Origin: Microbacterium sp. SMR1
GTDB taxonomy: Bacteria; Actinomycetota; Actinomycetes; Actinomycetales; Microbacteriaceae
Direction of reading: 5' to 3'
Length of the DNA stretch: 64,000 nt
Assembly: GCF_003289625.1 (NCBI RefSeq)
Contig: NZ_QMBN01000001.1
Coordinates: forward strand, 124,001 to 188,000
The notes under the pieces were generated by a model. That model was not told the origin of the DNA. It made no database searches and worked only from the letters and a program-made list of their open reading frames with translations. This document shows, in pieces, positions 1 through 64,000 of the stretch; positions within the stretch are counted from its first letter, which is position 1; each line of letters begins with the position of its first letter. The position numbers and the translations under genes are program-made.

Positions 1-2
1 CC

Positions 3-620
3 GAGAACATCCTCTACTTCGCCGACAGCCTGATCACCGGCGGTCTTGCTCAGGTGTCGGTCACGTTCGTGCTGCGCGGCATCCTCTCGCCCTTCGCCCA
101 CGTCATGTTCACGGCTGCGACCGGCTTCGCGGTCGGACTCGCCGTGCGGCGGGGAGCACGGGGCGCCGCCGTGTTCGGGCCCTGGGCGACCGGCCTCGCC
201 GTCGCGATCCTGCTGCACGCGCTCTGGAACGGCTCGGCTGCTTTCGCCGACTTCTTCGCCCTCTACGTGACGCTCCAGGTGCCTCTGTTCATCGGGTTCG
301 TGATCGGCGTGCTGCTGCTGCGCCGCGAGGAGGCGCGCCTCACCCGCGAACGGCTCGACGACTACGCCGCGGCGGGCTGGTTCACCCCCGTCGAGGTCGA
401 CCTGCTCGCCACCGGGGGAGGCCGAAGGCGCGCGCTGGCCTGGGCTCGGACACTTCCCGGCGACCGCACCGAGACGATGCGGGCATTCATCGCCGAGGCG
501 ACGCGTCTCGCTGCCGCACGCCAACGGGCGCTGACCGGCCGCGACGATCGGGCGCTCTCCGACGAGCGCGAGCATCTCGCCCGGGCCACGCGCCTGCGAC
601 AGGCCCTGCTGCGACCGTGA
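3..620 (+). CDS. PrsW-family intramembrane metalloprotease, C-terminal part
   Basis: The reading frame is open from the left edge of the window, so the N-terminus lies outside. The visible part begins with ENILYF, which resembles the conserved segment after the metal-binding EE motif in PrsW proteases. It continues with several hydrophobic helices (about the first 95 residues, including a segment rich in Leu/Val near residues 75-92) and ends in a charged cytoplasmic tail of about 90 residues with many Arg and Glu. PrsW proteins are multi-pass membrane proteases; in Bacillus PrsW cleaves an anti-sigma factor. The substrate here is unknown. The stop lies at 618-620. The family call rests on the ENILYF segment and topology only. 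Confidence 0.7.
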   Translation, partial: ENILYFADSLITGGLAQVSVTFVLRGILSPFAHVMFTAATGFAVGLAVRRGARGAAVFGPWATGLAVAILLHALWNGSAAFADFFALYVTLQVPLFIGFVIGVLLLRREEARLTRERLDDYAAAGWFTPVEVDLLATGGGRRRALAWARTLPGDRTETMRAFIAEATRLAAARQRALTGRDDRALSDEREHLARATRLRQALLRP

Positions 621-651
621 CTCTCGACCGGGACGACACCGCCCGGGAAAG

Positions 652-702
652 ACTCAGCGCCCGGTGCTGCGGCGATGCCTGCATGTCTCCCGGGCGCTGA
701 GT
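652..702. terminator. Inverted repeat between the PrsW-like and FKBP genes
   Basis: Perfect 13-bp arms (652-664 and 690-702, ACTCAGCGCCCGG and its complement) are separated by 25 nt. There is no T-run after the stem. It could be a factor-assisted terminator or a protein-binding site. Confidence 0.4.
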
Positions 703-804
703 TGGCCTGCCCTCATGATCCTCCCGCCGCCGCGCCGCGTCAAGAGGTGCGCTCGGGTGGGCGCCGCGTTGCACCCGTCCCCGCCCTCGGGTTGGATGGA
801 CACC

Positions 805-1173
805 ATGACTGACGACCGCACCAAGCCCGAGATCGACGCCCCCGAGGGGCCCGCTCCCGATGACCTCGTCGTTCGCGACCTGATCGTCGGCGACGGCGCC
901 GAGGCCAAGCCCGGCGACACCGTCACCGTTCACTATGTCGGCGTCGAGTACACCTCCGGCGAGGAGTTCGACTCGTCGTGGAACCGCGGTGAGAGCATCC
1001 AGTTCCCGCTCCGCGGCCTCATCCAGGGGTGGCAGGACGGCATCCCCGGGATGAAGGTCGGCGGACGCCGCGAGCTCGTGATCCCGCCGCACCTGGCCTA
1101 CGGCCCCGCCGGCGGTCACTTCCTCGGCGGCAAGACGCTGATCTTCATCATCGACCTGCTCGCGGTCGGCTGA
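805..1173 (+). CDS. FKBP-type peptidyl-prolyl cis-trans isomerase
   Basis: Predicted 122-residue cytoplasmic FKBP. A short acidic N-terminal tail (about residues 1-20) precedes a single FK506-binding domain. Recognisable FKBP landmarks are VHYVG, EEFDSSW, the substrate-pocket stretch QGWQDGIPGMKVGGRRELV and the terminal FIIDLLAV strand. The family catalyses proline isomerisation during protein folding. No signal peptide is present, unlike secreted FKBPs. ATG at 805 is preferred because the acidic start MTDDRTK is typical; an in-frame ATG at 796 would add three residues. It is a stand-alone gene between two stem-loops. Confidence 0.9.
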   Translation: MTDDRTKPEIDAPEGPAPDDLVVRDLIVGDGAEAKPGDTVTVHYVGVEYTSGEEFDSSWNRGESIQFPLRGLIQGWQDGIPGMKVGGRRELVIPPHLAYGPAGGHFLGGKTLIFIIDLLAVG

Positions 1174-1190
1174 CCGGGCGAATACCTCTC

Positions 1191-1227
1191 GACGGGCGGA
1201 TGCTGCAGAGCGCGGCATCCGCCCGTC
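1191..1227 (+). terminator. Stem-loop terminator after the FKBP gene
   Basis: Arms GACGGGCGGATGC (1191-1203) and its perfect complement (1215-1227) lie 17 nt after the FKBP stop. This is one of several GGATGC/GCATCC stems in the window. There is no long U-tract. Confidence 0.6.
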
Positions 1228-1335
1228 GTCGTTCGGCAACCGGAAATTTACATTCGCGGGAATAGGCTGTGCGAGGGTCGCGTTGCCGCCCCTGTACGCC
1301 GGACCCCTCCCGGACACCTACGACGAAGGACGATC

Positions 1336-1890
1336 ATGACCACGACCACCGACATCCCCGGTTACAAGGCTGGCACCTGGGTGCTCGACGCCTCCCACAG
1401 CGAGGTGGGCTTCAGCGTCCGCCACATGATGATCTCGAAGGTGCGCGGCACTTTCGCCGTCGCCGAGGCGACCATCGTCGCGCCCGAGAACCCGCTCGAG
1501 CTGACTCTCGACGCCAAGGTCGACGTCGCCTCGATCAACACCAAGGACGAGGGGCGCGACAACCACCTCCGCAGCGCCGACTTCTTCGACGTCGAGAACT
1601 ACCCCAACATCACGTTCGTCTCGACCGGCGTGCGTCAGCAGGGCGGCGACTTCCTCGTCGACGGCGACCTCACCATCAAGGACGTCACCAAGCCGGTGAC
1701 CTTCGAGGTCGAGTTCGGCGGCTTCGGCACCGACCCGTGGGGCAACTACAAGGCCGGCGCGACGGCCAAGACCGTCATCAACCGTGAGGAGTTCGGCCTC
1801 ACCTGGAACGCCGCACTCGAGACCGGCGGCGTCCTCGTCGGCAAGGACGTCACCATCGAGCTCGACCTGCAGGGCTCCATCCAGGCCTGA
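1336..1890 (+). CDS. YceI family protein
   Basis: 184 residues without a signal peptide. The whole length matches the YceI lipocalin-like beta-barrel family: the opening GTWVLDASHSEVGFSVRHMM, the central NHLRSADFFDVENYP segment and the late TVINREEFGLTWN strand are hallmarks. The family binds isoprenoid-type lipids and is often linked to stress or polyprenoid binding, but no precise role can be read here. GAAGGA about 7 nt before the ATG is a good Shine-Dalgarno. A TAGGCT hexamer at 1263-1268 may be its -10, giving a leader of about 65 nt. Confidence 0.88.
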   Translation: MTTTTDIPGYKAGTWVLDASHSEVGFSVRHMMISKVRGTFAVAEATIVAPENPLELTLDAKVDVASINTKDEGRDNHLRSADFFDVENYPNITFVSTGVRQQGGDFLVDGDLTIKDVTKPVTFEVEFGGFGTDPWGNYKAGATAKTVINREEFGLTWNAALETGGVLVGKDVTIELDLQGSIQA

Positions 1891-1905
1891 TCGCCCGGTT
1901 CTCTC

Positions 1906-1937
1906 CGAGGGGCGGATGCTGCGGCATCCGCCCCTCG
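1906..1937. terminator. Bidirectional terminator between yceI-like and MFS genes
   Basis: A perfect 14-bp stem (CGAGGGGCGGATGC, 1906-1919, with 1924-1937) carries a TGCG loop. It sits between convergent genes, so it can serve both. Confidence 0.7.
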
Positions 1938-1965
1938 TCGTGTCTCCGGGGGCGCGTCGGCCGGC

Positions 1966-3270
1966 TCACGGGGTCGGGTGGGCCGCGTCGTAGGCGCGGA
2001 ACGCGGGGGCGAGGCGCACGAGGAGCGCCACCAGACCGACGATGATGAAGCCGCCCAACAGTGGCGGGAACCACAGTGCCGTGACGGTCGCGAGCGTCCC
2101 GGCGTACAGCGCGCCCAGCCGCGGACCGCCGGCGACGACCACGATGAACAGGCCCTGCAGTCGGCCTCGGATCGCATCGGGGACGGCGGCCTGCACCATC
2201 GTGTTGCGGTAGATCGAGCTGACGTTGTCGGCCGCGCCGGAACCGGCCAGCGCGAGGCCGGCGAGGGCGATCAGGGCAACGTTCGCGGACTCCTCGCCTA
2301 CGGTCCCCGGGGCGAGTACACCGAACGACCCCGCGAGCAGGACGGCGCCGAACAGGGCGATCGTGACGCCGTAGGCGATGATCGCCCTCTCGATGCCACG
2401 GCCGTGCATCGGGTAGCGCGCGATCGGTCCCGAGAACAGGCTCGAGAAGAACGCGCCGACGGCGATGGCGGCCGTGAGGAGCCCCGTCGTGATCGCGCCG
2501 CCGCCGAGCAGCACTGCGCCGATGGCGGGGAAGAGGGCGGTGGGCTGACCGAACGTCATCGCGATGATGTCGAGGATGAACTGCAGCCGGATGTTCTTCG
2601 CGCGCTTGATGAAGCGCCAGCCGTCGGCGAGCGATCGCAGGCCCGGGCGGACGACGGCGCCCTCCGGGCGAATGCTGGGCAACGACCAGAGGCCGAGGAA
2701 GAGGGCGCTCATGAGCACGAGGTCGATCGTGTAGGTCCAGCCGTAGCCGGTGAAGGCCACGAGCAGCCCGGCCGCGGCCGGCCCGACCGAGACCATGATC
2801 CCCATAGTGATGCCGCCGAGCGCCGAGGCTGCGGGCAGCAGCTCGCGGGGGATCAGCCGCGGCACGATCGCCTGCCGTGCCGCCATGACGACCGAATTGG
2901 CAGCAGAGTTCACGACCGCGACGGCGTAGAGCCACGCGACCGTCTCGCCGCCGCTCCAGGTCAGCACCATCAGGACGGCCGTCGAGACGAAGGTCACGGA
3001 TGCCGCGATGATGGCGACCCGGCGCCGGTCGAACGCGTCGGCGAGCACGCCCCCGTAGAGGCCGGCGATGATCATCGGCGCGAGCCCGGCGACCGCGATC
3101 ATCGCGACGGCGAACGTCGACGCCGTCAGGTCGTACATGTGGAGCATGATCGCGACGATGGTCAGCTGCCCGCCGAGGCCGGCGAGGGTCGAGCCGACCC
3201 ACATGCGCGCGAAGGCGGGGGAGGTGGTCAACGGCCGCAGGTCGATGAGGTGATCCCGACGCAGGCGCAT
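1966..3270 (-). CDS. MFS transporter, EntS/MFS_3-like
   Basis: About 434 residues with roughly 12 hydrophobic helices and the short loop charges of major facilitator proteins. The motif GGVLADAFDRRRV between helices 2 and 3 is the MFS motif-A loop. Overall it resembles the EntS/TetA-like exporter group often annotated as enterobactin exporter or multidrug efflux. The substrate is unknown and no siderophore gene is nearby. Two ATGs occur in tandem (3273 and 3270). A TAGGCT hexamer at 3277-3282 lies exactly 6 nt before the 3270 ATG, so a leaderless start at 3270 is favoured. Its -10 is about 10 bp from the divergent rpsO -10. Confidence 0.8.
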   Translation of the reverse strand: MRLRRDHLIDLRPLTTSPAFARMWVGSTLAGLGGQLTIVAIMLHMYDLTASTFAVAMIAVAGLAPMIIAGLYGGVLADAFDRRRVAIIAASVTFVSTAVLMVLTWSGGETVAWLYAVAVVNSAANSVVMAARQAIVPRLIPRELLPAASALGGITMGIMVSVGPAAAGLLVAFTGYGWTYTIDLVLMSALFLGLWSLPSIRPEGAVVRPGLRSLADGWRFIKRAKNIRLQFILDIIAMTFGQPTALFPAIGAVLLGGGAITTGLLTAAIAVGAFFSSLFSGPIARYPMHGRGIERAIIAYGVTIALFGAVLLAGSFGVLAPGTVGEESANVALIALAGLALAGSGAADNVSSIYRNTMVQAAVPDAIRGRLQGLFIVVVAGGPRLGALYAGTLATVTALWFPPLLGGFIIVGLVALLVRLAPAFRAYDAAHPTP

Positions 3271-3276
3271 CATGCG

Positions 3277-3297
3277 AGCCTAGATGACTGGTACAGT
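3277..3297. promoter_or_regulatory. Overlapping divergent -10 elements, MFS gene and rpsO
   Basis: Minus-strand TAGGCT (3277-3282) serves the MFS gene and plus-strand TACAGT (3292-3297) probably serves rpsO. The two promoters share the same DNA, so one could interfere with the other. Confidence 0.45.
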
Positions 3298-3388
3298 AGA
3301 GCGGTTGCCGTTCGATCGGCCGCGGATAAAGAGAGCTCGCACATCGGGTGACGGGCGCCGCGCAATGAGAAGGAAGGGGATCCCATCT

Positions 3389-3658
3389 ATGGCACTCGAA
3401 GCAGACGTCAAGAAGGCGATCATCGAAGAGTACGCGACGCACCCCGGTGACACCGGATCCCCCGAGGTGCAGGTCGCGCTCATGTCGCAGCGCATCAAGG
3501 ACCTCACCGAGCACCTCAAGACCCACAAGCACGACCACCACTCGCGCCGTGGGCTCTTCCTGCTCGTCGGTCAGCGCCGTCGACTGCTCGGCTACCTCCA
3601 GGAACTCGACATCCAGCGTTACCGTACGCTGATCGAGCGCCTCGGTCTCCGCCGCTAA
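3389..3658 (+). CDS. rpsO: 30S ribosomal protein S15
   Basis: 89 residues, the normal S15 length. The family core [24 protein letters not shown] and [10 protein letters not shown] is intact. S15 binds the central domain of 16S rRNA early in 30S assembly. AAGGAAGGGG about 9 nt before the ATG is a strong Shine-Dalgarno, and the leader is about 85 nt, long enough for S15 autoregulation. In many actinobacteria pnp follows rpsO directly; here pnp is about 12.9 kb away. Confidence 0.98.
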
Positions 3659-3699
3659 GGAGAGCGACTCCGCGCACAATCGCGCAAAACATTCTTGCG

Positions 3700-3736
3700 A
3701 AGGCCGTCCCAGGTGTGGGGCGGCCTTCGGCTTTTC
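3700..3736 (+). terminator. Rho-independent terminator of rpsO
   Basis: AAGGCCG (3700-3706) pairs with CGGCCTT (3721-3727), extended inward by a G-T pair and three G-C pairs, with loop 3711-3716. CGGCTTTTCC follows, a true T-run that is unusual in this GC-rich window. Confidence 0.85.
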
Positions 3737-3760
3737 CCGAGCCCGCGCCGCCGACGACCC

Positions 3761-3852
3761 CGAGAACGCACCCTCGCCGGGAGCACGCACCCTAGACGGT
3801 ACGTTCTCGCGGAGACGGTGCGTGTTCGGCGGCGGGTGCTCGGCGGTGTGTG
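3761..3852. repeat. Intergenic palindromic repeat cluster
   Basis: About 90 bp between the rpsO terminator and the convergent oxygenase gene is built from copies of an ACGCACC/GGTGCGT word. CGAGAACG (3761-3768) is mirrored by CGTTCTCG (3802-3809). GCACGCACC and GGTGCGTGTTC repeat the theme. It looks like a REP-type element and not coding DNA. Confidence 0.45.
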
Positions 3853-3853
3853 C

Positions 3854-4867
3854 TCAGCGGTGGGCCGCGGCGAGCAGGTCGGCGTGCCAGCGCTCGGCGA
3901 CGTCGGGGTGGGCCCGCAGGCGCGACTTCAGCGCGTTCTCGCCGTGCACCCCGTGGATGGGGTTGCTCGGGTCCTTCGTGACGCCTCTCGCCTCCGCGGC
4001 GAGTTCGGCGGGCAGGTCGATGAGCGGGAACCGGGCGTCGAGCGCGGGGTTGAAGAAGAACGGGACCGAGATGCGGTCGTCCGGATACCGCGGTGACACG
4101 ACGCGGTGGTTCGTCGCGATGAGATAGCCGTCGGTCGCGTACTCGAGCAGTTCGCCGATGTTGACGACGAAGGCCCCGGGCACCGGCGGAGCGTCGACCC
4201 ATTCGCCATCGCGCTCGACCTGCAGGCCGCCCTTGCCGGGCTCGACCCACAGGAGGGTCAGGGCGCCCGAGTCCTTGTGCGCGCCGACACCCTGCTGCGG
4301 GGTGGGGTCGTCCTTGCCGGGGTAGCGGACGATCTTCAGCAGGGTCTGGGGCTCGCCGAAGTGGTCGTCGAAGTAGGTCGCGGGGGCGCCGAGGGCCTCG
4401 GCCCAGGCACGGAGCAGACGCCGCGCGACCTCGGGGAGGTGCGCGACCCACGCGTCGGTGACCTCGCGCAGCTCGGGCTGCGCGGCCGGCCACAGGTTGG
4501 GGCCGATGAGCCGGGCGTAGTCGGGCGCGTCGGGGTCGTCCACCGCGGACCGTTCGGGACCGATGTCGATCTGCTCGCGCCAGTCGACCCGGCCCTGCGT
4601 GAGCTCGCCGCCGACGCGCGTGTAGCCGCGGAAGTGCGGGCTGTTGACGTTCTCGATCGCGAGCTTGTCGGCCTCGGGCAGGTCGAAGAACTCGCGCGCG
4701 ACGCGGTGGAGCCGGTCCTCGAGACCGGCGGGGATGCCGGTGCCGGTGAGGTAGAAGAAGCCGACGTCGTGCGTCGCGGCGCGCAGCTCGTCGCGGAAGC
4801 GGGCGACATCGGCGGCGTCGCCGTCGAGCTGGGAGAAGTCGAGAACGGGAAGGGAGAGCTCGCTCAT
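3854..4867 (-). CDS. Isopenicillin N synthase-like 2OG-Fe(II) oxygenase
   Basis: 337 residues. An N-terminal DIOX_N-like region (about 5-110) with the PVLDFSQLDG start precedes the double-stranded beta-helix oxygenase domain (about 170-280). The iron triad is visible as H197 and D199 in GAHKDSGAL and H254 in ATNHRVV. The 2-oxoglutarate anchor is R265 and S267 in RISVPFF. The family oxidises small molecules with Fe(II), O2 and usually 2-oxoglutarate; the substrate cannot be inferred. A TAGCCT hexamer at 4874-4879 ends 6 nt before the ATG, so the gene is probably leaderless, and this promoter overlaps the end of the upstream acyltransferase gene. Confidence 0.88.
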   Translation of the reverse strand: MSELSLPVLDFSQLDGDAADVARFRDELRAATHDVGFFYLTGTGIPAGLEDRLHRVAREFFDLPEADKLAIENVNSPHFRGYTRVGGELTQGRVDWREQIDIGPERSAVDDPDAPDYARLIGPNLWPAAQPELREVTDAWVAHLPEVARRLLRAWAEALGAPATYFDDHFGEPQTLLKIVRYPGKDDPTPQQGVGAHKDSGALTLLWVEPGKGGLQVERDGEWVDAPPVPGAFVVNIGELLEYATDGYLIATNHRVVSPRYPDDRISVPFFFNPALDARFPLIDLPAELAAEARGVTKDPSNPIHGVHGENALKSRLRAHPDVAERWHADLLAAAHR

Positions 4868-4876
4868 GCAGTGAGG

Positions 4877-6040
4877 CTACGAGCCGTCTGCGGCATCCGC
4901 TCGTTTGTTGCGCGGGATGACCTCGCCGGCCTCGCGCGGACGACGCGACCCCGTCGGGTCGCTGCGCCGGCCCTCGCGGCCCGCGAGCTGCGGGTCGCGG
5001 AAGAGCCACGCCGGGCGGGGCTCGACGAGCGGCCGGAACACGCGTCGAACCGGAGCCGTGGCCAGACCCAGGGCGATGAGGATCGACGCGACGACGACGA
5101 GCGGCAGCCACACCCACGTGGGTTCGGCGTCTCGCAGCACGCCCGACTCCCGGAACGGGTACAGCACGAACGAGTGCAGCAGGTAGATGTACATCGTGTA
5201 CTGCCCGAGCCGGGTCCAGCGGTGCGAACCGCGGGGGACGAGAGCCAGGAAGGATGCCGTGAGGGCGAGCGCCACGAGCAGCAGAGCGACCCGCACGGCT
5301 CCCGCCCACCATTCGGAGCTGCCCGCATCCGAGTAGCTCGCGTCGTAGAACATCCACTTGCCGAGGTTGATGTCGCGCCATGTTCCGATGAATGCCCAGG
5401 CCGCCCATCCCGCGAGCCCGAGCGTCGCGACGGCCGCCGTCACGGTCGTCGGGGTGCGCCGCAGCAGGTCGAACCGGTCGACGACGTCGCGGTCGCGCAG
5501 CCACCAGCCGAGCACGAAGAAGGGCAGGAAGCCGAGCGTTCGCGACAGCGAGAGCGTCGAATCGATGTTCGGGAGGTACCCCGAGATGACCGAGATCGCG
5601 AAGGCCCACAGGAGCGGCCACCGCAGGAGCGCGAGGTAGGGCAGGACCAGGCGGAAGATCCCGAGCGCCAGCAGGAACCACAGCGTCCACGAGGGCTGGG
5701 TCGGGTTGGGGTTCGCGTGGCCCTCGACGAGGAACTTCGTGAGCGTCCAGAGTCCCTCGAAGATCACGTACGGCACGAGGATGTCGGTGATGACGCGGGC
5801 CATCTGCCGCCGCGACTGCGGGTCGGACTTGGAGAAGTAGCCCGAGATGATCGCGAACGCGGGCATGTGGAACGCGTAGATCACGAGGTACATCGCCATC
5901 GCGATGTCGGAGTCGTACGTCAGGCGCTGGATCGCGTGACCCAGCACCACCAGCACGATGCAGGCGAAGCGGGCGTTGTCCCAGAAGGGCACGCGCCGCT
6001 TCGGGCGCGTTCCGGTCGTGCCGGTGGCGGGATGCGTCAT
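4877..6040 (-). CDS. Acyltransferase family 3 protein, fucose 4-O-acetylase-like
   Basis: 387 residues with about ten hydrophobic helices, typical of membrane acyltransferase_3 proteins. The opening VPFWDNARFACIVLVVLGHA followed by FHMPAFAIISGYFSK is diagnostic of the COG3594 (NolL-like) group; the early His in LGHA is the conserved catalytic candidate. These proteins acetylate sugars on exported glycans or lipids, so a cell-envelope glycan is a likely target. The C-terminal tail (about 40 residues) is charged and cytoplasmic. The start is the ATG of MTHPATG at 6040; upstream lies a palindrome shared with the divergent monooxygenase gene. It is 9 nt from the downstream oxygenase gene. Confidence 0.8.
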   Translation of the reverse strand: MTHPATGTTGTRPKRRVPFWDNARFACIVLVVLGHAIQRLTYDSDIAMAMYLVIYAFHMPAFAIISGYFSKSDPQSRRQMARVITDILVPYVIFEGLWTLTKFLVEGHANPNPTQPSWTLWFLLALGIFRLVLPYLALLRWPLLWAFAISVISGYLPNIDSTLSLSRTLGFLPFFVLGWWLRDRDVVDRFDLLRRTPTTVTAAVATLGLAGWAAWAFIGTWRDINLGKWMFYDASYSDAGSSEWWAGAVRVALLLVALALTASFLALVPRGSHRWTRLGQYTMYIYLLHSFVLYPFRESGVLRDAEPTWVWLPLVVVASILIALGLATAPVRRVFRPLVEPRPAWLFRDPQLAGREGRRSDPTGSRRPREAGEVIPRNKRADAADGS

Positions 6041-6052
6041 CGTGGATGAAAC

Positions 6053-6071
6053 ACTATCCCGGGGGAATAGT
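6053..6071. promoter_or_regulatory. Operator-like palindrome between acyltransferase and monooxygenase genes
   Basis: ACTATCCCGGGGGAATAGT is an imperfect 19-bp palindrome (ACTAT...ATAGT with inner CCC/GGG) centred between two divergent genes. No regulator is encoded next to it. Confidence 0.35.
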
Positions 6072-6096
6072 CCGAGCGCGACCGCGTTGCATGGTT

Positions 6097-6133
6097 TATA
6101 TTCATTTGCATGAAACGGATGCTGCGGCATCCG
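6097..6133 (+). promoter_or_regulatory. -10 element and 5' hairpin of the luciferase-like monooxygenase gene
   Basis: TATATT (6097-6102) ends 7 nt before an ATG at 6110. The transcript would then begin with a CGGATGC/GCATCCG hairpin (6116-6122 with 6127-6133, TGCG loop) directly followed by GGAAGG, a Shine-Dalgarno for the GTG at 6149. TTGCATG also occurs twice (6087-6093, 6106-6112). Confidence 0.5.
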
Positions 6134-6148
6134 GGAAGGCGGACCGAC

Positions 6149-7384
6149 GTGAACACGCACACGAGCGAAAACACCGGCTGGTCGGGGATGCAGTTCGGCA
6201 TCTTCTCCGTGAGCGACATCACGGCAGACCCGACGACCGGCCACACCCCGAGCGAGGCGGAGAAGATCCGCGCCGCCGTGACCATCGCCAAGCATGCCGA
6301 GGATGTCGGGCTCGACGTCTACGCGATCGGCGAGCACCACAACCCGCCGTTCTGGTCGTCGTCGCCCACCACGACGCTCGCCTACATCGCGGCGCAGACC
6401 GAACGCCTCATCCTCTCCACGGCCACGACGCTCATCACGACGAACGACCCGGTGAAGATCGCCGAGGACTACGCGATGCTGCAGCACCTGTCGGGCGGCC
6501 GCGTCGACCTCATCATGGGGCGCGGCAACACCGGACCGGTCTACCCGTGGTTCGGCAAGGACATCCGTCAGGGCCTCCCGCTCGCGATCGAGAACTACGC
6601 CCTGCTGCACAAGCTGTGGCGTGAGGACGTCGTCGACTGGGAGGGCAAGTTCCGCACCCCGCTGCAGGGCTTCACCTCGACGCCCCGTCCGCTCGACGGC
6701 GTCGCTCCGTTCGTCTGGCACGGCTCGATCCGCACCCCCGAGATCGCCGAGCAGGCCGCCTACTACGGCGACGGCTTCTTCGCGAACAACATCTTCTGGC
6801 CCAAGGAGCACTACCAGCGCCTCATCGACCTGTACCGTCAGCGCTTCGCGCACTACGGCCACGGCACGCCCGAGCAGGCGATCGTCGGTCTCGGCGGCCA
6901 GGTGTTCATGAGCGCCAACTCGCAGGATGCCGTCCGGCAGTTCCGCCCGTACTTCGACAACGCCCCCGTCTACGGTCACGGCCCCTCGCTCGAGGACTTC
7001 AGCGAGATGACGCCCCTCACCGTCGGGTCGCCGCAGCAGGTCATCGACCGGTACGCGGCGATGCGCGAGACGTTCGGCGACTACCAGCGTCAGCTGTTCC
7101 TCATCGACCACGCGGGCCTGCCGCTGAAGACCGTGCTCGAGCAGCTCGACATCCTGGGTGGCGAGGTCGTCCCGGTGCTTCGGAAGGAGCTCGCGCAGGG
7201 TCGTGGCGCGGCAGTGCCCGACGCCCCGACGCACGCCGCGCGCGTCCGTGAGGTGTACGGCGACGGCCCGGCGCGCGAAGCGCGGCCCCGCGCCAATCGC
7301 GGAGACAACCTCAGCGGCCCCTCGCCCTACCAGGACGCTCCCGCGCCCGCAGGTTCGGCCTTCGGTGTGGCGGCGGCACGATGA
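6149..7384 (+). CDS. CE1758-family FMN-dependent luciferase-like monooxygenase
   Basis: About 411 residues. The first strand MQFGIFSVSDIT and the segment AIGEHHNPPFWSSSPTTTLAYIAAQT are typical of the bacterial luciferase TIM-barrel fold that uses reduced FMN. It forms a translationally coupled pair (ATGA overlap at 7381-7384) with an FMN reductase, the arrangement known for the CE1758/CE1759 families. The pair probably oxidises a small substrate using FMNH2 delivered by the reductase; the substrate is unknown. Start choice is uncertain: GTG 6149 has a Shine-Dalgarno, while ATG 6110 sits 7 nt after a TATATT -10 and would be leaderless. A third candidate is the ATG at MQFGIF. The last 60 residues are a low-complexity tail. 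Confidence 0.88.
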   Translation: MNTHTSENTGWSGMQFGIFSVSDITADPTTGHTPSEAEKIRAAVTIAKHAEDVGLDVYAIGEHHNPPFWSSSPTTTLAYIAAQTERLILSTATTLITTNDPVKIAEDYAMLQHLSGGRVDLIMGRGNTGPVYPWFGKDIRQGLPLAIENYALLHKLWREDVVDWEGKFRTPLQGFTSTPRPLDGVAPFVWHGSIRTPEIAEQAAYYGDGFFANNIFWPKEHYQRLIDLYRQRFAHYGHGTPEQAIVGLGGQVFMSANSQDAVRQFRPYFDNAPVYGHGPSLEDFSEMTPLTVGSPQQVIDRYAAMRETFGDYQRQLFLIDHAGLPLKTVLEQLDILGGEVVPVLRKELAQGRGAAVPDAPTHAARVREVYGDGPAREARPRANRGDNLSGPSPYQDAPAPAGSAFGVAAAR

Positions 7385-8025
7385 GCGCGCGGCGTATCGC
7401 GGTCGTCTCGGCCGGCCTGTCGAACCCGTCGTCGACCCGCATGCTCGCCGACCGGCTCGCGACGGCGACGATCGCCGAGCTCACGGCATCCGACATCACC
7501 GCGACAGCGGACGTCATCGAGCTGCGCGATCTCGCGCACGACATCACGAACAACCTGCTGACGGGTTTCGCCCCGCCCGCCCTCGAGTCGGCGATCAACT
7601 CGGTCGTCTCGGCCGACGCGCTCATCGCTGTGACGCCGATCTTCTCGACGAGCTACTCCGGGCTGTTCAAGTCGTTCATCGACGTGCTCGACCCCGACTC
7701 GCTCACCGGGAAGCCCGTGCTCATCGGGGCGAACGCGGGCACGGCTCGTCACTCGCTCGCGATCGACTACGCCATCCGGCCGCTGTTCGCGTACCTGCAC
7801 GCGGCCCCGGTCTCGACCGGCGTCTTCGCGGCGTCGAGCGACTGGGGGAGCAAGGCCGACGAGGTCGCTCCGCTGAGTGCGCGGGTCGAGCGCGGCGCAC
7901 GGGAGCTCGCTGCGGCCGTCGTGGCACGCACGCCCGTCACGGACGCGGATCCGTTCGACCCCGCCTCGTACCTGGGCGAGGGCAAGTCGTTCGGTCACCT
8001 GCTCGGCGGTCTCGCGGGGGAGTGA
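7381..8025 (+). CDS. CE1759-family FMN reductase
   Basis: 214 residues of the NAD(P)H-dependent FMN reductase (flavodoxin-like) fold: RIAVVSAGLSNPSSTRMLADR provides the phosphate-binding start, and VTPIFSTSYSGLFKSFIDVL is the flavin-contact segment of this family. It overlaps the upstream monooxygenase gene by 4 nt and should supply its FMNH2. Its 3' end overlaps the convergent DedA gene by 89 nt. Confidence 0.87.
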   Translation: MSARRIAVVSAGLSNPSSTRMLADRLATATIAELTASDITATADVIELRDLAHDITNNLLTGFAPPALESAINSVVSADALIAVTPIFSTSYSGLFKSFIDVLDPDSLTGKPVLIGANAGTARHSLAIDYAIRPLFAYLHAAPVSTGVFAASSDWGSKADEVAPLSARVERGARELAAAVVARTPVTDADPFDPASYLGEGKSFGHLLGGLAGE

Positions 8026-8620
8026 CCCGCTCGCGGCGCCGCGTGAGGGCGGCCGTGATCACATCGATCGCGGCGCCCAGCGCGAGCGCCGCGGCCACCG
8101 ACAGCAGCACGGCGAGCAGCGGAGCATCGGGCAGGAGCGCGCCGATCGCCGCGCCGATGACGCTCTGATAGGTGGCCCAGGACGTTGCAGCGACCCCGGC
8201 GATGGCGAGGAAGCGGACGGCCGATACTCGCGTGGCGCCCGCGGTGAGATTGACCGCGAGGCGCGCGAAGGGGATGAAGCGCGCGGTGAAGACGACCGTC
8301 GCGGTTCCCCGCTGCAGCCGAGCCCCCGCCCACGCGAACGCGCGTTGCACGCGCCGGTGCCGCATCCAACGCCACCGGCGGAGGCCGATCCGACGCCCCA
8401 CGGCGTAGCAGAGCGCATCCCCGCAGAACGCAGCGGATGCGGCGACACCGACGACGGCCGCCAGCGGGGGATCGCCGGTCGACGCGGCGAGCGCTCCCGC
8501 CGCCGTCACCGCGATCTCGCCGGGGACGACGACCAGGACGGAGTCGAGGAGGACGAGCGCGAAGACCGCGACGAGGAGCCAGGGGCCGCCGGACATCGCG
8601 GTCAGCAGGTCGTCGAGCAC
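7937..8620 (-). CDS. DedA family membrane protein
   Basis: 227 residues with the VTT/SNARE-associated domain. Visible landmarks are VPGEIAVTAAGALAAS near the N-terminus and the central FTARFIPFARLAVNLTAGAT, which corresponds to the conserved RFIPxxR motif of DedA proteins. Members are implicated in flipping of phospholipids or undecaprenyl-phosphate and in membrane homeostasis. The start is a GTG. The C-terminal about 35 residues are Arg-rich and run into the convergent FMN reductase gene (89-nt overlap), so this tail may be dispensable. Confidence 0.82.
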   Translation of the reverse strand: MLDDLLTAMSGGPWLLVAVFALVLLDSVLVVVPGEIAVTAAGALAASTGDPPLAAVVGVAASAAFCGDALCYAVGRRIGLRRWRWMRHRRVQRAFAWAGARLQRGTATVVFTARFIPFARLAVNLTAGATRVSAVRFLAIAGVAATSWATYQSVIGAAIGALLPDAPLLAVLLSVAAALALGAAIDVITAALTRRRERVTPPRDRRAGDRTTCPRPGTRRGRTDPRP

Positions 8621-8704
8621 GCGGCATCCCTATCAGCCGTGGATGAACGGAGCGGGAACGGCGACGGTCAGGCGTCCGCGAGGTGACCGAGCGCGGAGGA
8701 TCGT

Positions 8705-10759
8705 GTGAACAGTGCGCGATTCCGGCTGGTTCAGCAGACAGTGGCGCGCCGTCGGCGACACCCTGGTGTCGTGAGAGTCGCGGTGGTCACCGAGTCCTTC
8801 CTTCCCCACATGAACGGCGTGACCGGTTCGGTCCTGCGGGTGCTCGAGCATCTCGAGCATCGCGGGCACGAGGCCTTCGTCGTCGCGCCGGGCGCGGGGC
8901 GACGGCATCCGCTCGCCGTTCCGGGTCGAACGGTGCGGTCGATCCCGATGCCCCGGTATCCCGCCGTGCGCGTGGCGGCCCCGCCCGTGGTCTCGGTCGC
9001 GCGGGCGCTGCGAGAGTTCCGCCCAGACGTCGTGCACCTCGCATCGCCGTTCCTTCTCGGCTGGCAGGGGCTTCTCGCCGCCGAGGGCCTCGGGCTGCCG
9101 AGCGTCGCCGTCTATCAGACCGATGTCATCGCCTACACCGAGCGCTACGGCGTGCCGCACGCCACGGCGCTCACGGCTGCTCACGTGCGGCGGCTGCATC
9201 GCCGCGCGACGCTGACGCTCGCCCCCGCCGACGCGGCACGGCGGCAGCTGCAGGACCTCGGTGTCGATCGCGTCGCGATCTGGGGCCGCGGGGTCGACGG
9301 CATCCGCTTCGCGCCCCACCGCCGCGACGAGGCGTGGCGCGCGCGGGTCGTTCCGGAAACGGCCGACGGCGACGTCGTGGTCGGATATGTCGGGCGGCTC
9401 GCCCCCGAGAAGCAGATCGAGGATCTGGCGGCGCTCAGCTCGCTGCCCGGCGTGCGACTGGTCATCGTGGGCGACGGGCCCTCGCGGACGAGTCTGGAGA
9501 GCCTCTTGCCGGATGCCGTCTTCCTCGGCCATCTGCACGGGGACGCGCTCGCCACCGTGATGGCCAGCTTCGACGTTTTCGTGCACCCGGGCGAGAGCGA
9601 GACGTTCGGCCAGACCATCCAGGAGGCGCAGGCGAGCGGTGTACCGGTGGTCGCGACGGGTCGCGGCGGCCCGCTCGACCTGGTGCGCAGCAGTGTCGAC
9701 GGCTGGCTCTACCGGCCCGGCGATGCCGACGACCTCCGCCGCCGGGTCGCCGACCTGGCGGGGGACGCGGCGAAGCGGCGCGCGTTCGGCGCGGCGGCCC
9801 GGGAGGCTGTCGCCGGGCGCACCTGGGAGAGCCTCGGCGATGCCCTGCTCGGCCACTACGAGCGTGCGGGCGAGCTGCATGCGATCGACCGTGCCCGGCG
9901 GGCTCGCGTGTGGCCGCGCGCCGAGCTGCCCGCCGCGGGCGACGGACCTCCGCTGTGGCGGCGCTACGTCGCGCTGGGCGACTCGATCACCGAGGGGCTC
10001 TGCGACACGTCGCGCATGCCGGCGGGGATGCACCGGGGATGGGCCGATCGTCTCGCTCAGCTGCTCGCCTCGGCGGCGCCGCGAGCCGGTGGGGGAACCG
10101 GAGCCTTCCAGTACGCGAACCTCGCGGTGCGCAGCAAACGGGTACGGCACCTCGTCGACGAGCAGGTTCCGGCGTGCCTGGCGCTGCGGCCCGAACTCGT
10201 CTCGGTGCTCATCGGAGCCAACGACCTCGTGCAGGCCCGGGTCGACGTCGCGAGCGTCGCCGACGAGGTCGAGATCGCGGTCCGGCGGTTGCGGGAATCC
10301 GGGGCGGATGTGCTGCTCGCCACGGTGTTCCTTCCCGGGCGGGCCGCGGCGAGCATCTTCGCGCGGCGCTTCGCCGCCTACAACGCCCGGCTGCGAACGA
10401 TCGCGTCGAGGACGGGCGCCATCCTGGTCGACCTCGAGGCTGTGCCGGAACTCGCCCGCCTCGAGCTGTGGGCCGACGACAAGGTGCATCTGCGCTCGCG
10501 CGGGCATCGGCTCGTGGCCTATCGCGCGGCGGAAGCGCTCGGGGTGCCGCACGCCGAGGCGCTCGCCGAGCTCGACGAGGCCTTCCATCTCGACGACGAT
10601 CCCGTCGTGCCGGGAACGTGGCTGCGTCGCGATGCGCTCCCGTGGATGTGGCGGCGCCTGCGCGGCCGCACGGCCGGCGACGGCGTCGCTCCCAAGCTCC
10701 CCGCCTACGTGCGCATCGGCCCCACGGCCCCGCGCCGCTCGTCCCTCCCGCAGCAGTAG
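8705..10759 (+). CDS. Fusion of GT4 glycosyltransferase and SGNH/GDSL esterase
   Basis: 684 residues in one uninterrupted frame. Residues about 22-385 are a GT-B glycosyltransferase family 4 domain: RVAVVTESFLPHMNGVTGS at the start, VGYVGRLAPEKQIEDL after the linker and the E-x7-E region HPGESETFGQTIQEAQ. This resembles actinobacterial mannosyltransferases that act on lipid acceptors. From about residue 418 an SGNH hydrolase begins: block I ALGDSITEG, block III GAND and block V DDKVH with catalytic Asp and His. The C-terminal 60 residues look like a tail. The likely role is building and acyl-editing a glycolipid or polysaccharide. GGAGG at 8695-8699 supports GTG 8705; GTG 8771 is an alternative. 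Confidence 0.85.
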   Translation: MNSARFRLVQQTVARRRRHPGVVRVAVVTESFLPHMNGVTGSVLRVLEHLEHRGHEAFVVAPGAGRRHPLAVPGRTVRSIPMPRYPAVRVAAPPVVSVARALREFRPDVVHLASPFLLGWQGLLAAEGLGLPSVAVYQTDVIAYTERYGVPHATALTAAHVRRLHRRATLTLAPADAARRQLQDLGVDRVAIWGRGVDGIRFAPHRRDEAWRARVVPETADGDVVVGYVGRLAPEKQIEDLAALSSLPGVRLVIVGDGPSRTSLESLLPDAVFLGHLHGDALATVMASFDVFVHPGESETFGQTIQEAQASGVPVVATGRGGPLDLVRSSVDGWLYRPGDADDLRRRVADLAGDAAKRRAFGAAAREAVAGRTWESLGDALLGHYERAGELHAIDRARRARVWPRAELPAAGDGPPLWRRYVALGDSITEGLCDTSRMPAGMHRGWADRLAQLLASAAPRAGGGTGAFQYANLAVRSKRVRHLVDEQVPACLALRPELVSVLIGANDLVQARVDVASVADEVEIAVRRLRESGADVLLATVFLPGRAAASIFARRFAAYNARLRTIASRTGAILVDLEAVPELARLELWADDKVHLRSRGHRLVAYRAAEALGVPHAEALAELDEAFHLDDDPVVPGTWLRRDALPWMWRRLRGRTAGDGVAPKLPAYVRIGPTAPRRSSLPQQ

Positions 10760-10805
10760 CCCGCCCCGCCCCGCCACATCCCCGCCCGCCGAGAGCGACG
10801 CGCGG

Positions 10806-11486
10806 TCAGGGGCGCCAGCGGTACTCGGCCTCGGGCCGGCCGGGGGCCCCGTAGCGCTGGGCCCGTTCGGCGCGGCCGGCGTCGGCGAGGTGCTCGAGGT
10901 ATCGTCGCGCCGCGACGCGCGACATCCCGAGCGCCTCCGCAGCCTCGCGGGCGGACAGGGCTCCGGCCTCGCGGAGCCGGTTCGACACGCGCTCGAACGT
11001 CTCGGGAGAGAGCCCCTTGGGGATGGGAGCCGTGACCGGGCGCAGCGCCCCCAGCATCGCGTCGATCTCGGCCTGGGTCGCCGCGCCCGTGGTCTCGCTC
11101 GCGCGCTCGCGGTAGCGCGCGTACTGCGACATCCGTTCCTGGAAGTCGGCGAAGGTGAAGGGCTTCACGAGGTACTGCACCGCGCCGAGGCCGACGACCT
11201 GGCGCACCACGTCGGCATCCCGCACCGAGGTGATCGCGATGACGTCGACATCCCGGGCTCGCGCGCGCACATGGCGCAGGACGTCGAGTCCCGATCCGTC
11301 GGGCATCGTCATGTCCAGCAGCACGAGGTCGATCTCGTCCGTGGCCGGGCTGTCGAGGAGGGCTCGCAGGGCGGCACGTGCGCCGCTGCACTCGGCGACG
11401 ACCCGGAATCCGTCCAGCCGCTCGATGTAGTGGCGGTGGAGGTCGAGGGTGAGGGCTTCGTCGTCGACCAGCAGCACGCCGATCAT
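10806..11486 (-). CDS. CitB/DcuR-type response regulator
   Basis: 226 residues. The receiver domain (1-125) has acidic pair D8/D9, phospho-acceptor D58 in LVLLDMTMPDGSG, T86 and K108 in YLVKPF. The C-terminus (about 155-226) is a winged-helix-like HTH typical of the DcuR/CitB group and unlike OmpR or NarL. It overlaps the upstream sensor kinase by 4 nt and is transcribed with it. Given dctA next door, it probably activates C4-dicarboxylate or citrate uptake. Confidence 0.88.
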   Translation of the reverse strand: MIGVLLVDDEALTLDLHRHYIERLDGFRVVAECSGARAALRALLDSPATDEIDLVLLDMTMPDGSGLDVLRHVRARARDVDVIAITSVRDADVVRQVVGLGAVQYLVKPFTFADFQERMSQYARYRERASETTGAATQAEIDAMLGALRPVTAPIPKGLSPETFERVSNRLREAGALSAREAAEALGMSRVAARRYLEHLADAGRAERAQRYGAPGRPEAEYRWRP

Positions 11487-12745
11487 GTTTCCCTCCTCGG
11501 CAGGATGACGCGGAACGTCGTCGGGTCGTGATCGAGGGTGAGGCTACCGCCGGCGTCGTCGACGATCGCTGCGACGAGGGCGAGACCCACACCACGTCCT
11601 TCGGCGCCAGCGGGTTTCGTGGAGAAGCCGTGCTCGAAGATCCGGCGCCGCAGTTCCGGCGGCACGCCGGTTCCCGAGTCCGACACGGCGATCTCGAGCT
11701 CGTCCTCCTCGGTGCGCGTCATCCTGATCTCCACCCAGCGCGGTTCGGGCCCGCCGGCGGCGGCGTCGAGCGCATTGTCGATGAGATTACCGACGACCGA
11801 GACGGCATCGACCGGCGAGAGCACCGAGCGCGGCGCGTCGGGCTCGATGCGGGAGCGCCACCGGATGCCGCGTTCCTTGGCCTGCGAGGCCTTGCCGAGC
11901 AGCAGCGCTCCGACGGTCGGGTCGCCCTCGCGGCGGGCCGCGACCTCGTCGACCAGCACCTGGCTCTGCCGCGAGGTCTCGGCGAGGATCTCGATCGCCT
12001 CGGGGGTGCGACCCAGCTCGAGCAGGGCGATGGCGGTGTGCATGCGGTTGCCGTGCTCGTGGGTCTGCGCCCGCAGGGCTTCGCCGAGAGTGCGGAGCGA
12101 CTCGAACGACGAGACGGCGTCGCGGACGGCGCCGGCGGGCAGGTCTCCGGTGACCTGGCGCGTCGCCCGACGCGCGACGACGGCTCCGACGAGACCGGCC
12201 GCCAGGAGCGCGGCCGCGATGCCGACGACGACGAGGATGCGGGGCCCCAGAGTCGCCGCGATGCTGCCGATGGTCACGCCGACAGAGACCCACCCGACGA
12301 CGGCGCCGCCGCTCTCCACGGGCACGATGGTGCGGATCGAGGGGCCGAGGGTGCCCGTGAACTCCTCCGTCAACGCGCGTGACGTGGTGGGGATCGAACC
12401 CAGGTAGCGCTCGCCGATCCGCTCGGCGTCGCGGTGCGTGATCCGGATGCCGCTCGGGTCCATGATCGTGACGAAGTCGACGCGGGCATCGACGATCACC
12501 TGTTCGACCTGGGGCTGCAGCTCCGCGGATGCGAGGTCGCGGTCGCCGGCGGCGAGGAGGTCGGCGACCTGCGCCGAGTCGGCGACGGTCTGCGCGACGG
12601 CCTGGGTGACGCGCTCGGCCTCGGACCGCGCGGACCGCTGGCCGTCGGCGATGAGGATGCCGGCGATCGCCAGGGTGAGGAGCGCCACGGCCACCGCGAC
12701 CGCGACGAACACGAGCGAAGCGGCGCTGCGGGTGCGCGTTGTCAT
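11483..12745 (-). CDS. CitA/DcuS-type sensor histidine kinase
   Basis: About 420 residues from the preferred ATG at 12745. Order: helix 1 (about 10-34), an extracytoplasmic PAS-like sensor (about 35-170) containing ITHRDAERIGERYLG, which resembles the citrate/dicarboxylate contact motif of CitA and DcuS, helix 2 (about 172-195), a dimerisation stretch THEHGNRMH with the phosphorylated His, and an ATPase domain with NLIDNALDAA (N box), SDSGTGVP (G1) and GRGVGLALV (G2). It is paired with the response regulator through a 4-nt overlap and divergent from dctA, so it probably senses an external C4-dicarboxylate or citrate. Confidence 0.9.
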   Translation of the reverse strand: MTTRTRSAASLVFVAVAVAVALLTLAIAGILIADGQRSARSEAERVTQAVAQTVADSAQVADLLAAGDRDLASAELQPQVEQVIVDARVDFVTIMDPSGIRITHRDAERIGERYLGSIPTTSRALTEEFTGTLGPSIRTIVPVESGGAVVGWVSVGVTIGSIAATLGPRILVVVGIAAALLAAGLVGAVVARRATRQVTGDLPAGAVRDAVSSFESLRTLGEALRAQTHEHGNRMHTAIALLELGRTPEAIEILAETSRQSQVLVDEVAARREGDPTVGALLLGKASQAKERGIRWRSRIEPDAPRSVLSPVDAVSVVGNLIDNALDAAAGGPEPRWVEIRMTRTEEDELEIAVSDSGTGVPPELRRRIFEHGFSTKPAGAEGRGVGLALVAAIVDDAGGSLTLDHDPTTFRVILPRRET

Positions 12746-12901
12746 GCCGCTCTCGCTCTCGTCGTCGTCGTCGGATGCTGCCACGTCGCAGGCCGTGACC
12801 AATACGACCATAAATCGGCGTCCGCGCGGAACAGCCGGACGCTGAGAGCGCACCGACAGAGACGTCGGCATCGGACAACGACTGTTCAGCTGGAGGAGAC
12901 C
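12746..12901. promoter_or_regulatory. Divergent control region between sensor kinase and dctA
   Basis: This 156-bp region is the probable target of the response regulator. GCGTCC (12818-12823) and GGACGC (12837-12842) form a spaced inverted repeat, and the AT-rich patch at 12803-12816 may hold promoter elements. GGAGGAG just before dctA is its Shine-Dalgarno. Confidence 0.4.
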
Positions 12902-14350
12902 ATGGCTCTCACATCATCTTTCCGCCTGCCGGGGTACAACGCCCGGAAAGGCAAGCAGGCCTGGGACAAGCACACGTGGCTCTACGTCTCGGTCATCCTG
13001 GCGGTCGTGCTGGGCGCGGTCGTCGGCCTCGTATGGCCTTCCTTCGCCGTCGGTCTCGAGCCGCTCGGCAAGGGCTTCGTCAACCTCATCAAGATGATGA
13101 TCGCGCCGATCATCTTCTGCACGATCGTCGTGGGGGTCGGCTCGATCGCGAAGGCCGCGACGGTCGGGCGCATCGGCGGTCTCGCGCTGCTCTACTTCAT
13201 GGTGATGTCGACCTTCGCCTTGGCGATCGGACTCATCGTGGGCAACATCATCCACCCGGGTGAGGGGCTCAACATGCAGAGCGCGGTCTACGACGCCGGG
13301 GCGGCGGCCGAGGCGAAGTCGACGACCGACTTCCTGCTCGGCATCATCCCGACCACGTTCTTCTCGGCGTTCACCGGTGAGAGCGTGCTCCAGGTGCTGT
13401 TCATCGCGCTGCTGGTCGGCTTCGCGTTGCAGGGACTCGGCGAGAAGGGCGCCCCGATCATGAGCGCCGTGAAGAACCTGCAGACGCTGGTCTTCCGCAT
13501 CCTCGGCATGATCCTGTGGCTCGCTCCGATCGGCGCCTTCGGTGCGATCGCCGCGGTGGTGGGCAAGACCGGTGTCGCCGCCATCGTGAGCCTCGGTGTG
13601 CTGATGATCGCGTTCTACATCACGTGCATCGTCTTCATCGTCGCGGTGCTCGGCACGCTGCTCTACGCCGTGGCGCGGATCAACATCTTCAGCCTGATGA
13701 AGTACCTCGCCCGCGAGTATCTGCTGATCGTCGGGACCTCGTCGAGCGAGTCCGCGCTGCCCCGCCTGATCGCCAAGATGGAGCACGTCGGCGTCTCGAA
13801 GCCGGTCGTGGGTATCACGGTCCCCACGGGATATTCGTTCAACCTCGACGGGACGGCCATCTACCTCACGATGGCGTCGCTGTTCATCGCGGCGGGCATG
13901 GGCGCTCCGATGTCGATCCCCGAGCAGATCGGACTGCTGGTGTTCATGATCATCGCCTCGAAGGGCGCGGCCGGAGTCACCGGCGCCGGCCTCGCGACCC
14001 TCGCCGGCGGTCTGCAGGCGTACCGGCCCGACCTCGTCAACGGCGTCGGCGTGATCGTCGGCATCGACCGGTTCATGTCGGAGGGGCGCGCGCTGACCAA
14101 CTTCACCGGGAATGCGGTCGCGACGATCCTCATCGGAACCTGGACCCGCGAGTTCGACCGCGACCAGGCCCGCGCCGTGCTCAGCGGCGAGCGCCCCTTC
14201 GACGAGGCTATGCTCACCGGTCACGGTCACGACGGGATGTCGAACGACACCGGCGCCGTCAACACGCAGGGCCTCGGTGACGCCGCCCTCGAGGAGGCCG
14301 CGGCGAAGGAGGAGCGCGCTCGCCTCCGCCGCGAGGCCGCGACGCGCTGA
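12902..14350 (+). CDS. dctA: Cation:dicarboxylate symporter DctA
   Basis: 482 residues of the DAACS family. Conserved pieces include the serine-rich GTSSSESALPRL re-entrant loop, the cation/substrate motif PTGYSFNLDGTAIYLTMAS, and SKGAAGVTGAGLATLAGGL. DctA imports succinate, fumarate, malate and related acids with protons or sodium. The 40-residue N-terminal cytoplasmic extension and the acidic Ala-rich C-tail are modest. Its position divergent from a CitA/CitB-like system indicates induction by C4-dicarboxylates. Confidence 0.92.
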   Translation: MALTSSFRLPGYNARKGKQAWDKHTWLYVSVILAVVLGAVVGLVWPSFAVGLEPLGKGFVNLIKMMIAPIIFCTIVVGVGSIAKAATVGRIGGLALLYFMVMSTFALAIGLIVGNIIHPGEGLNMQSAVYDAGAAAEAKSTTDFLLGIIPTTFFSAFTGESVLQVLFIALLVGFALQGLGEKGAPIMSAVKNLQTLVFRILGMILWLAPIGAFGAIAAVVGKTGVAAIVSLGVLMIAFYITCIVFIVAVLGTLLYAVARINIFSLMKYLAREYLLIVGTSSSESALPRLIAKMEHVGVSKPVVGITVPTGYSFNLDGTAIYLTMASLFIAAGMGAPMSIPEQIGLLVFMIIASKGAAGVTGAGLATLAGGLQAYRPDLVNGVGVIVGIDRFMSEGRALTNFTGNAVATILIGTWTREFDRDQARAVLSGERPFDEAMLTGHGHDGMSNDTGAVNTQGLGDAALEEAAAKEERARLRREAATR

Positions 14351-14363
14351 CAGTTCCCGATCT

Positions 14364-14406
14364 CCGGTGGCCGCGGATCCGAGAAATCGGATGCCGTGGC
14401 CACCGG
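14364..14406 (+). terminator. Stem-loop terminator of dctA
   Basis: CCGGTGGCC (14364-14372) pairs with GGCCACCGG (14398-14406). An inner ATCCGA/TCGGAT arm closes on a GAAA tetraloop, giving a nearly continuous 18-bp stem between convergent genes. Confidence 0.65.
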
Positions 14407-14485
14407 CATTCTCGATGGCAGGCGAAACCGGCTCGCCGGCGCGCAGGGCGACGGGCCCAGCGAGGAGAAGGTGGAACGCGACCGC

Positions 14486-15937
14486 TCAGAATGGCGGGGC
14501 CCCGGGGCCGGGTGGCTCTGCGGACGTGAAGGCGACGAGCGGTGGTGGTGCGTCTTCGCGGTAGATCCGTCCGGTCGGTGAGGTCCAGATCAGCCTTCCG
14601 CCCGGGAGTTGTCGTACTCGCCATCGGGTGTGGTGTTTGACGTCGTGGTGTCTCTTGCAGAGGTTCGCGAGGTTGCAGACATGTGTCGCCCCGCCCTCGG
14701 ATGCGGCGATGGTGTGGTCGAGTTCGCAGCGGATGACGGGTTGCCGGCATCCGGGGAACCGGCAGTGCCGGTCTCGGGCTCGGAGCAGCCTGACCATGGC
14801 GGCGGTGGGCCGGTAGCTGTCGCATTCGAGGACGGTTCCGGTGACCGGGTGGGTGAGCAACCGGTCCCAGGAGGTCGCGTTACCTGCGAGTTCGCGTGCG
14901 GTGGCGGCGTCGATGGGGGAGCGCCCCGCGAGGTCGGCCGGCCCGTCGTCCTGTCCCATCAATGTCAGTGCCGACACCGCGACCTGCACGTGTGCCCGGA
15001 TCGCCCCGAGGGTTCCGTCGCCGTCACCGGTGCCGGTGGGATCGAGGGCGGGTGTCCCGGCGAGGAGGAGGTCACTGAGCACGTCGGCGCGGACTTGGTC
15101 GATGGTGCGGGCATCGTCGACGAACGACGACCCGTCGGGAATTGTCGTGTCGGCGCCGGGCGCGCCGCCGTTCGCGTCGGCTCGAACGCCAGGCGCCTCG
15201 GCTTGAGCGTCAGGGGCGTCGGCTCGAGCGTCAGCGCCGCCACCCGCCGCGTCGACCGGCTGCCGTGTGTTGATGATCTCCCGCGCCTGCCGCGTGAGCC
15301 GGTCCACGATGCCGTCCGCGATCACGGTCGGCAGCGTCGCGATCAGGTCCGACATGCCATCGGCGCCGGCCTGCACTCGCACGCACCGCCCCGCCGCGGC
15401 CTCCTCGTGCCGCTCGGTGAACGACCGCGGGTGCATCTGCTCCGCCAGCATCCGCAATGTCTCCAGCACACGGTTGGGCCTTTCGCCCTCGCACCGTTGG
15501 ATCGCAAGCCGTTCGAACTCCGCCCGCTCCTCCACGGGCACGAGGCACCCGACTTCCTGGATCACCCGGACATGCCCGCGGACGATGCGCCCGGCTTCCC
15601 AGGCCGCCATCGTCACCGGGTAGTTCTCAACCAGGTCCCGCGCTTCGTCGATGCGGCGTTGCAGCGTTCGGTCGGTCGCGACGAACACTCCGGCAAGTTC
15701 CGCGGCGATGCCCCGCAACGCCATCTCGCGCGCCTTGACCTTCTCCGACGCCCCAGCGGCCTGCTTCTCGGCCAGCAGCCCAGCCGCCGCGAGCACCCGA
15801 ACCTCACGAATCTGCACGGCTCGCGCGGCATCCGAAACGCCCTCGGCATTCGCGACCAGCTGAGCGAGGACGTCGACGTCGCCGTCGCTGCCCATCCCGC
15901 AGCCTGCCCGGCTACCGATCCCATCATTCGAATGCAT
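14486..15937 (-). CDS. DUF222/HNH endonuclease (13E12-type), SOS-controlled
   Basis: Up to 483 residues. An N-terminal DUF222 region (about 20-340) with a mid-protein Ala/Asp-rich repeat (about 230-262) precedes an HNH nuclease: [22 protein letters not shown] and [15 protein letters not shown] supply zinc-like cysteines and the HNH histidines. Actinobacteria often carry such 13E12 proteins, sometimes inside REP13E12 elements; their biology is poorly known. A LexA-type box (TCGAAT-GCAT-GTTCGA, 15928-15943) covers the first ATG (15937), so translation may instead begin at the ATG at 15895. No att-like flanks are visible. Confidence 0.85.
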
Positions 15938-15943
15938 GTTCGA
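15928..15943. promoter_or_regulatory. LexA (SOS) box of the DUF222-HNH gene
   Basis: TCGAAT-GCAT-GTTCGA differs by one base from the actinobacterial LexA consensus TCGAAC-N4-GTTCGA. Its half-sites are identical to those upstream of recA in this window. Confidence 0.7.
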
Positions 15944-16011
15944 ATACTGTCACGAACCTCCGACATCGCCCCGCCACTCTCCACACCCCCCGAAGCGCCC
16001 GAGAAACACAG

Positions 16012-16045
16012 ACGGGGCCCGGACGCGTCAGCATCCGAGCCCCGT
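16012..16045 (-). terminator. Stem-loop terminator of the DUF5302 gene
   Basis: ACGGGGC (16012-16018) pairs with GCCCCGT (16039-16045), with an inner GGACGC/GCATCC stem and GTCA loop. On the minus strand it is followed by CTGTGTTTC. Confidence 0.6.
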
Positions 16046-16065
16046 TCGCGGGCGGCCGTTCGGCG

Positions 16066-16248
16066 TCACCCGCTCTTGCGGCGGAACTCCCGCTTCGTCA
16101 TGGCACCGTGCGACGCGTGCACCGACGAATCGCCGTCGAGGTGTGCCTCTCCGGTGCGGTGCTGGGCGTTCTTCTTCTCGAGCGCCTCGCGGAACTTGCG
16201 CTTCACATCGTCGGATGCCGCGCCCGCGGTCTTGTCTGCTTCGCTCAT
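16066..16248 (-). CDS. DUF5302 family small protein
   Basis: 60 residues, highly charged. The pattern [17 protein letters not shown] at the start and a REFRRKSG end matches the small actinobacterial DUF5302 family. Its function is unknown; the lysine-rich helix and His-containing middle suggest a soluble, perhaps nucleic-acid-associated protein, but that is only a guess. It stands alone between the HNH gene and the pnp leader, with its own terminator. Confidence 0.75.
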
Positions 16249-16332
16249 GAGGCCACGATACGCAGGCGAGGGTCTCGCTGGTAGGCTGGGGCAGGTTGCC
16301 GTCCGGCACCCGCTCAATTCAACACTGAGCTC

Positions 16333-16432
16333 ATGGAGCGGATCCGGCAGGAAGCTGGTCCCCTGTGGTGGGTTCCCATCCCGATCGAATGCCGATCGCG
16401 GAGATGGTGATCTTCGACTGGTGACCAGCGCA
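16333..16432 (+). ncRNA. Structured pnp leader, Actino-pnp RNA motif candidate
   Basis: A folded leader lies about 100 nt upstream of pnp. GCTGGTC (16354-16360) pairs with GACCAGC (16423-16429). Nested inside, CCATC (16376-16380) pairs with GATGG (16403-16407) and CGATCG (16382-16387) with CGATCG (16393-16398). The Actino-pnp motif is a published cis-RNA found upstream of pnp in Actinobacteria. The match is by position and general fold, without a covariance search. Confidence 0.55.
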
Positions 16433-16537
16433 GGCGGTTCTCGCGGTTTCGTCCGCGCGCCCATATCTGCCCCGCTCCTTCGCACGATCTCGTGCGCGAA
16501 ACGCGCGTGCGAGTCTAAACAAAGAAGGAGGGACCTC

Positions 16538-18817
16538 TTGGAAGGTCCAGAAATCACCGCAGCCGAAGCCGTCCTCGACAACGGCCGCTTCGGCACCCGC
16601 ACCGTCCGGTTCGAGACCGGACGCCTGGCACAGCAGGCGCAGGGCGCCGTTGCCGCCTACCTCGACGAGGAGACGATGCTCCTCTCGGCCACCAGCGCCG
16701 GCAAGCACCCGCGCGAAGGCTTCGACTTCTTCCCGCTCACCGTCGACGTCGAAGAGCGCTCGTACGCCGCAGGCAAGATCCCCGGCTCGTTCTTCCGCCG
16801 CGAGGGACGCCCCTCGACCGAGGCGATCCTCGTCTGCCGTCTGATCGACCGTCCGCTGCGCCCCTCGTTCGTCGACGGCCTGCGCAACGAGGTCCAGATC
16901 GTCATCACGGTCCTCTCGATCGCACCCGGCGAGTACTACGACGCCCTCGCGATCAACGCGGCATCCGCTTCGACGCAGATCTCGGGCCTGCCGTTCTCCG
17001 GCCCGATCGCCGGTGTTCGCCTGGCGCTCGTTCCCGGTCACGGTGAGCACGAGGACCAGTGGGTCGTCTTCCCGAACCAGAAGGTCGTCGAAGAGGCCGT
17101 CTTCGACCTCACCGTCGCCGGCCGGGTTCTGCCCGACGGCGAAGTGGCCATCATGATGGTCGAGGCCGAGGCGACCGAGGGCAGCTGGAACCTCATCAAG
17201 GGCGGCGCCGTCAAGCCGAGCGAAGAGGTCGTCGCACAGGGCCTCGAGGCCGCGAAGCCCTTCATCAAGCAGCTCGTCGAGGCGCAGGCTTCGATGGCGG
17301 CATCCGCGTCGCGTGAGCCGGGCGTCTACCCCGTCTTCCCGCCGTACGCCCCCGAGGTCTACGACTTCGTCGCCGAGCGCGCCTACGGCGAGCTGACGAG
17401 CGTCTACCAGATCGCCGACAAGCAGGAGCGCCAGAACGCCGACGACGCGATCAAGGACCGCGTCAAGGGCGAGGTCGCCGCTGCCGTCGAGGCCGAGCAG
17501 CTCCCGGCGTCCGCGCTCGCGGAGTTCTCCGCCGCGTACAAGTCGGTGACCAAGAAGATCGTCCGCGGCCGCATCCTCAGCGAGGGCGTCCGCATCGACG
17601 GTCGCGGCCTGGCCGACATCCGTCCGCTCGACGCCGAGGTGCAGGTCATCCCGCGCGTCCACGGCTCGGCGATCTTCCAGCGCGGTGAGACCCAGATCCT
17701 GGGCGTCACCACGCTGAACATGCTGAAGATGGAGCAGCAGATCGACTCGCTGTCGCCCACGACGAGCAAGCGCTACCTGCACCACTACAACTTCCCGCCC
17801 TACTCGACCGGTGAGACCGGCCGCGTCGGCAGCCCGAAGCGTCGCGAGATCGGGCACGGCTTCCTCGCCGAGCGCGCGCTCGTGCCGGTGCTGCCCAGCC
17901 GCGAGGAGTTCCCGTACGCGATCCGTCAGGTCTCCGAGGCCCTCGGGTCGAACGGCTCGACCTCGATGGGCTCGGTGTGCGCCTCGACCCTCTCGCTGCT
18001 GAACGCCGGTGTGCCCCTGCGCGCCCCGGTCGCCGGTATCGCGATGGGTCTCGTCTCCGACCAGGTCGACGGTGAGACCCGCTACGCGGCGCTGACCGAC
18101 ATCCTCGGCGCCGAGGACGCGCTCGGCGACATGGACTTCAAGGTCGCCGGCACGAGCGAGTTCGTCACGGCCATCCAGCTCGACACGAAGCTCGACGGCA
18201 TCCCGTCGTCGGTGCTCTCGGCCGCGCTGACCCAGGCCAAGGAGGCTCGTCTGACGATCCTCGGCGTCCTCAACGCCGCGATCGACAGCCCCGACGAGAT
18301 GGCACCGACCGCCCCGCGCGTCATCAGCGTCCAGATCCCGGTCGACAAGATCGGTGAGCTGATCGGCCCCAAGGGCAAGACGATCAACTCGATCCAGGAC
18401 GAGACCGGCGCCGACATCTCCATCGAGGAGGACGGCACCGTCTACATCGGCGCGACCGACGGCCCCTCGGCCGAGGCCGCTCGTGCCCGCGTGAACGCGA
18501 TCGCCAACCCCACCAACCCCGAGGTCGGCGAGCAGTTCCTGGGCACCGTCGTGAAGATCGCGACGTTCGGCGCGTTCATCTCGCTCCTGCCCGGCAAGGA
18601 CGGACTGCTGCACGTCAGCGAGGTCCGCAAGCTCGCCGGTGGCAAGCGCGTCGAGAACGTCGAAGACGTCCTGGGCGTCGGCCAGAAGATCCTCGTGCGC
18701 ATCACGAAGATCGACGACCGCGGCAAGCTCTCCCTCGAGCCGGTTCTCGAAGAGACCGCTGACCAGGACGGCTCGGCCGCTGCGAGCGAGGGCCCCGAGG
18801 CTCCCGCCGAAGGCTGA
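16538..18817 (+). CDS. pnp: Polyribonucleotide nucleotidyltransferase (PNPase)
   Basis: 759 residues, the usual actinobacterial length. Two RNase PH domains flank an all-alpha linker (first about 15-150, second about 340-560), then a KH domain (about 590-655, [16 protein letters not shown]) and an S1 domain (about 665-735, [20 protein letters not shown]). PNPase degrades and polymerises RNA 3' ends and is part of RNA turnover with RNase J (encoded at 28.5 kb). Translation starts at TTG 16538: AAGGAGGGA lies 7 nt upstream and homologues begin MEGPEI. The weak start and structured leader suggest autoregulation. Confidence 0.97.
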
Positions 18818-18830
18818 ATCTCCTATCACC

Positions 18831-18865
18831 CGGATGCCCGTCCCCGTCTCGGGGGCGGGCATCCG
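18831..18865 (+). terminator. Terminator of pnp
   Basis: CGGATGCCCG (18831-18840) pairs with CGGGCATCCG (18856-18865), with an inner CCCCG/CGGGG stem and a short loop. It starts 14 nt after the pnp stop. Confidence 0.75.
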
Positions 18866-18878
18866 TCGTTCCCAGAGC

Positions 18879-18913
18879 GGCCGTGATGAAACAGTTATCT
18901 GGAATTCACGGCC
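18879..18913 (+). promoter_or_regulatory. Promoter-embedded palindrome before the aldo/keto reductase
   Basis: Perfect arms GGCCGTGA (18879-18886) and TCACGGCC (18906-18913) flank an AT-rich spacer with TTATCT (18895-18900), a candidate -10. This could be a regulator site over the reductase promoter. Confidence 0.35.
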
Positions 18914-19015
18914 TGTTCGCGACAATACGCGCCCACAGGTGCGGGGTGTCCTACTCTCGAAGTGCGCGCCGAGGAGCCGCGCCCCGCGATTCCTCGGTGT
19001 CGACGGAGGTGTGTG

Positions 19016-20038
19016 ATGTCGGGGGACCGGGTGGCTCAGGTCGCAGCCGCTGGTGCGCCCGCCGCGGCCGTGCATCCCTCCAGCCCGATCCCGGTACACG
19101 GCAAGCCCGTGGGCGCCGACATCCGCGTCGACCTGGCCGAGACCGGCAAGCGGATCTTCCCCCTCATCCTCGGCGGCTCCGAGTTCGGTTGGACCATCGA
19201 TCTCGCAGCGAGCCACGCCGTCCTCGACGCGTACGTGCAGCGCGGCGGCAACGCCCTGCACACCTCCGACGGCTACGCCTCGGGTCGCAGCGAGCACATC
19301 ATCGGCCGCTGGCTCTCCAGTCGGGGAAACCGCGACGACATCGTCGTCACGGTGCGGGTCGGGGGCAACCCCGACAATCCGGGGCTCGGCTCGGTGAATC
19401 TCGTACGGTCGGTGGAAGCGTCGCTCGGCCGGCTGGGCATCGATCGCATCGACCTGCTGTACCTGGATGCCGCGACCGACGGCGTCACGGCGCTCGAAGA
19501 CACTCTCGCGACGGCGGAATGGCTCGTCGAGAGCGGGAAGGTCGGAGCGCTGGGAGCGGCCGGATACACCGCGATGCAGCTCGTCGAGGCCCGCATCCTG
19601 TCCTCCGCGGGGTACCCGCGTTTCGCCGCACTGGATGTTCCCTACAACCTCCTGCACCGGTCGGAGTTCGACGGTGACCTGCGTCTCATCGCCGGCGCCC
19701 AGGGCCTCGCGGTGACGCCCTCGCAGGCTCTCGAGCACGGCTACCTCACCGGGAGCCATCGCGATCGTTCCGGTCTGTCGTCATCGGTGCGCGGCTCGCA
19801 GCTCGCCGCATGGATGAACCGTCGCGGCGCCCGGACGCTGAAGGCGCTCGACCGCATCTCGGAGGAGCTGTCGGTCTCGACGGCAGCGATCGCGGTCTCC
19901 TGGCTCCTCGCGCAGCGCGTCGTGACGGCGCCGATCGTCAATGCGAGCCGGCCCGCGCACGTCGACCAGCTCGTGCAGGGTGTCGGCGCCCGGCTCGGTC
20001 GCTCGCACCTCGCGGAGATCGCGCGCGCCGTGGAGTGA
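19016..20038 (+). CDS. Aldo/keto reductase-like protein with altered catalytic tetrad
   Basis: 340 residues of the AKR TIM-barrel family, recognisable from LHTSDGYASGRSEHIIGRWL, DDIVVTVRVGG and GIDRIDLLYLD. Aligned to standard AKRs the tetrad Asp-Tyr-Lys-His appears as H82, Y87, R114 and D151, so only Tyr is kept. NADPH-binding C-terminal features (VSWLLAQRVVTAPIVNAS) remain. It may be a reductase with an unusual mechanism or a non-catalytic relative. GGAGGT 5 nt before ATG 19016 supports the start. It is monocistronic, after the pnp terminator. Confidence 0.82.
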   Translation: MSGDRVAQVAAAGAPAAAVHPSSPIPVHGKPVGADIRVDLAETGKRIFPLILGGSEFGWTIDLAASHAVLDAYVQRGGNALHTSDGYASGRSEHIIGRWLSSRGNRDDIVVTVRVGGNPDNPGLGSVNLVRSVEASLGRLGIDRIDLLYLDAATDGVTALEDTLATAEWLVESGKVGALGAAGYTAMQLVEARILSSAGYPRFAALDVPYNLLHRSEFDGDLRLIAGAQGLAVTPSQALEHGYLTGSHRDRSGLSSSVRGSQLAAWMNRRGARTLKALDRISEELSVSTAAIAVSWLLAQRVVTAPIVNASRPAHVDQLVQGVGARLGRSHLAEIARAVE

Positions 20039-20123
20039 GCCGATCTGTGATCCCGCGGAGCGCCTGTCGGAGGGGTGACGTAGGGTGGATGGCGCCCTGT
20101 TCATCGTTTCGAATCGAGCTTCT

Positions 20124-20723
20124 GTGACGCAGTATCTCTACCTCGTGCGCCACGGAGAGCATCAGGACGCCGAGCACGGTCTCGAAGACGGCCCGCTCTC
20201 GCCGCGTGGACGCCGTCAAGCCGAGCTGCTGGCCGATCGCATCTCCGGCGTGCCCCTCGACGCCGTCTGGCACTCGCCGCTCGAGCGCGCCCAAGAGACG
20301 GCGCGCGCCGTCGCCAAGCGCCTGCCAGCCCTGGCTCCGCAGGCGTCGTCTCTGCTGTTCGACTGCGTCCCGACCGGTATGACGCCCGATACGCCCGCCG
20401 CCTACGAGCCCTTCTTCGGGTCGTACACCGAGGCCGAGACCGAGGCGGGCGCAGCGCAGATGGCGGATGCGGTGGGGGAGTTCCTCGCTCGCAAGCCCGA
20501 CGCCCACGAACTGCTGATCACCCACAACTTCGTCATCGCCTGGTTCGTGCGCGAGGTGCTGCAGGCACCCGACTGGCGGTGGTTGACGATCAACCAGGCT
20601 CACTGCGGGCTGACCGTGCTCGCGCAGCGCCCCGGCCGCCCCTGGACGATGGTCTCGCACAACGACCTCTCGCACCTCCCTGTCGAGCTGCGCACCGGCC
20701 TTCCCGACATCCTTCCCGTCTGA
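20124..20723 (+). CDS. Histidine phosphatase family protein
   Basis: About 199 residues from the preferred GTG. The branch-1 histidine phosphatase (phosphoglycerate mutase-like) motif YLVRHGEHQD gives R9, H10 and G11; the second catalytic His lies in LLITHNFVIAW, and WHSPLERAQETAR holds the conserved Arg. Such proteins dephosphorylate sugar phosphates, nucleotides or proteins; the substrate is unknown. An upstream in-frame ATG at 20085 exists, but the LVRHGE motif normally lies close to the N-terminus. TAGGGT at 20080-20085 is a candidate -10. Confidence 0.85.
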   Translation: MTQYLYLVRHGEHQDAEHGLEDGPLSPRGRRQAELLADRISGVPLDAVWHSPLERAQETARAVAKRLPALAPQASSLLFDCVPTGMTPDTPAAYEPFFGSYTEAETEAGAAQMADAVGEFLARKPDAHELLITHNFVIAWFVREVLQAPDWRWLTINQAHCGLTVLAQRPGRPWTMVSHNDLSHLPVELRTGLPDILPV

Positions 20724-20799
20724 GCCGACGGCTGATCCGCGGCGCGAGCCCGGCTCCTGCCGATTGGACGCGGCGCGCACCGAACCGGAGAATCGATCG

Positions 20800-21621
20800 G
20801 TGCTCGATGGTCCTCTGCTCGCCGACTGGCTTCCCGTCTCCGTCTCCGCGCTGATCTTCCTCATCGTCGCGGCCGGGGTGGCCGGCTGGGTCGACGCGGT
20901 CGTCGGCGGGGGAGGGCTGATCCAGCTCCCCGCCCTCGTCATCGGCGTGCCCAAGGATGTCGCGACGCCCTTCATCCTCGGGACGAACAAGCTGTCGTCC
21001 TTCGCGGGCACGCTCTCGGCCAGCTGGGTCTATCTGCGACGCATCCGCGTGCAACTGGTTCTCCTCGTGCCGCTTGTGGCCGGCGCATTCGGGGGGTCGG
21101 CCGTGGGGGCCGCGCTGTCGCGCTACGTCCCGCGGGAACTGCTGACGCCGATCGTGCTGGTCGCGGTCGTGGCGGTCGCGATCTACACGCTGCTGAAGCC
21201 CAAGATGGGCTTGAACCACGAGCCGCGCCACGAGTCGCGTGCGGCCATCGTGTGGCGCTCGGCGCTCATCGGAATCGTCGTCGGCTTCTACGACGGCATC
21301 CTCGGTCCCGGCACCGGTTCGTTCTTCGTCATCCTGCTCGTCGCCGTGCTCGGATACGGCTTCCTCCAGGCGAGCGTCAACGCCAAGATCGCCAATCTCA
21401 CCACGAATCTCGCAGCGCTCCTCGTCTACGGGGTGCACGGCGAGATCCTCCTGCTGCTCGCCGTCGTCATGGCGGCGGCGAACATGACGGGCGGGTTCAT
21501 CGGCGCTCGCATGGCGACGAAGAACGGCAGCGGCTTCGTGCGGATCGTGTTCCTCGTCGTGCTGTCGATCCTCGTCGTGAAGCTCGCTTGGGACACGTTC
21601 ATGCAGTTCGCGCCCGCGTAG
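20800..21621 (+). CDS. Sulfite exporter TauE/SafE family permease
   Basis: About 273 residues with eight hydrophobic helices. The duplicated half-motif is visible: AGWVDAVVGGGGLIQLPALV in the first half and GFYDGILGPGTGSFFVIL in the second, which is diagnostic of TauE/SafE (DUF81). These proteins move sulfite, sulfoacetate or other organic anions. GTG 20800 is preferred (GGAGAA about 10 nt upstream); TTG 20764 would add 12 polar residues. It sits just before dapB, whose probable leaderless -10 overlaps its stop codon. Confidence 0.85.
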   Translation: MLDGPLLADWLPVSVSALIFLIVAAGVAGWVDAVVGGGGLIQLPALVIGVPKDVATPFILGTNKLSSFAGTLSASWVYLRRIRVQLVLLVPLVAGAFGGSAVGAALSRYVPRELLTPIVLVAVVAVAIYTLLKPKMGLNHEPRHESRAAIVWRSALIGIVVGFYDGILGPGTGSFFVILLVAVLGYGFLQASVNAKIANLTTNLAALLVYGVHGEILLLLAVVMAAANMTGGFIGARMATKNGSGFVRIVFLVVLSILVVKLAWDTFMQFAPA

Positions 21622-21624
21622 GCT
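21619..21624 (+). promoter_or_regulatory. Leaderless -10 of dapB
   Basis: TAGGCT ends 7 nt before the dapB ATG (21632) and overlaps the stop codon of the preceding permease gene. Confidence 0.55.
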
Positions 21625-21631
21625 GGTGGTC

Positions 21632-22447
21632 ATGACCACGCGCGTGGCCCTCGTGGGCGGCACCGGAAAGCTCGGCGGCATCATCCGAGACGTCATCGAG
21701 GCGTCGGAGGGCTTCGAGATCTCGGCGGTCCTGACGAGCCGCAGCAGCCTCGACGAGCTCGACGGCGCCGACCTCGTCGTCGACGCCTCGACCCCGGCCG
21801 TGTCGACGGATGTCGTGCGTGCAGCCATCGAGCGCGGCCTCAATGTGCTCGTCGGCACGTCGGGCTGGTCGCAGGAGCGGATCGCGCAGATCCGCCCCGC
21901 TGCGGATGCCGCGGGCGTCGGAGTCGTCTTCATCCCCAACTTCTCGCTCGGCTCGGTCGTCGGCAGCGCCCTCGCCGCTGCAGCCGCCTCGCTCTTCCCC
22001 TCGATCGAGATCATCGAGGCGCACCGCGACACCAAGGTCGACTCTCCGAGCGGCACCGCAGTCCGCACGGCCGAGCTCATCGCCGCTGCCCGCACCGGCG
22101 TCGGCCCGGTCGAGTCGCCCCACGCGGACCAGCGCGCCCGCGGACAGAAGGTCGCCAGCGTCCCGATCCATTCGCTGCGCCGGCCCGGCGTCATCGCCCG
22201 CCAGGAGACGATCCTCTCCGGCCCGGGCGAGGCCCTGTCGATCGTGCACGACACGATCGAGCCCGCGCGAGCCTATGAGCCCGGCATCCGAATCGCGCTC
22301 GACGCCGCCCGAGACGCGCGGGGCATCACCGTCGGGCTCGACAGCTTCATCGACATCGGGATCCGGCCGCCCGCCGCGACGAACGAGAACGCGCCGACCG
22401 ACGAGGGCGACGTCCCGGGTCAGGTCGCGCGAGCCACCGGAGCATGA
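21632..22447 (+). CDS. dapB: 4-hydroxy-tetrahydrodipicolinate reductase
   Basis: 271 residues. The Rossmann start VALVGGTGKLGG and the catalytic stretch EIIEAHRDTKVDSPSGTAVR identify DapB. The catalytic His and the Lys four residues later are kept, but the second His of the usual HH pair is Arg. It reduces hydroxy-tetrahydrodipicolinate with NAD(P)H in lysine and meso-diaminopimelate synthesis; dapA (27.4 kb) and dapF (46.6 kb) of the same pathway are in the window but in separate units. The C-terminus carries a 25-residue acidic tail that overlaps the next gene by 4 nt (ATGA). Confidence 0.93.
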   Translation: MTTRVALVGGTGKLGGIIRDVIEASEGFEISAVLTSRSSLDELDGADLVVDASTPAVSTDVVRAAIERGLNVLVGTSGWSQERIAQIRPAADAAGVGVVFIPNFSLGSVVGSALAAAAASLFPSIEIIEAHRDTKVDSPSGTAVRTAELIAAARTGVGPVESPHADQRARGQKVASVPIHSLRRPGVIARQETILSGPGEALSIVHDTIEPARAYEPGIRIALDAARDARGITVGLDSFIDIGIRPPAATNENAPTDEGDVPGQVARATGA

Positions 22448-22893
22448 GCGCCCGCATCCTGGCGTTGATCATGGCGGCGCTGCTCGCCATCTACATCGTC
22501 TTCGTCGCGCAACGCGCCGTGCTGCTCGTCATGTCCGGCGAGCCCGTGGGCATCGCGATGGGCGTCGCGCTGATCGTCCTTCCGGTCATCGCCGCATGGG
22601 CGCTATGGCGCGAGCTGGCGTTCGGCGCGAGCGCGTCGCGGCTCGGCAAGCGGCTCGAGCAGGAGGCGGCGCTTCCCGTGGAGACCATCGATCTCGCTCC
22701 GAGCGGCCGACCGGACCGCGCCGAGGCCGACGCCCTCTTCCCGCGCTACCGAGAAGCGGTCGAGCAGGCGCCCGAGGACTGGCGAGCGTGGTTCCGGCTG
22801 GGCCTCGCCTACGACGGCGCCGGCGACCGCCGGCGCGCACGACAGGCGGTCCGTACGGCGATCGCCCTCGAGCGAGCCGAGCGGAACGCCTGA
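22444..22893 (+). CDS. Membrane protein with TPR-like C-terminus, unknown function
   Basis: 149 residues, not assigned to a named family. Two hydrophobic helices (about 5-27 and 36-56) form a hairpin anchor. A cytoplasmic region (about 58-149) ends with PEDWRAWFRLGLAYDGAGDRRRARQAVRTAI, which reads like one tetratricopeptide repeat with its W-L-G-Y-A-A positions. Translation is coupled to dapB by a 4-nt overlap, so it is co-expressed with lysine/peptidoglycan precursor synthesis. It ends 1 nt from the convergent gene. Confidence 0.7.
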   Translation: MSARILALIMAALLAIYIVFVAQRAVLLVMSGEPVGIAMGVALIVLPVIAAWALWRELAFGASASRLGKRLEQEAALPVETIDLAPSGRPDRAEADALFPRYREAVEQAPEDWRAWFRLGLAYDGAGDRRRARQAVRTAIALERAERNA

Positions 22894-22894
22894 T

Positions 22895-23809
22895 TCAGCG
22901 CGGCGGGACGACGGCGCGGATGGCGTCCTCCACGCGCTCGTGCGTGAAGACGAAGCCCGACTTCTGCAGGACCGCCGGAGCCACGTCGGTGTCGTTGGTC
23001 AGCAGCGCCTCGGTCGCATCGCGTCCGAGGACGAGGCGGAGCCCCCACTCGGGAGCGCGGACCAGGTATGGGCGGTTCATCCTCATGGCCAGAGCGAAGC
23101 CCAGGTCGTTGGCCGTCGCGCGCGTCGGCCCGGTGAGGTTGACCGGACCGGCGACGTCGGCGTCGATGAGGTGACGGATGGCTGCGACCTCGTCGACGAG
23201 CGAGATCCAGGGCCATACCTGCGTGCCTCGACCGATCGGTCCCGACAGACCCGCTCGGGTCAGCAGCATGAGAGGCTTCAGCACGCCTTCGGGATGCACG
23301 ACCGGCGCCGTCCGCAGGAGGACCACGCGCGCGTGCTCACGAGCGGTCAGTGCAGCCGCCTCCCACTCCCCGCACAGATCGGCGAGGAACGAGTCGCCGC
23401 GCGGCGCAGTCTCGATCATGCGGACGCCGGGCCGGGTCGGGTAGTAGCCGACGGCCGATGACGACAAGAACACCGGCGCATCCGATCCGAGCGCGCGGAC
23501 GGCTGTTGCGAGGGTCTCGGTCGGGAGCAGCCGCGACCACACGAGCTCGTGCTTGTACGAACGGGTCCACGGGAAGCGGCCGATGCTCGCGCCGTTGAGC
23601 CCCACCACGGCGCGGGCCCCGTCGAGCACCGCGGGGTCGAGCGGGCGCTCTCCGGGGAACCATTGAACCTCGTCGGCGGCGACAGGGGATCGGCGGACGA
23701 GACGCGTGACCTCGATCCCGTCACCGCGCAGCGCGTCGACGAGGGCGCGTCCGATCAGACCGGACGCACCCGCGACGACGACACGGCCCGCCGAGCCCTG
23801 ATCAGCCAA
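22895..23809 (-). CDS. TIGR01777 family NAD-dependent epimerase-like protein
   Basis: 304 residues. GRVVVAGASGLIGRALVDALR is the NAD-binding Rossmann start, VFLSSSAVGYYPT carries the SDR-like Ser and Tyr, and the C-terminal about 45 residues form the DUF1731-like end (VRAPEWGLRLVLGRDATEAL). Proteins of this family (YfcH, SulA-type) are extended short-chain dehydrogenase relatives with no firm role. It overlaps the upstream OsmC gene by 8 nt and is probably co-transcribed with it. Confidence 0.87.
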   Translation of the reverse strand: MADQGSAGRVVVAGASGLIGRALVDALRGDGIEVTRLVRRSPVAADEVQWFPGERPLDPAVLDGARAVVGLNGASIGRFPWTRSYKHELVWSRLLPTETLATAVRALGSDAPVFLSSSAVGYYPTRPGVRMIETAPRGDSFLADLCGEWEAAALTAREHARVVLLRTAPVVHPEGVLKPLMLLTRAGLSGPIGRGTQVWPWISLVDEVAAIRHLIDADVAGPVNLTGPTRATANDLGFALAMRMNRPYLVRAPEWGLRLVLGRDATEALLTNDTDVAPAVLQKSGFVFTHERVEDAIRAVVPPR

Positions 23810-24227
23810 GCGTCGCCTCGAGGGTGATCTCGATGCCCGCGAGGGCGGCGGAGACGGGGCATCCGCTCTTGGCCTCCTGGGCCAGCCGGTCGAAGTCCTC
23901 GGCCGACAGGCCCGGGACGACGGCGTTGACGTTCAGGTGCGAGCCGGTGATGCCGGTGCCCGGGATGAAGGTGACCGATGCCGTCGTCTCGACGGACTCG
24001 GGCGGTGTGCCGTTCTCGGCCAGAGCGTGGGAGAGAGCCATCGAGAAGCAGGAGGAGTGGGCGGCGGCGATCAGCTCCTCGGGGGTGGTCACCGCACTGG
24101 AGCCTTCGCTGCGCGCCTTCCAGTTGACCTCGAACGGGCCCTGGTTCGAGCTCTCGAGGGCGATCTGTCCCGATCCCTCCGTGAGGCTGCCCTTCCAGCT
24201 GGTGGTTGCTTCGCTCGTGACGCTCAT
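23802..24227 (-). CDS. OsmC/Ohr family peroxiredoxin
   Basis: 141 residues. The two redox cysteines of the family are visible in AAAHSSCFSMALSHAL and AKSGCPVSAAL. The TTPEELIAAAHSSC segment is typical of OsmC. It reduces organic hydroperoxides in the cytoplasm. CAGGAGAG before ATG 24227 is a good Shine-Dalgarno, so the longer upstream frame is not needed. It probably leads a two-gene operon with the epimerase-like gene. Confidence 0.88.
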   Translation of the reverse strand: MSVTSEATTSWKGSLTEGSGQIALESSNQGPFEVNWKARSEGSSAVTTPEELIAAAHSSCFSMALSHALAENGTPPESVETTASVTFIPGTGITGSHLNVNAVVPGLSAEDFDRLAQEAKSGCPVSAALAGIEITLEATLG

Positions 24228-24348
24228 GACTCTCCTGTTCGCAGATGGCACCTCGGGTGCCGTATCGAGACGGCGCGGTGTGCGCTCGCGTCGAGCCTAA
24301 GTCGGTCGGCCGCCCGTCGGAACGTCTTGACAGGGTCCGCCGGCGGAC

Positions 24349-24783
24349 TCAGACCGAGGCGGAGTCGGCCCGCAGTCGCAGGATCTCGAGGTGCACGACA
24401 TCCCGTCGCGGTGCGCCGCCGAATCTGGTCCGCACGACCCCCCGTCCGTCGAGGACGAGCGTGGTGGGCGTCTGCGCGATCTGGAATCGACGCGCGATGT
24501 CGGGGCGGTCGGTCACGTCGATGTCGAGGTGGACGACGTCGTCGGTCTCCCGGGCCATCTCCGAGAGCGTGCGATGCACCGCGGGGCACCGGTGGCAGGT
24601 CTCCCTGCTGAATTGCAGGAGCGTCGCCGTTCGACCGAGGGCATCGGGGTCGGCGCCGAGTCGACGCGGGTCGACGACATCGAAACGCGGGATGGGATAG
24701 GGCCGTGAGGCGCGCCACCGCAGGAAGACTCCGATCCCGCCTGTTACCGCTAACAGACAGGCCAGGACGACCGCCACCGCCAT
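24349..24783 (-). CDS. Membrane-anchored thioredoxin-like protein
   Basis: About 144 residues from the preferred ATG at 24783. One N-terminal helix (about 1-22) anchors a thioredoxin-fold domain (about 50-140). The redox site is CHRC in FSRETCHRCPAVHRTL, and the cis-proline is in IAQTPTTLVLDGRG. The wording of CHRCPA resembles CxxC reductases of the thioredoxin/TlpA group. It may act on membrane or envelope disulfides. Starts at GTG 24792 or further out (24831) are possible. TACTCT on the minus strand near 24801 could be its -10. Confidence 0.75.
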   Translation of the reverse strand: MAVAVVLACLLAVTGGIGVFLRWRASRPYPIPRFDVVDPRRLGADPDALGRTATLLQFSRETCHRCPAVHRTLSEMARETDDVVHLDIDVTDRPDIARRFQIAQTPTTLVLDGRGVVRTRFGGAPRRDVVHLEILRLRADSASV

Positions 24784-24845
24784 GAGTTCCACAACAGCCC
24801 AGAGTAGACCTTCGGGGGGAGCCGGAAGCACTCGGGCGCCGGGGG

Positions 24846-24851
24846 TAATCT
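24846..24851 (+). promoter_or_regulatory. Leaderless -10 of thyX
   Basis: TAATCT ends 6 nt before the GTG start of thyX (24858). Confidence 0.55.
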
Positions 24852-24857
24852 GAGAGT

Positions 24858-25610
24858 GTGAGCGACGCCGAGCAGACCCCGACCAGCCCCGAGATCGAGT
24901 TCCGCAGCGATGTGACGGTCGAGCTCATCCGCTCGAGTGCCGCCGACTCGGACGTCCTGTTCGCGGCTCGCGTGTCGACGCAAGGGGAGCAGACCCTGGA
25001 TGCCGCCGCCGCCGGCACCGAGGCATCCGGTCGCGACCGCGGCCTCATCAACTACCTCATGCGCGACCGCCACGGCTCGCCCTTCGAGCACAACTCGATG
25101 ACCTTCTACGTGCAGGCGCCCATCTTCGTGTTCCGCGAGTTCATGCGGCACCGCATGGCCTCGTACAACGAGGAGTCCGGCCGCTACCGCGAGCTGCGCC
25201 CGGTGTTCTACGTCCCCGCCCGGGAGCGCAATCTCAACCAGGTCGGCAAGCCGGGCGCGTACGAGTTCCTGCCCGGCACCGACGAGCAGTTCGCCGTCGT
25301 CGACGAGAGCACGCGCCAGGCGTCGATCCAGGCGTACGAGGCCTACCGGCGGATGCTGGATGCCGGCGTCGCCCGCGAGGTCGCACGCATCGTGCTGCCG
25401 CTGAACATCTACTCGTCGATGTACGTGACGGTCAACGCCCGTTCGCTGATGAACTTCCTGTCGCTGCGGACCAAGGTCGAGGGAACGCATTTCCCGTCGT
25501 TCCCGCAGCGCGAGATCGAGATGTGCGCCGAGAAGATGGAGACCTTCTGGCGCGAGCTCATGCCGCTCACGCATGCGGCATTCAACGCCAACGGCCGCGT
25601 CGCTCCCTGA
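24858..25610 (+). CDS. thyX: FAD-dependent thymidylate synthase
   Basis: 250 residues. The ThyX signature RHRxxSxNExSxRY is complete at residues 97-110 (RHRMASYNEESGRY). ThyX methylates dUMP to dTMP using methylene-tetrahydrofolate, FAD and NADPH and works as a homotetramer. No thyA is in the window. It starts with GTG, 6 nt after a TAATCT -10 and without a Shine-Dalgarno, hence probably leaderless. It is separated from the convergent Nudix gene by 30 nt. Confidence 0.96.
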   Translation: MSDAEQTPTSPEIEFRSDVTVELIRSSAADSDVLFAARVSTQGEQTLDAAAAGTEASGRDRGLINYLMRDRHGSPFEHNSMTFYVQAPIFVFREFMRHRMASYNEESGRYRELRPVFYVPARERNLNQVGKPGAYEFLPGTDEQFAVVDESTRQASIQAYEAYRRMLDAGVAREVARIVLPLNIYSSMYVTVNARSLMNFLSLRTKVEGTHFPSFPQREIEMCAEKMETFWRELMPLTHAAFNANGRVAP

Positions 25611-25640
25611 CGGGTCGGAGGGCGACGTCCCGGGACCGAC

Positions 25641-26180
25641 TCAGACGAATCGGCCCAGGCTGATACCTGCGTACGCGAGCGCGGCGACCGTCTCGCCGTC
25701 GTCGATCCGTCTCTCGGCGACCTGACGCACGGCCTCGGCGAACGGGATCCACACGACGCGCTCGATGCCTTCTTCCCGCTGGGATGACGCCGCGTCCTCC
25801 GCCTCCGCGAGGCCGCGCGCGAGAAAGACGTGTTCCGGGGCCACCGCGATGCCGTTGAGCGCATTCATCCGCCCGATGGCCTCCCATGAGGCGGCTACGA
25901 GGCCCGTCTCCTCGAGCAGTTCGCGCTTCGCAGCCACGAGCGGTTCCTCGCCGTCAGTCCCGCCTGCCGGCACCTCGAGCGAACGCCCCGTCGTGTAGCG
26001 GTCGACCTCCACGAAGCAGACTCGATCCTGCTCGTCGACGGCCACGACGAAAACGGCCGGATGCCGCATCTCGACGACGCCGTAGATCCCGTCTCCCGCC
26101 GGCCCGGTCACCTCGTCCTCGCGAACGGAGATCCACCGGTTCTCGTACGTCGTGCGGGTGCTTCGCGTCGTCCACGCCAT
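25641..26180 (-). CDS. Nudix hydrolase, ADP-ribose pyrophosphatase-like
   Basis: 179 residues. The Nudix box is recognisable as PAGGTDGEEPLVAAKRELL followed by EETGL (about residues 71-94); the first loop is one residue shorter than the classical G-x5-E spacing. MRHPAVFVVAVDEQDRVCFV and RYTTGRSLEVPAGG resemble ADP-ribose pyrophosphatases. The likely reaction is cleavage of an NDP-sugar. The start is probably leaderless: TAGGGT (minus strand 26187-26192) ends 6 nt before the ATG, and a 7-bp tandem repeat lies in the presumed -35 area. Confidence 0.87.
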   Translation of the reverse strand: MAWTTRSTRTTYENRWISVREDEVTGPAGDGIYGVVEMRHPAVFVVAVDEQDRVCFVEVDRYTTGRSLEVPAGGTDGEEPLVAAKRELLEETGLVAASWEAIGRMNALNGIAVAPEHVFLARGLAEAEDAASSQREEGIERVVWIPFAEAVRQVAERRIDDGETVAALAYAGISLGRFV

Positions 26181-26186
26181 GCCGCT

Positions 26187-26192
26187 ACCCTA
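26187..26192 (-). promoter_or_regulatory. Leaderless -10 of the Nudix gene
   Basis: TAGGGT on the minus strand ends 6 nt before the ATG at 26180. Confidence 0.5.
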
Positions 26193-26202
26193 GAGCGCCC
26201 CG

Positions 26203-26230
26203 CGCCCTGCGCCCTGTGCCCTGCGCCCTG
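26203..26230. repeat. 7-bp tandem repeat, four copies
   Basis: CGCCCTG-CGCCCTG-TGCCCTG-CGCCCTG. It lies 10-40 bp upstream of the Nudix -10 and directly abuts the 36-bp dispersed repeat. Slippage could change the copy number. Confidence 0.75.
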
Positions 26231-26265
26231 CGATATATCTGTCGGACCGGCGGGGCTGGTGTCGC
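26230..26265 (+). repeat. 36-bp dispersed direct repeat, copy A
   Basis: It shares 32 of 36 bases with copy B (27275-27310), both beginning GCGATAYATC and containing GTCGGACCGGCGGGGC. Weaker similarity continues in register for about 55 more bases in both copies. Confidence 0.8.
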
Positions 26266-26424
26266 GTCGGCCGGCCCCCGAGGCGCATCCTGCACCGCGA
26301 GTCCGACGGTTGTATCCGACTCGAGGTCGCTCGGCGCTCCTCCCCAGTCCGCAGCGGGTCCGCTCCCTCCACAGACGGCCGATGTCCTGAGCGACGAGAT
26401 CGCGTTCGCGGCGAACGTCGGTGA

Positions 26425-27267
26425 ATGAGCGGATACGAACTGGCCACGAGAATCCGTGCGATGGGCGGGTGCGTGCGGTCGCGCTGGTTGACCTCGCGAG
26501 GCGTCACTCGGTTGCAGCTGGCGCGGGCGGTCGAGAGGGGCGCGCTCGTCAGGGTCCGGCACGGTGTCTACGCGGTTCCGGATGCCGAGCCGGCTGTCCT
26601 CGAAGCCGCTGCCCACGGCGGCGAGGTGTGCTGCGCTTCGGCGTTGCGACGGCGCGGCGTGTGGGTGCTCGAGCCGCAGGAACGCCTGCACGTGCGGATC
26701 GGGCGTGCAGGGCGGGTGCACGCGCACCCGGGATGCCGCTGCGTCACGCATCACGACGGGGATGCAGCGGCATTCGGTGTCGTCTCGCTCGTCCACGCGC
26801 TCGTGCAGGCGGACTCATGCCTCGGTGCGGAGGCGTTCTTCGTGGCCTTTGAGTCGGCGTGGCGGCTCGGCCTGCTCACGCGCGCAGACCGGGCGGAGGT
26901 GCGCCTGACGCTCCCGGCCCGCTTCCGATACCTCGTCGATCTCGCTCGTCCCGATGCCGACAGCGGGCTCGAGTCCCTCCTGTGGCTGCGCCTCTCGCGG
27001 CTGGGCATCTCCGTCGAGAGTCAGGTTCTCATCCCGGGCGTGGGGCGGGTCGACTTCCTCGTCGCGGGGTGCCTCATCATCGAGGTGGACGGCCGTCTCA
27101 ACCACGAGGGCGCGTCGCTGCGGCACAAGGATCTCGTGCGCGACGCCGAAGCGGCGGCGATCGGCTACGAGACTCTGCGCTTCGACTATGCCCTCGTCGT
27201 CTTCGAGTGGACGCGCGTCGAGCGGGCCGTCCTCGCGCGTCTCGACGCGATCCGCCGACGCCGCTGA
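26425..27267 (+). CDS. AbiEi-like N-terminus fused to DUF559 nuclease-like domain
   Basis: 280 residues. The N-terminus (about 15-75: LTSRGVTRLQLARAVERGALVRVRHGVYAVP) is the winged-helix typical of AbiEi-type type IV antitoxins. The C-terminus (about 175-280) is DUF559-like, a very-short-patch-repair/endonuclease fold: VDFLVAGCLIIEVDG holds the D...ExD-type catalytic residues. Such single-gene proteins are widespread in Actinobacteria and of unproven function, with a nuclease or toxin-antitoxin link suspected. No AbiEii partner is adjacent. It is bracketed by two copies of a dispersed repeat. Confidence 0.78.
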   Translation: MSGYELATRIRAMGGCVRSRWLTSRGVTRLQLARAVERGALVRVRHGVYAVPDAEPAVLEAAAHGGEVCCASALRRRGVWVLEPQERLHVRIGRAGRVHAHPGCRCVTHHDGDAAAFGVVSLVHALVQADSCLGAEAFFVAFESAWRLGLLTRADRAEVRLTLPARFRYLVDLARPDADSGLESLLWLRLSRLGISVESQVLIPGVGRVDFLVAGCLIIEVDGRLNHEGASLRHKDLVRDAEAAAIGYETLRFDYALVVFEWTRVERAVLARLDAIRRRR

Positions 27268-27274
27268 CGCAGTC

Positions 27275-27310
27275 GCGATACATCCGTCGGACCGGCGGGG
27301 CGGATGTCGC
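27275..27310 (+). repeat. 36-bp dispersed direct repeat, copy B
   Basis: Second copy, 1,045 bp downstream of copy A and in the same orientation. It lies 8 nt after the AbiEi/DUF559 stop and 114 nt before dapA. The GTAT near 27357 sits at the same offset as in copy A. Confidence 0.8.
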
Positions 27311-27412
27311 CTCGCGGCGCTGCCGTGCCGCCACCAGCACCTCCGGTCCTGCGAACGTATCGGCGACCGGGAGTCAGCCCGTCGGTCATACGCGATGCAA
27401 AGGCGGAACCGA

Positions 27413-27418
27413 TACCCT
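27413..27418 (+). promoter_or_regulatory. Leaderless -10 of dapA
   Basis: TACCCT ends 6 nt before the dapA ATG (27425); no Shine-Dalgarno is present. Confidence 0.55.
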
Positions 27419-27424
27419 GAGACC

Positions 27425-28402
27425 ATGACGCACTCGGGCAATCCCTTCGGACAGGTCCTCGTCGCGCTGGTCACTCCCATGACCGCCGACGGTGAGGTCG
27501 ACTGGCCCGCCGTCGAGAAGCACATCGACGACGTCATCACCGCGGGCGCCGACGGCATCGTCGTCACCGGTACGACGGGCGAGACGAGCACGCTCACCGA
27601 CCCCGAGAAGCTCCGCCTCGTCGAGGTCGGCAAGTCGGTCTCCGCCGGTCGCGCGAAGATCATCACGGGCGGTGGCTCGAACGAGACCGCGCACGCCATC
27701 GAGCTGTACAAGGCCAGCGAGAAGGCCGGCGCCGACGGCATCATGATCGTCACGCCGTACTACAACAAGCCCACGCAGGCCGGTATCCTGACGCACTTCC
27801 GCCTCGTCGCCGATGCGACCGACCTGCCGGTCATCCTCTACGACATCCCCGGACGCACGGGTGTTCCGATCAAGTACGAGACGATCCTGCGCCTCGCCAA
27901 GCACCCCAACATCCTGGCGGTCAAGGACGCGAAGGGCGACTTCAGCGAGGTCAGCCGCGTGCTGAACCAGACCGACCTCATGTACTTCTCCGGTGACGAC
28001 GCCAACGTGCTGCCGCACCTCTCCATCGGCGCGAGCGGCCTCATCGGCGTCACGGCGAACATCACCGCGACCCCGTACCGCACGATCGTCGACGCGGTGA
28101 ACCGGGGCGACCTCGCCGCGGCGACCGCGGCGCACAAGAGCCTCGAGCCCCTCGTACGCGCCGTCATGACGCACGTCCCGGGCACCGTGAGCGCGAAGTA
28201 CATCCTGCACGGCCTGGGCCGCATCTCGAGCCCGCGCGTGCGGCTGCCCCTCGTCGGCCCCGAAGAGTGGGAGGCCGCCATCATCGAGGACGAGCTCGCC
28301 CTCGTCTCGGGCGTCCCCGGCGCCGACTTCTCCAACTTCCGTCCCGACCGTAACGCCGCCGCCGGCGGTGCGCTGCCCAAGGTGCACGGGACGACCCGCT
28401 AG
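27425..28402 (+). CDS. dapA: 4-hydroxy-tetrahydrodipicolinate synthase
   Basis: 325 residues. Conserved class I aldolase features: GTTGE loop (residues 49-53), Y139 in ILYDIPGRTG and Schiff-base K167 in LAVKDAKGD. DapA condenses pyruvate with aspartate semialdehyde, the committed step to lysine and meso-diaminopimelate. It precedes rnj by 52 nt, probably as one transcription unit. The start is probably leaderless. The 25-residue C-terminal extension is Gly/Ala-rich and probably disordered. Confidence 0.97.
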   Translation: MTHSGNPFGQVLVALVTPMTADGEVDWPAVEKHIDDVITAGADGIVVTGTTGETSTLTDPEKLRLVEVGKSVSAGRAKIITGGGSNETAHAIELYKASEKAGADGIMIVTPYYNKPTQAGILTHFRLVADATDLPVILYDIPGRTGVPIKYETILRLAKHPNILAVKDAKGDFSEVSRVLNQTDLMYFSGDDANVLPHLSIGASGLIGVTANITATPYRTIVDAVNRGDLAAATAAHKSLEPLVRAVMTHVPGTVSAKYILHGLGRISSPRVRLPLVGPEEWEAAIIEDELALVSGVPGADFSNFRPDRNAAAGGALPKVHGTTR

Positions 28403-28416
28403 ACGAAAACAAATGA

Positions 28417-28439
28417 GGATGCCGCATACGTCGGCGTCC
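28417..28439 (+). promoter_or_regulatory. Hairpin directly before the rnj Shine-Dalgarno
   Basis: GGATGCCG (28417-28424) pairs with CGGCGTCC (28432-28439, one G-U pair). GAGGAAG begins 2 nt later. It may act as a weak dapA terminator or affect rnj translation. Confidence 0.45.
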
Positions 28440-28454
28440 CGAGGAAGCGTGCCA

Positions 28455-30131
28455 ATGCCCACGAACGTCTTCAGCCCGCCCGCTCTCGAACCCGGAACGC
28501 TGCGGGTGTACCCGCTCGGAGGCCTCGGCGAGGTCGGCCGGAACATGACCGTCTTCGAGTACGCGGGCAAGCTCCTCGTCGTCGACTGCGGCGTGCTCTT
28601 CCCCGAGGAGCACCAGCCGGGCGTCGACCTGATCCTGCCCGACTTCGAGCCGATCAAGCATCGCCTCGACGACATCGTCGGTGTCGTCCTGACCCACGGC
28701 CACGAGGACCACATCGGGGCGGTTCCCTACCTGCTCAAGCTCAAGGGTGACATCCCCCTCATCGGCTCGGGACTCACGCTCGCCCTCATCGAGGCGAAGC
28801 TCAAGGAGCACCGCATCCGCCCCTACACCCTGACGGTCACCGAGGGGCAGGAGGAGCAGGTCGGCCCGTTCGACCTCGAGTTCATCGCGGTCAACCACTC
28901 GATCCCCGACGCGCTCGCGGTCGCCGTCCGTACCCCCGCGGGGCTCGTCCTCGCGACGGGTGACTTCAAGATGGATCAGCTCCCGCTCGACGGCCGCATC
29001 ACCGACCTGCGTGCCTTCGCGCGACTGGGCGAGGAGGGCGTCGACCTGTTCCTCGTCGACTCCACCAACGCGGACGTTCCCGGCTTCACGCCGACCGAGC
29101 GCGGCATCGGTCCCGTTCTCGACCAGGTCATCAGCAAGTCGCCGCGCCGTGTCATCGTCGCGAGCTTCTCGAGCCACGTGCACCGCGTGCAGCAGGTCGT
29201 GGATGCCGCGGCCGCGAACGGTCGCCGCGTCGCCTTCCTCGGCCGCAGCATGGTCCGCAACATGACCATCGCCGAGAACCTGGGGTACCTCAACGTCCCC
29301 GACGGCGTGCTCATCGATTACAAGAAGGCCAAGGACCTGCCCGACGATCGCATCGTCTACATGTCGACGGGCTCCCAGGGCGAGCCGATGGCCGTGCTCT
29401 CGCGCATGGCCAACCTCGAGCACGCGATCGAGCCCGGGCCGGGAGACACCGTCATCCTGGCGTCGAGCCAGATCCCGGGCAACGAGAACGCGATCTACCG
29501 CGTCATCGACGGGCTGACCAAGCTCGGCGCGAACGTCGTGCACAAGGGCAACGCCAAGGTGCACGTGTCGGGACACGCCGCCGCGGGCGAGCTGCTGTAC
29601 TGCTACAACATCCTCAAGCCGCGCAACGTGCTCCCGGTGCACGGGGAGTACCGTCACCTGATGGCGAACGCGAAACTCGCGCAGGACACCGGCGTTCCGG
29701 AGGATCGCACGATCCTGGCCGAGAACGGTACCGTCGTCGACCTCAAGGACGGCGTCGCGGAGGTCGTCGGCCAGCTCGACATCGGTTTCGTGTACGTCGA
29801 CGGCTCGACCGTGGGCGAGATCACCGACGCCGATCTCAAGGATCGTCGGATCCTGGGCGAGGAAGGCTTCATCTCGGTCATCGTCGTCGTGGACGGCAAG
29901 ACGGGACGAGTCGTGAGCGGCCCGGACATCCACGCGCGGGGTGTCGCCGAGGACGACGCGGTGTTCGAGGGCGTCAAGCCGAAGATCGCGGCTGCGCTCG
30001 CGGAAGCCGTGCAATCGGGGACGCGAGACAACCACGCGCTCTCACAGGTCGTCCGCCGCACGATCGGCCGCTGGGTGAACCAGTCGCTCCGACGTCGCCC
30101 GATGATCGTCCCGGTCGTCATCGAGGCCTGA
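28455..30131 (+). CDS. rnj: Ribonuclease J
   Basis: 558 residues of the metallo-beta-lactamase/beta-CASP family. The zinc motif is THGHEDHIGAVP near residues 80-91, followed by VNHSIPDALAV and the ATGDFKMD strand. The beta-CASP region (about 220-370) contains FSSHVHRVQQ, and the late His site is PVHGEYRHLM. RNase J has 5'-3' exo- and endonuclease activity and matures and degrades mRNA and rRNA, complementing PNPase. GAGGAAG 7 nt before ATG 28455 fixes the start. Located between dapA and ftsK, as in many actinobacteria. Confidence 0.95.
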   Translation: MPTNVFSPPALEPGTLRVYPLGGLGEVGRNMTVFEYAGKLLVVDCGVLFPEEHQPGVDLILPDFEPIKHRLDDIVGVVLTHGHEDHIGAVPYLLKLKGDIPLIGSGLTLALIEAKLKEHRIRPYTLTVTEGQEEQVGPFDLEFIAVNHSIPDALAVAVRTPAGLVLATGDFKMDQLPLDGRITDLRAFARLGEEGVDLFLVDSTNADVPGFTPTERGIGPVLDQVISKSPRRVIVASFSSHVHRVQQVVDAAAANGRRVAFLGRSMVRNMTIAENLGYLNVPDGVLIDYKKAKDLPDDRIVYMSTGSQGEPMAVLSRMANLEHAIEPGPGDTVILASSQIPGNENAIYRVIDGLTKLGANVVHKGNAKVHVSGHAAAGELLYCYNILKPRNVLPVHGEYRHLMANAKLAQDTGVPEDRTILAENGTVVDLKDGVAEVVGQLDIGFVYVDGSTVGEITDADLKDRRILGEEGFISVIVVVDGKTGRVVSGPDIHARGVAEDDAVFEGVKPKIAAALAEAVQSGTRDNHALSQVVRRTIGRWVNQSLRRRPMIVPVVIEA

Positions 30132-30143
30132 CCCGCGTCGTTC

Positions 30144-30167
30144 CGCGGTAATGGGGGAACCCCCGCG
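30144..30167 (+). terminator. Compact hairpin between rnj and ftsK
   Basis: CGCGG (30144-30148) and CCGCG (30163-30167) enclose a GGG/CCC-rich stem. It sits immediately upstream of the ftsK -10, so it may end rnj transcription. No T-run. Confidence 0.4.
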
Positions 30168-30173
30168 TACCGT
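30168..30173 (+). promoter_or_regulatory. Leaderless-type -10 of ftsK
   Basis: TACCGT ends 6 nt before the ftsK ATG; the intervening GGAGGA could also act as a close Shine-Dalgarno. Confidence 0.45.
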
Positions 30174-30179
30174 GGAGGA

Positions 30180-32903
30180 ATGGCCAGGAGCACGAACGCG
30201 CCCTCCGGACGCCGCGCACCGGCGAAGACCTCGACCTCGCGCGCCCGCAAGAGCGAACCGACACCCAAGCGATACGTCGACGAGGCCGACCGGCCTCCGG
30301 TGATCGCGCGCGCCTGGATGGGGCTCGCCCACGCCACGGGCGGAATGTTCCGTGCATTCGGACCCGAGACGCTCGAGAAGGACCAGCGTCGCGACGGGCT
30401 GCCCTTCCTCCTCGTGCTGCTCGCGATCGCGGGCGCGGCGGTCGAATGGTTCATGATCGGAACCGAGGCCGGCACGCTCGTGAGCGCCTACACGGTGGGC
30501 TTCCTCATCGGTCGTGAGGCGTTCATCATGCCGGTGCTGCTGCTCTTCCTCGCGGGCTGGCTGTTCCGGCATCCCGCGTCGGTCAACGACAACGGGCGTA
30601 TCGGCATCGGTTTCGGCCTGTTCATCCTCTCTGTGGCGGGGTTCTGCCATGTCTTCGGCACGCGCCCCGAGCCCAAGGCCGGTGCGCTCGAGCTGAGCGC
30701 GTCGGGCGGGTTGTTCGGATGGGCCGTGGGGGAGCCGCTGACCATCCTCACCGTCTACGGGGCTGCGGCCGTCCTGGGTCTCGTCACGGTCCTCAGCATC
30801 CTCATCCTCACCAAGACGCCGCCGAACCGTATCGGCAGCCGCCTCGGCGACCTGTACGCCTGGATGTTCGGCGCCGAGCGTCCGGCCGCCGACCCCGATG
30901 GCGACGCTCCGACCGTCGCCTTCTCGCCGAAGAAGGGCAAGAAGGGGACGCAGGCGGAAGTGGACGACGACGAGGACGAAGACGCGTTGCCGTGGTGGCG
31001 TCGCAACAAGAGCGGCCGCGAGGAGGATCCCGACGACGGCAGTGCGTCGCAGGACCTCACCGAGCTTCTCGGCCCCTCCGTCGCCGGTTCCGTCGCCGGC
31101 GGATTCGAGCAGGCCGTCGCCACGCCGCCCCCGCTTCCCGACGCGCCGACCGAAATCATCGACCCCTCCGTCATCGAGCGTGCCGCCACCGCCGCGCGCT
31201 CCGGCCGACCGGCCGACACCGCCGTGCGCGATGACCACGACACCGGTGAGATCGAAGAGCTGCCCGGGCTCACCGGCCTCGGCGGCGACTTCCACGGTCA
31301 GCCCCCGGCGACGCCGTACCGCCTGCCCGCCGTCGCGGCGCTCGGCGCCGGCACCCCCGCCAAGACGCGGTCCGAGGCGAACGACGCGATCGTGCGGGCC
31401 ATCACCGGTGTCTTCGAGCAGTTCTCGATCGACGCCAAGGTCACCGGGTTCTCGCGTGGGCCGACAGTCACGCAGTACGAGATCGAGGTCGGGCCCGGCA
31501 CCAAGGTCGAGAAGATCACGGCCCTGACGAACAACATCGCCTACGCCGTCGCCTCGAACGAGGTTCGCATCCTCGCGCCCATCCCCGGGAAGAGCGCGAT
31601 CGGCGTCGAGATCCCCAACACCGACCGCGAGATCGTCACGCTCGGAGACGTGCTGCGCTCGAACGCCGCGACCTCGTCGACCCACCCGATGACGATCGGC
31701 GTCGGCAAGGATGTCGGCGGCGGATTCGTCGTCGCGAATCTCGCGAAGATGCCTCACCTGCTCGTCGCCGGTTCGACCGGGTCGGGTAAGTCGAGCTTCG
31801 TGAACTCGATGATCACGAGCCTGCTGATGCGGGCGAAGCCCACCGACGTCCGGATGGTCCTCATCGACCCCAAGCGCGTCGAGCTCACGAGCTACGCCGG
31901 CGTGCCGCACCTGATCACCCCCATCATCACGAACCCGAAGAAGGCGGCCGAGGCGCTGCAGTGGGTCGTGAAAGAGATGGACATGCGGTACGACGATCTC
32001 GCGTCGTTCGGCTTCCGTCACATCGACGACTTCAACAAGGCCGTCGTGGCCGGTGAGATCCAGCTCCCGGCGGGCAGCGAGCGCGTGCTCAAGCCGTACC
32101 CCTACCTCCTGGTCGTCGTCGACGAGCTCGCCGACCTCATGATGGTCGCTCCGCGCGACGTCGAGGACTCGATCGTCCGCATCACCCAGCTCGCACGCGC
32201 CAGCGGCATCCACCTCGTGCTCGCGACCCAGCGACCGTCGGTCGACGTCGTGACGGGCCTCATCAAGGCCAACGTGCCGTCACGGCTCGCGTTCGCCGTC
32301 ACGAGCGTCACGGACTCCCGCGTCATCCTCGATCAGCCCGGCGCCGACCGGCTCATCGGTCAGGGCGACGCCCTCTTCCTGCCGATGGGCACGTCGAAGG
32401 CCATCCGTGTGCAGGGCGCGTGGGTGGCGGAGTCGGAGATCGAGAAGGTCGTCGCACACGTGAAGGGCCAGGCCCAGCCGGAGTACCGCTCCGACGTGGC
32501 CGCGGTCGCCGAGAAGAAGGAGATCGACGCCGACATCGGTGACGACCTCGAGCTGCTGCTCGCCGCCGCCGAGCAGATCGTGTCGACCCAGTTCGGGTCG
32601 ACGTCGATGCTGCAGCGCAAGCTGCGCGTCGGGTTCGCCAAGGCCGGACGCCTCATGGACCTCCTCGAATCTCGCGAGATCGTCGGGCCCTCGGAGGGTT
32701 CGAAGGCGCGTGACGTCCTCGTCACCCCCGACCAGCTGCCGACCGTCCTGGCACGGCTGCGGGGAGAGGACCCGCCGGCTCCCGCGGCTGCCGCTCCCGC
32801 CGGCGGCGCCGTCGACCCCGTCGAAGCGCAGTTCGAGGGGCTGGAGGTCGTCGACGGTGACGACGCCTCCGAAGACGCCTGGGGCCTCACCGGACGCGAC
32901 TGA
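30180..32903 (+). CDS. ftsK: DNA translocase FtsK/SpoIIIE
   Basis: 907 residues. An Arg/Lys-rich cytoplasmic N-terminus is followed by about four or five hydrophobic helices (about 75-215), a long acidic linker (about 230-390), the motor domain (about 400-790) and a winged-helix gamma domain (about 800-860). Walker A is [13 protein letters not shown] near residue 531 and Walker B is [13 protein letters not shown]. The gamma end contains [20 protein letters not shown]. It pumps DNA at the septum and helps resolve chromosome dimers. The C-terminal 45 residues are acidic and low complexity. Confidence 0.97.
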
Positions 32904-32907
32904 CGGA

Positions 32908-32913
32908 TAGGCT
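32908..32913 (+). promoter_or_regulatory. Leaderless -10 of pgsA
   Basis: TAGGCT ends 7 nt before the GTG of pgsA (32921). Confidence 0.5.
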
Positions 32914-32920
32914 CGGCTCC

Positions 32921-33493
32921 GTGGCGATCCCTCGGCAACTGCCCAACGCGATCACGATCGCGCGCATCCTGTGCGCCCCCGTCTTCCTCTGGCTGCTGCT
33001 GGTCGACGGGGGAGCGGACGGCGCTTTGCGCTGGTGGGCCGGCGTGCTCTTCATCGTCGCGATCGCGACGGACGGCATCGATGGGTACCTCGCCCGCAAG
33101 TACCGCATCGTCACGGATCTCGGAAAGCTGCTCGATCCGATCGCCGACAAGGTTCTGACCGGCCTGGCCTTCGTCGGGCTCTCGATGCTCGGCGAGCTCC
33201 CCTGGGCGGTCACCATCGTCGTGCTCGTGCGCGAGCTGGGCATCACCGTGCATCGGCTCATCGTCGCGGGCGATCACGTCGTCGCCGCGGCGTGGATGGG
33301 CAAGCTCAAGACCGTCGCACAGGCGATCGCACTGTCACTGGCCCTCCTGCCGCTGTGGACGATCGTCGGCGACTGGATCCACGTGGTCAACGGCATCGCG
33401 ATGTGGATCGCCGTGCTGCTGACCGTCGCGAGCGGCATCGATTACGTCATCACCGCCGTCCGCGGCGCGCGACGGAGCGGAGTGGGATCGTGA
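32921..33493 (+). CDS. pgsA: CDP-diacylglycerol-glycerol-3-phosphate 3-phosphatidyltransferase
   Basis: 190 residues with about five membrane helices. The CDP-alcohol phosphatidyltransferase signature DG-x2-AR-x8-G-x3-D-x3-D is present as DGIDGYLAR followed by DLGKLLDPIADK. It makes phosphatidylglycerophosphate, the precursor of phosphatidylglycerol and cardiolipin. GTG start, probably leaderless, and 4-nt (GTGA) overlap with cinA downstream, the usual actinobacterial pgsA-cinA-clgR order. Confidence 0.93.
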   Translation: MAIPRQLPNAITIARILCAPVFLWLLLVDGGADGALRWWAGVLFIVAIATDGIDGYLARKYRIVTDLGKLLDPIADKVLTGLAFVGLSMLGELPWAVTIVVLVRELGITVHRLIVAGDHVVAAAWMGKLKTVAQAIALSLALLPLWTIVGDWIHVVNGIAMWIAVLLTVASGIDYVITAVRGARRSGVGS

Positions 33494-34035
33494 CGGCGCG
33501 CGAGCATGTCCACGACCTCCCGGATGATGTCGAGGCGACACTCGTCTCGCCGGGTCGGCGCACCGACGCCGAGCGCCTCATCGAGCGACTCGGCGAGCTG
33601 GGATGGACGCTCGCCGTGGCCGAGTCGCTGACAGGCGGACTCGTGGTCGCCGAGCTCGTCGCGGTCTCGGGAGCGTCGTCGGTGGTGCGCGGCGGAGTCG
33701 TCGCCTATGCGACCGAGCTGAAGCAGCGGCTGCTCCACGTCGATGGCGCACTGCTCGAGGCGCATGGGGCGGTGCACCCGCGGGTCGCGCGTCAGATGGC
33801 CGAGGGTGCGCGCGCCGCGCTCGGGCCGGGTGATGCAGTGGCGGATGTCGGCATCGCCACGACCGGTATTGCGGGACCGGGCTCACCTGATGGACAGCCC
33901 GTCGGAACGGTGCACATCGCGGTGGCGACGGCGCTCGGTGTGCGGGTCGAGAGCCTGCACCTCGCGGGCGACCGTGTGCAGATCCGCGCGGAGGCCACCG
34001 CCCGGGCGATCCGGTTGGCGCTCGACGCGCTGTGA
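33490..34035 (+). CDS. CinA-family nicotinamide-nucleotide amidohydrolase (PncC)
   Basis: 181 residues, only the C-terminal CinA (PncC) domain without the N-terminal MoeA-like part. LAVAESLTGGLVVAELVAVSGASSVVRGGVVAY holds the catalytic Ser/Thr region, and GIAGPGSPDGQPVGTVHIAV is the conserved second motif. It deamidates NMN to nicotinate mononucleotide in NAD salvage. The GTG start overlaps the pgsA stop by 4 nt. The first 25 residues are a non-conserved acidic tail. Confidence 0.9.
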   Translation: MTAREHVHDLPDDVEATLVSPGRRTDAERLIERLGELGWTLAVAESLTGGLVVAELVAVSGASSVVRGGVVAYATELKQRLLHVDGALLEAHGAVHPRVARQMAEGARAALGPGDAVADVGIATTGIAGPGSPDGQPVGTVHIAVATALGVRVESLHLAGDRVQIRAEATARAIRLALDAL

Positions 34036-34192
34036 CGGAATAGACGAGCGGCGATCGCGGTTCTTCTCATCGTGAGCAGCGCATGTCAACTCTCATCCGA
34101 CCCACAGCAGGAGCGGGCTAGGGTGACGTGCTGATGAGATACCGTTGTCCACCCGGGACAAGCCAGCACCACGACGAAGGAGGGGGTCCGAG

Positions 34193-34513
34193 ATGATCTT
34201 GGTTCGACAGGAGATCGGCGACGTTCTGCGTGACCTCCGCCTGCAGAAGGGCCGCACGCTCCGGCAGGTGGCCAGCCGCGCCAGCGTCGCGCTCGGCTAT
34301 CTGAGCGAGGTCGAGCGCGGGCAGAAGGAAGCATCGAGCGAGATCCTCGCCGCGGTGGCCGAAGCCCTCGACGTGCCGATCTCGAGCATCATGCGCGAAG
34401 TCGGCGACCGCATCTCCGTGCTGGAGGGGCTGCCGGTGCTCTCGGATGTCGTGCCCGACGACATCGCGGGTCTCGACAACGACCTCATCGCACCCGAGCT
34501 CTCGCTGCACTGA
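34193..34513 (+). CDS. clgR: ClgR-like XRE-family transcriptional regulator
   Basis: 106 residues. The helix-turn-helix core LRQVASRASVALGYLSEVERGQKEASSEIL and the flanking RQEIGDVLRDLRLQKGRT closely resemble ClgR, the activator of clp protease and related genes in Actinobacteria. Its place between cinA and recA agrees. AAGGAGGGGG 8 nt before ATG 34193 fixes the start. The acidic C-terminus (VVPDDIAGLDNDLIAPELSLH) resembles the degradation-signal tail that makes ClgR a Clp substrate in other species, though that is inferred. The 157-nt upstream region has its own promoter space. Confidence 0.88.
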   Translation: MILVRQEIGDVLRDLRLQKGRTLRQVASRASVALGYLSEVERGQKEASSEILAAVAEALDVPISSIMREVGDRISVLEGLPVLSDVVPDDIAGLDNDLIAPELSLH

Positions 34514-34528
34514 GCTTCGCGCGGTCCG

Positions 34529-34753
34529 ATGCGTCGCAGTGAATTCGATCGCGCCGTCGAGGCGGAGTTCGCCGGCCGCGGTCCTGCGCTGATCGACGAT
34601 CTCGCGCTGGGGCCGCTGGGCGACCGCACCGCGCGCCAGGCATTGGCCGACGGCGAGCCGCCTCGCGCCGTATGGCTCGCGTTGTGCGTCGAGGCCGACG
34701 TACCCGAGCCCCGACGTTACGGGGTCGGGCGGCTGGATCCGCGGGAACGCTGA
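34529..34753 (+). CDS. DUF3046 domain protein
   Basis: 74 residues. The pattern RRSEFDRAVEAEF ... DLALGPLGDRTARQALADGEPPRAVWLALC matches DUF3046, a small actinobacterial family almost always next to recA. The function is unknown. It lies 15 nt after clgR, probably in the same transcript, and before the recA promoter. No convincing Shine-Dalgarno is present. Confidence 0.85.
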   Translation: MRRSEFDRAVEAEFAGRGPALIDDLALGPLGDRTARQALADGEPPRAVWLALCVEADVPEPRRYGVGRLDPRER

Positions 34754-34818
34754 CGGTCCCACGTGCGGGCGCGGACACTGTGCGTGTTCGATGCTGAACC
34801 GGATGTTCCGGCGTGTCG

Positions 34819-34834
34819 TCGAATATCCGTTCGA
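34819..34834. promoter_or_regulatory. LexA (SOS) box of recA
   Basis: TCGAAT-ATCC-GTTCGA, one base from the consensus TCGAAC-N4-GTTCGA. It lies about 200 nt upstream of the recA ATG, with a TAGTGT hexamer (34843-34848) just downstream as a possible -10. Confidence 0.8.
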
Positions 34835-35032
34835 AACGGGCGTAGTGTCCTGCACAGGTGGTTCATCCCGTCGAGGATCCCCGGATACGGCCCGGTAGCC
34901 GACGAATGTCGGAGGCCCTCCGTACCGTGGACAGCGTCGAGAGACACACCATGCCTTGTCGCAGCATCCCGGCACCGAGCCGGGAGCGCGACAGCCTACA
35001 GGCGTCGGAAACGCGAGCATAAGGAGCACGCC

Positions 35033-36081
<1,049 letters not shown>

Positions 36082-36085
<4 letters not shown>

Positions 36086-36801
36086 GCGGTACGGATCGCG
36101 ACGGGGGCGAGACCGAGCGCCTCGCCCCCGTCATCCCGCTCTTCGGGCAAGCGGATGCCGCCCCGTCGGCGCCTCGCCCGCGAAGCGGGCGCGTCCCGGA
36201 TGACGGCCAGAAGTGGCACACCACCTGGACCACCGAACCGCGAACAGCTGCTTCCCGTCCGTCGCCCGCGGTTCGACCGGCTCCCGTCGAGCCGGCAGCG
36301 GTGAGGTCCGCTGACGAAGCCCCCGCAGACGACGCCGCCGTGCGCGCGCGTGCCGAGCGCACGCTGCTCAAACGCCTGCGCGGCAGGTCGCTGTCTGTGC
36401 GCGAGGCTCGCGACGTCCTGCGCGAGGCGGAACTCGCCGAGGCTGACGCCGATGCCGTCATCGCCGCTTTCCTCGACAACGGCTATCTCGATGACAGTCG
36501 GCTGGCGGAGCAACTACTCGACGGGGCGCTCGGGCGCAAGGCGCAGGGCGCCACCGCGATCGCGCAGACTCTGTCTCGTCGCGGCCTCGACCGCGAGGTC
36601 ATCGACATCGCCATGGCGTCGCTACCCGACGACGAGGCCGAGCGCGCGCTCGAGTTCGCTCGGCAGCGCGCGCGCGGGATGTCCGGGCTCGATCACGACG
36701 TCGCACTGCGGCGATTGCACGGGCAACTCGCGCGCCGGGGCTTCCGCGGGTCCGTCGCGCTGGATGCAGCACGTCAGGCGCTCTCGGAGCAAGACGGCTG
36801 A
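36082..36801 (+). CDS. recX: Regulatory protein RecX
   Basis: 239 residues. A disordered Pro/Ala-rich N-terminus (about 1-90) precedes the three-helix-repeat RecX domain: [39 protein letters not shown] and [20 protein letters not shown]. RecX restrains RecA filaments. The GTG overlaps the recA stop (GTGA), so it shares recA SOS control. It ends 13 nt from the convergent LuxR gene. Confidence 0.92.
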
Positions 36802-36814
36802 CGGATCCGAACGA

Positions 36815-39391
36815 TCACCGCCGCGCGCTCATTTGCGAGGGCGGTGACGTCGGCCTCTTCTCGGGCCTCGCTTCGCCTGCGACGGCTGCGCCGAGTTCTC
36901 GTCGTGTCGAGGCGCCGACTTTCGCCCGCGCCTGGTAGATGTGCGACTCCACCGTCCGCACGGACACGAAGAGGACCTCGGCGATCCTGCGGTTCGACAG
37001 GCCGTCCGCGACCAGGTGAGCGATCTCGCGCTCGCGTGCTGTCAGCAGCGCGGACGATGCGGGCTGCGAAGCCTCCGCGGTGACGTCGCGCCCCTCGCGA
37101 AGAGAAAGAGCCGCGCGGAGTCGCCGCAGCACTCCGGCAGACAGCTCGACGGCGCGCTCACCGTCCGCAGCGGCTGACTCCGCATCGCGCATGAGTGCGT
37201 GCCCACAGGGGGCCTCGACACGCCCGATGATTCCGCGCACCACCTCCAGCGTCTGCTCCACGTGGGGGTGACCGAGGATCGCGAGACGATGCACGTCGCG
37301 GATCTGGAGCATGACGGCATCTGTGACGCTGCTGAGTGCCCAGGCATCTGCGGCGTGAGCATGCGCCTCGCTGATCCGCCCCTCCGCTGCGGCGACGACC
37401 GACGAGGTCGCCGCGAAGGAATGCCGCAGCATCCGGCTCGCGGCGGACGTCACGTCGACGGAGCCGAGCAACTGCCGGGCCTCCCGCGGATGATCGAACA
37501 GCGCCAGGGCGTACGCCGTCTCGAGCTCGATCATCGCGAGCGATTCGCTGCCGAGGTGAGGGGCCCGCTCAGCGGCCGCCCGCAGCTCACGTCGAGCGGC
37601 GAGAGCTCGGCCGTTTCTGACCTCCACCAGGACCGCCGCGAGTGATGCCGCCGCGAGCGCGGGGCCGCCCGCTCGCACGGCCATGTCGCGTTCGAAAGTC
37701 AGACGCTCGACCGTCTCCCGGTCATCCGTTCCCGCGACGGTGTGGCACGCGAGATCGTACGACCGCGCCGCGAGTCGATCGAGGGTGTCCTCGAAGCTGG
37801 CCCCTGAGGTGAACAGGCGCGTCGCGCGGTCCAGGGCCTCTCGCATCGCCGCGGTCTCGCCGAGATAGGCGCGCGCCATACCGGCGAGGAGCTCGACATC
37901 GACGCGGTCGCGGAAGAGAGACGTGGTCGGATCGCGACGGACGTGCTCGGTCAGGACCACGGCATCGCGCAGCCGCAGGTCGGCGACAGCCTCGCGTGAT
38001 CGCACGAGGGCGTCGTCTGCGACGATGTGGCGGACGTCCGCCGCCTGCGCGCCATCGGCAAGGCGTGCCGTCATGAGCGTCGGCGCCTGCCTTCGTTCGT
38101 TCTCGGCGAGGTCGAGCACCGGAAGCACCGCGCGCCCGCCTCCGAGGCTCGCCTCCGCGAGACGGTGCTCGAGCCTGATCGCGGGTGCGTCGACGTCGCT
38201 TGTGATCCAAGCTGCGTAAGCGACGGCGTCGGCGGCTTCGCCGACGCCGTTGGCTTCGCGCGCCGCGCTGAGGATCACCCGCTCGACGAACCCCAGGGAG
38301 ACGTCGTCGAGGTCGGAGGGACGCGCGACGGTACGCACCCAGCGGTCCGCCAGCAGCCGGGCGAGCGGGGCGCTCCACCAGCGCCCGTCGTCTCGGTGCA
38401 GCCGATCCAGCGCGTCGGAGATCACCGCCTCGGAGCGCTCCCTGCCGCACACACGCTCCGCGGCGCGCGCCAGCACTCGGTTGGCGCTGAGCCGATGGCT
38501 GGCGCTGCCGTCGTCGTATACCAATCCGCACGCGCGCAGCTCGTTCACGACGGCGGCGGGCACGAGTCGAGTCGCGTCGGCGCGCGAGATGCCGGGCGCT
38601 CGGTCGATGAGGATGAGCGCCCGCAGCTGGTCGTCGTCGAGATCTCGCACGTGGGCGTGGAGGACGGCTGCGAGTGAGCCGTGAGCCGCGCCGTCGGCGA
38701 TAGCGACGAGCGGGTCGCGACCTTCCGCCAGCGCGGCGAGACTGGCGTCGACGAGCGCCCGGAGCAGAAGCCGTGATCCGTCGGCGGACCAGAGGATCGT
38801 GGCACGCGCCACACTGTCGAACGGGTCGTCCGGCGCGAAGACGGAGAGCAGTCGGTCAGCGTCGCGGGCGGAGAGCCGGGGGAGCTCGATCCGATCGGCC
38901 GACCCCGACAGCCACAGGTCATGGATGACGTCGACGACCTCGTCCGTGCTGCTCGTGGGCAGGCGAGGCTCGGTCACCGCCATGAGCACGGTCGCTCGCC
39001 CCGAATGAACCGCTCGGAACAGCGCGGCGAGCGACACCGCGTCGAGCTCTTGCGCGTCGTCGACCACGACGATCGGGGGCGTTGTGGGCGAGCCGTCGCC
39101 GAGGAGCGTGAGGGCGCGGGGGTCGGACACCGCCTCAAGGACATTGGCATAGGTTCGACGGAGCACTGCTGAGGCTCGGACGACGATCGGATCTTCGCCC
39201 CGGTGCCGGAGCGCATCGACGACGCGCGACCGGAGGAAGCTCTTACCGGACCCGAGCGGCCCGCCCATGACGATCGACCGGCCGTCGATGAGCGCATCGG
39301 CGACGGCATCCGGCAGGGTCTCGTCTCCGACGACGTCGTGCCCCTCGTCATCTCCGCGTCGCGATTGCTCCGGGTTCCCCCGCCGTGCCAT
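36815..39391 (-). CDS. Large LuxR-family regulator with AAA ATPase domain (MalT/LAL-like)
   Basis: 858 residues. An N-terminal ATPase has Walker A GPLGSGKSF near residues 44-52 and Walker B PIVVVDDAQE. A long helical middle (about 250-780) is rich in Ala/Arg and TPR-like. The C-terminus (about 785-840) is a LuxR HTH: LTAREREIAHLVADGLSNRRIAEVLFVSVRTVESH. Such regulators sense a small ligand in the helical region and activate transcription when ATP-bound. AGGAG 8 nt before the ATG supports the start. It is divergent from the SipW/TasA-like operon across a 290-bp gap, which makes that operon its probable target. Confidence 0.85.
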   Translation of the reverse strand: MARRGNPEQSRRGDDEGHDVVGDETLPDAVADALIDGRSIVMGGPLGSGKSFLRSRVVDALRHRGEDPIVVRASAVLRRTYANVLEAVSDPRALTLLGDGSPTTPPIVVVDDAQELDAVSLAALFRAVHSGRATVLMAVTEPRLPTSSTDEVVDVIHDLWLSGSADRIELPRLSARDADRLLSVFAPDDPFDSVARATILWSADGSRLLLRALVDASLAALAEGRDPLVAIADGAAHGSLAAVLHAHVRDLDDDQLRALILIDRAPGISRADATRLVPAAVVNELRACGLVYDDGSASHRLSANRVLARAAERVCGRERSEAVISDALDRLHRDDGRWWSAPLARLLADRWVRTVARPSDLDDVSLGFVERVILSAAREANGVGEAADAVAYAAWITSDVDAPAIRLEHRLAEASLGGGRAVLPVLDLAENERRQAPTLMTARLADGAQAADVRHIVADDALVRSREAVADLRLRDAVVLTEHVRRDPTTSLFRDRVDVELLAGMARAYLGETAAMREALDRATRLFTSGASFEDTLDRLAARSYDLACHTVAGTDDRETVERLTFERDMAVRAGGPALAAASLAAVLVEVRNGRALAARRELRAAAERAPHLGSESLAMIELETAYALALFDHPREARQLLGSVDVTSAASRMLRHSFAATSSVVAAAEGRISEAHAHAADAWALSSVTDAVMLQIRDVHRLAILGHPHVEQTLEVVRGIIGRVEAPCGHALMRDAESAAADGERAVELSAGVLRRLRAALSLREGRDVTAEASQPASSALLTAREREIAHLVADGLSNRRIAEVLFVSVRTVESHIYQARAKVGASTRRELGAAVAGEARPEKRPTSPPSQMSARR

Positions 39392-39681
39392 GCCCAGCTC
39401 CTCTCCCCAGCGAGATCTGGCTTTCGGTCACAACCTACCCAGGCGATCCGAACGGGGCTATCGGTAGGCCCGATTCGGACTACTGAGGTTTCGCTGAGTG
39501 TCTACTGATTCGCGGACCTCAGGGCGCTTCGTCATCTGTCGCAGCGGGTGACGCTACGTATTTCACCACTGGGGCGTCGAGCGATGGCTGTCGCGCCCGC
39601 TGTCGGCGCCCCTAGCGTCGCCTCGAACCACACCGGATCCGGCTGACACGAGGCCGGGCGACACGAGGGGGAACTCCGAAC
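39392..39681. promoter_or_regulatory. 290-bp divergent control region, LuxR gene and SipW operon
   Basis: One of the longest gene-free stretches in the window. Arms 39448-39458 and 39468-39478 (CCGAACGGGGC against GCCCGATTCGG, 9 of 11 paired) form one palindrome; CCTACC/GGTAGG (39434-39439, 39463-39468) overlaps it. CTGAGGT (39483-39489) and ACCTCAG (39516-39522) form a second inverted pair. TAGCGT at 39613-39618 is a possible -10 for the operon. Confidence 0.45.
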
Positions 39682-40371
39682 ATGAACACTGCGACCACAC
39701 GGGGGACGACCCGCCGCAAGGTCTTCGCCATCGCCGCCGGCGGGGCAGCGCTGGGGCTGGGCGTCACCGCCACACTGGCTGCCTGGACCGACACCGAATG
39801 GGTCTTCGGCGGCAACGGCGCAGGCGGACCCGGCGTCGGCACGTCGACGTTCTCGGTCGAGCAGAACACCGTCGCTCCCTTCACCACGGCGGGGGACTGG
39901 GTGAACGAGCCCGACAACCCCGGCGGGGAGATCGTCTTCGGGCCGGATGCCCTCGATCTGACTCCGGGCGACACGGTGTACGCGGCCGTCGCGCTGCGCG
40001 CAGCACCGGACTCGATCGCCGGTGACGTCGAGCTTCAGGCCGCGGTGCCGGCCGCGGGGATCACCACGAACGACGCTGCGGGCCTGCTCTTCGACGCTCT
40101 GAACGTGCGCGTCGCCACTGACAGCGTCGCCTTCACCTGCGATGCGACCGCCTTCGCCGCGGGAGCGACGGCGACCCTCATCGCCGACGGCCCGCTCGCG
40201 ACGACCGGCGGCAGCGCCAGCCAGTCGCTCGTCGCAGAAGCCGGCAGCACCCAGGTGTACTGCTTCGAGATCTCGCTTCCCGATCCCCTGACGCTCGCAC
40301 CGGGCACGACGATCGATGACTACATGGGGCTGACCGTCGCTCCCGCGTGGGAGTTCCAGGCGGAGTCCTGA
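39682..40371 (+). CDS. SipW-dependent-type secreted protein (TasA/camelysin-like)
   Basis: 229 residues. The signal region RRKVFAIAAGGAALGLGVTA ends in LAAWTDTEW, the counterpart of the AYFSDTE motif of SipW substrates such as TasA and camelysin. The mature part is a predicted beta-rich domain with two Cys (FTCDAT, VYCFEI) and acidic character (DLTPGDTVYAAVAL is typical of the family's early strands). It probably forms or caps an extracellular fibre or surface layer. Strong SD GAGGGGGAA. The next gene encodes a SipW-type peptidase 5 nt downstream. Confidence 0.82.
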   Translation: MNTATTRGTTRRKVFAIAAGGAALGLGVTATLAAWTDTEWVFGGNGAGGPGVGTSTFSVEQNTVAPFTTAGDWVNEPDNPGGEIVFGPDALDLTPGDTVYAAVALRAAPDSIAGDVELQAAVPAAGITTNDAAGLLFDALNVRVATDSVAFTCDATAFAAGATATLIADGPLATTGGSASQSLVAEAGSTQVYCFEISLPDPLTLAPGTTIDDYMGLTVAPAWEFQAES

Positions 40372-40376
40372 TCCCG

Positions 40377-40982
40377 ATGCCGACGCACGTCACCACCGAC
40401 GACGCTGCGGCGGCACGGGACGGCGGCGACATGGCCGAGTCGGGGGGAGCCGAGCCCGTCGGTTCTCCCCGGCTCGGCCGGATCCGCGATGTCGTGATCA
40501 CGCTGATCGGCGTGATCGGCATCGTCACGATCGCGTGGCTTCTCGCCGCCTGGCTGTGGGGCCTCTCGATCGTCGTCTTCGTCACCGGCTCGATGTCGCC
40601 GGCCATGCCCGTCGGAACGGCCGCGATCTCACAGCTGACGGATGCCGCCGACCTGCGCATCGGCGACGTCGTCACGGTGCCGCGCCCCGACACCGGACAG
40701 CCGGTGACGCACCGGATCGTCGCCATCGACGAGGGCGCGACGGCACCGGGCGAACGCGAGCTGACGCTGCAGGGCGATGACAACGACTTCGCCGACAGTC
40801 AGACCTATGTCATCGATGAGGCCCCTCGTGTGCTCGTCAGTGTGCCGGTGCTCGGCTCGATCGTGCTGTGGGCGCAGACACCGGCCGTGATGATCGTGGC
40901 CAGCGTCGCCATCGCCCTGGCGATCGCCTGGGCTCTCTGGCCCACGCCGACGCGCGCCGTCCCCGACGCTCACCAGATGTGA
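40377..40982 (+). CDS. sipW: Signal peptidase I, SipW/ER type
   Basis: 201 residues, with an N-terminal tail (1-35), a helix (about 38-68), the S26B catalytic domain and a C-terminal helix (about 153-176). Catalytic S72 lies in FVTGSMSPAMPVG and the general base is H112 in VTHRIVAID, so this is the Ser-His (ER/archaeal/SipW) type and not the Ser-Lys LepB type; GDDND supplies the conserved Asp. It probably processes the two AAWxxxEW-type signal peptides encoded on either side. GGCGGAG about 10 nt upstream of ATG 40377. Confidence 0.85.
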   Translation: MPTHVTTDDAAAARDGGDMAESGGAEPVGSPRLGRIRDVVITLIGVIGIVTIAWLLAAWLWGLSIVVFVTGSMSPAMPVGTAAISQLTDAADLRIGDVVTVPRPDTGQPVTHRIVAIDEGATAPGERELTLQGDDNDFADSQTYVIDEAPRVLVSVPVLGSIVLWAQTPAVMIVASVAIALAIAWALWPTPTRAVPDAHQM

Positions 40983-40998
40983 ATAAGGAGAACCACCC

Positions 40999-41760
40999 AT
41001 GAAACGTGCATCGTTGCACGGTCATCGCGTCGCCGTCGTCTCGGCTGCCGCGGGCTCCGTCGCGCTCCTGATGACGGGCACGGTCCTGCTGGCGGGCGCC
41101 GCGAACGCGGCCCTCGTGGAGGTGCCCGAGACGGGTACCCCCGGACGCCTCGTGCTCGCCGCCGACCCCTATCCCGCGGAGTTCCGAGATTTGAGCCCTG
41201 GCGAGACGCGCGCGTGGCAGGTGCAGGCACGACTGGAGGATGCGTCGACCGCGACTCTCGCGCTCGAGCTGCGGAAAGACGGCGACCTCGTCGCGCACCC
41301 GCGGGGCCTCGAGATCGGGGTGCAGTCCTGTGCCGAGGAGTGGACGGGACTGCCCGACGCGCCGGTCTGCGCATCGGGTGCCGCACCCGTGACAGTGGCC
41401 TCTCCTACGGACGACTACCGGTTCTCCAGCCCGACCTTCGACCTGCCCGACCTCGCTGCGGCGGAGCCGGTGAGCCTTCTGGTCACGATCGGGGTCGAGG
41501 ACAGCGACGAAGCCCGCGCCGACACGACCCTGATGGGGCTGACCGGTGACGTCGGTCTTGTGTTGACGGCTGTCGCCATCGACGACACCGTCCCGCCGCA
41601 GCCGCAGCCCCCGGCGGCACCGGCCCCCGGCTCTGGTCTGCCCGGGCTTCCGCCGACCGGTGGCGACCTGTCCGCTCTGGCCGCCGTTCTGGCGCTCGCC
41701 GGAGGATTCCTCGCCGCGGGGCTCGCCCTGCGCCTGCACCGCCGGGAGGCCCGCGCATGA
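40999..41760 (+). CDS. LPPTG-anchored cell-wall protein
   Basis: 253 residues. A standard signal peptide (1-38, ending AGAANA) is followed by an extracellular beta-rich domain (about 40-195) with two Cys (VQSCAEE, PVCASG), a Pro-rich stalk (about 196-215) and a sortase signal: LPPTG at 217-221, a hydrophobic helix and the RLHRREARA charged tail. It has an ordinary signal peptide, unlike its two SipW-type neighbours, and may be the wall anchor of the fibre. No sortase gene lies in the window. The 3' end overlaps the next gene by 4 nt. Confidence 0.82.
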   Translation: MKRASLHGHRVAVVSAAAGSVALLMTGTVLLAGAANAALVEVPETGTPGRLVLAADPYPAEFRDLSPGETRAWQVQARLEDASTATLALELRKDGDLVAHPRGLEIGVQSCAEEWTGLPDAPVCASGAAPVTVASPTDDYRFSSPTFDLPDLAAAEPVSLLVTIGVEDSDEARADTTLMGLTGDVGLVLTAVAIDDTVPPQPQPPAAPAPGSGLPGLPPTGGDLSALAAVLALAGGFLAAGLALRLHRREARA

Positions 41761-43499
41761 AGACTCGAACCCGATCCGTAGTGGCTATCGCGGCGGTGGC
41801 CGTCGTCGGTGTCCCGATGACGGTCACGGCGACGACGGCCGCCTGGAACACGTCGGAGTGGGTACACGGAGAGGTCGGCACTTCCACGCTCGACTGCGCC
41901 GACGGCACAGGATTCGCCTCCGTCGCCTCCGGCCGCTTCTTGAGCGGTTCGCTCCTCGGGCTCGACCTGGATCCCCTCGCCGACCTCGAGCAGATGGTCC
42001 TCGCCCTCGACGGCGCGGGCGACGTCACGGTGTCACCGTCCAACGCGATCGACCTCGGCTCGTCACCGCCGGAATCGTACGTCTACGCCAACCCGTTCGA
42101 CGTGACGGCTCTCAGCGCGATCAACGTCGACCTGACCGGCTTCACCGTCGGTCTGCCGGGAGCGGCGCTGGGCGCCGTGAACCAGTATGCGAGGGTGACC
42201 GCCGACGGTTCGGTGGCAGGTGCGTCCGGGCTCGTCAACGACTCCGGGGCCGTGCTCGTGTCGGACACGACGCCCCCGGCATCCCTGCCCGCACGTGCGC
42301 GCGTCGGGCTGAGCGGCATCCTCCCGGCCGTCACCGGGATCGCCGACGCCAACCTCGAGGTCGGCGCGGTCGCGGCCAGCTCGCAGGTCGACGGGTGCGC
42401 GCTGCTGCGCGATCAGCTGTGGGGAGAGACGGCGCCCGCGAGCGCCGTCGTGCGGGACTACGGCATCGCCGGGCTCGGACTGCAGCTCGACGCCCCGGTC
42501 GTCCAGAGTCTCGTGAGCACGACCACCACCGCCGTGAACACGCTCGGCGGCGTGGTCGGTCAGCTGACCGGGCCGGGCGGGCTCATCGGCTCGTCCATCG
42601 GCGCCGGGGTCGACGCCGGGCTGCCCGGCATCCTCACCACCACGGTCGGTGGGAACGTTTCGATCACCGGACTCGACCTCCTGGGGTCGGTCGCCACGCT
42701 GCTGACCACGCCTCTCACCGACGGGGTCGTCACGATCGACCTGCAGGCGGGCTCGGCCGACGTCGACCTCGACGCCCTGCTGCCCTCCCTCAACAACGCT
42801 GCGCCGAACACGGAGATCGTCCTCAACGACGCCGTGCTGAACCCGATCGTGGATCGCGCCGGCGTCCTGCTCGACAACTGGTCGTCGCAGATCGTCGCTG
42901 CGCTCACCGCGGAGCTCCGTGAGGCGACGGTCACGGTCGCGCTCGAAGCCGTCGTGGCTGCGCCGGGGATCGGCATCCTGCCAGGGCTCACCGTCCTGAG
43001 CGCCGATATCGGCTTCGTCGGTCCGCTCGGAGCGCTGTTGGACGGCACCGCGGTGCTGACGATCGATGCCGAGGCCGCCGGCGCGGTCGGACCGATCAAC
43101 ACCCTGCTCAGCGCGCTGGGCCTGCCTACTGTCACGCAGCTTCTGACGACCGTCGGGGGACTGAGTTCGGGCCTGGTCTCGACCCTGGCGAACACGCTGA
43201 CGACCACGATCACCGGGGCGCTCACGACCCTCGGCGGCACGCTCGCGACGGCGGTCACCGCAGTCATCACGGCACTCGGTTCCGTGGTCGACGCTCTGCC
43301 GTCGGTGGTATCGCTGATGGTCAATGTCCAGCCCGATCAGCCGAACGCGCCGCCGGACGCGACATTCACGGCGGCGTCGGGCGAGTCGATCGCCGAGTAC
43401 AAGGTCGCTGCCCTGCGGCTCGGACTGGCGGACGGCCTCGGCGGTATCGCGGCCACGACGTTCGCCACGGCGTCGGCGGGTCCGGTCACTGCGCCCTGA
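41757..43499 (+). CDS. Choice-of-anchor G-like secreted protein with SipW-type signal
   Basis: 580 residues. The signal VVAIAAVAVVGVPMTVTA ends in TTAAWNTSEW, parallel to the first gene of the operon, so it is a second predicted SipW substrate. The mature protein is very rich in Leu, Val, Thr, Ala and Gly with few Lys, in long amphipathic repeats (for example GLVSTLANTLTTTITGALTT), typical of the actinobacterial choice-of-anchor G group of large surface proteins. It has no LPxTG of its own and may be retained by the LPPTG protein. ATG overlaps the upstream stop. Confidence 0.75.
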   Translation: MKTRTRSVVAIAAVAVVGVPMTVTATTAAWNTSEWVHGEVGTSTLDCADGTGFASVASGRFLSGSLLGLDLDPLADLEQMVLALDGAGDVTVSPSNAIDLGSSPPESYVYANPFDVTALSAINVDLTGFTVGLPGAALGAVNQYARVTADGSVAGASGLVNDSGAVLVSDTTPPASLPARARVGLSGILPAVTGIADANLEVGAVAASSQVDGCALLRDQLWGETAPASAVVRDYGIAGLGLQLDAPVVQSLVSTTTTAVNTLGGVVGQLTGPGGLIGSSIGAGVDAGLPGILTTTVGGNVSITGLDLLGSVATLLTTPLTDGVVTIDLQAGSADVDLDALLPSLNNAAPNTEIVLNDAVLNPIVDRAGVLLDNWSSQIVAALTAELREATVTVALEAVVAAPGIGILPGLTVLSADIGFVGPLGALLDGTAVLTIDAEAAGAVGPINTLLSALGLPTVTQLLTTVGGLSSGLVSTLANTLTTTITGALTTLGGTLATAVTAVITALGSVVDALPSVVSLMVNVQPDQPNAPPDATFTAASGESIAEYKVAALRLGLADGLGGIAATTFATASAGPVTAP

Positions 43500-43517
43500 C
43501 GGTGCCCATCACCGATC

Positions 43518-43547
43518 GTGGGGTCGGCCTTCGCGGGTCGACCCCAC
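43518..43547 (+). terminator. Terminator of the SipW operon
   Basis: GTGGGGTCG (43518-43526) pairs perfectly with CGACCCCAC (43539-43547), 18 nt after the operon's last stop and just before the miaB promoter. Confidence 0.65.
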
Positions 43548-43558
43548 CAGCACGCTCG

Positions 43559-43564
43559 TAGAAT
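43559..43564 (+). promoter_or_regulatory. -10 element of miaB
   Basis: TAGAAT ends 9 nt before the miaB ATG, with GAGGGAA in between, so the mRNA is leaderless or nearly so. Confidence 0.5.
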
Positions 43565-43573
43565 GAGGGAATC

Positions 43574-45124
43574 ATGTCGACTCCCTCGAGCGCACCCACC
43601 CTCATCGCGCCGTCGCTCGCGGCGCGCACCGCCGACGGCCGCCCGCGCACGTACGAGGTGCGCACCTTCGGCTGCCAGATGAACGTCCACGACTCCGAGC
43701 GCCTGTCGGGTTCGCTCGAGAGCGCCGGATACCTCCCGGCTGATCCCGGCACCGAGGCCGACGTCATCGTCATCAACACCTGCGCGGTGCGCGACAACGC
43801 GGCCGGCAAGCTCTACGGCACCCTCGGGCACCTGAAGTCGCGCAAAGACAAGCACGACGGTATGCAGATCGCCGTCGGCGGATGCCTCGCGCAGATGGAC
43901 CAGGCGGCCGTCCAGCAGAAGGCGCCGTGGGTCGACGTCGTCTTCGGGACGCACAACATGGGGGCCCTCCCGGGCCTGCTCGAGCGAGCGCGGCACAACG
44001 GCGAGGCCGAGCTCGAGATCCTCGAATCGCTCGAGACGTTCCCCTCGACTCTCCCGACGAAGCGCGACTCGGTCTACAGCGGCTGGGTGTCGATCTCGGT
44101 CGGATGCAACAACACGTGCACGTTCTGCATCGTGCCGCACCTGCGCGGCAAGGAGAAGGACCGCCGTCCCGGCGACATCCTGAACGAGATCCGTCTGCTG
44201 GTCGACGACGGGGCGATCGAGGTCACCCTCCTCGGCCAGAACGTGAACAGCTACGGTGTCGAGTTCGGCGACCGACAGGCGTTCGGCAAGCTCCTGCGCG
44301 CAGCGGGGGAGATCCCCGGCCTCGAGCGCATCCGTTTCACGAGTCCGCATCCGGCGGCGTTCACCGACGACGTCATCGACGCCATGGCCGAGACGCCGGC
44401 GGTCATGCCGCAGCTGCACATGCCGCTGCAATCGGGCTCCGACAGCATCCTGAAGGCGATGCGCCGGTCGTACCGCAGCTCGAGATTCCTGGGGATCCTC
44501 GACCGCGTGCGCGAGCGCATCCCGCACGCGGCGATCTCGACCGACATCATCGTCGGGTTCCCCGGCGAGACCGACGCCGATTTCGAAGACACCCTGCGGG
44601 TGGTGGAGCAGTCCCGGTTCGCGAGCGCATTCACCTTCCAGTACTCGATCCGCGAGGGCACACCCGCCGCGACGATGCCCGACCAGGTGCCCAAGGCCGT
44701 CGTGCAGGAGCGCTACGAGCGCCTTGTCGCGCTGCAGGACCGCATCGCGCTCGAGGAGAACCAGAAGCAGCTCGGCCGTGAGGTCCGGGTGCTGGTCTCG
44801 TCGGCCGAAGGCAAGAAGGGCGCCGAGACGCACCGGCTCACGGGGCGCGCAGAAGACAACCGCCTCGTGCACTTCGAGGTGCCGGAGGGCTCCGATACCC
44901 CGCGACCGGGGGATGTCGTGACGGTGACGGTGACGCACGCAGCCCCCTTCCACCTGCTGGCCGACAGCACGGACGGCTCGCCTCTGCGCGTCCGCCGTAC
45001 CCGCGCCGGCGACGCGTGGGACCGCTCGCTGGCCGAGTCGTGCGGTGTGCCGGCTCCGGCCTCGTCGGATGGCGGTCCGCGCTCCGTCTCGCTGGGACTG
45101 CCGTCCCTGCGCGTCGGAGTGTGA
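43574..45124 (+). CDS. miaB: tRNA-2-methylthio-N6-dimethylallyladenosine synthase
   Basis: 516 residues. The UPF0004 N-terminal domain holds three Fe-S cysteines (FGCQMN, NTCAVR, GGCLAQ). The radical-SAM domain has CNNTCTFC near residue 178, and a TRAM domain (about 390-460) follows. MiaB methylthiolates the i6A37 made by MiaA, encoded immediately downstream with a 4-nt overlap. The last 45 residues are non-conserved. Probable start at ATG 43574, just after a TAGAAT -10. Confidence 0.96.
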
Positions 45125-46125
45125 CGACAGCTTCGGGCCCGGGCGCCGGCGGCAGCGAGGCCGCCGGAGCGCCGATCCTGTGGGCCGTCGTCGGGGCGAC
45201 GGGCACCGGCAAGACGGGTCTCTCCCTCGACCTCGCCGCAGCGCTCGCCGCACGCGGCCGCCCGGCCGAGGTCGTCAACGTCGACGCGATGCAGCTGTAC
45301 CGCGGCATGGACATCGGGACGGCGAAGCTCCCCGAGACCGAGCGCCGCGGCATCCCGCACCACCTGTTCGATGCGCTCGCCGTCACCGAGGAGGCCGCGG
45401 TCGCGTGGTACCAGGAAGTCGCGCGCCACACGATCGCGGCGATCCACGGCCGCGGAGCCGACGCGATCCTCGTCGGCGGTTCCGGGCTGTATGCGTCGAG
45501 CGTCCTGTTCGACTTCCGCTTCCCGCCGCGCCACGAGGGGCTGCGCGCGATTCTCGAGGACGAACTCGAGCGACACGGTGCCGGACATCTGTTCGCGCGC
45601 CTGCGCGCGGCCGACCCGGAGGCGGCCGATCGCATCGACCCGCGGAACGGCCGCCGCATCGTGCGCGCGCTCGAGGTGCTGGCATCGGGTGGACGGACGC
45701 ATGGCGGAGCCCTGCCCGAGGCGCCGGTGCTCTGGATGCCGCGGACGCGGATCATCGGCACGGCGGTACCGCGCGACGAGCTCGTCCCGTTGCTCGACGT
45801 GCGCGTGGAACGGATGTGGGCTGCCGGGCTGCTCGACGAGGTCGAGGCGCTGCGACGGCAGGGCCTCGAACGCGGTGTGACGGCGGGCCGGGCGATCGGC
45901 TACGCGCAGGCACTCGCGCAGCTGCGCGGCGACCTGAGCGAGGACGAGGCCATCGCCGAGACGCAGGCCCTCACGCGGCGTTACGCGCGCCGGCAGGTCT
46001 CGTGGTTCAAGCGCTATGACAACGTGCGGTGGGTCGACGCCCGCGAGGTCGACGCGGCGTCCCTCATCGGGGCGGTGGCCGGACCGGGCGAGGCAGCGCC
46101 CCGGTCGGAACGGGAGGAACAGTGA
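45121..46125 (+). CDS. miaA: tRNA dimethylallyltransferase
   Basis: 334 residues. P-loop [31 protein letters not shown] and the later RAIGYAQAL segment are canonical. MiaA adds dimethylallyl to A37 of tRNAs that read UNN codons. The GTG start overlaps the miaB stop (GTGA) and the end overlaps the GNAT gene in the same way, so the three genes are translationally coupled. The C-terminal 20 residues are low complexity. Confidence 0.95.
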
Positions 46126-46580
46126 GCATCACCGTGCGCGCATTCGCGCTCGCCGATGAAGAAGCCGTCATCCGGCTCTGGCACGAGGCCGGTCTCACCC
46201 GTCCCTGGAACGACCCGCGTGCCGACATCAGGCGGAAACTCACCGTGCAGCCCGAACTCTTCCTCGTGGCCGTCGATCAGCCTGTCGACGGGACGGCGGA
46301 AGCCGTCGTCGGCACCGTGATGGCCGGTTACGACGGACACCGAGGCTGGCTCTACTACCTCGCCTCGGCTCGGTCTCACCGCGGGCTCGGCATCGGGCGC
46401 ATGCTCGTCACCGAGTCCGAGCGCCGGCTCGAGGCCATGGGGTGCCCGAAGGTGCAGCTCATGGTGCGGTCTGAGAACGAGGCGGTGCGCGGCTTCTACG
46501 ACGAGCTCGGCTACGAGCCGTTCACCGTGTGGTCCGCGGGCAAGCGCCTCGTCGTCGATGGCCCGGGCGGCCCCGCCTAA
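46122..46580 (+). CDS. GNAT family acetyltransferase (YpeA-like)
   Basis: 152 residues. The acetyl-CoA loop is [14 protein letters not shown]-like ([13 protein letters not shown]), preceded by GWLYYLASA and followed by [21 protein letters not shown]. It resembles YpeA. The substrate is unknown. GGGAGGA 4 nt before the GTG is a strong Shine-Dalgarno, and the start overlaps the miaA stop, so it belongs to the mia operon. Confidence 0.87.
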
Positions 46581-46583
46581 GCT
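46578..46583 (+). promoter_or_regulatory. Leaderless -10 of dapF
   Basis: TAAGCT overlaps the GNAT stop codon and ends 6 nt before the dapF ATG (46590). Confidence 0.55.
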
Positions 46584-46589
46584 GGGCTC

Positions 46590-47459
46590 ATGGCGACTCT
46601 CGCGTTCACCAAGGGGCACGGCACCGGCAACGACTTCGTGATCCTGGCCGACCCGGACGGCGACCTCGACCTGAGCGACGCGCAGATCGCGGCGCTCTGC
46701 GACCGCCATGTCGGCATCGGCGCCGACGGGCTGCTGCGGGTCGTCCGCTCGGCCGCGATCCCCGAGGGGGCGGATGCCGCTGCCGCCGGCGCCGAGTGGT
46801 TCATGGACTACCGCAACGCCGACGGCTCGAAGGCCGAGATGTGCGGCAACGGAACGCGGGTCTTCGCGCGCTACCTCGCCGACGCCGGCCTCGCCTCGAT
46901 CGATGCCGGCCTCCGCATCGGCACGCGTGCCGGAGTGAAGACGATCACCCGGGTCGACAACGGCTTCGAGGTCGACCTCGGAACCTGGCGGGCCGAAGAC
47001 GGCGACGTTCTCGTCCGCGCACGCGGGCTCGGCGTCGCCCGCCCCGGGCAGGGGATCGACGTCGGCAACCCCCACGTCGTCGTGGCGCTCGCCGGGGAGG
47101 ATGAGCTCGAGGGCCTCGACCTGACGGTGCAGCCCACCCTCGAGCCTCGTCCGTCCGCCGGCGCGAACGTCGAGTTCGTCGTTCCGGCCGAGCCGCTCGT
47201 TCAGAACGGTGTCGGGGCCATCCGGATGCGCGTCTACGAGCGCGGCGTGGGAGAGACCCTGTCGTGCGGCACCGGGGTCGCGGCATCCGCTCTGGCCGTG
47301 CGTCACTGGGCCGGGGCTGCGGCACCCGACCGCTGGACCGTCGACGTGCCGGGCGGAACGCTGGGCGTGCGCATCGTGCGGCAGGCCGATGGCGAGCACG
47401 TGCTGCTCTCGGGCCCCGCGACGCTGGTCTTCTCGGGGCAGGTCACCCTCGCCGACTGA
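46590..47459 (+). CDS. dapF: Diaminopimelate epimerase
   Basis: 289 residues, two similar halves. The catalytic cysteines are C85 in MCGNGTRVF and C226 in [14 protein letters not shown]. It converts LL- to meso-diaminopimelate for peptidoglycan and lysine. [14 protein letters not shown] is the usual N-terminus. The -10 TAAGCT 6 nt before the ATG suggests an own leaderless transcript, although read-through from the mia operon is likely too. Confidence 0.96.
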
Positions 47460-47495
47460 TCCGAGCGCCGCGGCATCCGGACGTCCGGCCGCCGG

Positions 47496-48137
47496 TCAGG
47501 GCAGTTCGATCGCGCCCGTCGGGGGAGTGCCGTGCCGGCGCACCCGAAGCACGCGGAATCCGCGTCCGGTCGCGGCTCGCGAGACGCCATAGCCGTCGTC
47601 GAACGTCGCGGCGAGCCAGCGCTGGAGGGAATCCGAACCGAGGTTGCGCTGCACGACGAGCCACGCGTCGCTGCGTTCGGCCAGACGGGGTATCCAGCGC
47701 TGCAGCATCCCGTGGAGCTCGTTCTTGCCCACGCGGATCGGCGGGTTGGAGCGGATGGTCCGGAATACGACGTCGTCGGGAACATCGTCGGGCAGGACGG
47801 CGTTGACGTTATCGAGTCCCAGATCAGCGGCGTTGCGTCGCACCAGGTCGAGAGCCCGTTCGTTGACATCGACGGCCCACACCGTGGCGTGAGGCGACTC
47901 CAGAGCCAGCGACAGCGAGATCGGCCCCCAGCCGCAGCCGAGGTCGAGGAAATCCCCACCGGACGGTGCCGGCGGAGTATTGGCCAGAAGAACCCCTGTA
48001 CCCGAATCCACGTGGTCAGGGCTGAACACCCCGCCCGCGGTCGTGACCTCGACGGCGTGACCCGCGAGGGTCACGCGGATACGGCGGAGGTTCTGTTCGC
48101 TGGACGGGGACGCGCTGAAGTAATGATCGCTCCCCAT
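47496..48137 (-). CDS. RsmC-like class I SAM methyltransferase
   Basis: 213 residues, the MTS domain only. DFLDLGCGWGPISLSLAL is the SAM-binding motif I, VWAVDVNERALDLV motif II, and SNPPIRVGK is the NPP(Y/I) catalytic motif of N-methyltransferases such as RsmC/RsmD that act on guanine in 16S rRNA. The N-terminal half of E. coli RsmC is absent, which is usual in actinobacteria. The ATG at 48137 lies 7 nt after a TACGCT -10, suggesting a leaderless mRNA. Confidence 0.88.
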   Translation of the reverse strand: MGSDHYFSASPSSEQNLRRIRVTLAGHAVEVTTAGGVFSPDHVDSGTGVLLANTPPAPSGGDFLDLGCGWGPISLSLALESPHATVWAVDVNERALDLVRRNAADLGLDNVNAVLPDDVPDDVVFRTIRSNPPIRVGKNELHGMLQRWIPRLAERSDAWLVVQRNLGSDSLQRWLAATFDDGYGVSRAATGRGFRVLRVRRHGTPPTGAIELP

Positions 48138-48144
48138 GCATCCG

Positions 48145-48150
48145 AGCGTA
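48145..48150 (-). promoter_or_regulatory. Leaderless -10 of the methyltransferase gene
   Basis: TACGCT on the minus strand ends 7 nt before the ATG at 48137; it is about 30 bp from the divergent hflX -10. Confidence 0.5.
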
Positions 48151-48177
48151 TCGGAGCCGGACGTACCGGCGGGAGAC

Positions 48178-48209
48178 TAGAATTCACGGATGCCCGGGCA
48201 CGGGCATCC
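48178..48209 (+). promoter_or_regulatory. hflX -10 and 5' hairpin
   Basis: TAGAAT (48178-48183) is followed 6 nt later by an ATG (48190) that lies inside a perfect 9-bp hairpin, GGATGCCCG (48188-48196) with CGGGCATCC (48201-48209). GGGAAGAGAG, the SD of the main ATG 48223, starts 2 nt after the stem. Confidence 0.5.
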
Positions 48210-48222
48210 CGGGAAGAGAGTT

Positions 48223-49740
48223 ATGACGCATATCACCACCCCCGACGGCGACGGCGACATCGCGGTGGACCCGATCGATCGCGTGCTCGCGAGCGCGGAG
48301 ACGCGCTCGTCGATCCGTGTCTTCGGCGGCGCGCAGGCGCTGCAGGATGAGTCGACGGTGTCGTACGGAGACACCGACGGCGACCAGTGGGATCGCGAGG
48401 AGCGCGCGGCCCTGCGCCGTGTCCCCGGCCTGTCCACAGAGCTCGAGGACGTCACCGAAGTCGAGTACCGACAGCTGCGACTCGAGAACGTCGTGCTCGT
48501 CGGCGTGTATCCCCAGGGGTCGCACGAGGACGCGGAGAACTCGCTGCGCGAGCTCGCGGCCCTGGCCGAGACCGCCGGTGCGGTCGTGCTCGACGGCGTT
48601 CTGCAGCGGCGGCCGCATCCGGACCCCGCCACCTACATCGGACGCGGCAAGGCAGCCGAGCTGCGCGACCTCGTCGCCGCCGTCGGTGCCGACACCGTGA
48701 TCGCCGACACCGAATTGGCGCCGAGCCAGCGGCGCGCCCTGGAGGATGTCGCGAAGGTCAAGGTCATCGACCGCACCACGGTCATCCTCGACATCTTCAG
48801 CCAGCACGCCAAGAGCCGTGAGGGCAAGGCCCAGGTCGAGCTCGCGCAGCTCGAGTATCTCCTGCCGCGTCTGCGCGGGTGGGGCGAGTCGATGAGCCGC
48901 CAGGCCGGTGGCCAGGTCGGCGCGGGCGGTGCGGGCATGGGCTCGCGCGGTCCCGGTGAGACGAAGATCGAGCTCGACCGGCGCCGCATCCGCACCCGCA
49001 TGGCGCAGCTGCGCAAGCAGATCCGCGAGTTCGCGCCGTCGCGCGAGGCCAAGCGCGCCGAGCGTCGGCGCAACACGATCCCCTCGGTGGCGATCGCCGG
49101 TTACACCAACGCCGGCAAGTCGAGTCTGCTGAATCGGCTGACGAGCGCGGGTGTCCTGGTCGAGAACGCTCTGTTCGCGACGCTGGATGCCACGGTGCGT
49201 CGGGCCGAGGCCGCCGACGGGCGCGTGTTCACGCTCACCGACACCGTCGGCTTCGTCCGCAATCTCCCGCACCAGCTCGTCGAGGCGTTCCGGTCCACGC
49301 TCGAGGAGGTCTCGGGCGCGGACGTCATCGTCCACGTCGTCGACGGCTCGCATCCCGACCCCGCTGCGCAGCTCGCGACCGTCCGCGACGTGATGGGCGA
49401 CGTGGGCGCTCGCGCCACCCGCGAGCTCGTCGTCTTCAACAAGGCCGACCTCGTCGACGACGATGCGCGGCTGCTGCTGCGCGGGCTCGAGCCGACGGCC
49501 CACTTCGTGTCGTCGCGCACGGGTGAGGGCATCGACGAGCTGCGCGCCGCGATCGAGGATGCGCTGCCGCTGCCGGCGGTGGAGGTGCGCGCTCTCGTGC
49601 CGTACGACCGTGGCGACCTGATCTCGGCCGTGCACGAGAGCGGCCACATCGTCGCCACCTCGCACGAGGAGGACGGCACGGCCGTGCACGCGCACGTCTC
49701 CGAGCGTCTCGCGGCTGAGCTCGCGCCCTACGCCGTCTGA
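48223..49740 (+). CDS. hflX: GTPase HflX
   Basis: 505 residues. An HflX N-terminal domain (about 90-240) contains DPATYIGRGKAAELRDLV and the Gly-rich loop GGQVGAGGAGMGSRGPGETK. A GTPase domain has G1 GYTNAGKSSL near residue 293, G3 DTVGF and G4 NKAD. HflX splits or rescues stalled ribosomes under stress. ATG 48223 has an SD; an upstream ATG at 48190 would add 11 residues and be leaderless. It ends at a very long hairpin shared with the convergent peptidase gene. Confidence 0.94.
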   Translation: MTHITTPDGDGDIAVDPIDRVLASAETRSSIRVFGGAQALQDESTVSYGDTDGDQWDREERAALRRVPGLSTELEDVTEVEYRQLRLENVVLVGVYPQGSHEDAENSLRELAALAETAGAVVLDGVLQRRPHPDPATYIGRGKAAELRDLVAAVGADTVIADTELAPSQRRALEDVAKVKVIDRTTVILDIFSQHAKSREGKAQVELAQLEYLLPRLRGWGESMSRQAGGQVGAGGAGMGSRGPGETKIELDRRRIRTRMAQLRKQIREFAPSREAKRAERRRNTIPSVAIAGYTNAGKSSLLNRLTSAGVLVENALFATLDATVRRAEAADGRVFTLTDTVGFVRNLPHQLVEAFRSTLEEVSGADVIVHVVDGSHPDPAAQLATVRDVMGDVGARATRELVVFNKADLVDDDARLLLRGLEPTAHFVSSRTGEGIDELRAAIEDALPLPAVEVRALVPYDRGDLISAVHESGHIVATSHEEDGTAVHAHVSERLAAELAPYAV

Positions 49741-49753
49741 GCCCGCGGTCGGC

Positions 49754-49838
49754 GATACGCCTGCAGGCTCGGCGGTGCTGGTGAGCCCTCCGCGGATGCG
49801 GAAGGCCTCACCAGCACCGCCGGCCTGACAGGCGTATC
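49754..49838. terminator. Long two-stage bidirectional hairpin, hflX and S9 peptidase
   Basis: GATACGCCTG (49754-49763) pairs with CAGGCGTATC (49829-49838), and a perfect 16-bp inner stem CGGCGGTGCTGGTGAG (49770-49785) pairs with 49807-49822. It occupies most of the 119 nt between convergent genes. Confidence 0.75.
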
Positions 49839-49859
49839 AGCGCCGGGCGGTCGCCGGGC

Positions 49860-51788
49860 TCAGTCGAGCTCGATCGGCGCGACGCCGGGTGTGTCGAAAC
49901 CGAAAACCTGACCGAGGAACGCCAGCTCGCTCTCCAAAGCGTTCACGATCGTCTCGGTCCGTCGGAACCCGTGCCCCTCGCCCGCGTACAGGACATACGC
50001 GTGGGGCACGCCCTGCGCGACCAGCGCGTCGCGGATGGCCTCGGCCTGCGCCGGCGGCACGACCGCGTCCTCGTCGCCCTGGAGAAGCAGCAGCGGCACG
50101 CGGAAACCCTCGGCATGGCTCAGCGGCGACCGCTCGATGTACACGTGCTCCGCTTCAGGGAGGGGACCGATCAGGCCGTCGAGGTAGCGCGCCTCGAAGT
50201 CGTGGGTCTCCGCCGCGAGGGCGCGGGCATCGCCGACGCCGTAGCGAGAGACGCCCGCGCCGAACACGTCCGTGCCGACGAGCGCCGCCAACACGGTCCA
50301 GCCACCGGCCGACCCGCCCTCGATCGCGAGCCGTGACGCATCGGCGAGTCCGTCGGCGGCGAGGCCGCGTGCCGCCGCCGCGACGTCATCGACGTCGACG
50401 ACGCCCCACTGGCCGTTCAGCCGTTCACGGTACGACCGGCCGTACCCGGTCGACCCGCCGTAGTTCACGTCGAGCACACCGATGCCTCGGCTGGTGAAGT
50501 AGGCCGCCTTGGCGTCGGCGGTGCCGCCCACGTGCGACGTCGGCCCGCCGTGCACCCAGACGAGGTACGGCGGCAGCTCGTCGGTCGGCGCCGTGACATC
50601 GGGGTTCGTCGGCGGATAGGCGAAGGCGTGCACCGGGCCGTGGGGACCCTCGGTGGTGATCTGGCGGGCATGGGGGATCCATGCCTCGTCGATATCGGGG
50701 GTACCGCCGCGCACCGCTGTCGTCTCGCCGCTGTCGAGATCGACCAGCCAGAGCCCGCTCGCCCCGGGCATGGCGCCGCTCACGAGGGCGCGGCTGCCGC
50801 GGACGTCCTCGATCTGCAGTCGAGCGGTGGCGGGGAAGGGGAGCGGGATCGCGCCGCCGTCGCGGTCGATGATCACGAGCTGGTCCGAGCCGTGCGTGCG
50901 GACGGCCACGACGCGGCCGTCGTCGAGCGGCACGTACCACCGGGTGCCGAGGACCCACAGGCCACCACCCGTGTCGGCGTCGGCGGGGGAGACCGCGACG
51001 GGTGCCGCGCCGGTCGCGGGGTCGACGCGATGGAGGTTCCAGCGCCCCGTCGGCTCGTCGAGCAGCAATAGCTGGCCGTCCGATGTCCATTCCGGCTGCA
51101 GCGCGGCCGTGCTGCCGCCGGCCACCTCGCGGACACGATCCGGGGCGTCGAGCTCGATGACACGGATGCGGGTGCGGTCCCAGGGCATGTCCGGGTGATC
51201 CCACGCCACCCACGCGAGCTGTGATCCGTCGGGTGACAGTGCAGGCTGAGCCACGAAGTCGCTGCCCCCGGCGAGCTCCGTCACTCCCGCTTCGTCGCCG
51301 CTCGCGGCGTTCTCATCGCTGCTCGCGCCGTCGATCCGCACGATGTGTCGTTCGGGAGTGCGCCCCGGGCGCTCGCGCTCGCGCACCGCGAGGAGCGCGC
51401 CGTGCTGCCAGCGGAGACCGCCGTAGTGGGTGCCGCTCTCCTCTGGGGTGAGCGCCTCGGGCTCGCCGCCCGGGCGGAGGCGTCGAATGCGCTGGTCCGA
51501 CTTGTCGACGAAGAACAGCTCGCCGTCGTCGGACGCCGTCCAGGCGCCGCCGCCATACTCGTGCACACGCGATCGCGCGTTCCCGGGCGCGGGGAGGACG
51601 ACCTCCACAGAATCGTCGCGGCGGCGGCGCATGACGGCGACGCGTCCGGCCTCATCGGGAAGGGATTCGCCCCACCAGATCTCATCCCCGACGAAGCGCG
51701 CGCCGTCGAGGCGCAACGAGGACGCGCTGGCCCACGAGGCGGTCAGGGGGGAGGGCCAAGAACCGTACGGGAGTTGCTGCTGCGACAT
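49860..51788 (-). CDS. S9 family prolyl oligopeptidase-like peptidase
   Basis: 642 residues. An N-terminal seven-bladed beta-propeller region (about 20-380) covers an alpha/beta-hydrolase domain (about 390-630). The catalytic Ser lies in EGGSAGGWT (near residue 492), Asp in GDEDAVVP (about 571) and His in GEGHGF (about 604). No signal peptide, so cytoplasmic. It resembles dipeptidyl/acylaminoacyl peptidases of the S9 group. TAGCGT (minus strand 51795-51800) ends 6 nt before the ATG, suggesting a leaderless transcript. Confidence 0.9.
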   Translation of the reverse strand: MSQQQLPYGSWPSPLTASWASASSLRLDGARFVGDEIWWGESLPDEAGRVAVMRRRRDDSVEVVLPAPGNARSRVHEYGGGAWTASDDGELFFVDKSDQRIRRLRPGGEPEALTPEESGTHYGGLRWQHGALLAVRERERPGRTPERHIVRIDGASSDENAASGDEAGVTELAGGSDFVAQPALSPDGSQLAWVAWDHPDMPWDRTRIRVIELDAPDRVREVAGGSTAALQPEWTSDGQLLLLDEPTGRWNLHRVDPATGAAPVAVSPADADTGGGLWVLGTRWYVPLDDGRVVAVRTHGSDQLVIIDRDGGAIPLPFPATARLQIEDVRGSRALVSGAMPGASGLWLVDLDSGETTAVRGGTPDIDEAWIPHARQITTEGPHGPVHAFAYPPTNPDVTAPTDELPPYLVWVHGGPTSHVGGTADAKAAYFTSRGIGVLDVNYGGSTGYGRSYRERLNGQWGVVDVDDVAAAARGLAADGLADASRLAIEGGSAGGWTVLAALVGTDVFGAGVSRYGVGDARALAAETHDFEARYLDGLIGPLPEAEHVYIERSPLSHAEGFRVPLLLLQGDEDAVVPPAQAEAIRDALVAQGVPHAYVLYAGEGHGFRRTETIVNALESELAFLGQVFGFDTPGVAPIELD

Positions 51789-51794
51789 ACCGCC

Positions 51795-51800
51795 ACGCTA
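51795..51800 (-). promoter_or_regulatory. Leaderless -10 of the S9 peptidase gene
   Basis: TAGCGT on the minus strand ends 6 nt before the ATG at 51788. Confidence 0.5.
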
Positions 51801-51830
51801 CGCGAGCGGATCCGGGTCGTGCCGGACGAC

Positions 51831-51866
51831 GGGAGAGGATGCCGCCGAGCCGCGGCATCCCCTCCC
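51831..51866 (-). terminator. Terminator of lexA
   Basis: GGGAGAGGATGCCGC (51831-51845) pairs with 51852-51866 with one mismatch. It lies 24 nt after the lexA stop, just upstream of the peptidase promoter. Confidence 0.65.
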
Positions 51867-51889
51867 GCAGTTCCGTCGGTGCGGCGAGG

Positions 51890-52555
51890 TCAGACCGTGC
51901 GCAGGACGGCGACGACCTTGCCGAGGATGGTGGCATCATCGCCGAGGATCGGCTCGAACGCCGAGTTGCGGGGGAGGAGCCAGGTGTGGCCGTCGCGCTG
52001 ACGGAGCGTCTTGACGGTGGCCTCGCCGTCGAGCATGGCCGCGACGATCTCGCCGTTGTCGGCGGTCGCCTGTGCCCGCACGACGACCCAGTCGCCGTCG
52101 CAGATGGCGGCGTCGATCATGGAGTCGCCGACGACCTTGAGCATGAACAGCTCGCCCTTGCCGACGAGCTGACGCGGCAGGGGGAAGATCTCCTCGACCT
52201 GCTGGTCGGCGGTGATCGGGACGCCCGCCGCGATGCGGCCCACGAGCGGCACGAGGGCGGCGTCGCCGAGGGCGGGCGCGGCGTCGGCGGGGTTCTCGCC
52301 GGCCGTGCCGGGGAGGTCGATGAGGACCTCCATCGCGCGGGTCTTGCCGGGGTCGCGGCGGAGGTATCCGCTCAGCTCGAGCTGGTTCAGCTGGTGAGTG
52401 ACGCTCGACAGCGACTTGAGGCCGACGGCGTCGCCGATCTCCCGCATGCTCGGCGGGTAGCCGTTGCGGGCGATCGCGTGCTGGATCACCTCGAGGATCG
52501 CGAGCTGCTTATCGCTCAGATTCTTGCGTCGTCGCGTCTGCGGCTTCTCGCTCAT
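51890..52555 (-). CDS. lexA: SOS repressor LexA
   Basis: 221 residues. An N-terminal winged helix (about 10-75: [25 protein letters not shown]) is joined to a C-terminal S24 peptidase. The self-cleavage site is A110-G111 in GRIAAGVPI, with nucleophile S145 in VVGDSMIDA and base K182 in EATVKTL. It represses SOS genes until RecA filaments trigger cleavage. LexA-box-like sites lie about 170-195 nt upstream in the gap shared with the divergent LysM gene, so the lexA leader is probably long. A Shine-Dalgarno (GGAG-type) precedes the start. Confidence 0.97.
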
Positions 52556-52706
52556 ACCGCCGGTCTCCTGTCGTCGCGCCCCGTCCCCGACCCGATGTCG
52601 GAGGTTCGTGGTGGGCTCTCGCTGTCGAAAAGGTAGCCCGATCCGACAGCGACATCACGGAACGCTCCGCGTGTCTCTTCGATCGGTCTCCGATTTCGGT
52701 GGGTGG

Positions 52707-52735
52707 TTGACACCACACAATATCGAAGATACGTT
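52707..52735 (+). promoter_or_regulatory. Promoter of the LysM gene
   Basis: TTGACA (52707-52712), a 17-nt spacer and TACGTT (52730-52735) form a near-consensus promoter. The first LexA box overlaps the spacer and the -10. Confidence 0.65.
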
Positions 52736-52751
52736 CGGAACCGAAGTTCGC
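52723..52751. promoter_or_regulatory. Overlapping LexA-box-like sites between lexA and the LysM gene
   Basis: Site 1 TCGAAG-ATAC-GTTCGG (52723-52738) has two mismatches to TCGAAC-N4-GTTCGA. Site 2 CGGAAC-CGAA-GTTCGC (52736-52751) has three. They share three bases. The position between lexA and a LysM division-inhibitor-like gene fits shared SOS repression. Confidence 0.65.
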
Positions 52752-52784
52752 TCCCGCCTCTCCCGGCCGAGAGGCGGGAGCGAA
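52747..52784 (+). other. Strong 5' leader hairpin of the LysM gene
   Basis: A perfect stem of 14 bp (CGCTCCCGCCTCTC, 52749-52762, with 52769-52782), extended to 16 bp by two T-A pairs at 52747-52748/52783-52784, closes a 6-nt loop. It begins inside LexA site 2 and would form at the very 5' end of the LysM mRNA, ending 16 nt before its Shine-Dalgarno. Confidence 0.7.
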
Positions 52785-52811
52785 TCTTCCTACCGCTCCC
52801 GAGGAGATGTC

Positions 52812-53171
52812 ATGACCACGATCGATGCCCGCTTCGCACCGGCCCCCCGCACCCGTCTGCGCCTGACGCGCCGCGGACGCCGCGTCATCGCAGCGATCGC
52901 CGCACTTCCCGCCGTCGTCGCCGTCACCGCTGCCGTGCTCTCCGGCGGGGGAGCACTCGCCTCCAACGAGGCGGGCGCGCCCGAGGGGTCGTTCACGACG
53001 GTGACCGTCATGTCGGGCGAATCGCTCTGGTCGATCGCTGAAGAGGTGGCGCCGGCCGCCGACCCCCGTGACGTCGTCGACGCCATCATCCGGCTGAACG
53101 CCCTCGGCTCTGGTCAGCTCGAGGCCGGCCAGACACTCGCCATCCCCGCCGAGTACGACGCCGCGAGCTGA
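52812..53171 (+). CDS. LysM protein, probable SOS cell-division inhibitor (ChiZ/YneA-like)
   Basis: 119 residues. A basic cytoplasmic N-terminus (1-23) is followed by one membrane helix (about 24-45) and an external LysM domain (about 62-112: TVTVMSGESLWSIAEEVAP ... NALGSGQLEAGQTLAIP). Position and design match SOS-induced division inhibitors encoded divergently from lexA: Rv2719c/ChiZ in Mycobacterium and YneA in Bacillus. It probably delays septation after DNA damage by binding peptidoglycan or divisome proteins; this is inferred. GAGGAG 5 nt before ATG 52812. Confidence 0.85.
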   Translation: MTTIDARFAPAPRTRLRLTRRGRRVIAAIAALPAVVAVTAAVLSGGGALASNEAGAPEGSFTTVTVMSGESLWSIAEEVAPAADPRDVVDAIIRLNALGSGQLEAGQTLAIPAEYDAAS

Positions 53172-53229
53172 AGCCCGCCGTCTTCGGCGCAGAAGCTGGG
53201 GTGCGGCCACGCCGGACTCGGACGCGCCC

Positions 53230-53235
53230 TAGCAT
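53230..53235 (+). promoter_or_regulatory. Leaderless -10 of hisC
   Basis: TAGCAT ends 7 nt before the hisC ATG (53243), although GGGTGGG in between could serve as a weak SD. Confidence 0.45.
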
Positions 53236-53242
53236 GGGTGGG

Positions 53243-54328
53243 ATGAGCCCGAGTCTGGATGATCTGCCCCTCAGAGACGATCTGCGAGGCCTCACCCCGT
53301 ACGGTGCCCCGCAGGCGCCGCTTCCGGTCGCGCTGAACGTCAACGAGAACACGCATCCCGTTCCCGAAGAGGTCGCAGACGACATCCTGGATGCCGTCGC
53401 CCGTGCCCTGCGCGACGTCAACCGCTATCCCGACCGCGAGTTCACGCACCTCCGCGAGTCCTTCGCCGAGTACCTCGGTCACGGCCTCACCCCCGATCGC
53501 ATCTGGGCCGCGAACGGATCGAACGAGGTGCTGCAGCACCTGCTCCAGGCCTTCGGCGGCCCGGGGCGCACCGCCATGGGCTTCGGCCCCACGTACTCGA
53601 TGTACCCGCTGCTGACGCGAGCCACCGGCGCGCAGTACGTCGCGGGCACGCGCGGCCCCGACTTCACGCTCGACCCGGCCTCCGCCGCGGCGCAAGTCTC
53701 CGAACTGCGCCCCGACGTCGTCTTCCTCTGCGCGCCCAACAACCCGACCGGCACGCCGCTCGGTCTCGACGTCATCGAGGCGGTGTACGACGCCACCGAC
53801 GGAATCGTGATCGTCGACGAGGCCTATCAGGAGTTCGCGCCGCGCGAGAGCCCCTCCGCGCTGACGCTGCTCGGCGAGCGGGAGCGCCTGGTCGTCTCGC
53901 GCACGATGAGCAAGGCGTTCGCCTTCGCCGGTGCGCGCGTCGGCTATCTCGCCGCCGACGCGACCCTCATCGACGCTCTGCGTCTCGTCCGCCTGCCGTA
54001 CCACCTCAGCGCCCTCACGCAGGCGGCCGCGACAGCCGCGCTGTCGCACTCGTCGACGATGCTCCGGATGGTGGACGAGATCGTCGCGCAGCGCGATCGG
54101 ATGTCGGCGACGCTCGATGCCCTCGGGTACCACGCCTACGAGAGCTGGACGAACTTCGTCCTGTTCGACGGGGTCGACGACCCGCGCGCCACCTGGCAGG
54201 CGCTCTACGATCGCGGCATCCTCGTCCGCGACGTCGGCATCCCGCACAGCCTGCGCGTCAGTGCCGGTACGGAAGACGAGACGACCGCGTTCCTCGAAGC
54301 ACTGGCGTCGATAGACTCGGAGGCATGA
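53243..54328 (+). CDS. hisC: Histidinol-phosphate aminotransferase
   Basis: 361 residues, PLP fold type [15 protein letters not shown] is the substrate-contact N-terminus, [14 protein letters not shown] and [10 protein letters not shown] hold the Asn and Asp/Tyr that bind PLP, and [18 protein letters not shown] carries the Schiff-base Lys in SK. It converts imidazole-acetol phosphate to histidinol phosphate. It heads hisC-hisB-hisH-hisA, each coupled or close. hisD and hisF are not in the window. Confidence 0.95.
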
Positions 54329-54930
54329 CCAGCCCCCGAACGGCCAGCATCCGTCGTGCCACGAGCGAGTCGAGTGTCGAACTCGAGCTCGACCTCGACG
54401 GGACCGGGATCAGCACGATCGAGACGACCGTGCCGTTCTTCGATCATCTGCTGACGGCGTTCGCGAAGCACTCCCTCACCGACCTGACTGTGCGCGCGAC
54501 GGGCGACACGCACATCGACGCGCACCACACGGTCGAGGATGTCGCGATCGTGCTCGGGCAGGCGCTGCGCTCTGCGCTGGGCGACAAGTCGGGCATCTCC
54601 CGCTACGGCGATGCGCTCGTGCCCCTCGACGAGGCGCTCGCGCAGGCTGTCGTCGACATCTCCGGGCGTCCCTACCTCGTGCACACGGGAGAGCCCGAGG
54701 GATACGAGTACCACCTCATCGGCGGGCACTTCACGGGGTCGCTCGTGCGGCACACGTTCGAGGCGATCGCGTTCAACGCGGGCCTGACGATGCACGTCCG
54801 CGTGCTCGGCGGACGCGACCCGCACCACATCGCCGAGGCGGAGTACAAGGCCTTCGCCCGTGCCTTCCGGCAGGCCAAGGCGCTCGATCCGCTCGTGCAC
54901 GGCGTCCCCAGCACGAAGGGCGCCCTATGA
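54325..54930 (+). CDS. hisB: Imidazoleglycerol-phosphate dehydratase
   Basis: 201 residues, monofunctional (no phosphatase domain). The duplicated metal motifs [11 protein letters not shown] and [14 protein letters not shown] ... [16 protein letters not shown]-type segments are complete, and [12 protein letters not shown] is conserved. It dehydrates imidazoleglycerol phosphate. The ATG overlaps hisC by 4 nt and hisB overlaps hisH likewise. A TAGACT hexamer also ends 7 nt before the start, so an internal leaderless promoter is possible. Confidence 0.96.
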
Positions 54931-55589
54931 CCGAGGGTGACACGACCGGACGCGCGCCGCTCGTCGCCGTCCTCGATTACGGCTCGGGCAACATCCACTC
55001 GGCCGTCAAGGCACTCTCCGCCGCGGGTGCGGACGCCCGACTGACGTCCGATCGTGGTCTCATCCGCGATGCGGACGGTCTTCTGGTTCCCGGGGTCGGT
55101 GCGTTCAGTGCGGTCATGGCCGCCCTGCGCGAGAGCCGCGGCGACGAGATCATCGAGCGGCGCCTGGCCGGGGGGCGCCCGGTGCTGGGCATCTGCGTCG
55201 GCATGCAGATCATGTTCGGCAACGGCGTCGAGCGCGGCGATGACACCGAGGGCCTCGGGCAGTGGCCGGGCACCGTCACCGAGCTGCAGGCCCCGGTGCT
55301 GCCCCACATGGGGTGGAACACCGTGCGCGCGGGCGCAGGGTCGACGCTGTTCGACGGTCTGGAGGACGAGCGCTTCTACTTCGTGCACTCGTACGGCGCC
55401 CAGGACTGGAGCCTCGAGGTCATGAAGCCCTTCGCCGAGCCCGTGCTGACCTGGTGCGACTACGGCGCGCCCTTCCTCGCGGCCGTCGAGAACGGGCCGC
55501 TCTCGGCGACGCAGTTCCACCCCGAGAAGTCGGGGGCCGCCGGCATCCGTCTCCTCGCCAATTGGATCGGCGCCCTGCCGCGCCACTAG
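54927..55589 (+). CDS. hisH: Imidazole glycerol phosphate synthase glutaminase subunit
   Basis: 220 residues, class I glutamine amidotransferase. The nucleophile is in [11 protein letters not shown], and the His-Glu pair is in FHPEKSG. It hydrolyses glutamine and passes ammonia to HisF, which is not encoded in this window. The ATG overlaps the hisB stop by 4 nt. Start residues [19 protein letters not shown] are typical. Confidence 0.95.
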
Positions 55590-55647
55590 TCTCCCTCTGG
55601 TGCGCTCGCGTGGACGAGCGTGCATCCCGACCCACCCCTGGAATGTG

Positions 55648-56394
55648 ATGAACGACTTCGCGTCCACCCCCGAACTGATCCTCCTGCCCGCCGTCGACGT
55701 CGCCGACGGGAAGGCCGTGCGCCTGACCCAGGGCGAGGCCGGCAGCGAGACGACCTACGGCGACCCCGTCGACGCGGCGCTCGCCTGGGCCAAGCAGGGT
55801 GCGCAGTGGATCCATCTCGTCGACCTCGACGCGGCCTTCGGCCGGGGCAACAACACCGCCGTGCTCCGCAAGGTCATCAAGCAGGTCAAGGGTGTGCAGA
55901 TCGAGCTGTCGGGCGGCATCCGCGACGATGCGACGCTCGAGGCCGCGCTCGAGAGCGGTGCGACGCGCATCAACCTGGGCACTGCCGCGCTCGAGAACCC
56001 CGAGTGGGCCGCCGATGTCATCGGCCGCTACGGCGACGCGATCGCGGTCGGACTCGATGTCCGCGGCACGACGCTCGCCGCCCGGGGCTGGACGCGCGAC
56101 GGCGGCGACCTGTGGGACGTCCTCGAGCGTCTCGAAGACGCCGGCTGCAGCCGATACGTCGTCACCGACGTGACGAAGGACGGCACGCTCCAGGGCCCGA
56201 ACCTCGAGCTGCTGCGCGAGATCACCTCGCGCACACCCAAGCCCGTGGTCGCATCGGGCGGTATCTCGAGCCTCGACGACATCGCCGCGCTGCGCGAGCT
56301 CGTGCCGCTGGGCGTCGAGGGTGCGATCGTCGGCAAGGCTCTCTACGCCGGCGCGTTCACGCTGGCCGAGGCGCTGGATGTCGCCGGAGACTGA
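55648..56394 (+). CDS. hisA: PriA-type phosphoribosyl isomerase (HisA/TrpF)
   Basis: 248 residues, (beta/alpha)8 barrel. The catalytic Asps are D17 in [15 protein letters not shown] and the Asp in [28 protein letters not shown] contains the Arg-Gly-Trp signature seen in actinobacterial PriA, which isomerises both the histidine (ProFAR) and tryptophan (PRA) intermediates; bifunctionality is inferred from this motif. It lies 58 nt after hisH, less tightly coupled than the genes before it. Confidence 0.93.
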
Positions 56395-57160
56395 CGACGG
56401 CTGCGGCCACGCCGCCGACTCGGCGGGCGTTCCCTGGGAGGGGCGCAGCTTCGAGTCGAACCCTCACGCCGGTGACGACGGCTCGGCCGATCCCGCGCTG
56501 CTCGCGGCGCTCGAAGCCTTCCGCGCGGGGACCGGTGACGCCGTCGCGGTCGTCGAGGCGTATCGGGCGGCGCGGCTGCTGATCCCGCTCGTGCCCGAGA
56601 AGGGCGACGAAGGGGTCGGGCCGACAGGGCTGCGCGTCGACAAGACCCAGGAGCTGTCGATCGTCACGGTCGCGGCTCCTGACGGTCGGCGCGTTCTGCC
56701 GGTCTTCACGTCGGTGGCCGCACTCGCGCGGTGGGATGCCGTCGCGCGTCCGGTTCCGGCCGACGGGGTGCGCACGGCGATGGCGGCGGCGTCCGATGAC
56801 ACCGACCTGATCGTGATCGACCCGGGCTCCGAGACCGAGTTCGTGCTGCGACGCCCCGCCGTGTGGGCGATCGGACAGGGACTGCCCTGGGAACCGGCGC
56901 CCGCCTCGCCCGAGGTCTTCACCGCTCTCCAGGCCAGCATCGGGGGAGAGCTCGCGGTGCTCGACCTGTCGGTTGCAGCGGGTGATCCCGACGCCCGGAT
57001 GCGCGGCCCCGAGCTGATCGTCCGGCTTCATCTCATCGATGGGCTGGATGCCGCCGAGCTCGACGCGGTGCTGTCGCGGCTGGCGTCGCGGTGGGCCGCC
57101 GACGACCGCATCGCGGTGCTCGTCGACTCGCTGACGGTCAAGCTGGTGCGCGCTTCCTGA
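56378..57160 (+). CDS. SseB family protein
   Basis: 260 residues from the ATG at 56378, which overlaps hisA by 17 nt. The SseB-like region (about 40-150) contains [30 protein letters not shown] and [28 protein letters not shown]. The second half (about 165-258) resembles SseB C-terminal domains. The function in actinobacteria is unknown; in enterobacteria SseB modulates sulfurtransferase-related activity. It follows hisA as in other Microbacteriaceae and is probably the last gene of the his operon. Confidence 0.82.
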
Positions 57161-57167
57161 CGGAGGT

Positions 57168-57196
57168 CCCGGGCCCGAGCCCTGCTCGAGCCCGGG
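57168..57196. terminator. Bidirectional terminator, sseB-like and DUF1844 genes
   Basis: CCCGGGCCCGAGC (57168-57180) pairs with GCTCGAGCCCGGG (57184-57196), 12 of 13 paired, with a 3-nt loop. It lies between convergent genes. Confidence 0.65.
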
Positions 57197-57202
57197 AGCT
57201 CG

Positions 57203-57607
57203 TCAGTTGACGGGACCGGTGAACTTCTCGCCGGGGCCCTTGCCGATCGGGTCGGGGATCGTCGACGCCTCGCGGAAGGCGAGCTGCAGCGAGCGCAGGC
57301 CGTCGCGCAGCGATCGCGCGTGCATGTCGCTGATCTCGGGAGCGCCGGCGGTGATGAGCCCGGCGAGGGCGTTGATGAGCTTGCGGGCCTCGTCGAGGTC
57401 GAGCTGGGTGGCCGGGTCGTCGGCGAGCCCGACCTTGACGGCGGCGGCGCTCATGAGGTGCACGGCGGCGGTGGTGATGACCTCGACCGCCGGCACGTCG
57501 GCGATGTCGCGGGTCGCGGCCGAGGCCGCGCGCTCCTGCTCCTCCCACCGCTGGCGACGAGCCTCGTCGTCGGTGAAAGTGCTGTTGTCGGCGGGGTTCG
57601 TGTCCAC
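57203..57607 (-). CDS. DUF1844 domain protein
   Basis: About 134 residues. The core DVPAVEVITTAAVHLMSAAAVKVGL and DLDEARKLINALAGLI matches DUF1844, a short helical family near infC in actinobacteria. The N-terminus is polar and charged. The role is unknown. The preferred start is the GTG at 57607 (MDTNPADN); an ATG at 57637 would add ten residues and overlap the infC leader hairpin. It is divergent from infC, with the two promoters overlapping. Confidence 0.78.
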   Translation of the reverse strand: MDTNPADNSTFTDDEARRQRWEEQERAASAATRDIADVPAVEVITTAAVHLMSAAAVKVGLADDPATQLDLDEARKLINALAGLITAGAPEISDMHARSLRDGLRSLQLAFREASTIPDPIGKGPGEKFTGPVN

Positions 57608-57621
57608 GTGTCGCTCTCTGC

Positions 57622-57867
57622 TAGACTGTGCGGGCACCGGAGTGTTCTACTCCGGATCGAAAGAGGATCACATCCCACCCGCGCTTGCCGTTCCAGGCTA
57701 CCGGGTCATGCACTCCGCTCCGTCCGTCTCACCGCGGCCGGGGTAGCCAGGGTGCGGAACACGAATGCCGACGCACGCGCGTCGTGCGGGGTGGATGCGA
57801 TGCTCTTCCGCCCGGGTCGCGTCCTCGCGTCCCGGTGGCCACCACCGCACGAACAGGAGTTCCGCAC
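57622..57867 (+). promoter_or_regulatory. infC promoter and long leader
   Basis: TAGACT (57622-57627) is a good -10. The transcript would open with a perfect 7-bp hairpin CCGGAGT/ACTCCGG (57637-57643, 57649-57655) and run about 235 nt to the infC start. The length suggests leader-based control of the infC-rpmI-rplT operon. Confidence 0.5.
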
Positions 57868-58494
<627 letters not shown>

Positions 58495-58538
58495 CCCCCA
58501 GACTCCCGCCTCGCGGGAAACACAACGAAGGAAGAGAC

Positions 58539-58733
58539 ATGCCGAAGCAGAAGACCCACTCGGGTGCCAAGAAGCGCTTCAAGGTCACCGGCAGCGGAAA
58601 GATCAAGAAGCAGCAGGCGAACCTCCGCCACAACTTCGAAGGCAAGCCCACCAAGCGCACGCGCCGCCTGTCGGCCGACAAGATCCTGGCTCCCGGCGAC
58701 GCGAAGGTCGCCAAGAAGCTCCTCGGCATCTGA
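58539..58733 (+). CDS. rpmI: 50S ribosomal protein L35
   Basis: 64 residues, very basic. [21 protein letters not shown] and [21 protein letters not shown] are diagnostic of L35. GAAGGAAGAG precedes the ATG. It is between infC (44 nt upstream) and rplT, the conserved order. A small CCCGC/GCGGG stem lies in the upstream spacer (58506-58518 area). Confidence 0.98.
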
Positions 58734-58765
58734 GCGCTGCTGCGCACGAATAGGAAACAAACGAA

Positions 58766-59146
58766 ATGGCTAGAGTCAAGCGGGCAGTAAACGCCCACAA
58801 GAAGCGTCGCGTCATCCTCGAGCGCGCCTCCGGTTACCGCGGACAGCGTTCGCGCCTGTACCGCAAGGCGAAGGAGCAGGTCACCCACTCGCTCGTCTAC
58901 GCGTACCGCGACCGTCGCAAGCGCAAGGGCGACTTCCGCCGTCTGTGGATCCAGCGCATCAACGCCGCTGCCCGTCAGAACGGCATCACGTACAACCGCT
59001 TCATCCAGGGCCTCGGCCTCGCGGGTGTGCAGGTCGACCGTCGTATGCTCGCCGAGCTCGCCGTGAACGAGCCCGCCGTCTTCGCGTCGCTCGTGGCGAC
59101 GGCCAAGGGCGCGCTGCCCGCCGACGTCAACGCTCCCAAGGCCTGA
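58766..59146 (+). CDS. rplT: 50S ribosomal protein L20
   Basis: 126 residues, basic. [31 protein letters not shown] and the C-terminal globular part [22 protein letters not shown] are canonical. L20 starts 50S assembly and represses this operon in other bacteria. AGGAAA lies about 10 nt before the ATG. Last gene of infC-rpmI-rplT, with a strong terminator after it. Confidence 0.98.
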
Positions 59147-59173
59147 TCGGGTCTTCGCGTTCCACGCACCGCA

Positions 59174-59209
59174 CGAAGGGGCGTCCTCCGAGAGGAGGGC
59201 GCCCCTTCG
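59174..59209 (+). terminator. Terminator of the infC-rpmI-rplT operon
   Basis: CGAAGGGGCGTCCTCC (59174-59189) pairs with 59194-59209 through 16 positions including one G-U. It ends just before the next gene's -10. Confidence 0.75.
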
Positions 59210-59212
59210 CCG

Positions 59213-59218
59213 TATGCT
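59213..59218 (+). promoter_or_regulatory. Leaderless -10 of the TrmH-type gene
   Basis: TATGCT ends 6 nt before the GTG start (59225). Confidence 0.5.
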
Positions 59219-59224
59219 GAAAAC

Positions 59225-60022
59225 GTGCTCGAGAACCCCCGCTCGCCCCGCGTTCGCGCCGTCGCCAAGCTGACCAAGCGCAGCGCGCGTCAGGAGACCG
59301 GTCTGTTCCTGCTCGAGGGTCCGCAGGCCGCGCGCGAGGCGCTCGCGTACCGCCCCGACACCCTGGTCGAGGTCTTCGCGACACCTGGCGCGATCGAGCG
59401 GCATCCCGAACTGGCTGCGAACGCCGAGAAGGCCGGCGTCGCCGTCGTCTCGGCGAGCGAGGCCGTGCTCGAGGCGATGGCCGACACCGTCACGCCCCAG
59501 GGCATCGTCGCCGTCGCGCGTCAGTCGCCGTCGTCGCTGCGTGACATCTTCGCCGCCGGTCCCCGCCTCGTCGCGATCTGCGAAGAGGTGCGCGACCCCG
59601 GCAACCTCGGCACCATCATCCGAGCCGCGGATGCCGCCGGTGCGGATGCCATCGTCTTGACGGGTCGCACCGTCGATCCCTACAACCCCAAGGTGGTGCG
59701 CTCGACCACCGGGTCGCTGTTCCACCTGCCGATCGTGCTCGGTGTCGAGCTCGACGCCGCCGTGGCGCGGGCGCACGAGGCGGGACTGCGAGTCGTCGCC
59801 GCGGACGTCAAGGGCGAGGAGTTCCTCGACCACCGTGCGACGCTCGCGGAGCCCACGGCGTGGCTGTTCGGCAACGAGGCACGCGGCCTGGCCGACGAGG
59901 CCCTGGCTCAGGCCGACCTCGCGCTGCGGCTGCCGATCTACGGCGCCGCCGAGTCGCTCAACCTGGCGACCGCCGCGAGCGTCTGCCTGTACGAGACCGC
60001 CTTCGCCCAGCGCGCCGGCTGA
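59225..60022 (+). CDS. TrmH family RNA 2'-O-methyltransferase
   Basis: 265 residues. An N-terminal SpoU substrate-binding domain (about 10-90: [20 protein letters not shown]) precedes the SPOUT fold. The three SPOUT motifs are [34 protein letters not shown] and [22 protein letters not shown]. It probably methylates a ribose in rRNA or tRNA; the site is not predictable. It lies between rplT and the pheS region as in many actinobacteria, and is probably leaderless (GTG start). Confidence 0.92.
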
Positions 60023-60066
60023 CCCCGTCGACGGCGCCAGCCGGATGCGCCGTGTATTCCGATTCT

Positions 60067-60082
60067 GTTACAGATCGGTGAC
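60067..60082 (+). promoter_or_regulatory. GlnR-type box upstream of the glutamate transporter operon
   Basis: GTTAC-AGATCG-GTGAC fits the GTNAC-N6-GNNAC spacing of GlnR sites in actinomycetes. It overlaps an imperfect palindrome CCGATTCTGTTACAGATCGG (60059-60078) and lies 54 nt before the first gene. Confidence 0.4.
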
Positions 60083-60121
60083 TCGGTGCGTTCCTCGGGG
60101 TTCGAGGCGGGGGAGTGCTCT

Positions 60122-60127
60122 TAATGT
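60122..60127 (+). promoter_or_regulatory. -10 element of the glutamate transporter operon
   Basis: TAATGT ends 8 nt before the ATG at 60136; no Shine-Dalgarno intervenes. Confidence 0.45.
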
Positions 60128-60135
60128 GATCTCTT

Positions 60136-60927
60136 ATGACGACTCCCGAAAACCCGGCGCCCCCGACGTCGAACATCTCGGTGCGCCGCGGCGACCCGCT
60201 CGTGGTGATCGAGGGCGTGCAGAAGCACTACGGCTCGTTCCAGGCTCTGAAGGACATCGACCTGACCGTCAACCGCGGCGAGGTCGTTGTCGTCATCGGT
60301 CCCTCGGGCTCGGGTAAGTCGACCCTCTGCCGCACGATCAACCGCCTCGAGACCATCAGCGAGGGCACGATCACGATCGACGGCGAGAAGCTGCCGTCCG
60401 AGGGCAAGGCTCTCGCGGCGCTCCGCGCCGACGTCGGGATGGTCTTCCAGTCGTTCAACCTCTTCGCCCACCTGACGATCCTCGAGAACGTCACGCTCGG
60501 TCCGATCAAGGTCAAGGGCATGAAGAAGGCCGAGGCCGAGAAGCTCGCCCGTGAGCTGCTCGACCGAGTCGGCGTGGGACACCAGGCCGACAAGCTGCCG
60601 GCGCAGCTGTCGGGCGGGCAGCAGCAGCGCGTCGCGATCGCCCGCGCGCTGGCGATGAAGCCGAAGGTGATGCTCTTCGACGAGCCCACGAGCGCGCTCG
60701 ACCCCGAGATGATCAACGAGGTGCTCGACGTCATGGTCGGCCTTGCGCAGGACGGCATGACGATGATCGTCGTCACGCACGAGATGGGCTTCGCCCGCAA
60801 GGCCGCCGACCGCGTCGTCTTCATGGCCGACGGCCAGATCGTCGAAGAGGCCGTTCCCGAGCAGTTCTTCACGTCGCCCCGGAGCGACCGTGCCAAGGAC
60901 TTCCTCTCCAAGCTCATCACCCACTGA
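60136..60927 (+). CDS. gluA: Glutamate-type ABC transporter, ATP-binding protein
   Basis: 263 residues. Walker [11 protein letters not shown]-loop VFQSFNLF, signature LSGGQQQR, Walker [13 protein letters not shown] and the H-loop VVTHE are intact. It belongs to the polar amino acid (PAAT) group and resembles GluA of the Corynebacterium glutamate uptake system. The following genes encode the binding lipoprotein and two permeases. A GlnR-like box upstream suggests nitrogen control. Confidence 0.93.
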
Positions 60928-60983
60928 GACCACCGACCTCCGCGCTCTGCACCGGGCGCGGAAGCCCCAACCAGGAGGACCAC

Positions 60984-61895
60984 ATGCGCAAGACACGAAT
61001 CACCGGCGCCTTCGCCGGTGTCGCCATCGCTGCGATCGCTCTGACCGGCTGCAACAGCGGCTCGCCCACCTCGCCCGGCGGCGCCGCCGGCGGTGACGGC
61101 GGCGACAGCAACGAAGCCCTGTGGGAGGTCGCCTCCGACGTCTCGCTCGAGGGCAGCCCGACGTTCGACGCGATCCAGTCGCGTGACAAGGTGATCGTCG
61201 GTGTCAAGGAGGACCAGCCCGGTCTCGGCTTCCTCGACGCGACGACCAACGAGCGCAGCGGCTTCGACGTCGACATCGCACGCTGGATCGCGGCATCTCT
61301 CGGCTACGACGAGGACAAGATCGAGTTCAAGGCGATCGCGTCGGCCAACCGTGAGCAGGCCATCGTGAACGGCGACGTCGACTACTACGTCGGCACCTAC
61401 TCGATCACCGACGCGCGCAAGCAGCAGATCGACTTCGCCGGTCCGTACTTCATCACGGGCCAGGGCCTGCTCGTCGCCGCGGACAGCGACATCGCGAGCG
61501 AGGACGACCTGAACGAGAACACGCGCGTGTGCTCGGCGACCGGTTCGACGCCCATCCAGAACATCAAGACGAACTACCCCGAGGTTCCCACCGAGGAGTT
61601 CGACCTCTACTCGGCCTGCGTCGACGCCCTCATCAACGGCACCGTCGACGCCGTCACGACCGACCAGGCGATCCTGATCGGCTACGCGGCGCAGTACCCC
61701 GACGAGATCAAGGTCGTCGGCGAGCCCTTCAGCGAGGAGAAGTACGGCGTCGGCCTGCGCAAGGGCGACGACGCGTTCCGCGCGCACATCAACGAGCTGC
61801 TCACCGACGGCGGCGACGTGTGGCAGGGCATCTTCGACAAGAACCTCGGTCAGTCCGGGATCACGGTCGAGCAGCCCGCGGTCGACGCGTACTGA
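60984..61895 (+). CDS. gluB: Glutamate-type ABC transporter, substrate-binding lipoprotein
   Basis: 303 residues. A lipoprotein signal (1-22) with lipobox ALTGC (C23) is followed by a Gly/Ser-rich linker and a family 3 binding-protein fold: DKVIVGVKEDQPGLGFLDATT, RSGFDVDIARWIAASLGY and VDYYVGTYSITDARKQQIDFAGPY. Resembles GluB. AGGAGG precedes the ATG, 56 nt after gluA. Confidence 0.92.
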   Translation: MRKTRITGAFAGVAIAAIALTGCNSGSPTSPGGAAGGDGGDSNEALWEVASDVSLEGSPTFDAIQSRDKVIVGVKEDQPGLGFLDATTNERSGFDVDIARWIAASLGYDEDKIEFKAIASANREQAIVNGDVDYYVGTYSITDARKQQIDFAGPYFITGQGLLVAADSDIASEDDLNENTRVCSATGSTPIQNIKTNYPEVPTEEFDLYSACVDALINGTVDAVTTDQAILIGYAAQYPDEIKVVGEPFSEEKYGVGLRKGDDAFRAHINELLTDGGDVWQGIFDKNLGQSGITVEQPAVDAY

Positions 61896-61965
61896 GTCGC
61901 ACTGACACCATGACCACGGGGCGGGGGCGTACGCGTCCCCGCCCCGCACCATCCAAGGAGACGAT

Positions 61966-62613
61966 GTGGGCGTCATCACCGACAACCTCGACCTCTGGGG
62001 CGAGGCTCTCGGCAACACCCTGTTGCTGTTCTTCGCCGGCGGAGCGATCGCCCTGGTCCTCGGCACCCTGATCGGCGCCATGCGCGTCTCGCCGATTCCG
62101 GTGGCGCGCGCCTTCGGCACGGTCTACGTCAACACCATCCGCAACACCCCGCTGACGCTCGTCTTCTTCTTCTTCGCGTTCGGCTACCCGCAGCTCGACC
62201 TGCCGAACCCCGGCTTCACGGTGCTCGGCGTCTGGGCGCTGGGTATCTATACCGCGACCTACGTCGCCGAGGTCATCCGCGCGGGAATCAACACCGTGCC
62301 GGTCGGCCAGGCCGAGGCGGCCCGTGCGATCGGGCTCACGTTCGGCCAGGTCATGACGCTGGTCGTCATGCCGCAGGCCTTCCGGTCGGTCGTGCCGCCG
62401 ATGATGAGCGTCTTCATCGCGCTGCTGAAGAACACCACGGTCGCCGCCGGCTTCTCCGTGGTCGAGCTCGGCGCCATCCGCGCGAACCTGAGCGAGCGCG
62501 GCGAGAACGCCCTGACCGTGCTCCTCTGGGTCGCCGTCGTCTTCGTCGCCCTGGTGCTGGTCCTCAGCGCCGTGCAGCGACGACTCGAGAACAAGTGGAG
62601 GATCGCGCGATGA
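61966..62613 (+). CDS. gluC: Glutamate-type ABC transporter, permease
   Basis: 215 residues with about five membrane helices. The EAA loop of ABC importers is EAARAIGLTFGQVMTLVVMPQ. NTIRNTPLTLVFFFFAFG is typical of His/Glu/Gln permeases (HisM family). GTG start with AAGGAGACG upstream. Overlaps gluD by 4 nt. Confidence 0.92.
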   Translation: MGVITDNLDLWGEALGNTLLLFFAGGAIALVLGTLIGAMRVSPIPVARAFGTVYVNTIRNTPLTLVFFFFAFGYPQLDLPNPGFTVLGVWALGIYTATYVAEVIRAGINTVPVGQAEAARAIGLTFGQVMTLVVMPQAFRSVVPPMMSVFIALLKNTTVAAGFSVVELGAIRANLSERGENALTVLLWVAVVFVALVLVLSAVQRRLENKWRIAR

Positions 62614-63539
62614 CTTCCGTCCTGTACGACGTTCCGGGGCCCCGCGCGATCCTGCGCAACCGCATCCTCGGCATCGTCACCGTCCTCCTGGTCGCCGCGG
62701 CGATCGGATTCGTGGTCTTCCGCTTCGCGGTGAGCGGTCAGTTCTCCGCCGACAAGTGGTACATCTTCACGTTCAGCAACGTGTGGCTCGGCATCCTCAA
62801 GGCGCTCGGCAACACGCTCGCCGCCTTCGGGCTCGCGGCCGTCGGTGCCCTGGCGCTCGGCTTCGTCCTCGCAATCGGCCGCCTGTCGGATCACGCGTGG
62901 GTGCGGATTCCCTTCGGCGTCGTCATCGAGGCGTTCCGGGCCGTGCCGGTGCTGATCTTCATGATGCTGATGTACTACGGGCTGCCGACGCTCGGCATCC
63001 GCATGGAGCCGTACTGGGCCGTCGTCATCGCCCTCGTCGCTTACAACGGCTCCGTGCTGGCGGAGGCCCTGCGCGCCGGCATCGAGTCGCTGCCGCGCGG
63101 ACAGAAGGAGGCCGGCTACGCGATCGGTCTGCGCAAGAGCGGCGTCATGCGCCTCGTCCTGCTGCCGCAGGCGGTCCGCGCAATGCTGCCCGTCATCGTC
63201 GCGCAGCTCGTCGTGACGCTGAAGGACACCGCGCTCGGCTTCATCATCACCTATCCCGAGCTGCTGTACTACGCCAAGCAGCTGACCTCCCAGCCGGGGC
63301 GCCCGATCCTCCAGGCGGGCATCGTCATCGGCGCGATCTACATCGTGATGTGCCTGCTGCTGTCGTGGTTCGCCAGCTTCCTCGAGAAGCGCCTCTCGCG
63401 GTCGCCGCGCACCCCAGGCGGCGGCGCAGCTGCTGTCGACCCGCTGCACCACCCGGTGGCGCCGACGACCGATACCGAGCTCATCGCCACGCAGAAGGGG
63501 ATCGGCAAGTACGACTCCAATAGCTCGGGCAGCGCCTGA
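62610..63539 (+). CDS. gluD: Glutamate-type ABC transporter, permease
   Basis: 309 residues. About six helices with the EAA loop KEAGYAIGLRKSGVMRLVLLPQ and FRAVPVLIFMMLMYYGLP near the middle. The last about 45 residues are a polar tail rich in Pro, Thr and Ser. ATG overlaps the gluC stop (ATGA). With gluA-C it forms a complete importer. Confidence 0.92.
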   Translation: MTSVLYDVPGPRAILRNRILGIVTVLLVAAAIGFVVFRFAVSGQFSADKWYIFTFSNVWLGILKALGNTLAAFGLAAVGALALGFVLAIGRLSDHAWVRIPFGVVIEAFRAVPVLIFMMLMYYGLPTLGIRMEPYWAVVIALVAYNGSVLAEALRAGIESLPRGQKEAGYAIGLRKSGVMRLVLLPQAVRAMLPVIVAQLVVTLKDTALGFIITYPELLYYAKQLTSQPGRPILQAGIVIGAIYIVMCLLLSWFASFLEKRLSRSPRTPGGGAAAVDPLHHPVAPTTDTELIATQKGIGKYDSNSSGSA

Positions 63540-63557
63540 CGCACCGAGCGCGACCTC

Positions 63558-63592
63558 GACGGGCCCCTCACGCGAAAGCGGAGGGGCCCGTC
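63558..63592 (+). terminator. Terminator of the glutamate transporter operon
   Basis: GACGGGCCCCTC (63558-63569) pairs perfectly with GAGGGGCCCGTC (63581-63592), with a small CGC-GAAA-GCG tip. It starts 18 nt after the gluD stop. Confidence 0.75.
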
Positions 63593-63597
63593 GCCGG

Positions 63598-63603
63598 TAG
63601 ACT
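63598..63603 (+). promoter_or_regulatory. Leaderless-type -10 of pheS
   Basis: TAGACT ends 8 nt before the GTG start at 63612, immediately after the preceding terminator. Confidence 0.5.
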
Positions 63604-63611
63604 CGACTCCC

Positions 63612-64000
63612 GTGTCCGACGCACCCGAGATCACCCCTGACGCGGTCGCCGCGGCGGTGGATGCGGCCCTCGCCGCCATCGCCGACGCGTCCTCCACCGC
63701 CGAGCTGAAGTCCGCCCGCAACGCCCACACGGCCGAGGGGTCGCCGCTCGCGCGCCTCAACGCGCAGCTGCGGTCGGTGCCCAACGAGAAGAAGGCCGAG
63801 TTCGGCAAGCTCGTGGGCCAGGCGCGTGGCCGTGTCACCCAGGCGCTCGCCGCCCGCGAGGGCGAGCTCGCCGCCGCCGAGACGGCCGCGAAGCTCGAGG
63901 CCGAGGCGCTCGACGTCACCGCCATCGCCCCGCGCGGACGCGTCGGGGCGCGGCATCCGATCTCGCTCCTGCAGGAGGAGGTCGCCGACCTCTTCGTCGG
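63612..64000 (+). CDS. pheS: Phenylalanine-tRNA ligase alpha subunit, N-terminal part
   Basis: The gene runs off the right edge; about 129 residues are visible. They form the N-terminal coiled-coil arm that contacts tRNA-Phe (PNEKKAEFGKLVGQARGRVTQALAAR), then the junction VTAIAPRGRVGARHPISLLQEEVADLF, which is the well-conserved start of the PheS catalytic core. The GTG start lacks a Shine-Dalgarno and follows a TAGACT -10, suggesting a leaderless mRNA. pheT presumably follows outside the window. Confidence 0.93.
   Translation, partial: MSDAPEITPDAVAAAVDAALAAIADASSTAELKSARNAHTAEGSPLARLNAQLRSVPNEKKAEFGKLVGQARGRVTQALAAREGELAAAETAAKLEAEALDVTAIAPRGRVGARHPISLLQEEVADLFV

Follow-up and report, generated by a model that had tools for sequence, protein, structure and literature searches.

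The window, the whole stretch of 64,000 nucleotides that was analysed, carries a cassette of four genes, P1, SipW, P3 and P5, which together span 39682-43499 on the forward strand, and a divergently oriented gene for a LuxR-family regulator. All five genes lie where the sequence-only reading had located them, and its proposal of a SipW/TasA-type surface operon that includes a wall protein is borne out. The features are as follows.

36815..39391, (-) strand: LuxR-family regulator of LAL-type architecture, an optional neighbour (GerE, 48.2 bits)
39392..39681, no strand: divergent intergenic region of 290 bases, presumed promoters
39682..40371, (+) strand: P1, TasA-like proposed fibre subunit with a SipW-type signal (TIGR04088, AF2 model, PDB match)
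39784..39870, (+) strand: N-terminal segment of P1, WTDTEWVFGG...GTSTFSVEQNT, proposed donor strand, common to P5 (sequence, profile match)
40377..40982, or from a GTG start at 40347, (+) strand: SipW-type Ser/His signal peptidase (TIGR02228, S72/H112)
40999..41760, (+) strand: P3, proposed wall base with a TasA-like domain, a signal that ends in AxA, and an LPPTG sorting-type signal (motif, profile match)
41647..41661, (+) strand: LPPTG motif of P3 (residue 217)
41757..43499, (+) strand: P5, choice-of-anchor-G protein with a SipW-type N-terminus, C-terminal anchor not found (NF033766)
41844..41909, (+) strand: N-terminal segment of P5, WNTSEWVHGEVGTSTLDC..., proposed donor strand (low confidence in the P5 model, pLDDT about 51 and 67)

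Conservation of gene order, named earlier as a check on the proposed operon, is strong: of 80 named loci from actinobacteria, retrieved through a P1 motif, 74 have P1-SipW-P3-P5 in this order on one strand, more than chance would give. Three of the remaining six loci are truncated at a contig end, and in the other three, all from Cellulomonas, SipW and P3 lie in one open frame (the shared SipW/P3-like frame was recognized by profile in L141 and by eye in L147 and L148). Among the 74 ordered loci, the P5 of L150 is a 20-bit fragment and that of L101 is split across two frames. Distances between the cassette genes range from -134 to +164 bases (16 loci, with guessed start codons). In an independent P5-based sample (58 choice-of-anchor-G genes classed, of 76 matches listed), SipW adjoins 19 of the 58 genes, and all four cassette genes are in order in 18 of these 19 loci, one of which (L045) has the C-terminal part of P1 only.

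A fixed genomic site for the cassette was ruled out: recA-recX and miaB-miaA flank it in five of the 80 loci (L075-L078 and L080), all Microbacterium, and three other loci have a common dnaX-recR-like setting. P1 kin were detected in 35 of 150 genomes of the family (18 of these 35 matches being full-length, with E 8.2e-36 or better), in 44 of 297 genomes of the order and in 6 of 396 genomes of a phylum-wide sample, where eight candidates were scored per genome and the count is no basis for rarity. Many carrier genera, judged from their names, are presumably soil- or plant-associated.

The divergent gene encodes 858 residues, with a Walker A motif (GPLGSGKS) at residue 44 and a C-terminal GerE helix-turn-helix at 782-833, in agreement with its earlier description as an ATPase-LuxR protein. 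LAL regulators have an N-terminal Walker A motif, a C-terminal LuxR helix-turn-helix and about 900 residues. Of the previous label "MalT/LAL-like", the LAL half therefore holds; the MalT half does not, as the MalT equivalog NF003420 scores 20.5 bits against a cut-off of 537 and covers the helix-turn-helix only. A related regulator is divergent in just 20 of the 80 loci (L083 has one further, within a longer frame), so control by LuxR, which had been put forward for the operon, is not a general feature. The regulator is the commonest recurrent neighbour in a set of 34 loci, where it occurs in only eight, and the view that it always belongs to the system was discarded. A sigma-70 scan of the 290-base intergenic region returned no site.

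Next to the regulator, SipW passes the archaeal/SipW-type model TIGR02228 (56.6 bits, cut-off 51.85) and stays below the cut-off of the Bacillus SipW equivalog NF046067 (33.1 bits versus 190). A Ser/His pair, instead of Ser/Lys, is catalytic in SipW-type peptidases. The pair is present as previously described, S72 and H112, when the protein is read from the ATG at 40377 (201 residues), and both residues are invariant in 18 aligned SipWs (S82/H122 in the longer reading). TIGR04088, the model for SipW-dependent signals, accepts the P1 of the window with 25.6 bits (cut-off 19) and matches 16 of 18 P1s at E 0.01. The AAWxxxEW signal end said to be common to two of the secreted proteins is indeed present as AAWTDTEW in P1 and AAWNTSEW in P5; TIGR04088 does not match the P5 of the window, where the SipW-type signal end is assigned by motif only. 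By analogy with TasA, mature P1 likely begins at A34-W35. The W, D and E of the P1 motif are invariant in the 18 P1s of alignment A1, which was not chosen by this motif and omits the partial P1 of L045 and the divergent one of L072; in the motif-retrieved set and in alignment A5 the motif is conserved by construction.

The TasA-like jelly roll to be looked for in P1 is supported by its confident AF2 model (pLDDT 95.4). In a Foldseek search of the PDB, the TasA fibre 8aur ranks first (E 1.7e-3, probability 1.00, TM 0.51) and the archaeal bundling pilus 7ueg second, with no match at E 0.001 or better. VIA aligned P1 to 8aur from model residue 1 over 154 residues (Z 8.7, 1.4 above the next row; rmsd 3.8), and to monomeric TasA 5of2 from residue 30 (Z 6.7). 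As modelled, P1 fits the fibre form of TasA better than the monomer. Its sequence profile, searched against solved structures, had no match. The earlier label "camelysin" has to be dropped: Pfam Peptidase_M73 (PF12389) matches neither P1 nor anything else in the genome, and P1 contains no HExxH. These absences, and 60 of 80 cassettes beside which the regulator is not seen by position, argue against a non-structural account in which P1 is a protease of the camelysin type, or acts in signalling, with the LuxR gene as its specific regulator. The LAL-type gene divergent at this locus would fit such non-structural proteins, which we nevertheless consider highly improbable.

P3 was described earlier as an LPPTG wall protein, and it has the motif at residue 217, a hydrophobic stretch and a basic tail. 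L217 and G221 are invariant in 18 aligned P3s; in 74 aligned P3s, the G of LPPTG is invariant and the L and T are conserved in at least 90%. The NCBIfam model LPXTG_anchor (TIGR01167) matches one of 18 P3s (E 0.013) and not that of the window, so there the LPXTG label rests on the motif, the hydrophobic stretch and the basic tail. The 74 sequences make up alignment A6 and were drawn from 77, without L141, L154 and L079, which runs into a contig end. The "ordinary signal" ascribed to the third protein fits the window P3, whose signal ends in ANA, and does not extend to the family, as 31 of the 74 P3s have an aromatic second mature residue (a position placed by alignment). According to an excerpt of PMC10269814, E. 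coli LepB cuts sites with an aromatic residue at this position poorly and TasA has F there; thus SipW may, judging by these residues, cut some P3s. W-x-x-x-E near the N-terminus was found in none of the 74, and the P3 profile gave three chance-level rows only in a sequence search against solved structures.

Profile comparison revealed what the three secreted proteins have in common. P1 and P3 match at probability 88 and E 2.8e-6 over residues 48-195 of mature P1 (rerun score 42.8; the highest of 60 column shuffles was 17.0, and reversed profiles scored 15.2 and 15.6): by this comparison, P3 has the TasA-like domain of P1 without its N-terminus. The match between P1 and P5 is limited to residues 1-29 (E 5.9e-5; score 41.7 versus at most 20.3 in 60 shuffles), which means that, at the level of profiles, P5 has in common with P1 only the N-terminal segment; part of this match may be just the peptidase recognition motif. 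P3 and P5 gave E 0.26 and probability 0.2. The proline box of TasA, which we take to be its L-K-P-G-D stretch, has a matching proline in 81 of 81 P1s and 60 of 74 P3s, and L-x-P-G-D/E occurs within the first 120 residues of one of 71 P5s. The median number of residues ahead of the box is 59 in P1 and 29 in P3, the latter presumably about as many as in TasA, which would leave room for a short strand in P3 itself. The notion of P3 as a proven strand-less protein is weakened by this N-terminus, which we take to be no shorter than that of TasA, and by the 31 aromatic residues. In TasA, the box touches the incoming strand, as stated in an excerpt of PMC10151520.

P5 is a choice-of-anchor-G protein, as had been suggested (NF033766, 236.4 bits, cut-off 45). 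Cassette P5s have the SipW-type N-terminal motif in 18 of 19 cases and a strict C-terminal anchor in none (0/19, and 0/71 in a wider set), whereas stand-alone choice-of-anchor-G proteins have the strict anchor in 26 of 39 cases and the motif in one, where visual inspection places it away from the end of the signal. Inspection by eye of the 13 stand-alone proteins that fail the strict anchor rule showed two with L-x-x-T-G without a basic pair, five with a hydrophobic stretch and basic tail, three without an anchor (L062, L069 and L070) and three frames without a normal end. The wider set is alignment A7, with 71 of 76 retrieved sequences; L098, L100, L102 and L115 (misplaced motif hit) and L150 (fragment) were left out. 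In L099 and L101 no motif was found at the expected place of P5, and GAWSDEEW was seen by eye in L099. On a tree of cassette and stand-alone P5s, 41 of 42 cassette rows fall into one clade (support 96/96) and a single change is needed (branch support 74/0); hence the change from anchor to strand was probably about one event, not many. Judged from these sequences, cassette P5 seems to have given up its own anchor in return for the plug-in strand of the proposed fibre.

For the core taken within the P5 model, VIA gave a best match with Z 9.0, rmsd 6.2 and 146 residues, and the ten best rows are what we take to be TULIP proteins; Foldseek gave E 0.34 or worse. By fold only, and from VIA alone, the modelled core looks TULIP-like (BPI type). 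Foldseek with P5 returned no usable match, Pfam matched none of 19 P5s to any family, TULIP families included (E 0.1), and the P5 profile searched against solved structures yielded five chance-level rows only.

We favour, with moderate confidence, the interpretation that the cassette makes a TasA-like donor-strand fibre anchored in the wall: P1 would be its polymer, P3 its hold on the wall, and P5 would join by its N-terminal strand. By analogy with TasA, SipW would cut P1 and P5 one residue ahead of the tryptophan, a type of site that ordinary signal peptidase would handle poorly, and so free the N-terminal strand. Because P1 carries both this strand and a TasA-like jelly roll, its subunits could link by inserting the strand of one into the next. 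P3, with a TasA-like domain, a sortase-type signal and no strand of the P1/P5 type, would most likely take up the last strand and fix the fibre to the wall; of the class C and class E sortases that the genome encodes, perhaps the class E enzyme would act on it. P5 has the strand, and no TasA-like domain or C-terminal anchor was found in it; it would most likely plug into P1 (or P3) and form a functional head at the end opposite the wall base. The fibre as a whole may have a role in adhesion or matrix. The donor protein TapA of Bacillus is thought to be near the cell, according to excerpts of PMC9674648 and PMC10151520, so the direction of the fibre could be reversed.

Two other structural accounts differ from this fibre in the part they give to P3 and P5. 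On the one hand, P1 might form a plain matrix of fibres as in Bacillus, with P3 and P5 co-made as independent surface proteins outside the fibre. The SipW loci of B. cereus and C. perfringens form filaments without sortase and carry extra genes (excerpts of PMC13082335 and PMC7395162), and the match between P1 and P5 could reflect SipW recognition alone; we still find this unlikely, because P1's domain recurs in P3, gene order and shared SipW-P3 frames tie the genes together, and the anchor is missing from all 71 cassette P5s, unlike their stand-alone kin. On the other hand, wall-bound P3 might tether P5 in a non-fibrous surface complex of one or few subunits, with P1 as linker or chaperone. 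P3 and P5 are almost as constant as P1 across the 80 loci, and TapA, in an excerpt of PMC10151520, starts filaments without being part of the filament body. Such a complex appears distinctly improbable, since P1 combines strand and domain, as expected of a subunit that polymerises, and is closer to fibre-form TasA than to the monomer.

A fuller version of the wall-anchored fibre, which we put forward tentatively and would not rely on, has the plug-in strand as common connector of three self-assembling parts: P1 with strand and socket, P3 with a wall-bound socket only, and P5 with a strand only. The TULIP-fold head formed by P5 would bind lipids or surfaces, and its ancestor would be an anchored surface protein in which the strand took the place of the C-terminal anchor. 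If true, such a fibre would combine SipW processing, donor-strand linkage and sortase anchoring, as a counterpart of chaperone-usher pili in Gram-positive bacteria. Should the wall-anchored fibre be right, a widespread actinobacterial cassette would offer a simple parts list, in which cutting, polymer, wall base and head are served by one gene apiece, with a strand or a socket on each. The donor-strand fibres of Bacillus TasA have been worked out, and their tie to the cell is less clear; here attachment and direction would become directly testable. The choice-of-anchor-G surface proteins, a large and unexplained class, would gain a function, and a covalent wall anchor would be seen to be traded for a plug-in strand. 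Surface attachment matters for soil- and plant-associated carriers.

Open-licence papers, searched mostly by title, yielded no description of the cassette, and nothing on choice-of-anchor G, or on SipW with Microbacteriaceae; within that literature, the cassette is a variant of TasA-type systems for which we found no earlier description. Stand-alone choice-of-anchor-G proteins have the same NF033766 domain, but SipW is absent within 4 kb and their signals do not end in a motif of the SipW type. Sortase-assembled pili of class C (SpaH type) are also wall-anchored surface fibres, and their subunits are linked by a class C sortase; P1, by contrast, has no sorting signal, and the class C locus of the genome lies elsewhere. 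The Pyrobaculum calidifontis bundling pilus (7ueg), the second Foldseek match to P1, is related to TasA filaments (excerpt of PMC10151520) but archaeal. C. perfringens sipW-bsaABCRSD likewise shows SipW-dependent secretion of a small filament-polymerising protein, BsaA; unlike in the cassette, its authors reported no LPXTG motif in BsaA and no need of the neighbouring sortase gene (excerpt of PMC7395162). B. cereus sipW-tasA, capP and calY similarly pair TasA-type filament proteins linked to SipW with a further protein for assembly; the system is described as sortase-independent, and the excerpt of that description used here has no LPxTG subunit or choice-of-anchor-G protein (PMC13082335). Compared with B. 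subtilis tapA-sipW-tasA, the cassette was found without TapA and has a sortase-type wall protein that bears the TasA-like domain; its proposed strand-only partner is a large choice-of-anchor-G protein, some loci have an LAL-type regulator where B. subtilis has SinR, and P1 falls outside Pfam Peptidase_M73. It resembles that operon in a SipW-type peptidase adjoining its substrates, a TasA-like jelly roll in which an aromatic residue directly follows the cut and the proline box is conserved, and a strand-giving partner, TapA there and, as we propose, P5 here.

The presence and placement of the five genes described by the sequence-only reading were borne out: a LuxR-type regulator gene (36815-39391, minus strand) and, divergent from it, a cassette (39682-43499) of four closely spaced genes, all on the plus strand, for a TasA-like secreted protein (P1), a SipW-type signal peptidase, an LPPTG wall protein (P3), and a choice-of-anchor-G protein (P5). 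Gene boundaries read from the sequence are as follows:

P1: end at 40371, plus strand
SipW-type peptidase: start at 40377 (alternative, 40347), plus strand
P3: start at 40999, preceded by a clear ribosome-binding-site-like sequence, plus strand
P5: start overlapping the end of P3, plus strand

Three of the products pass family models above cut-off: the peptidase TIGR02228, P1 TIGR04088 (SipW-type signal), and P5 NF033766 (choice-of-anchor G). The genome is an actinobacterial one of 3.26 Mb and lies near Microbacterium sp. AG238, whose P1 is 95% identical. The same genome holds a second SipW cluster (L035:8047-10427; G000:C2, about 505046-507426), with two TasA-like proteins that both pass TIGR04088, a 156-residue protein containing DAAWVDAE, and a SipW-type peptidase that scores slightly too low for TIGR02228; neither P3 nor P5 has a match there. 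Searches at the level of the taxonomic family and order detected two adjacent weaker P1 matches of this sort in many genomes.

The P1 profile retrieved 80 named loci, all actinobacterial as judged by their titles, among them Microbacterium, Curtobacterium, Leucobacter, Herbiconiux, Clavibacter, Cellulomonas, Sanguibacter, Jonesia, Arthrobacter, Citricoccus, Nakamurella, and Pseudokineococcus. Gene order and strand are kept in 74 of the 80, a count that includes two loci with a partial or damaged P5 match (L101 and L150). Three of the six exceptions end at contig ends, and the other three, from Cellulomonas, have SipW and a P3-like stretch in one frame, the stretch being profile-scored in L141 only. 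A separate route started from choice-of-anchor-G genes rather than P1 in 150 genomes of the family Microbacteriaceae: such a gene is present in 56 genomes, SipW adjoins 19 of the 58 genes examined, and 18 of these 19 have all four genes in order. Of the 150 genomes, 18 have a full-length P1 match (E 8.2e-36 or better). The proposed SipW/TasA-type surface operon is real and strongly conserved, and the sequence-only reading is borne out in part. Divergent from the cassette in 20 of the 80 loci, the LuxR gene is therefore an optional part.

Several loci show individual features. The shared Cellulomonas frames (L141:9641-11215, L147:9587-11035, and L148:1062-2768) look as if fused; alternatively, P3 may have an internal start there. 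Loci L091, L105, and L128, from Compostimonas, Gryllotalpicola, and a Cryobacterium MAG, have the cassette in a common setting of dnaX-like, recR-like, and aspartate-kinase-like genes (named by eye), which differs from the recX-miaB site of the window. P5 is divided between two frames in Curtobacterium pusillum DE0005 (L101), and P1 is reduced to a C-terminal remnant in locus L045 of genome G033; both possibly reflect cassette decay in single strains. The LAL-type regulator is most similar in L075-L077, the nearest Microbacterium loci, with scores of 924 to 1226 bits as against 329 or less in the other scored loci, suggesting that it changes fast next to a stable cassette.

The jelly-roll fold suggested for P1 was upheld by a confident AlphaFold model (pLDDT 95.4, pTM 0.88). 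Foldseek against the whole PDB ranked the B. subtilis TasA fibre (8aur) top (E 1.7e-3, probability 1.00, TM 0.51) and an archaeal bundling pilus second, with no match at E 0.001 or better. In a second structure comparison, VIA, the TasA fibre aligned over 154 residues beginning at model residue 1 (Z 8.7); the next row had Z 7.3, and monomeric TasA had Z 6.7, its alignment beginning at residue 30. The model suggests that P1 works like TasA; because profile searches of P1 and the genome place it outside Peptidase_M73 by sequence, it is at most a distant relative.

Profile comparisons revealed modules shared within the cassette. P3 carries the domain of P1 (mature residues 48-195; E 2.8e-6) without the N-terminal segment of P1, the similarity between P1 and P5 is limited to the N-terminal 29 residues (E 5.9e-5), and nothing detectable is common to P3 and P5. 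Column shuffles and reversed profiles scored far below the real matches. A tryptophan two residues past the likely cut and an acidic residue four further are invariant in 18 aligned P1s, chosen without regard to this motif. W-x-x-x-E starts 70 of 71 mature P5s (the leading W by construction in this set) and is found near the start in none of the 74 P3s. In TasA, a proline box contacts the incoming strand, according to PMC10151520. The matching proline is present in 81/81 P1s and 60/74 P3s, and the box lies within the first 120 residues of one of 71 P5s. From these shared modules and counts, P1 looks like a donor strand plus an accepting socket, P3 like a socket plus a wall anchor, and P5 like a strand plus a head.

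P5, with its proposed head, was modelled with fair confidence (pLDDT 86.6), its first 20 residues being ill-defined and detached from the fold, and Foldseek gave no match (best E 0.34). The ten best VIA rows, among them SPLUNC1 (Z 9.0), LBP (7.7), BPIFA1, salivary BSP30, latherin, CETP, and an SMP domain, are all TULIP/BPI-type proteins, aligned to mature residues of about 217-484 with large rmsd (5.1 to 9.9). A TULIP-like core is likely but unproven, and from it we would guess that P5 binds lipid or a surface.

Choice-of-anchor-G proteins encoded without SipW within 4 kb mostly carry a C-terminal anchor of their own. Among 39 such stand-alone proteins, 26 have a strict C-terminal anchor and seven more have one by eye; three lack an anchor by eye, and three have abnormally ending frames. 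One carries a SipW-type motif, away from the signal end. Cassette P5s have a SipW-type N-terminus in 18 of 19 cases and a strict C-terminal anchor in none (0/19; 0/71 in the wider set). A 75-row tree needs one change between cassette and stand-alone proteins (support 74/0), and one clade holds 41 of the 42 cassette rows (support 96/96); the best reading of the exchange is therefore one old event, since kept, and Fisher tests on the anchor pattern overstate it. Even so, it argues that the N-terminal strand of P5 now does the holding. The second choice-of-anchor-G protein of this genome (L036, G000:C4:359462-360286; open frame of 1379 aa) is stand-alone, with an ordinary signal and a C-terminal LAATG anchor.

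The second mature position is tryptophan in both P1 and P5. According to PMC10269814, E. coli LepB cleaves poorly where this residue is aromatic, and the TasA site is cleaved by SipW. The signal end of P3, AxA, is invariant in 18 aligned sequences; since the second mature residue is aromatic in 31 of 74 P3s, some may also be cut by SipW. Relatives of P3 have L-P/A-x-T-G motifs, which would suit a class E sortase; the genome encodes a single sortase of class E and a single one of class C, the latter next to a SpaH-type pilin. This class C locus (L031; G000:C3, about 8517-11891), where the enzyme adjoins a SpaH/EbpB-type LPXTG pilin, is a separate sortase-assembled pilus locus.

In the most economical model of assembly, the strand of P5 would insert into P1, the strand of P1 into the next P1, repeatedly, and that of the final P1 into wall-bound P3; we infer each step from TasA as treated in PMC9674648 and PMC10151520. 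The direction could also be the reverse, with P5 near the cell, as TapA. With wall-bound P3 at the base, as in the simplest model, the cassette would differ from the SipW filament systems of B. cereus (PMC13082335) and C. perfringens (PMC7395162), which are described as sortase-independent; a sortase-type base would therefore be a new element. We assign the cassette to the SipW/TasA fibre kind, as a variant with an optional LuxR neighbour.
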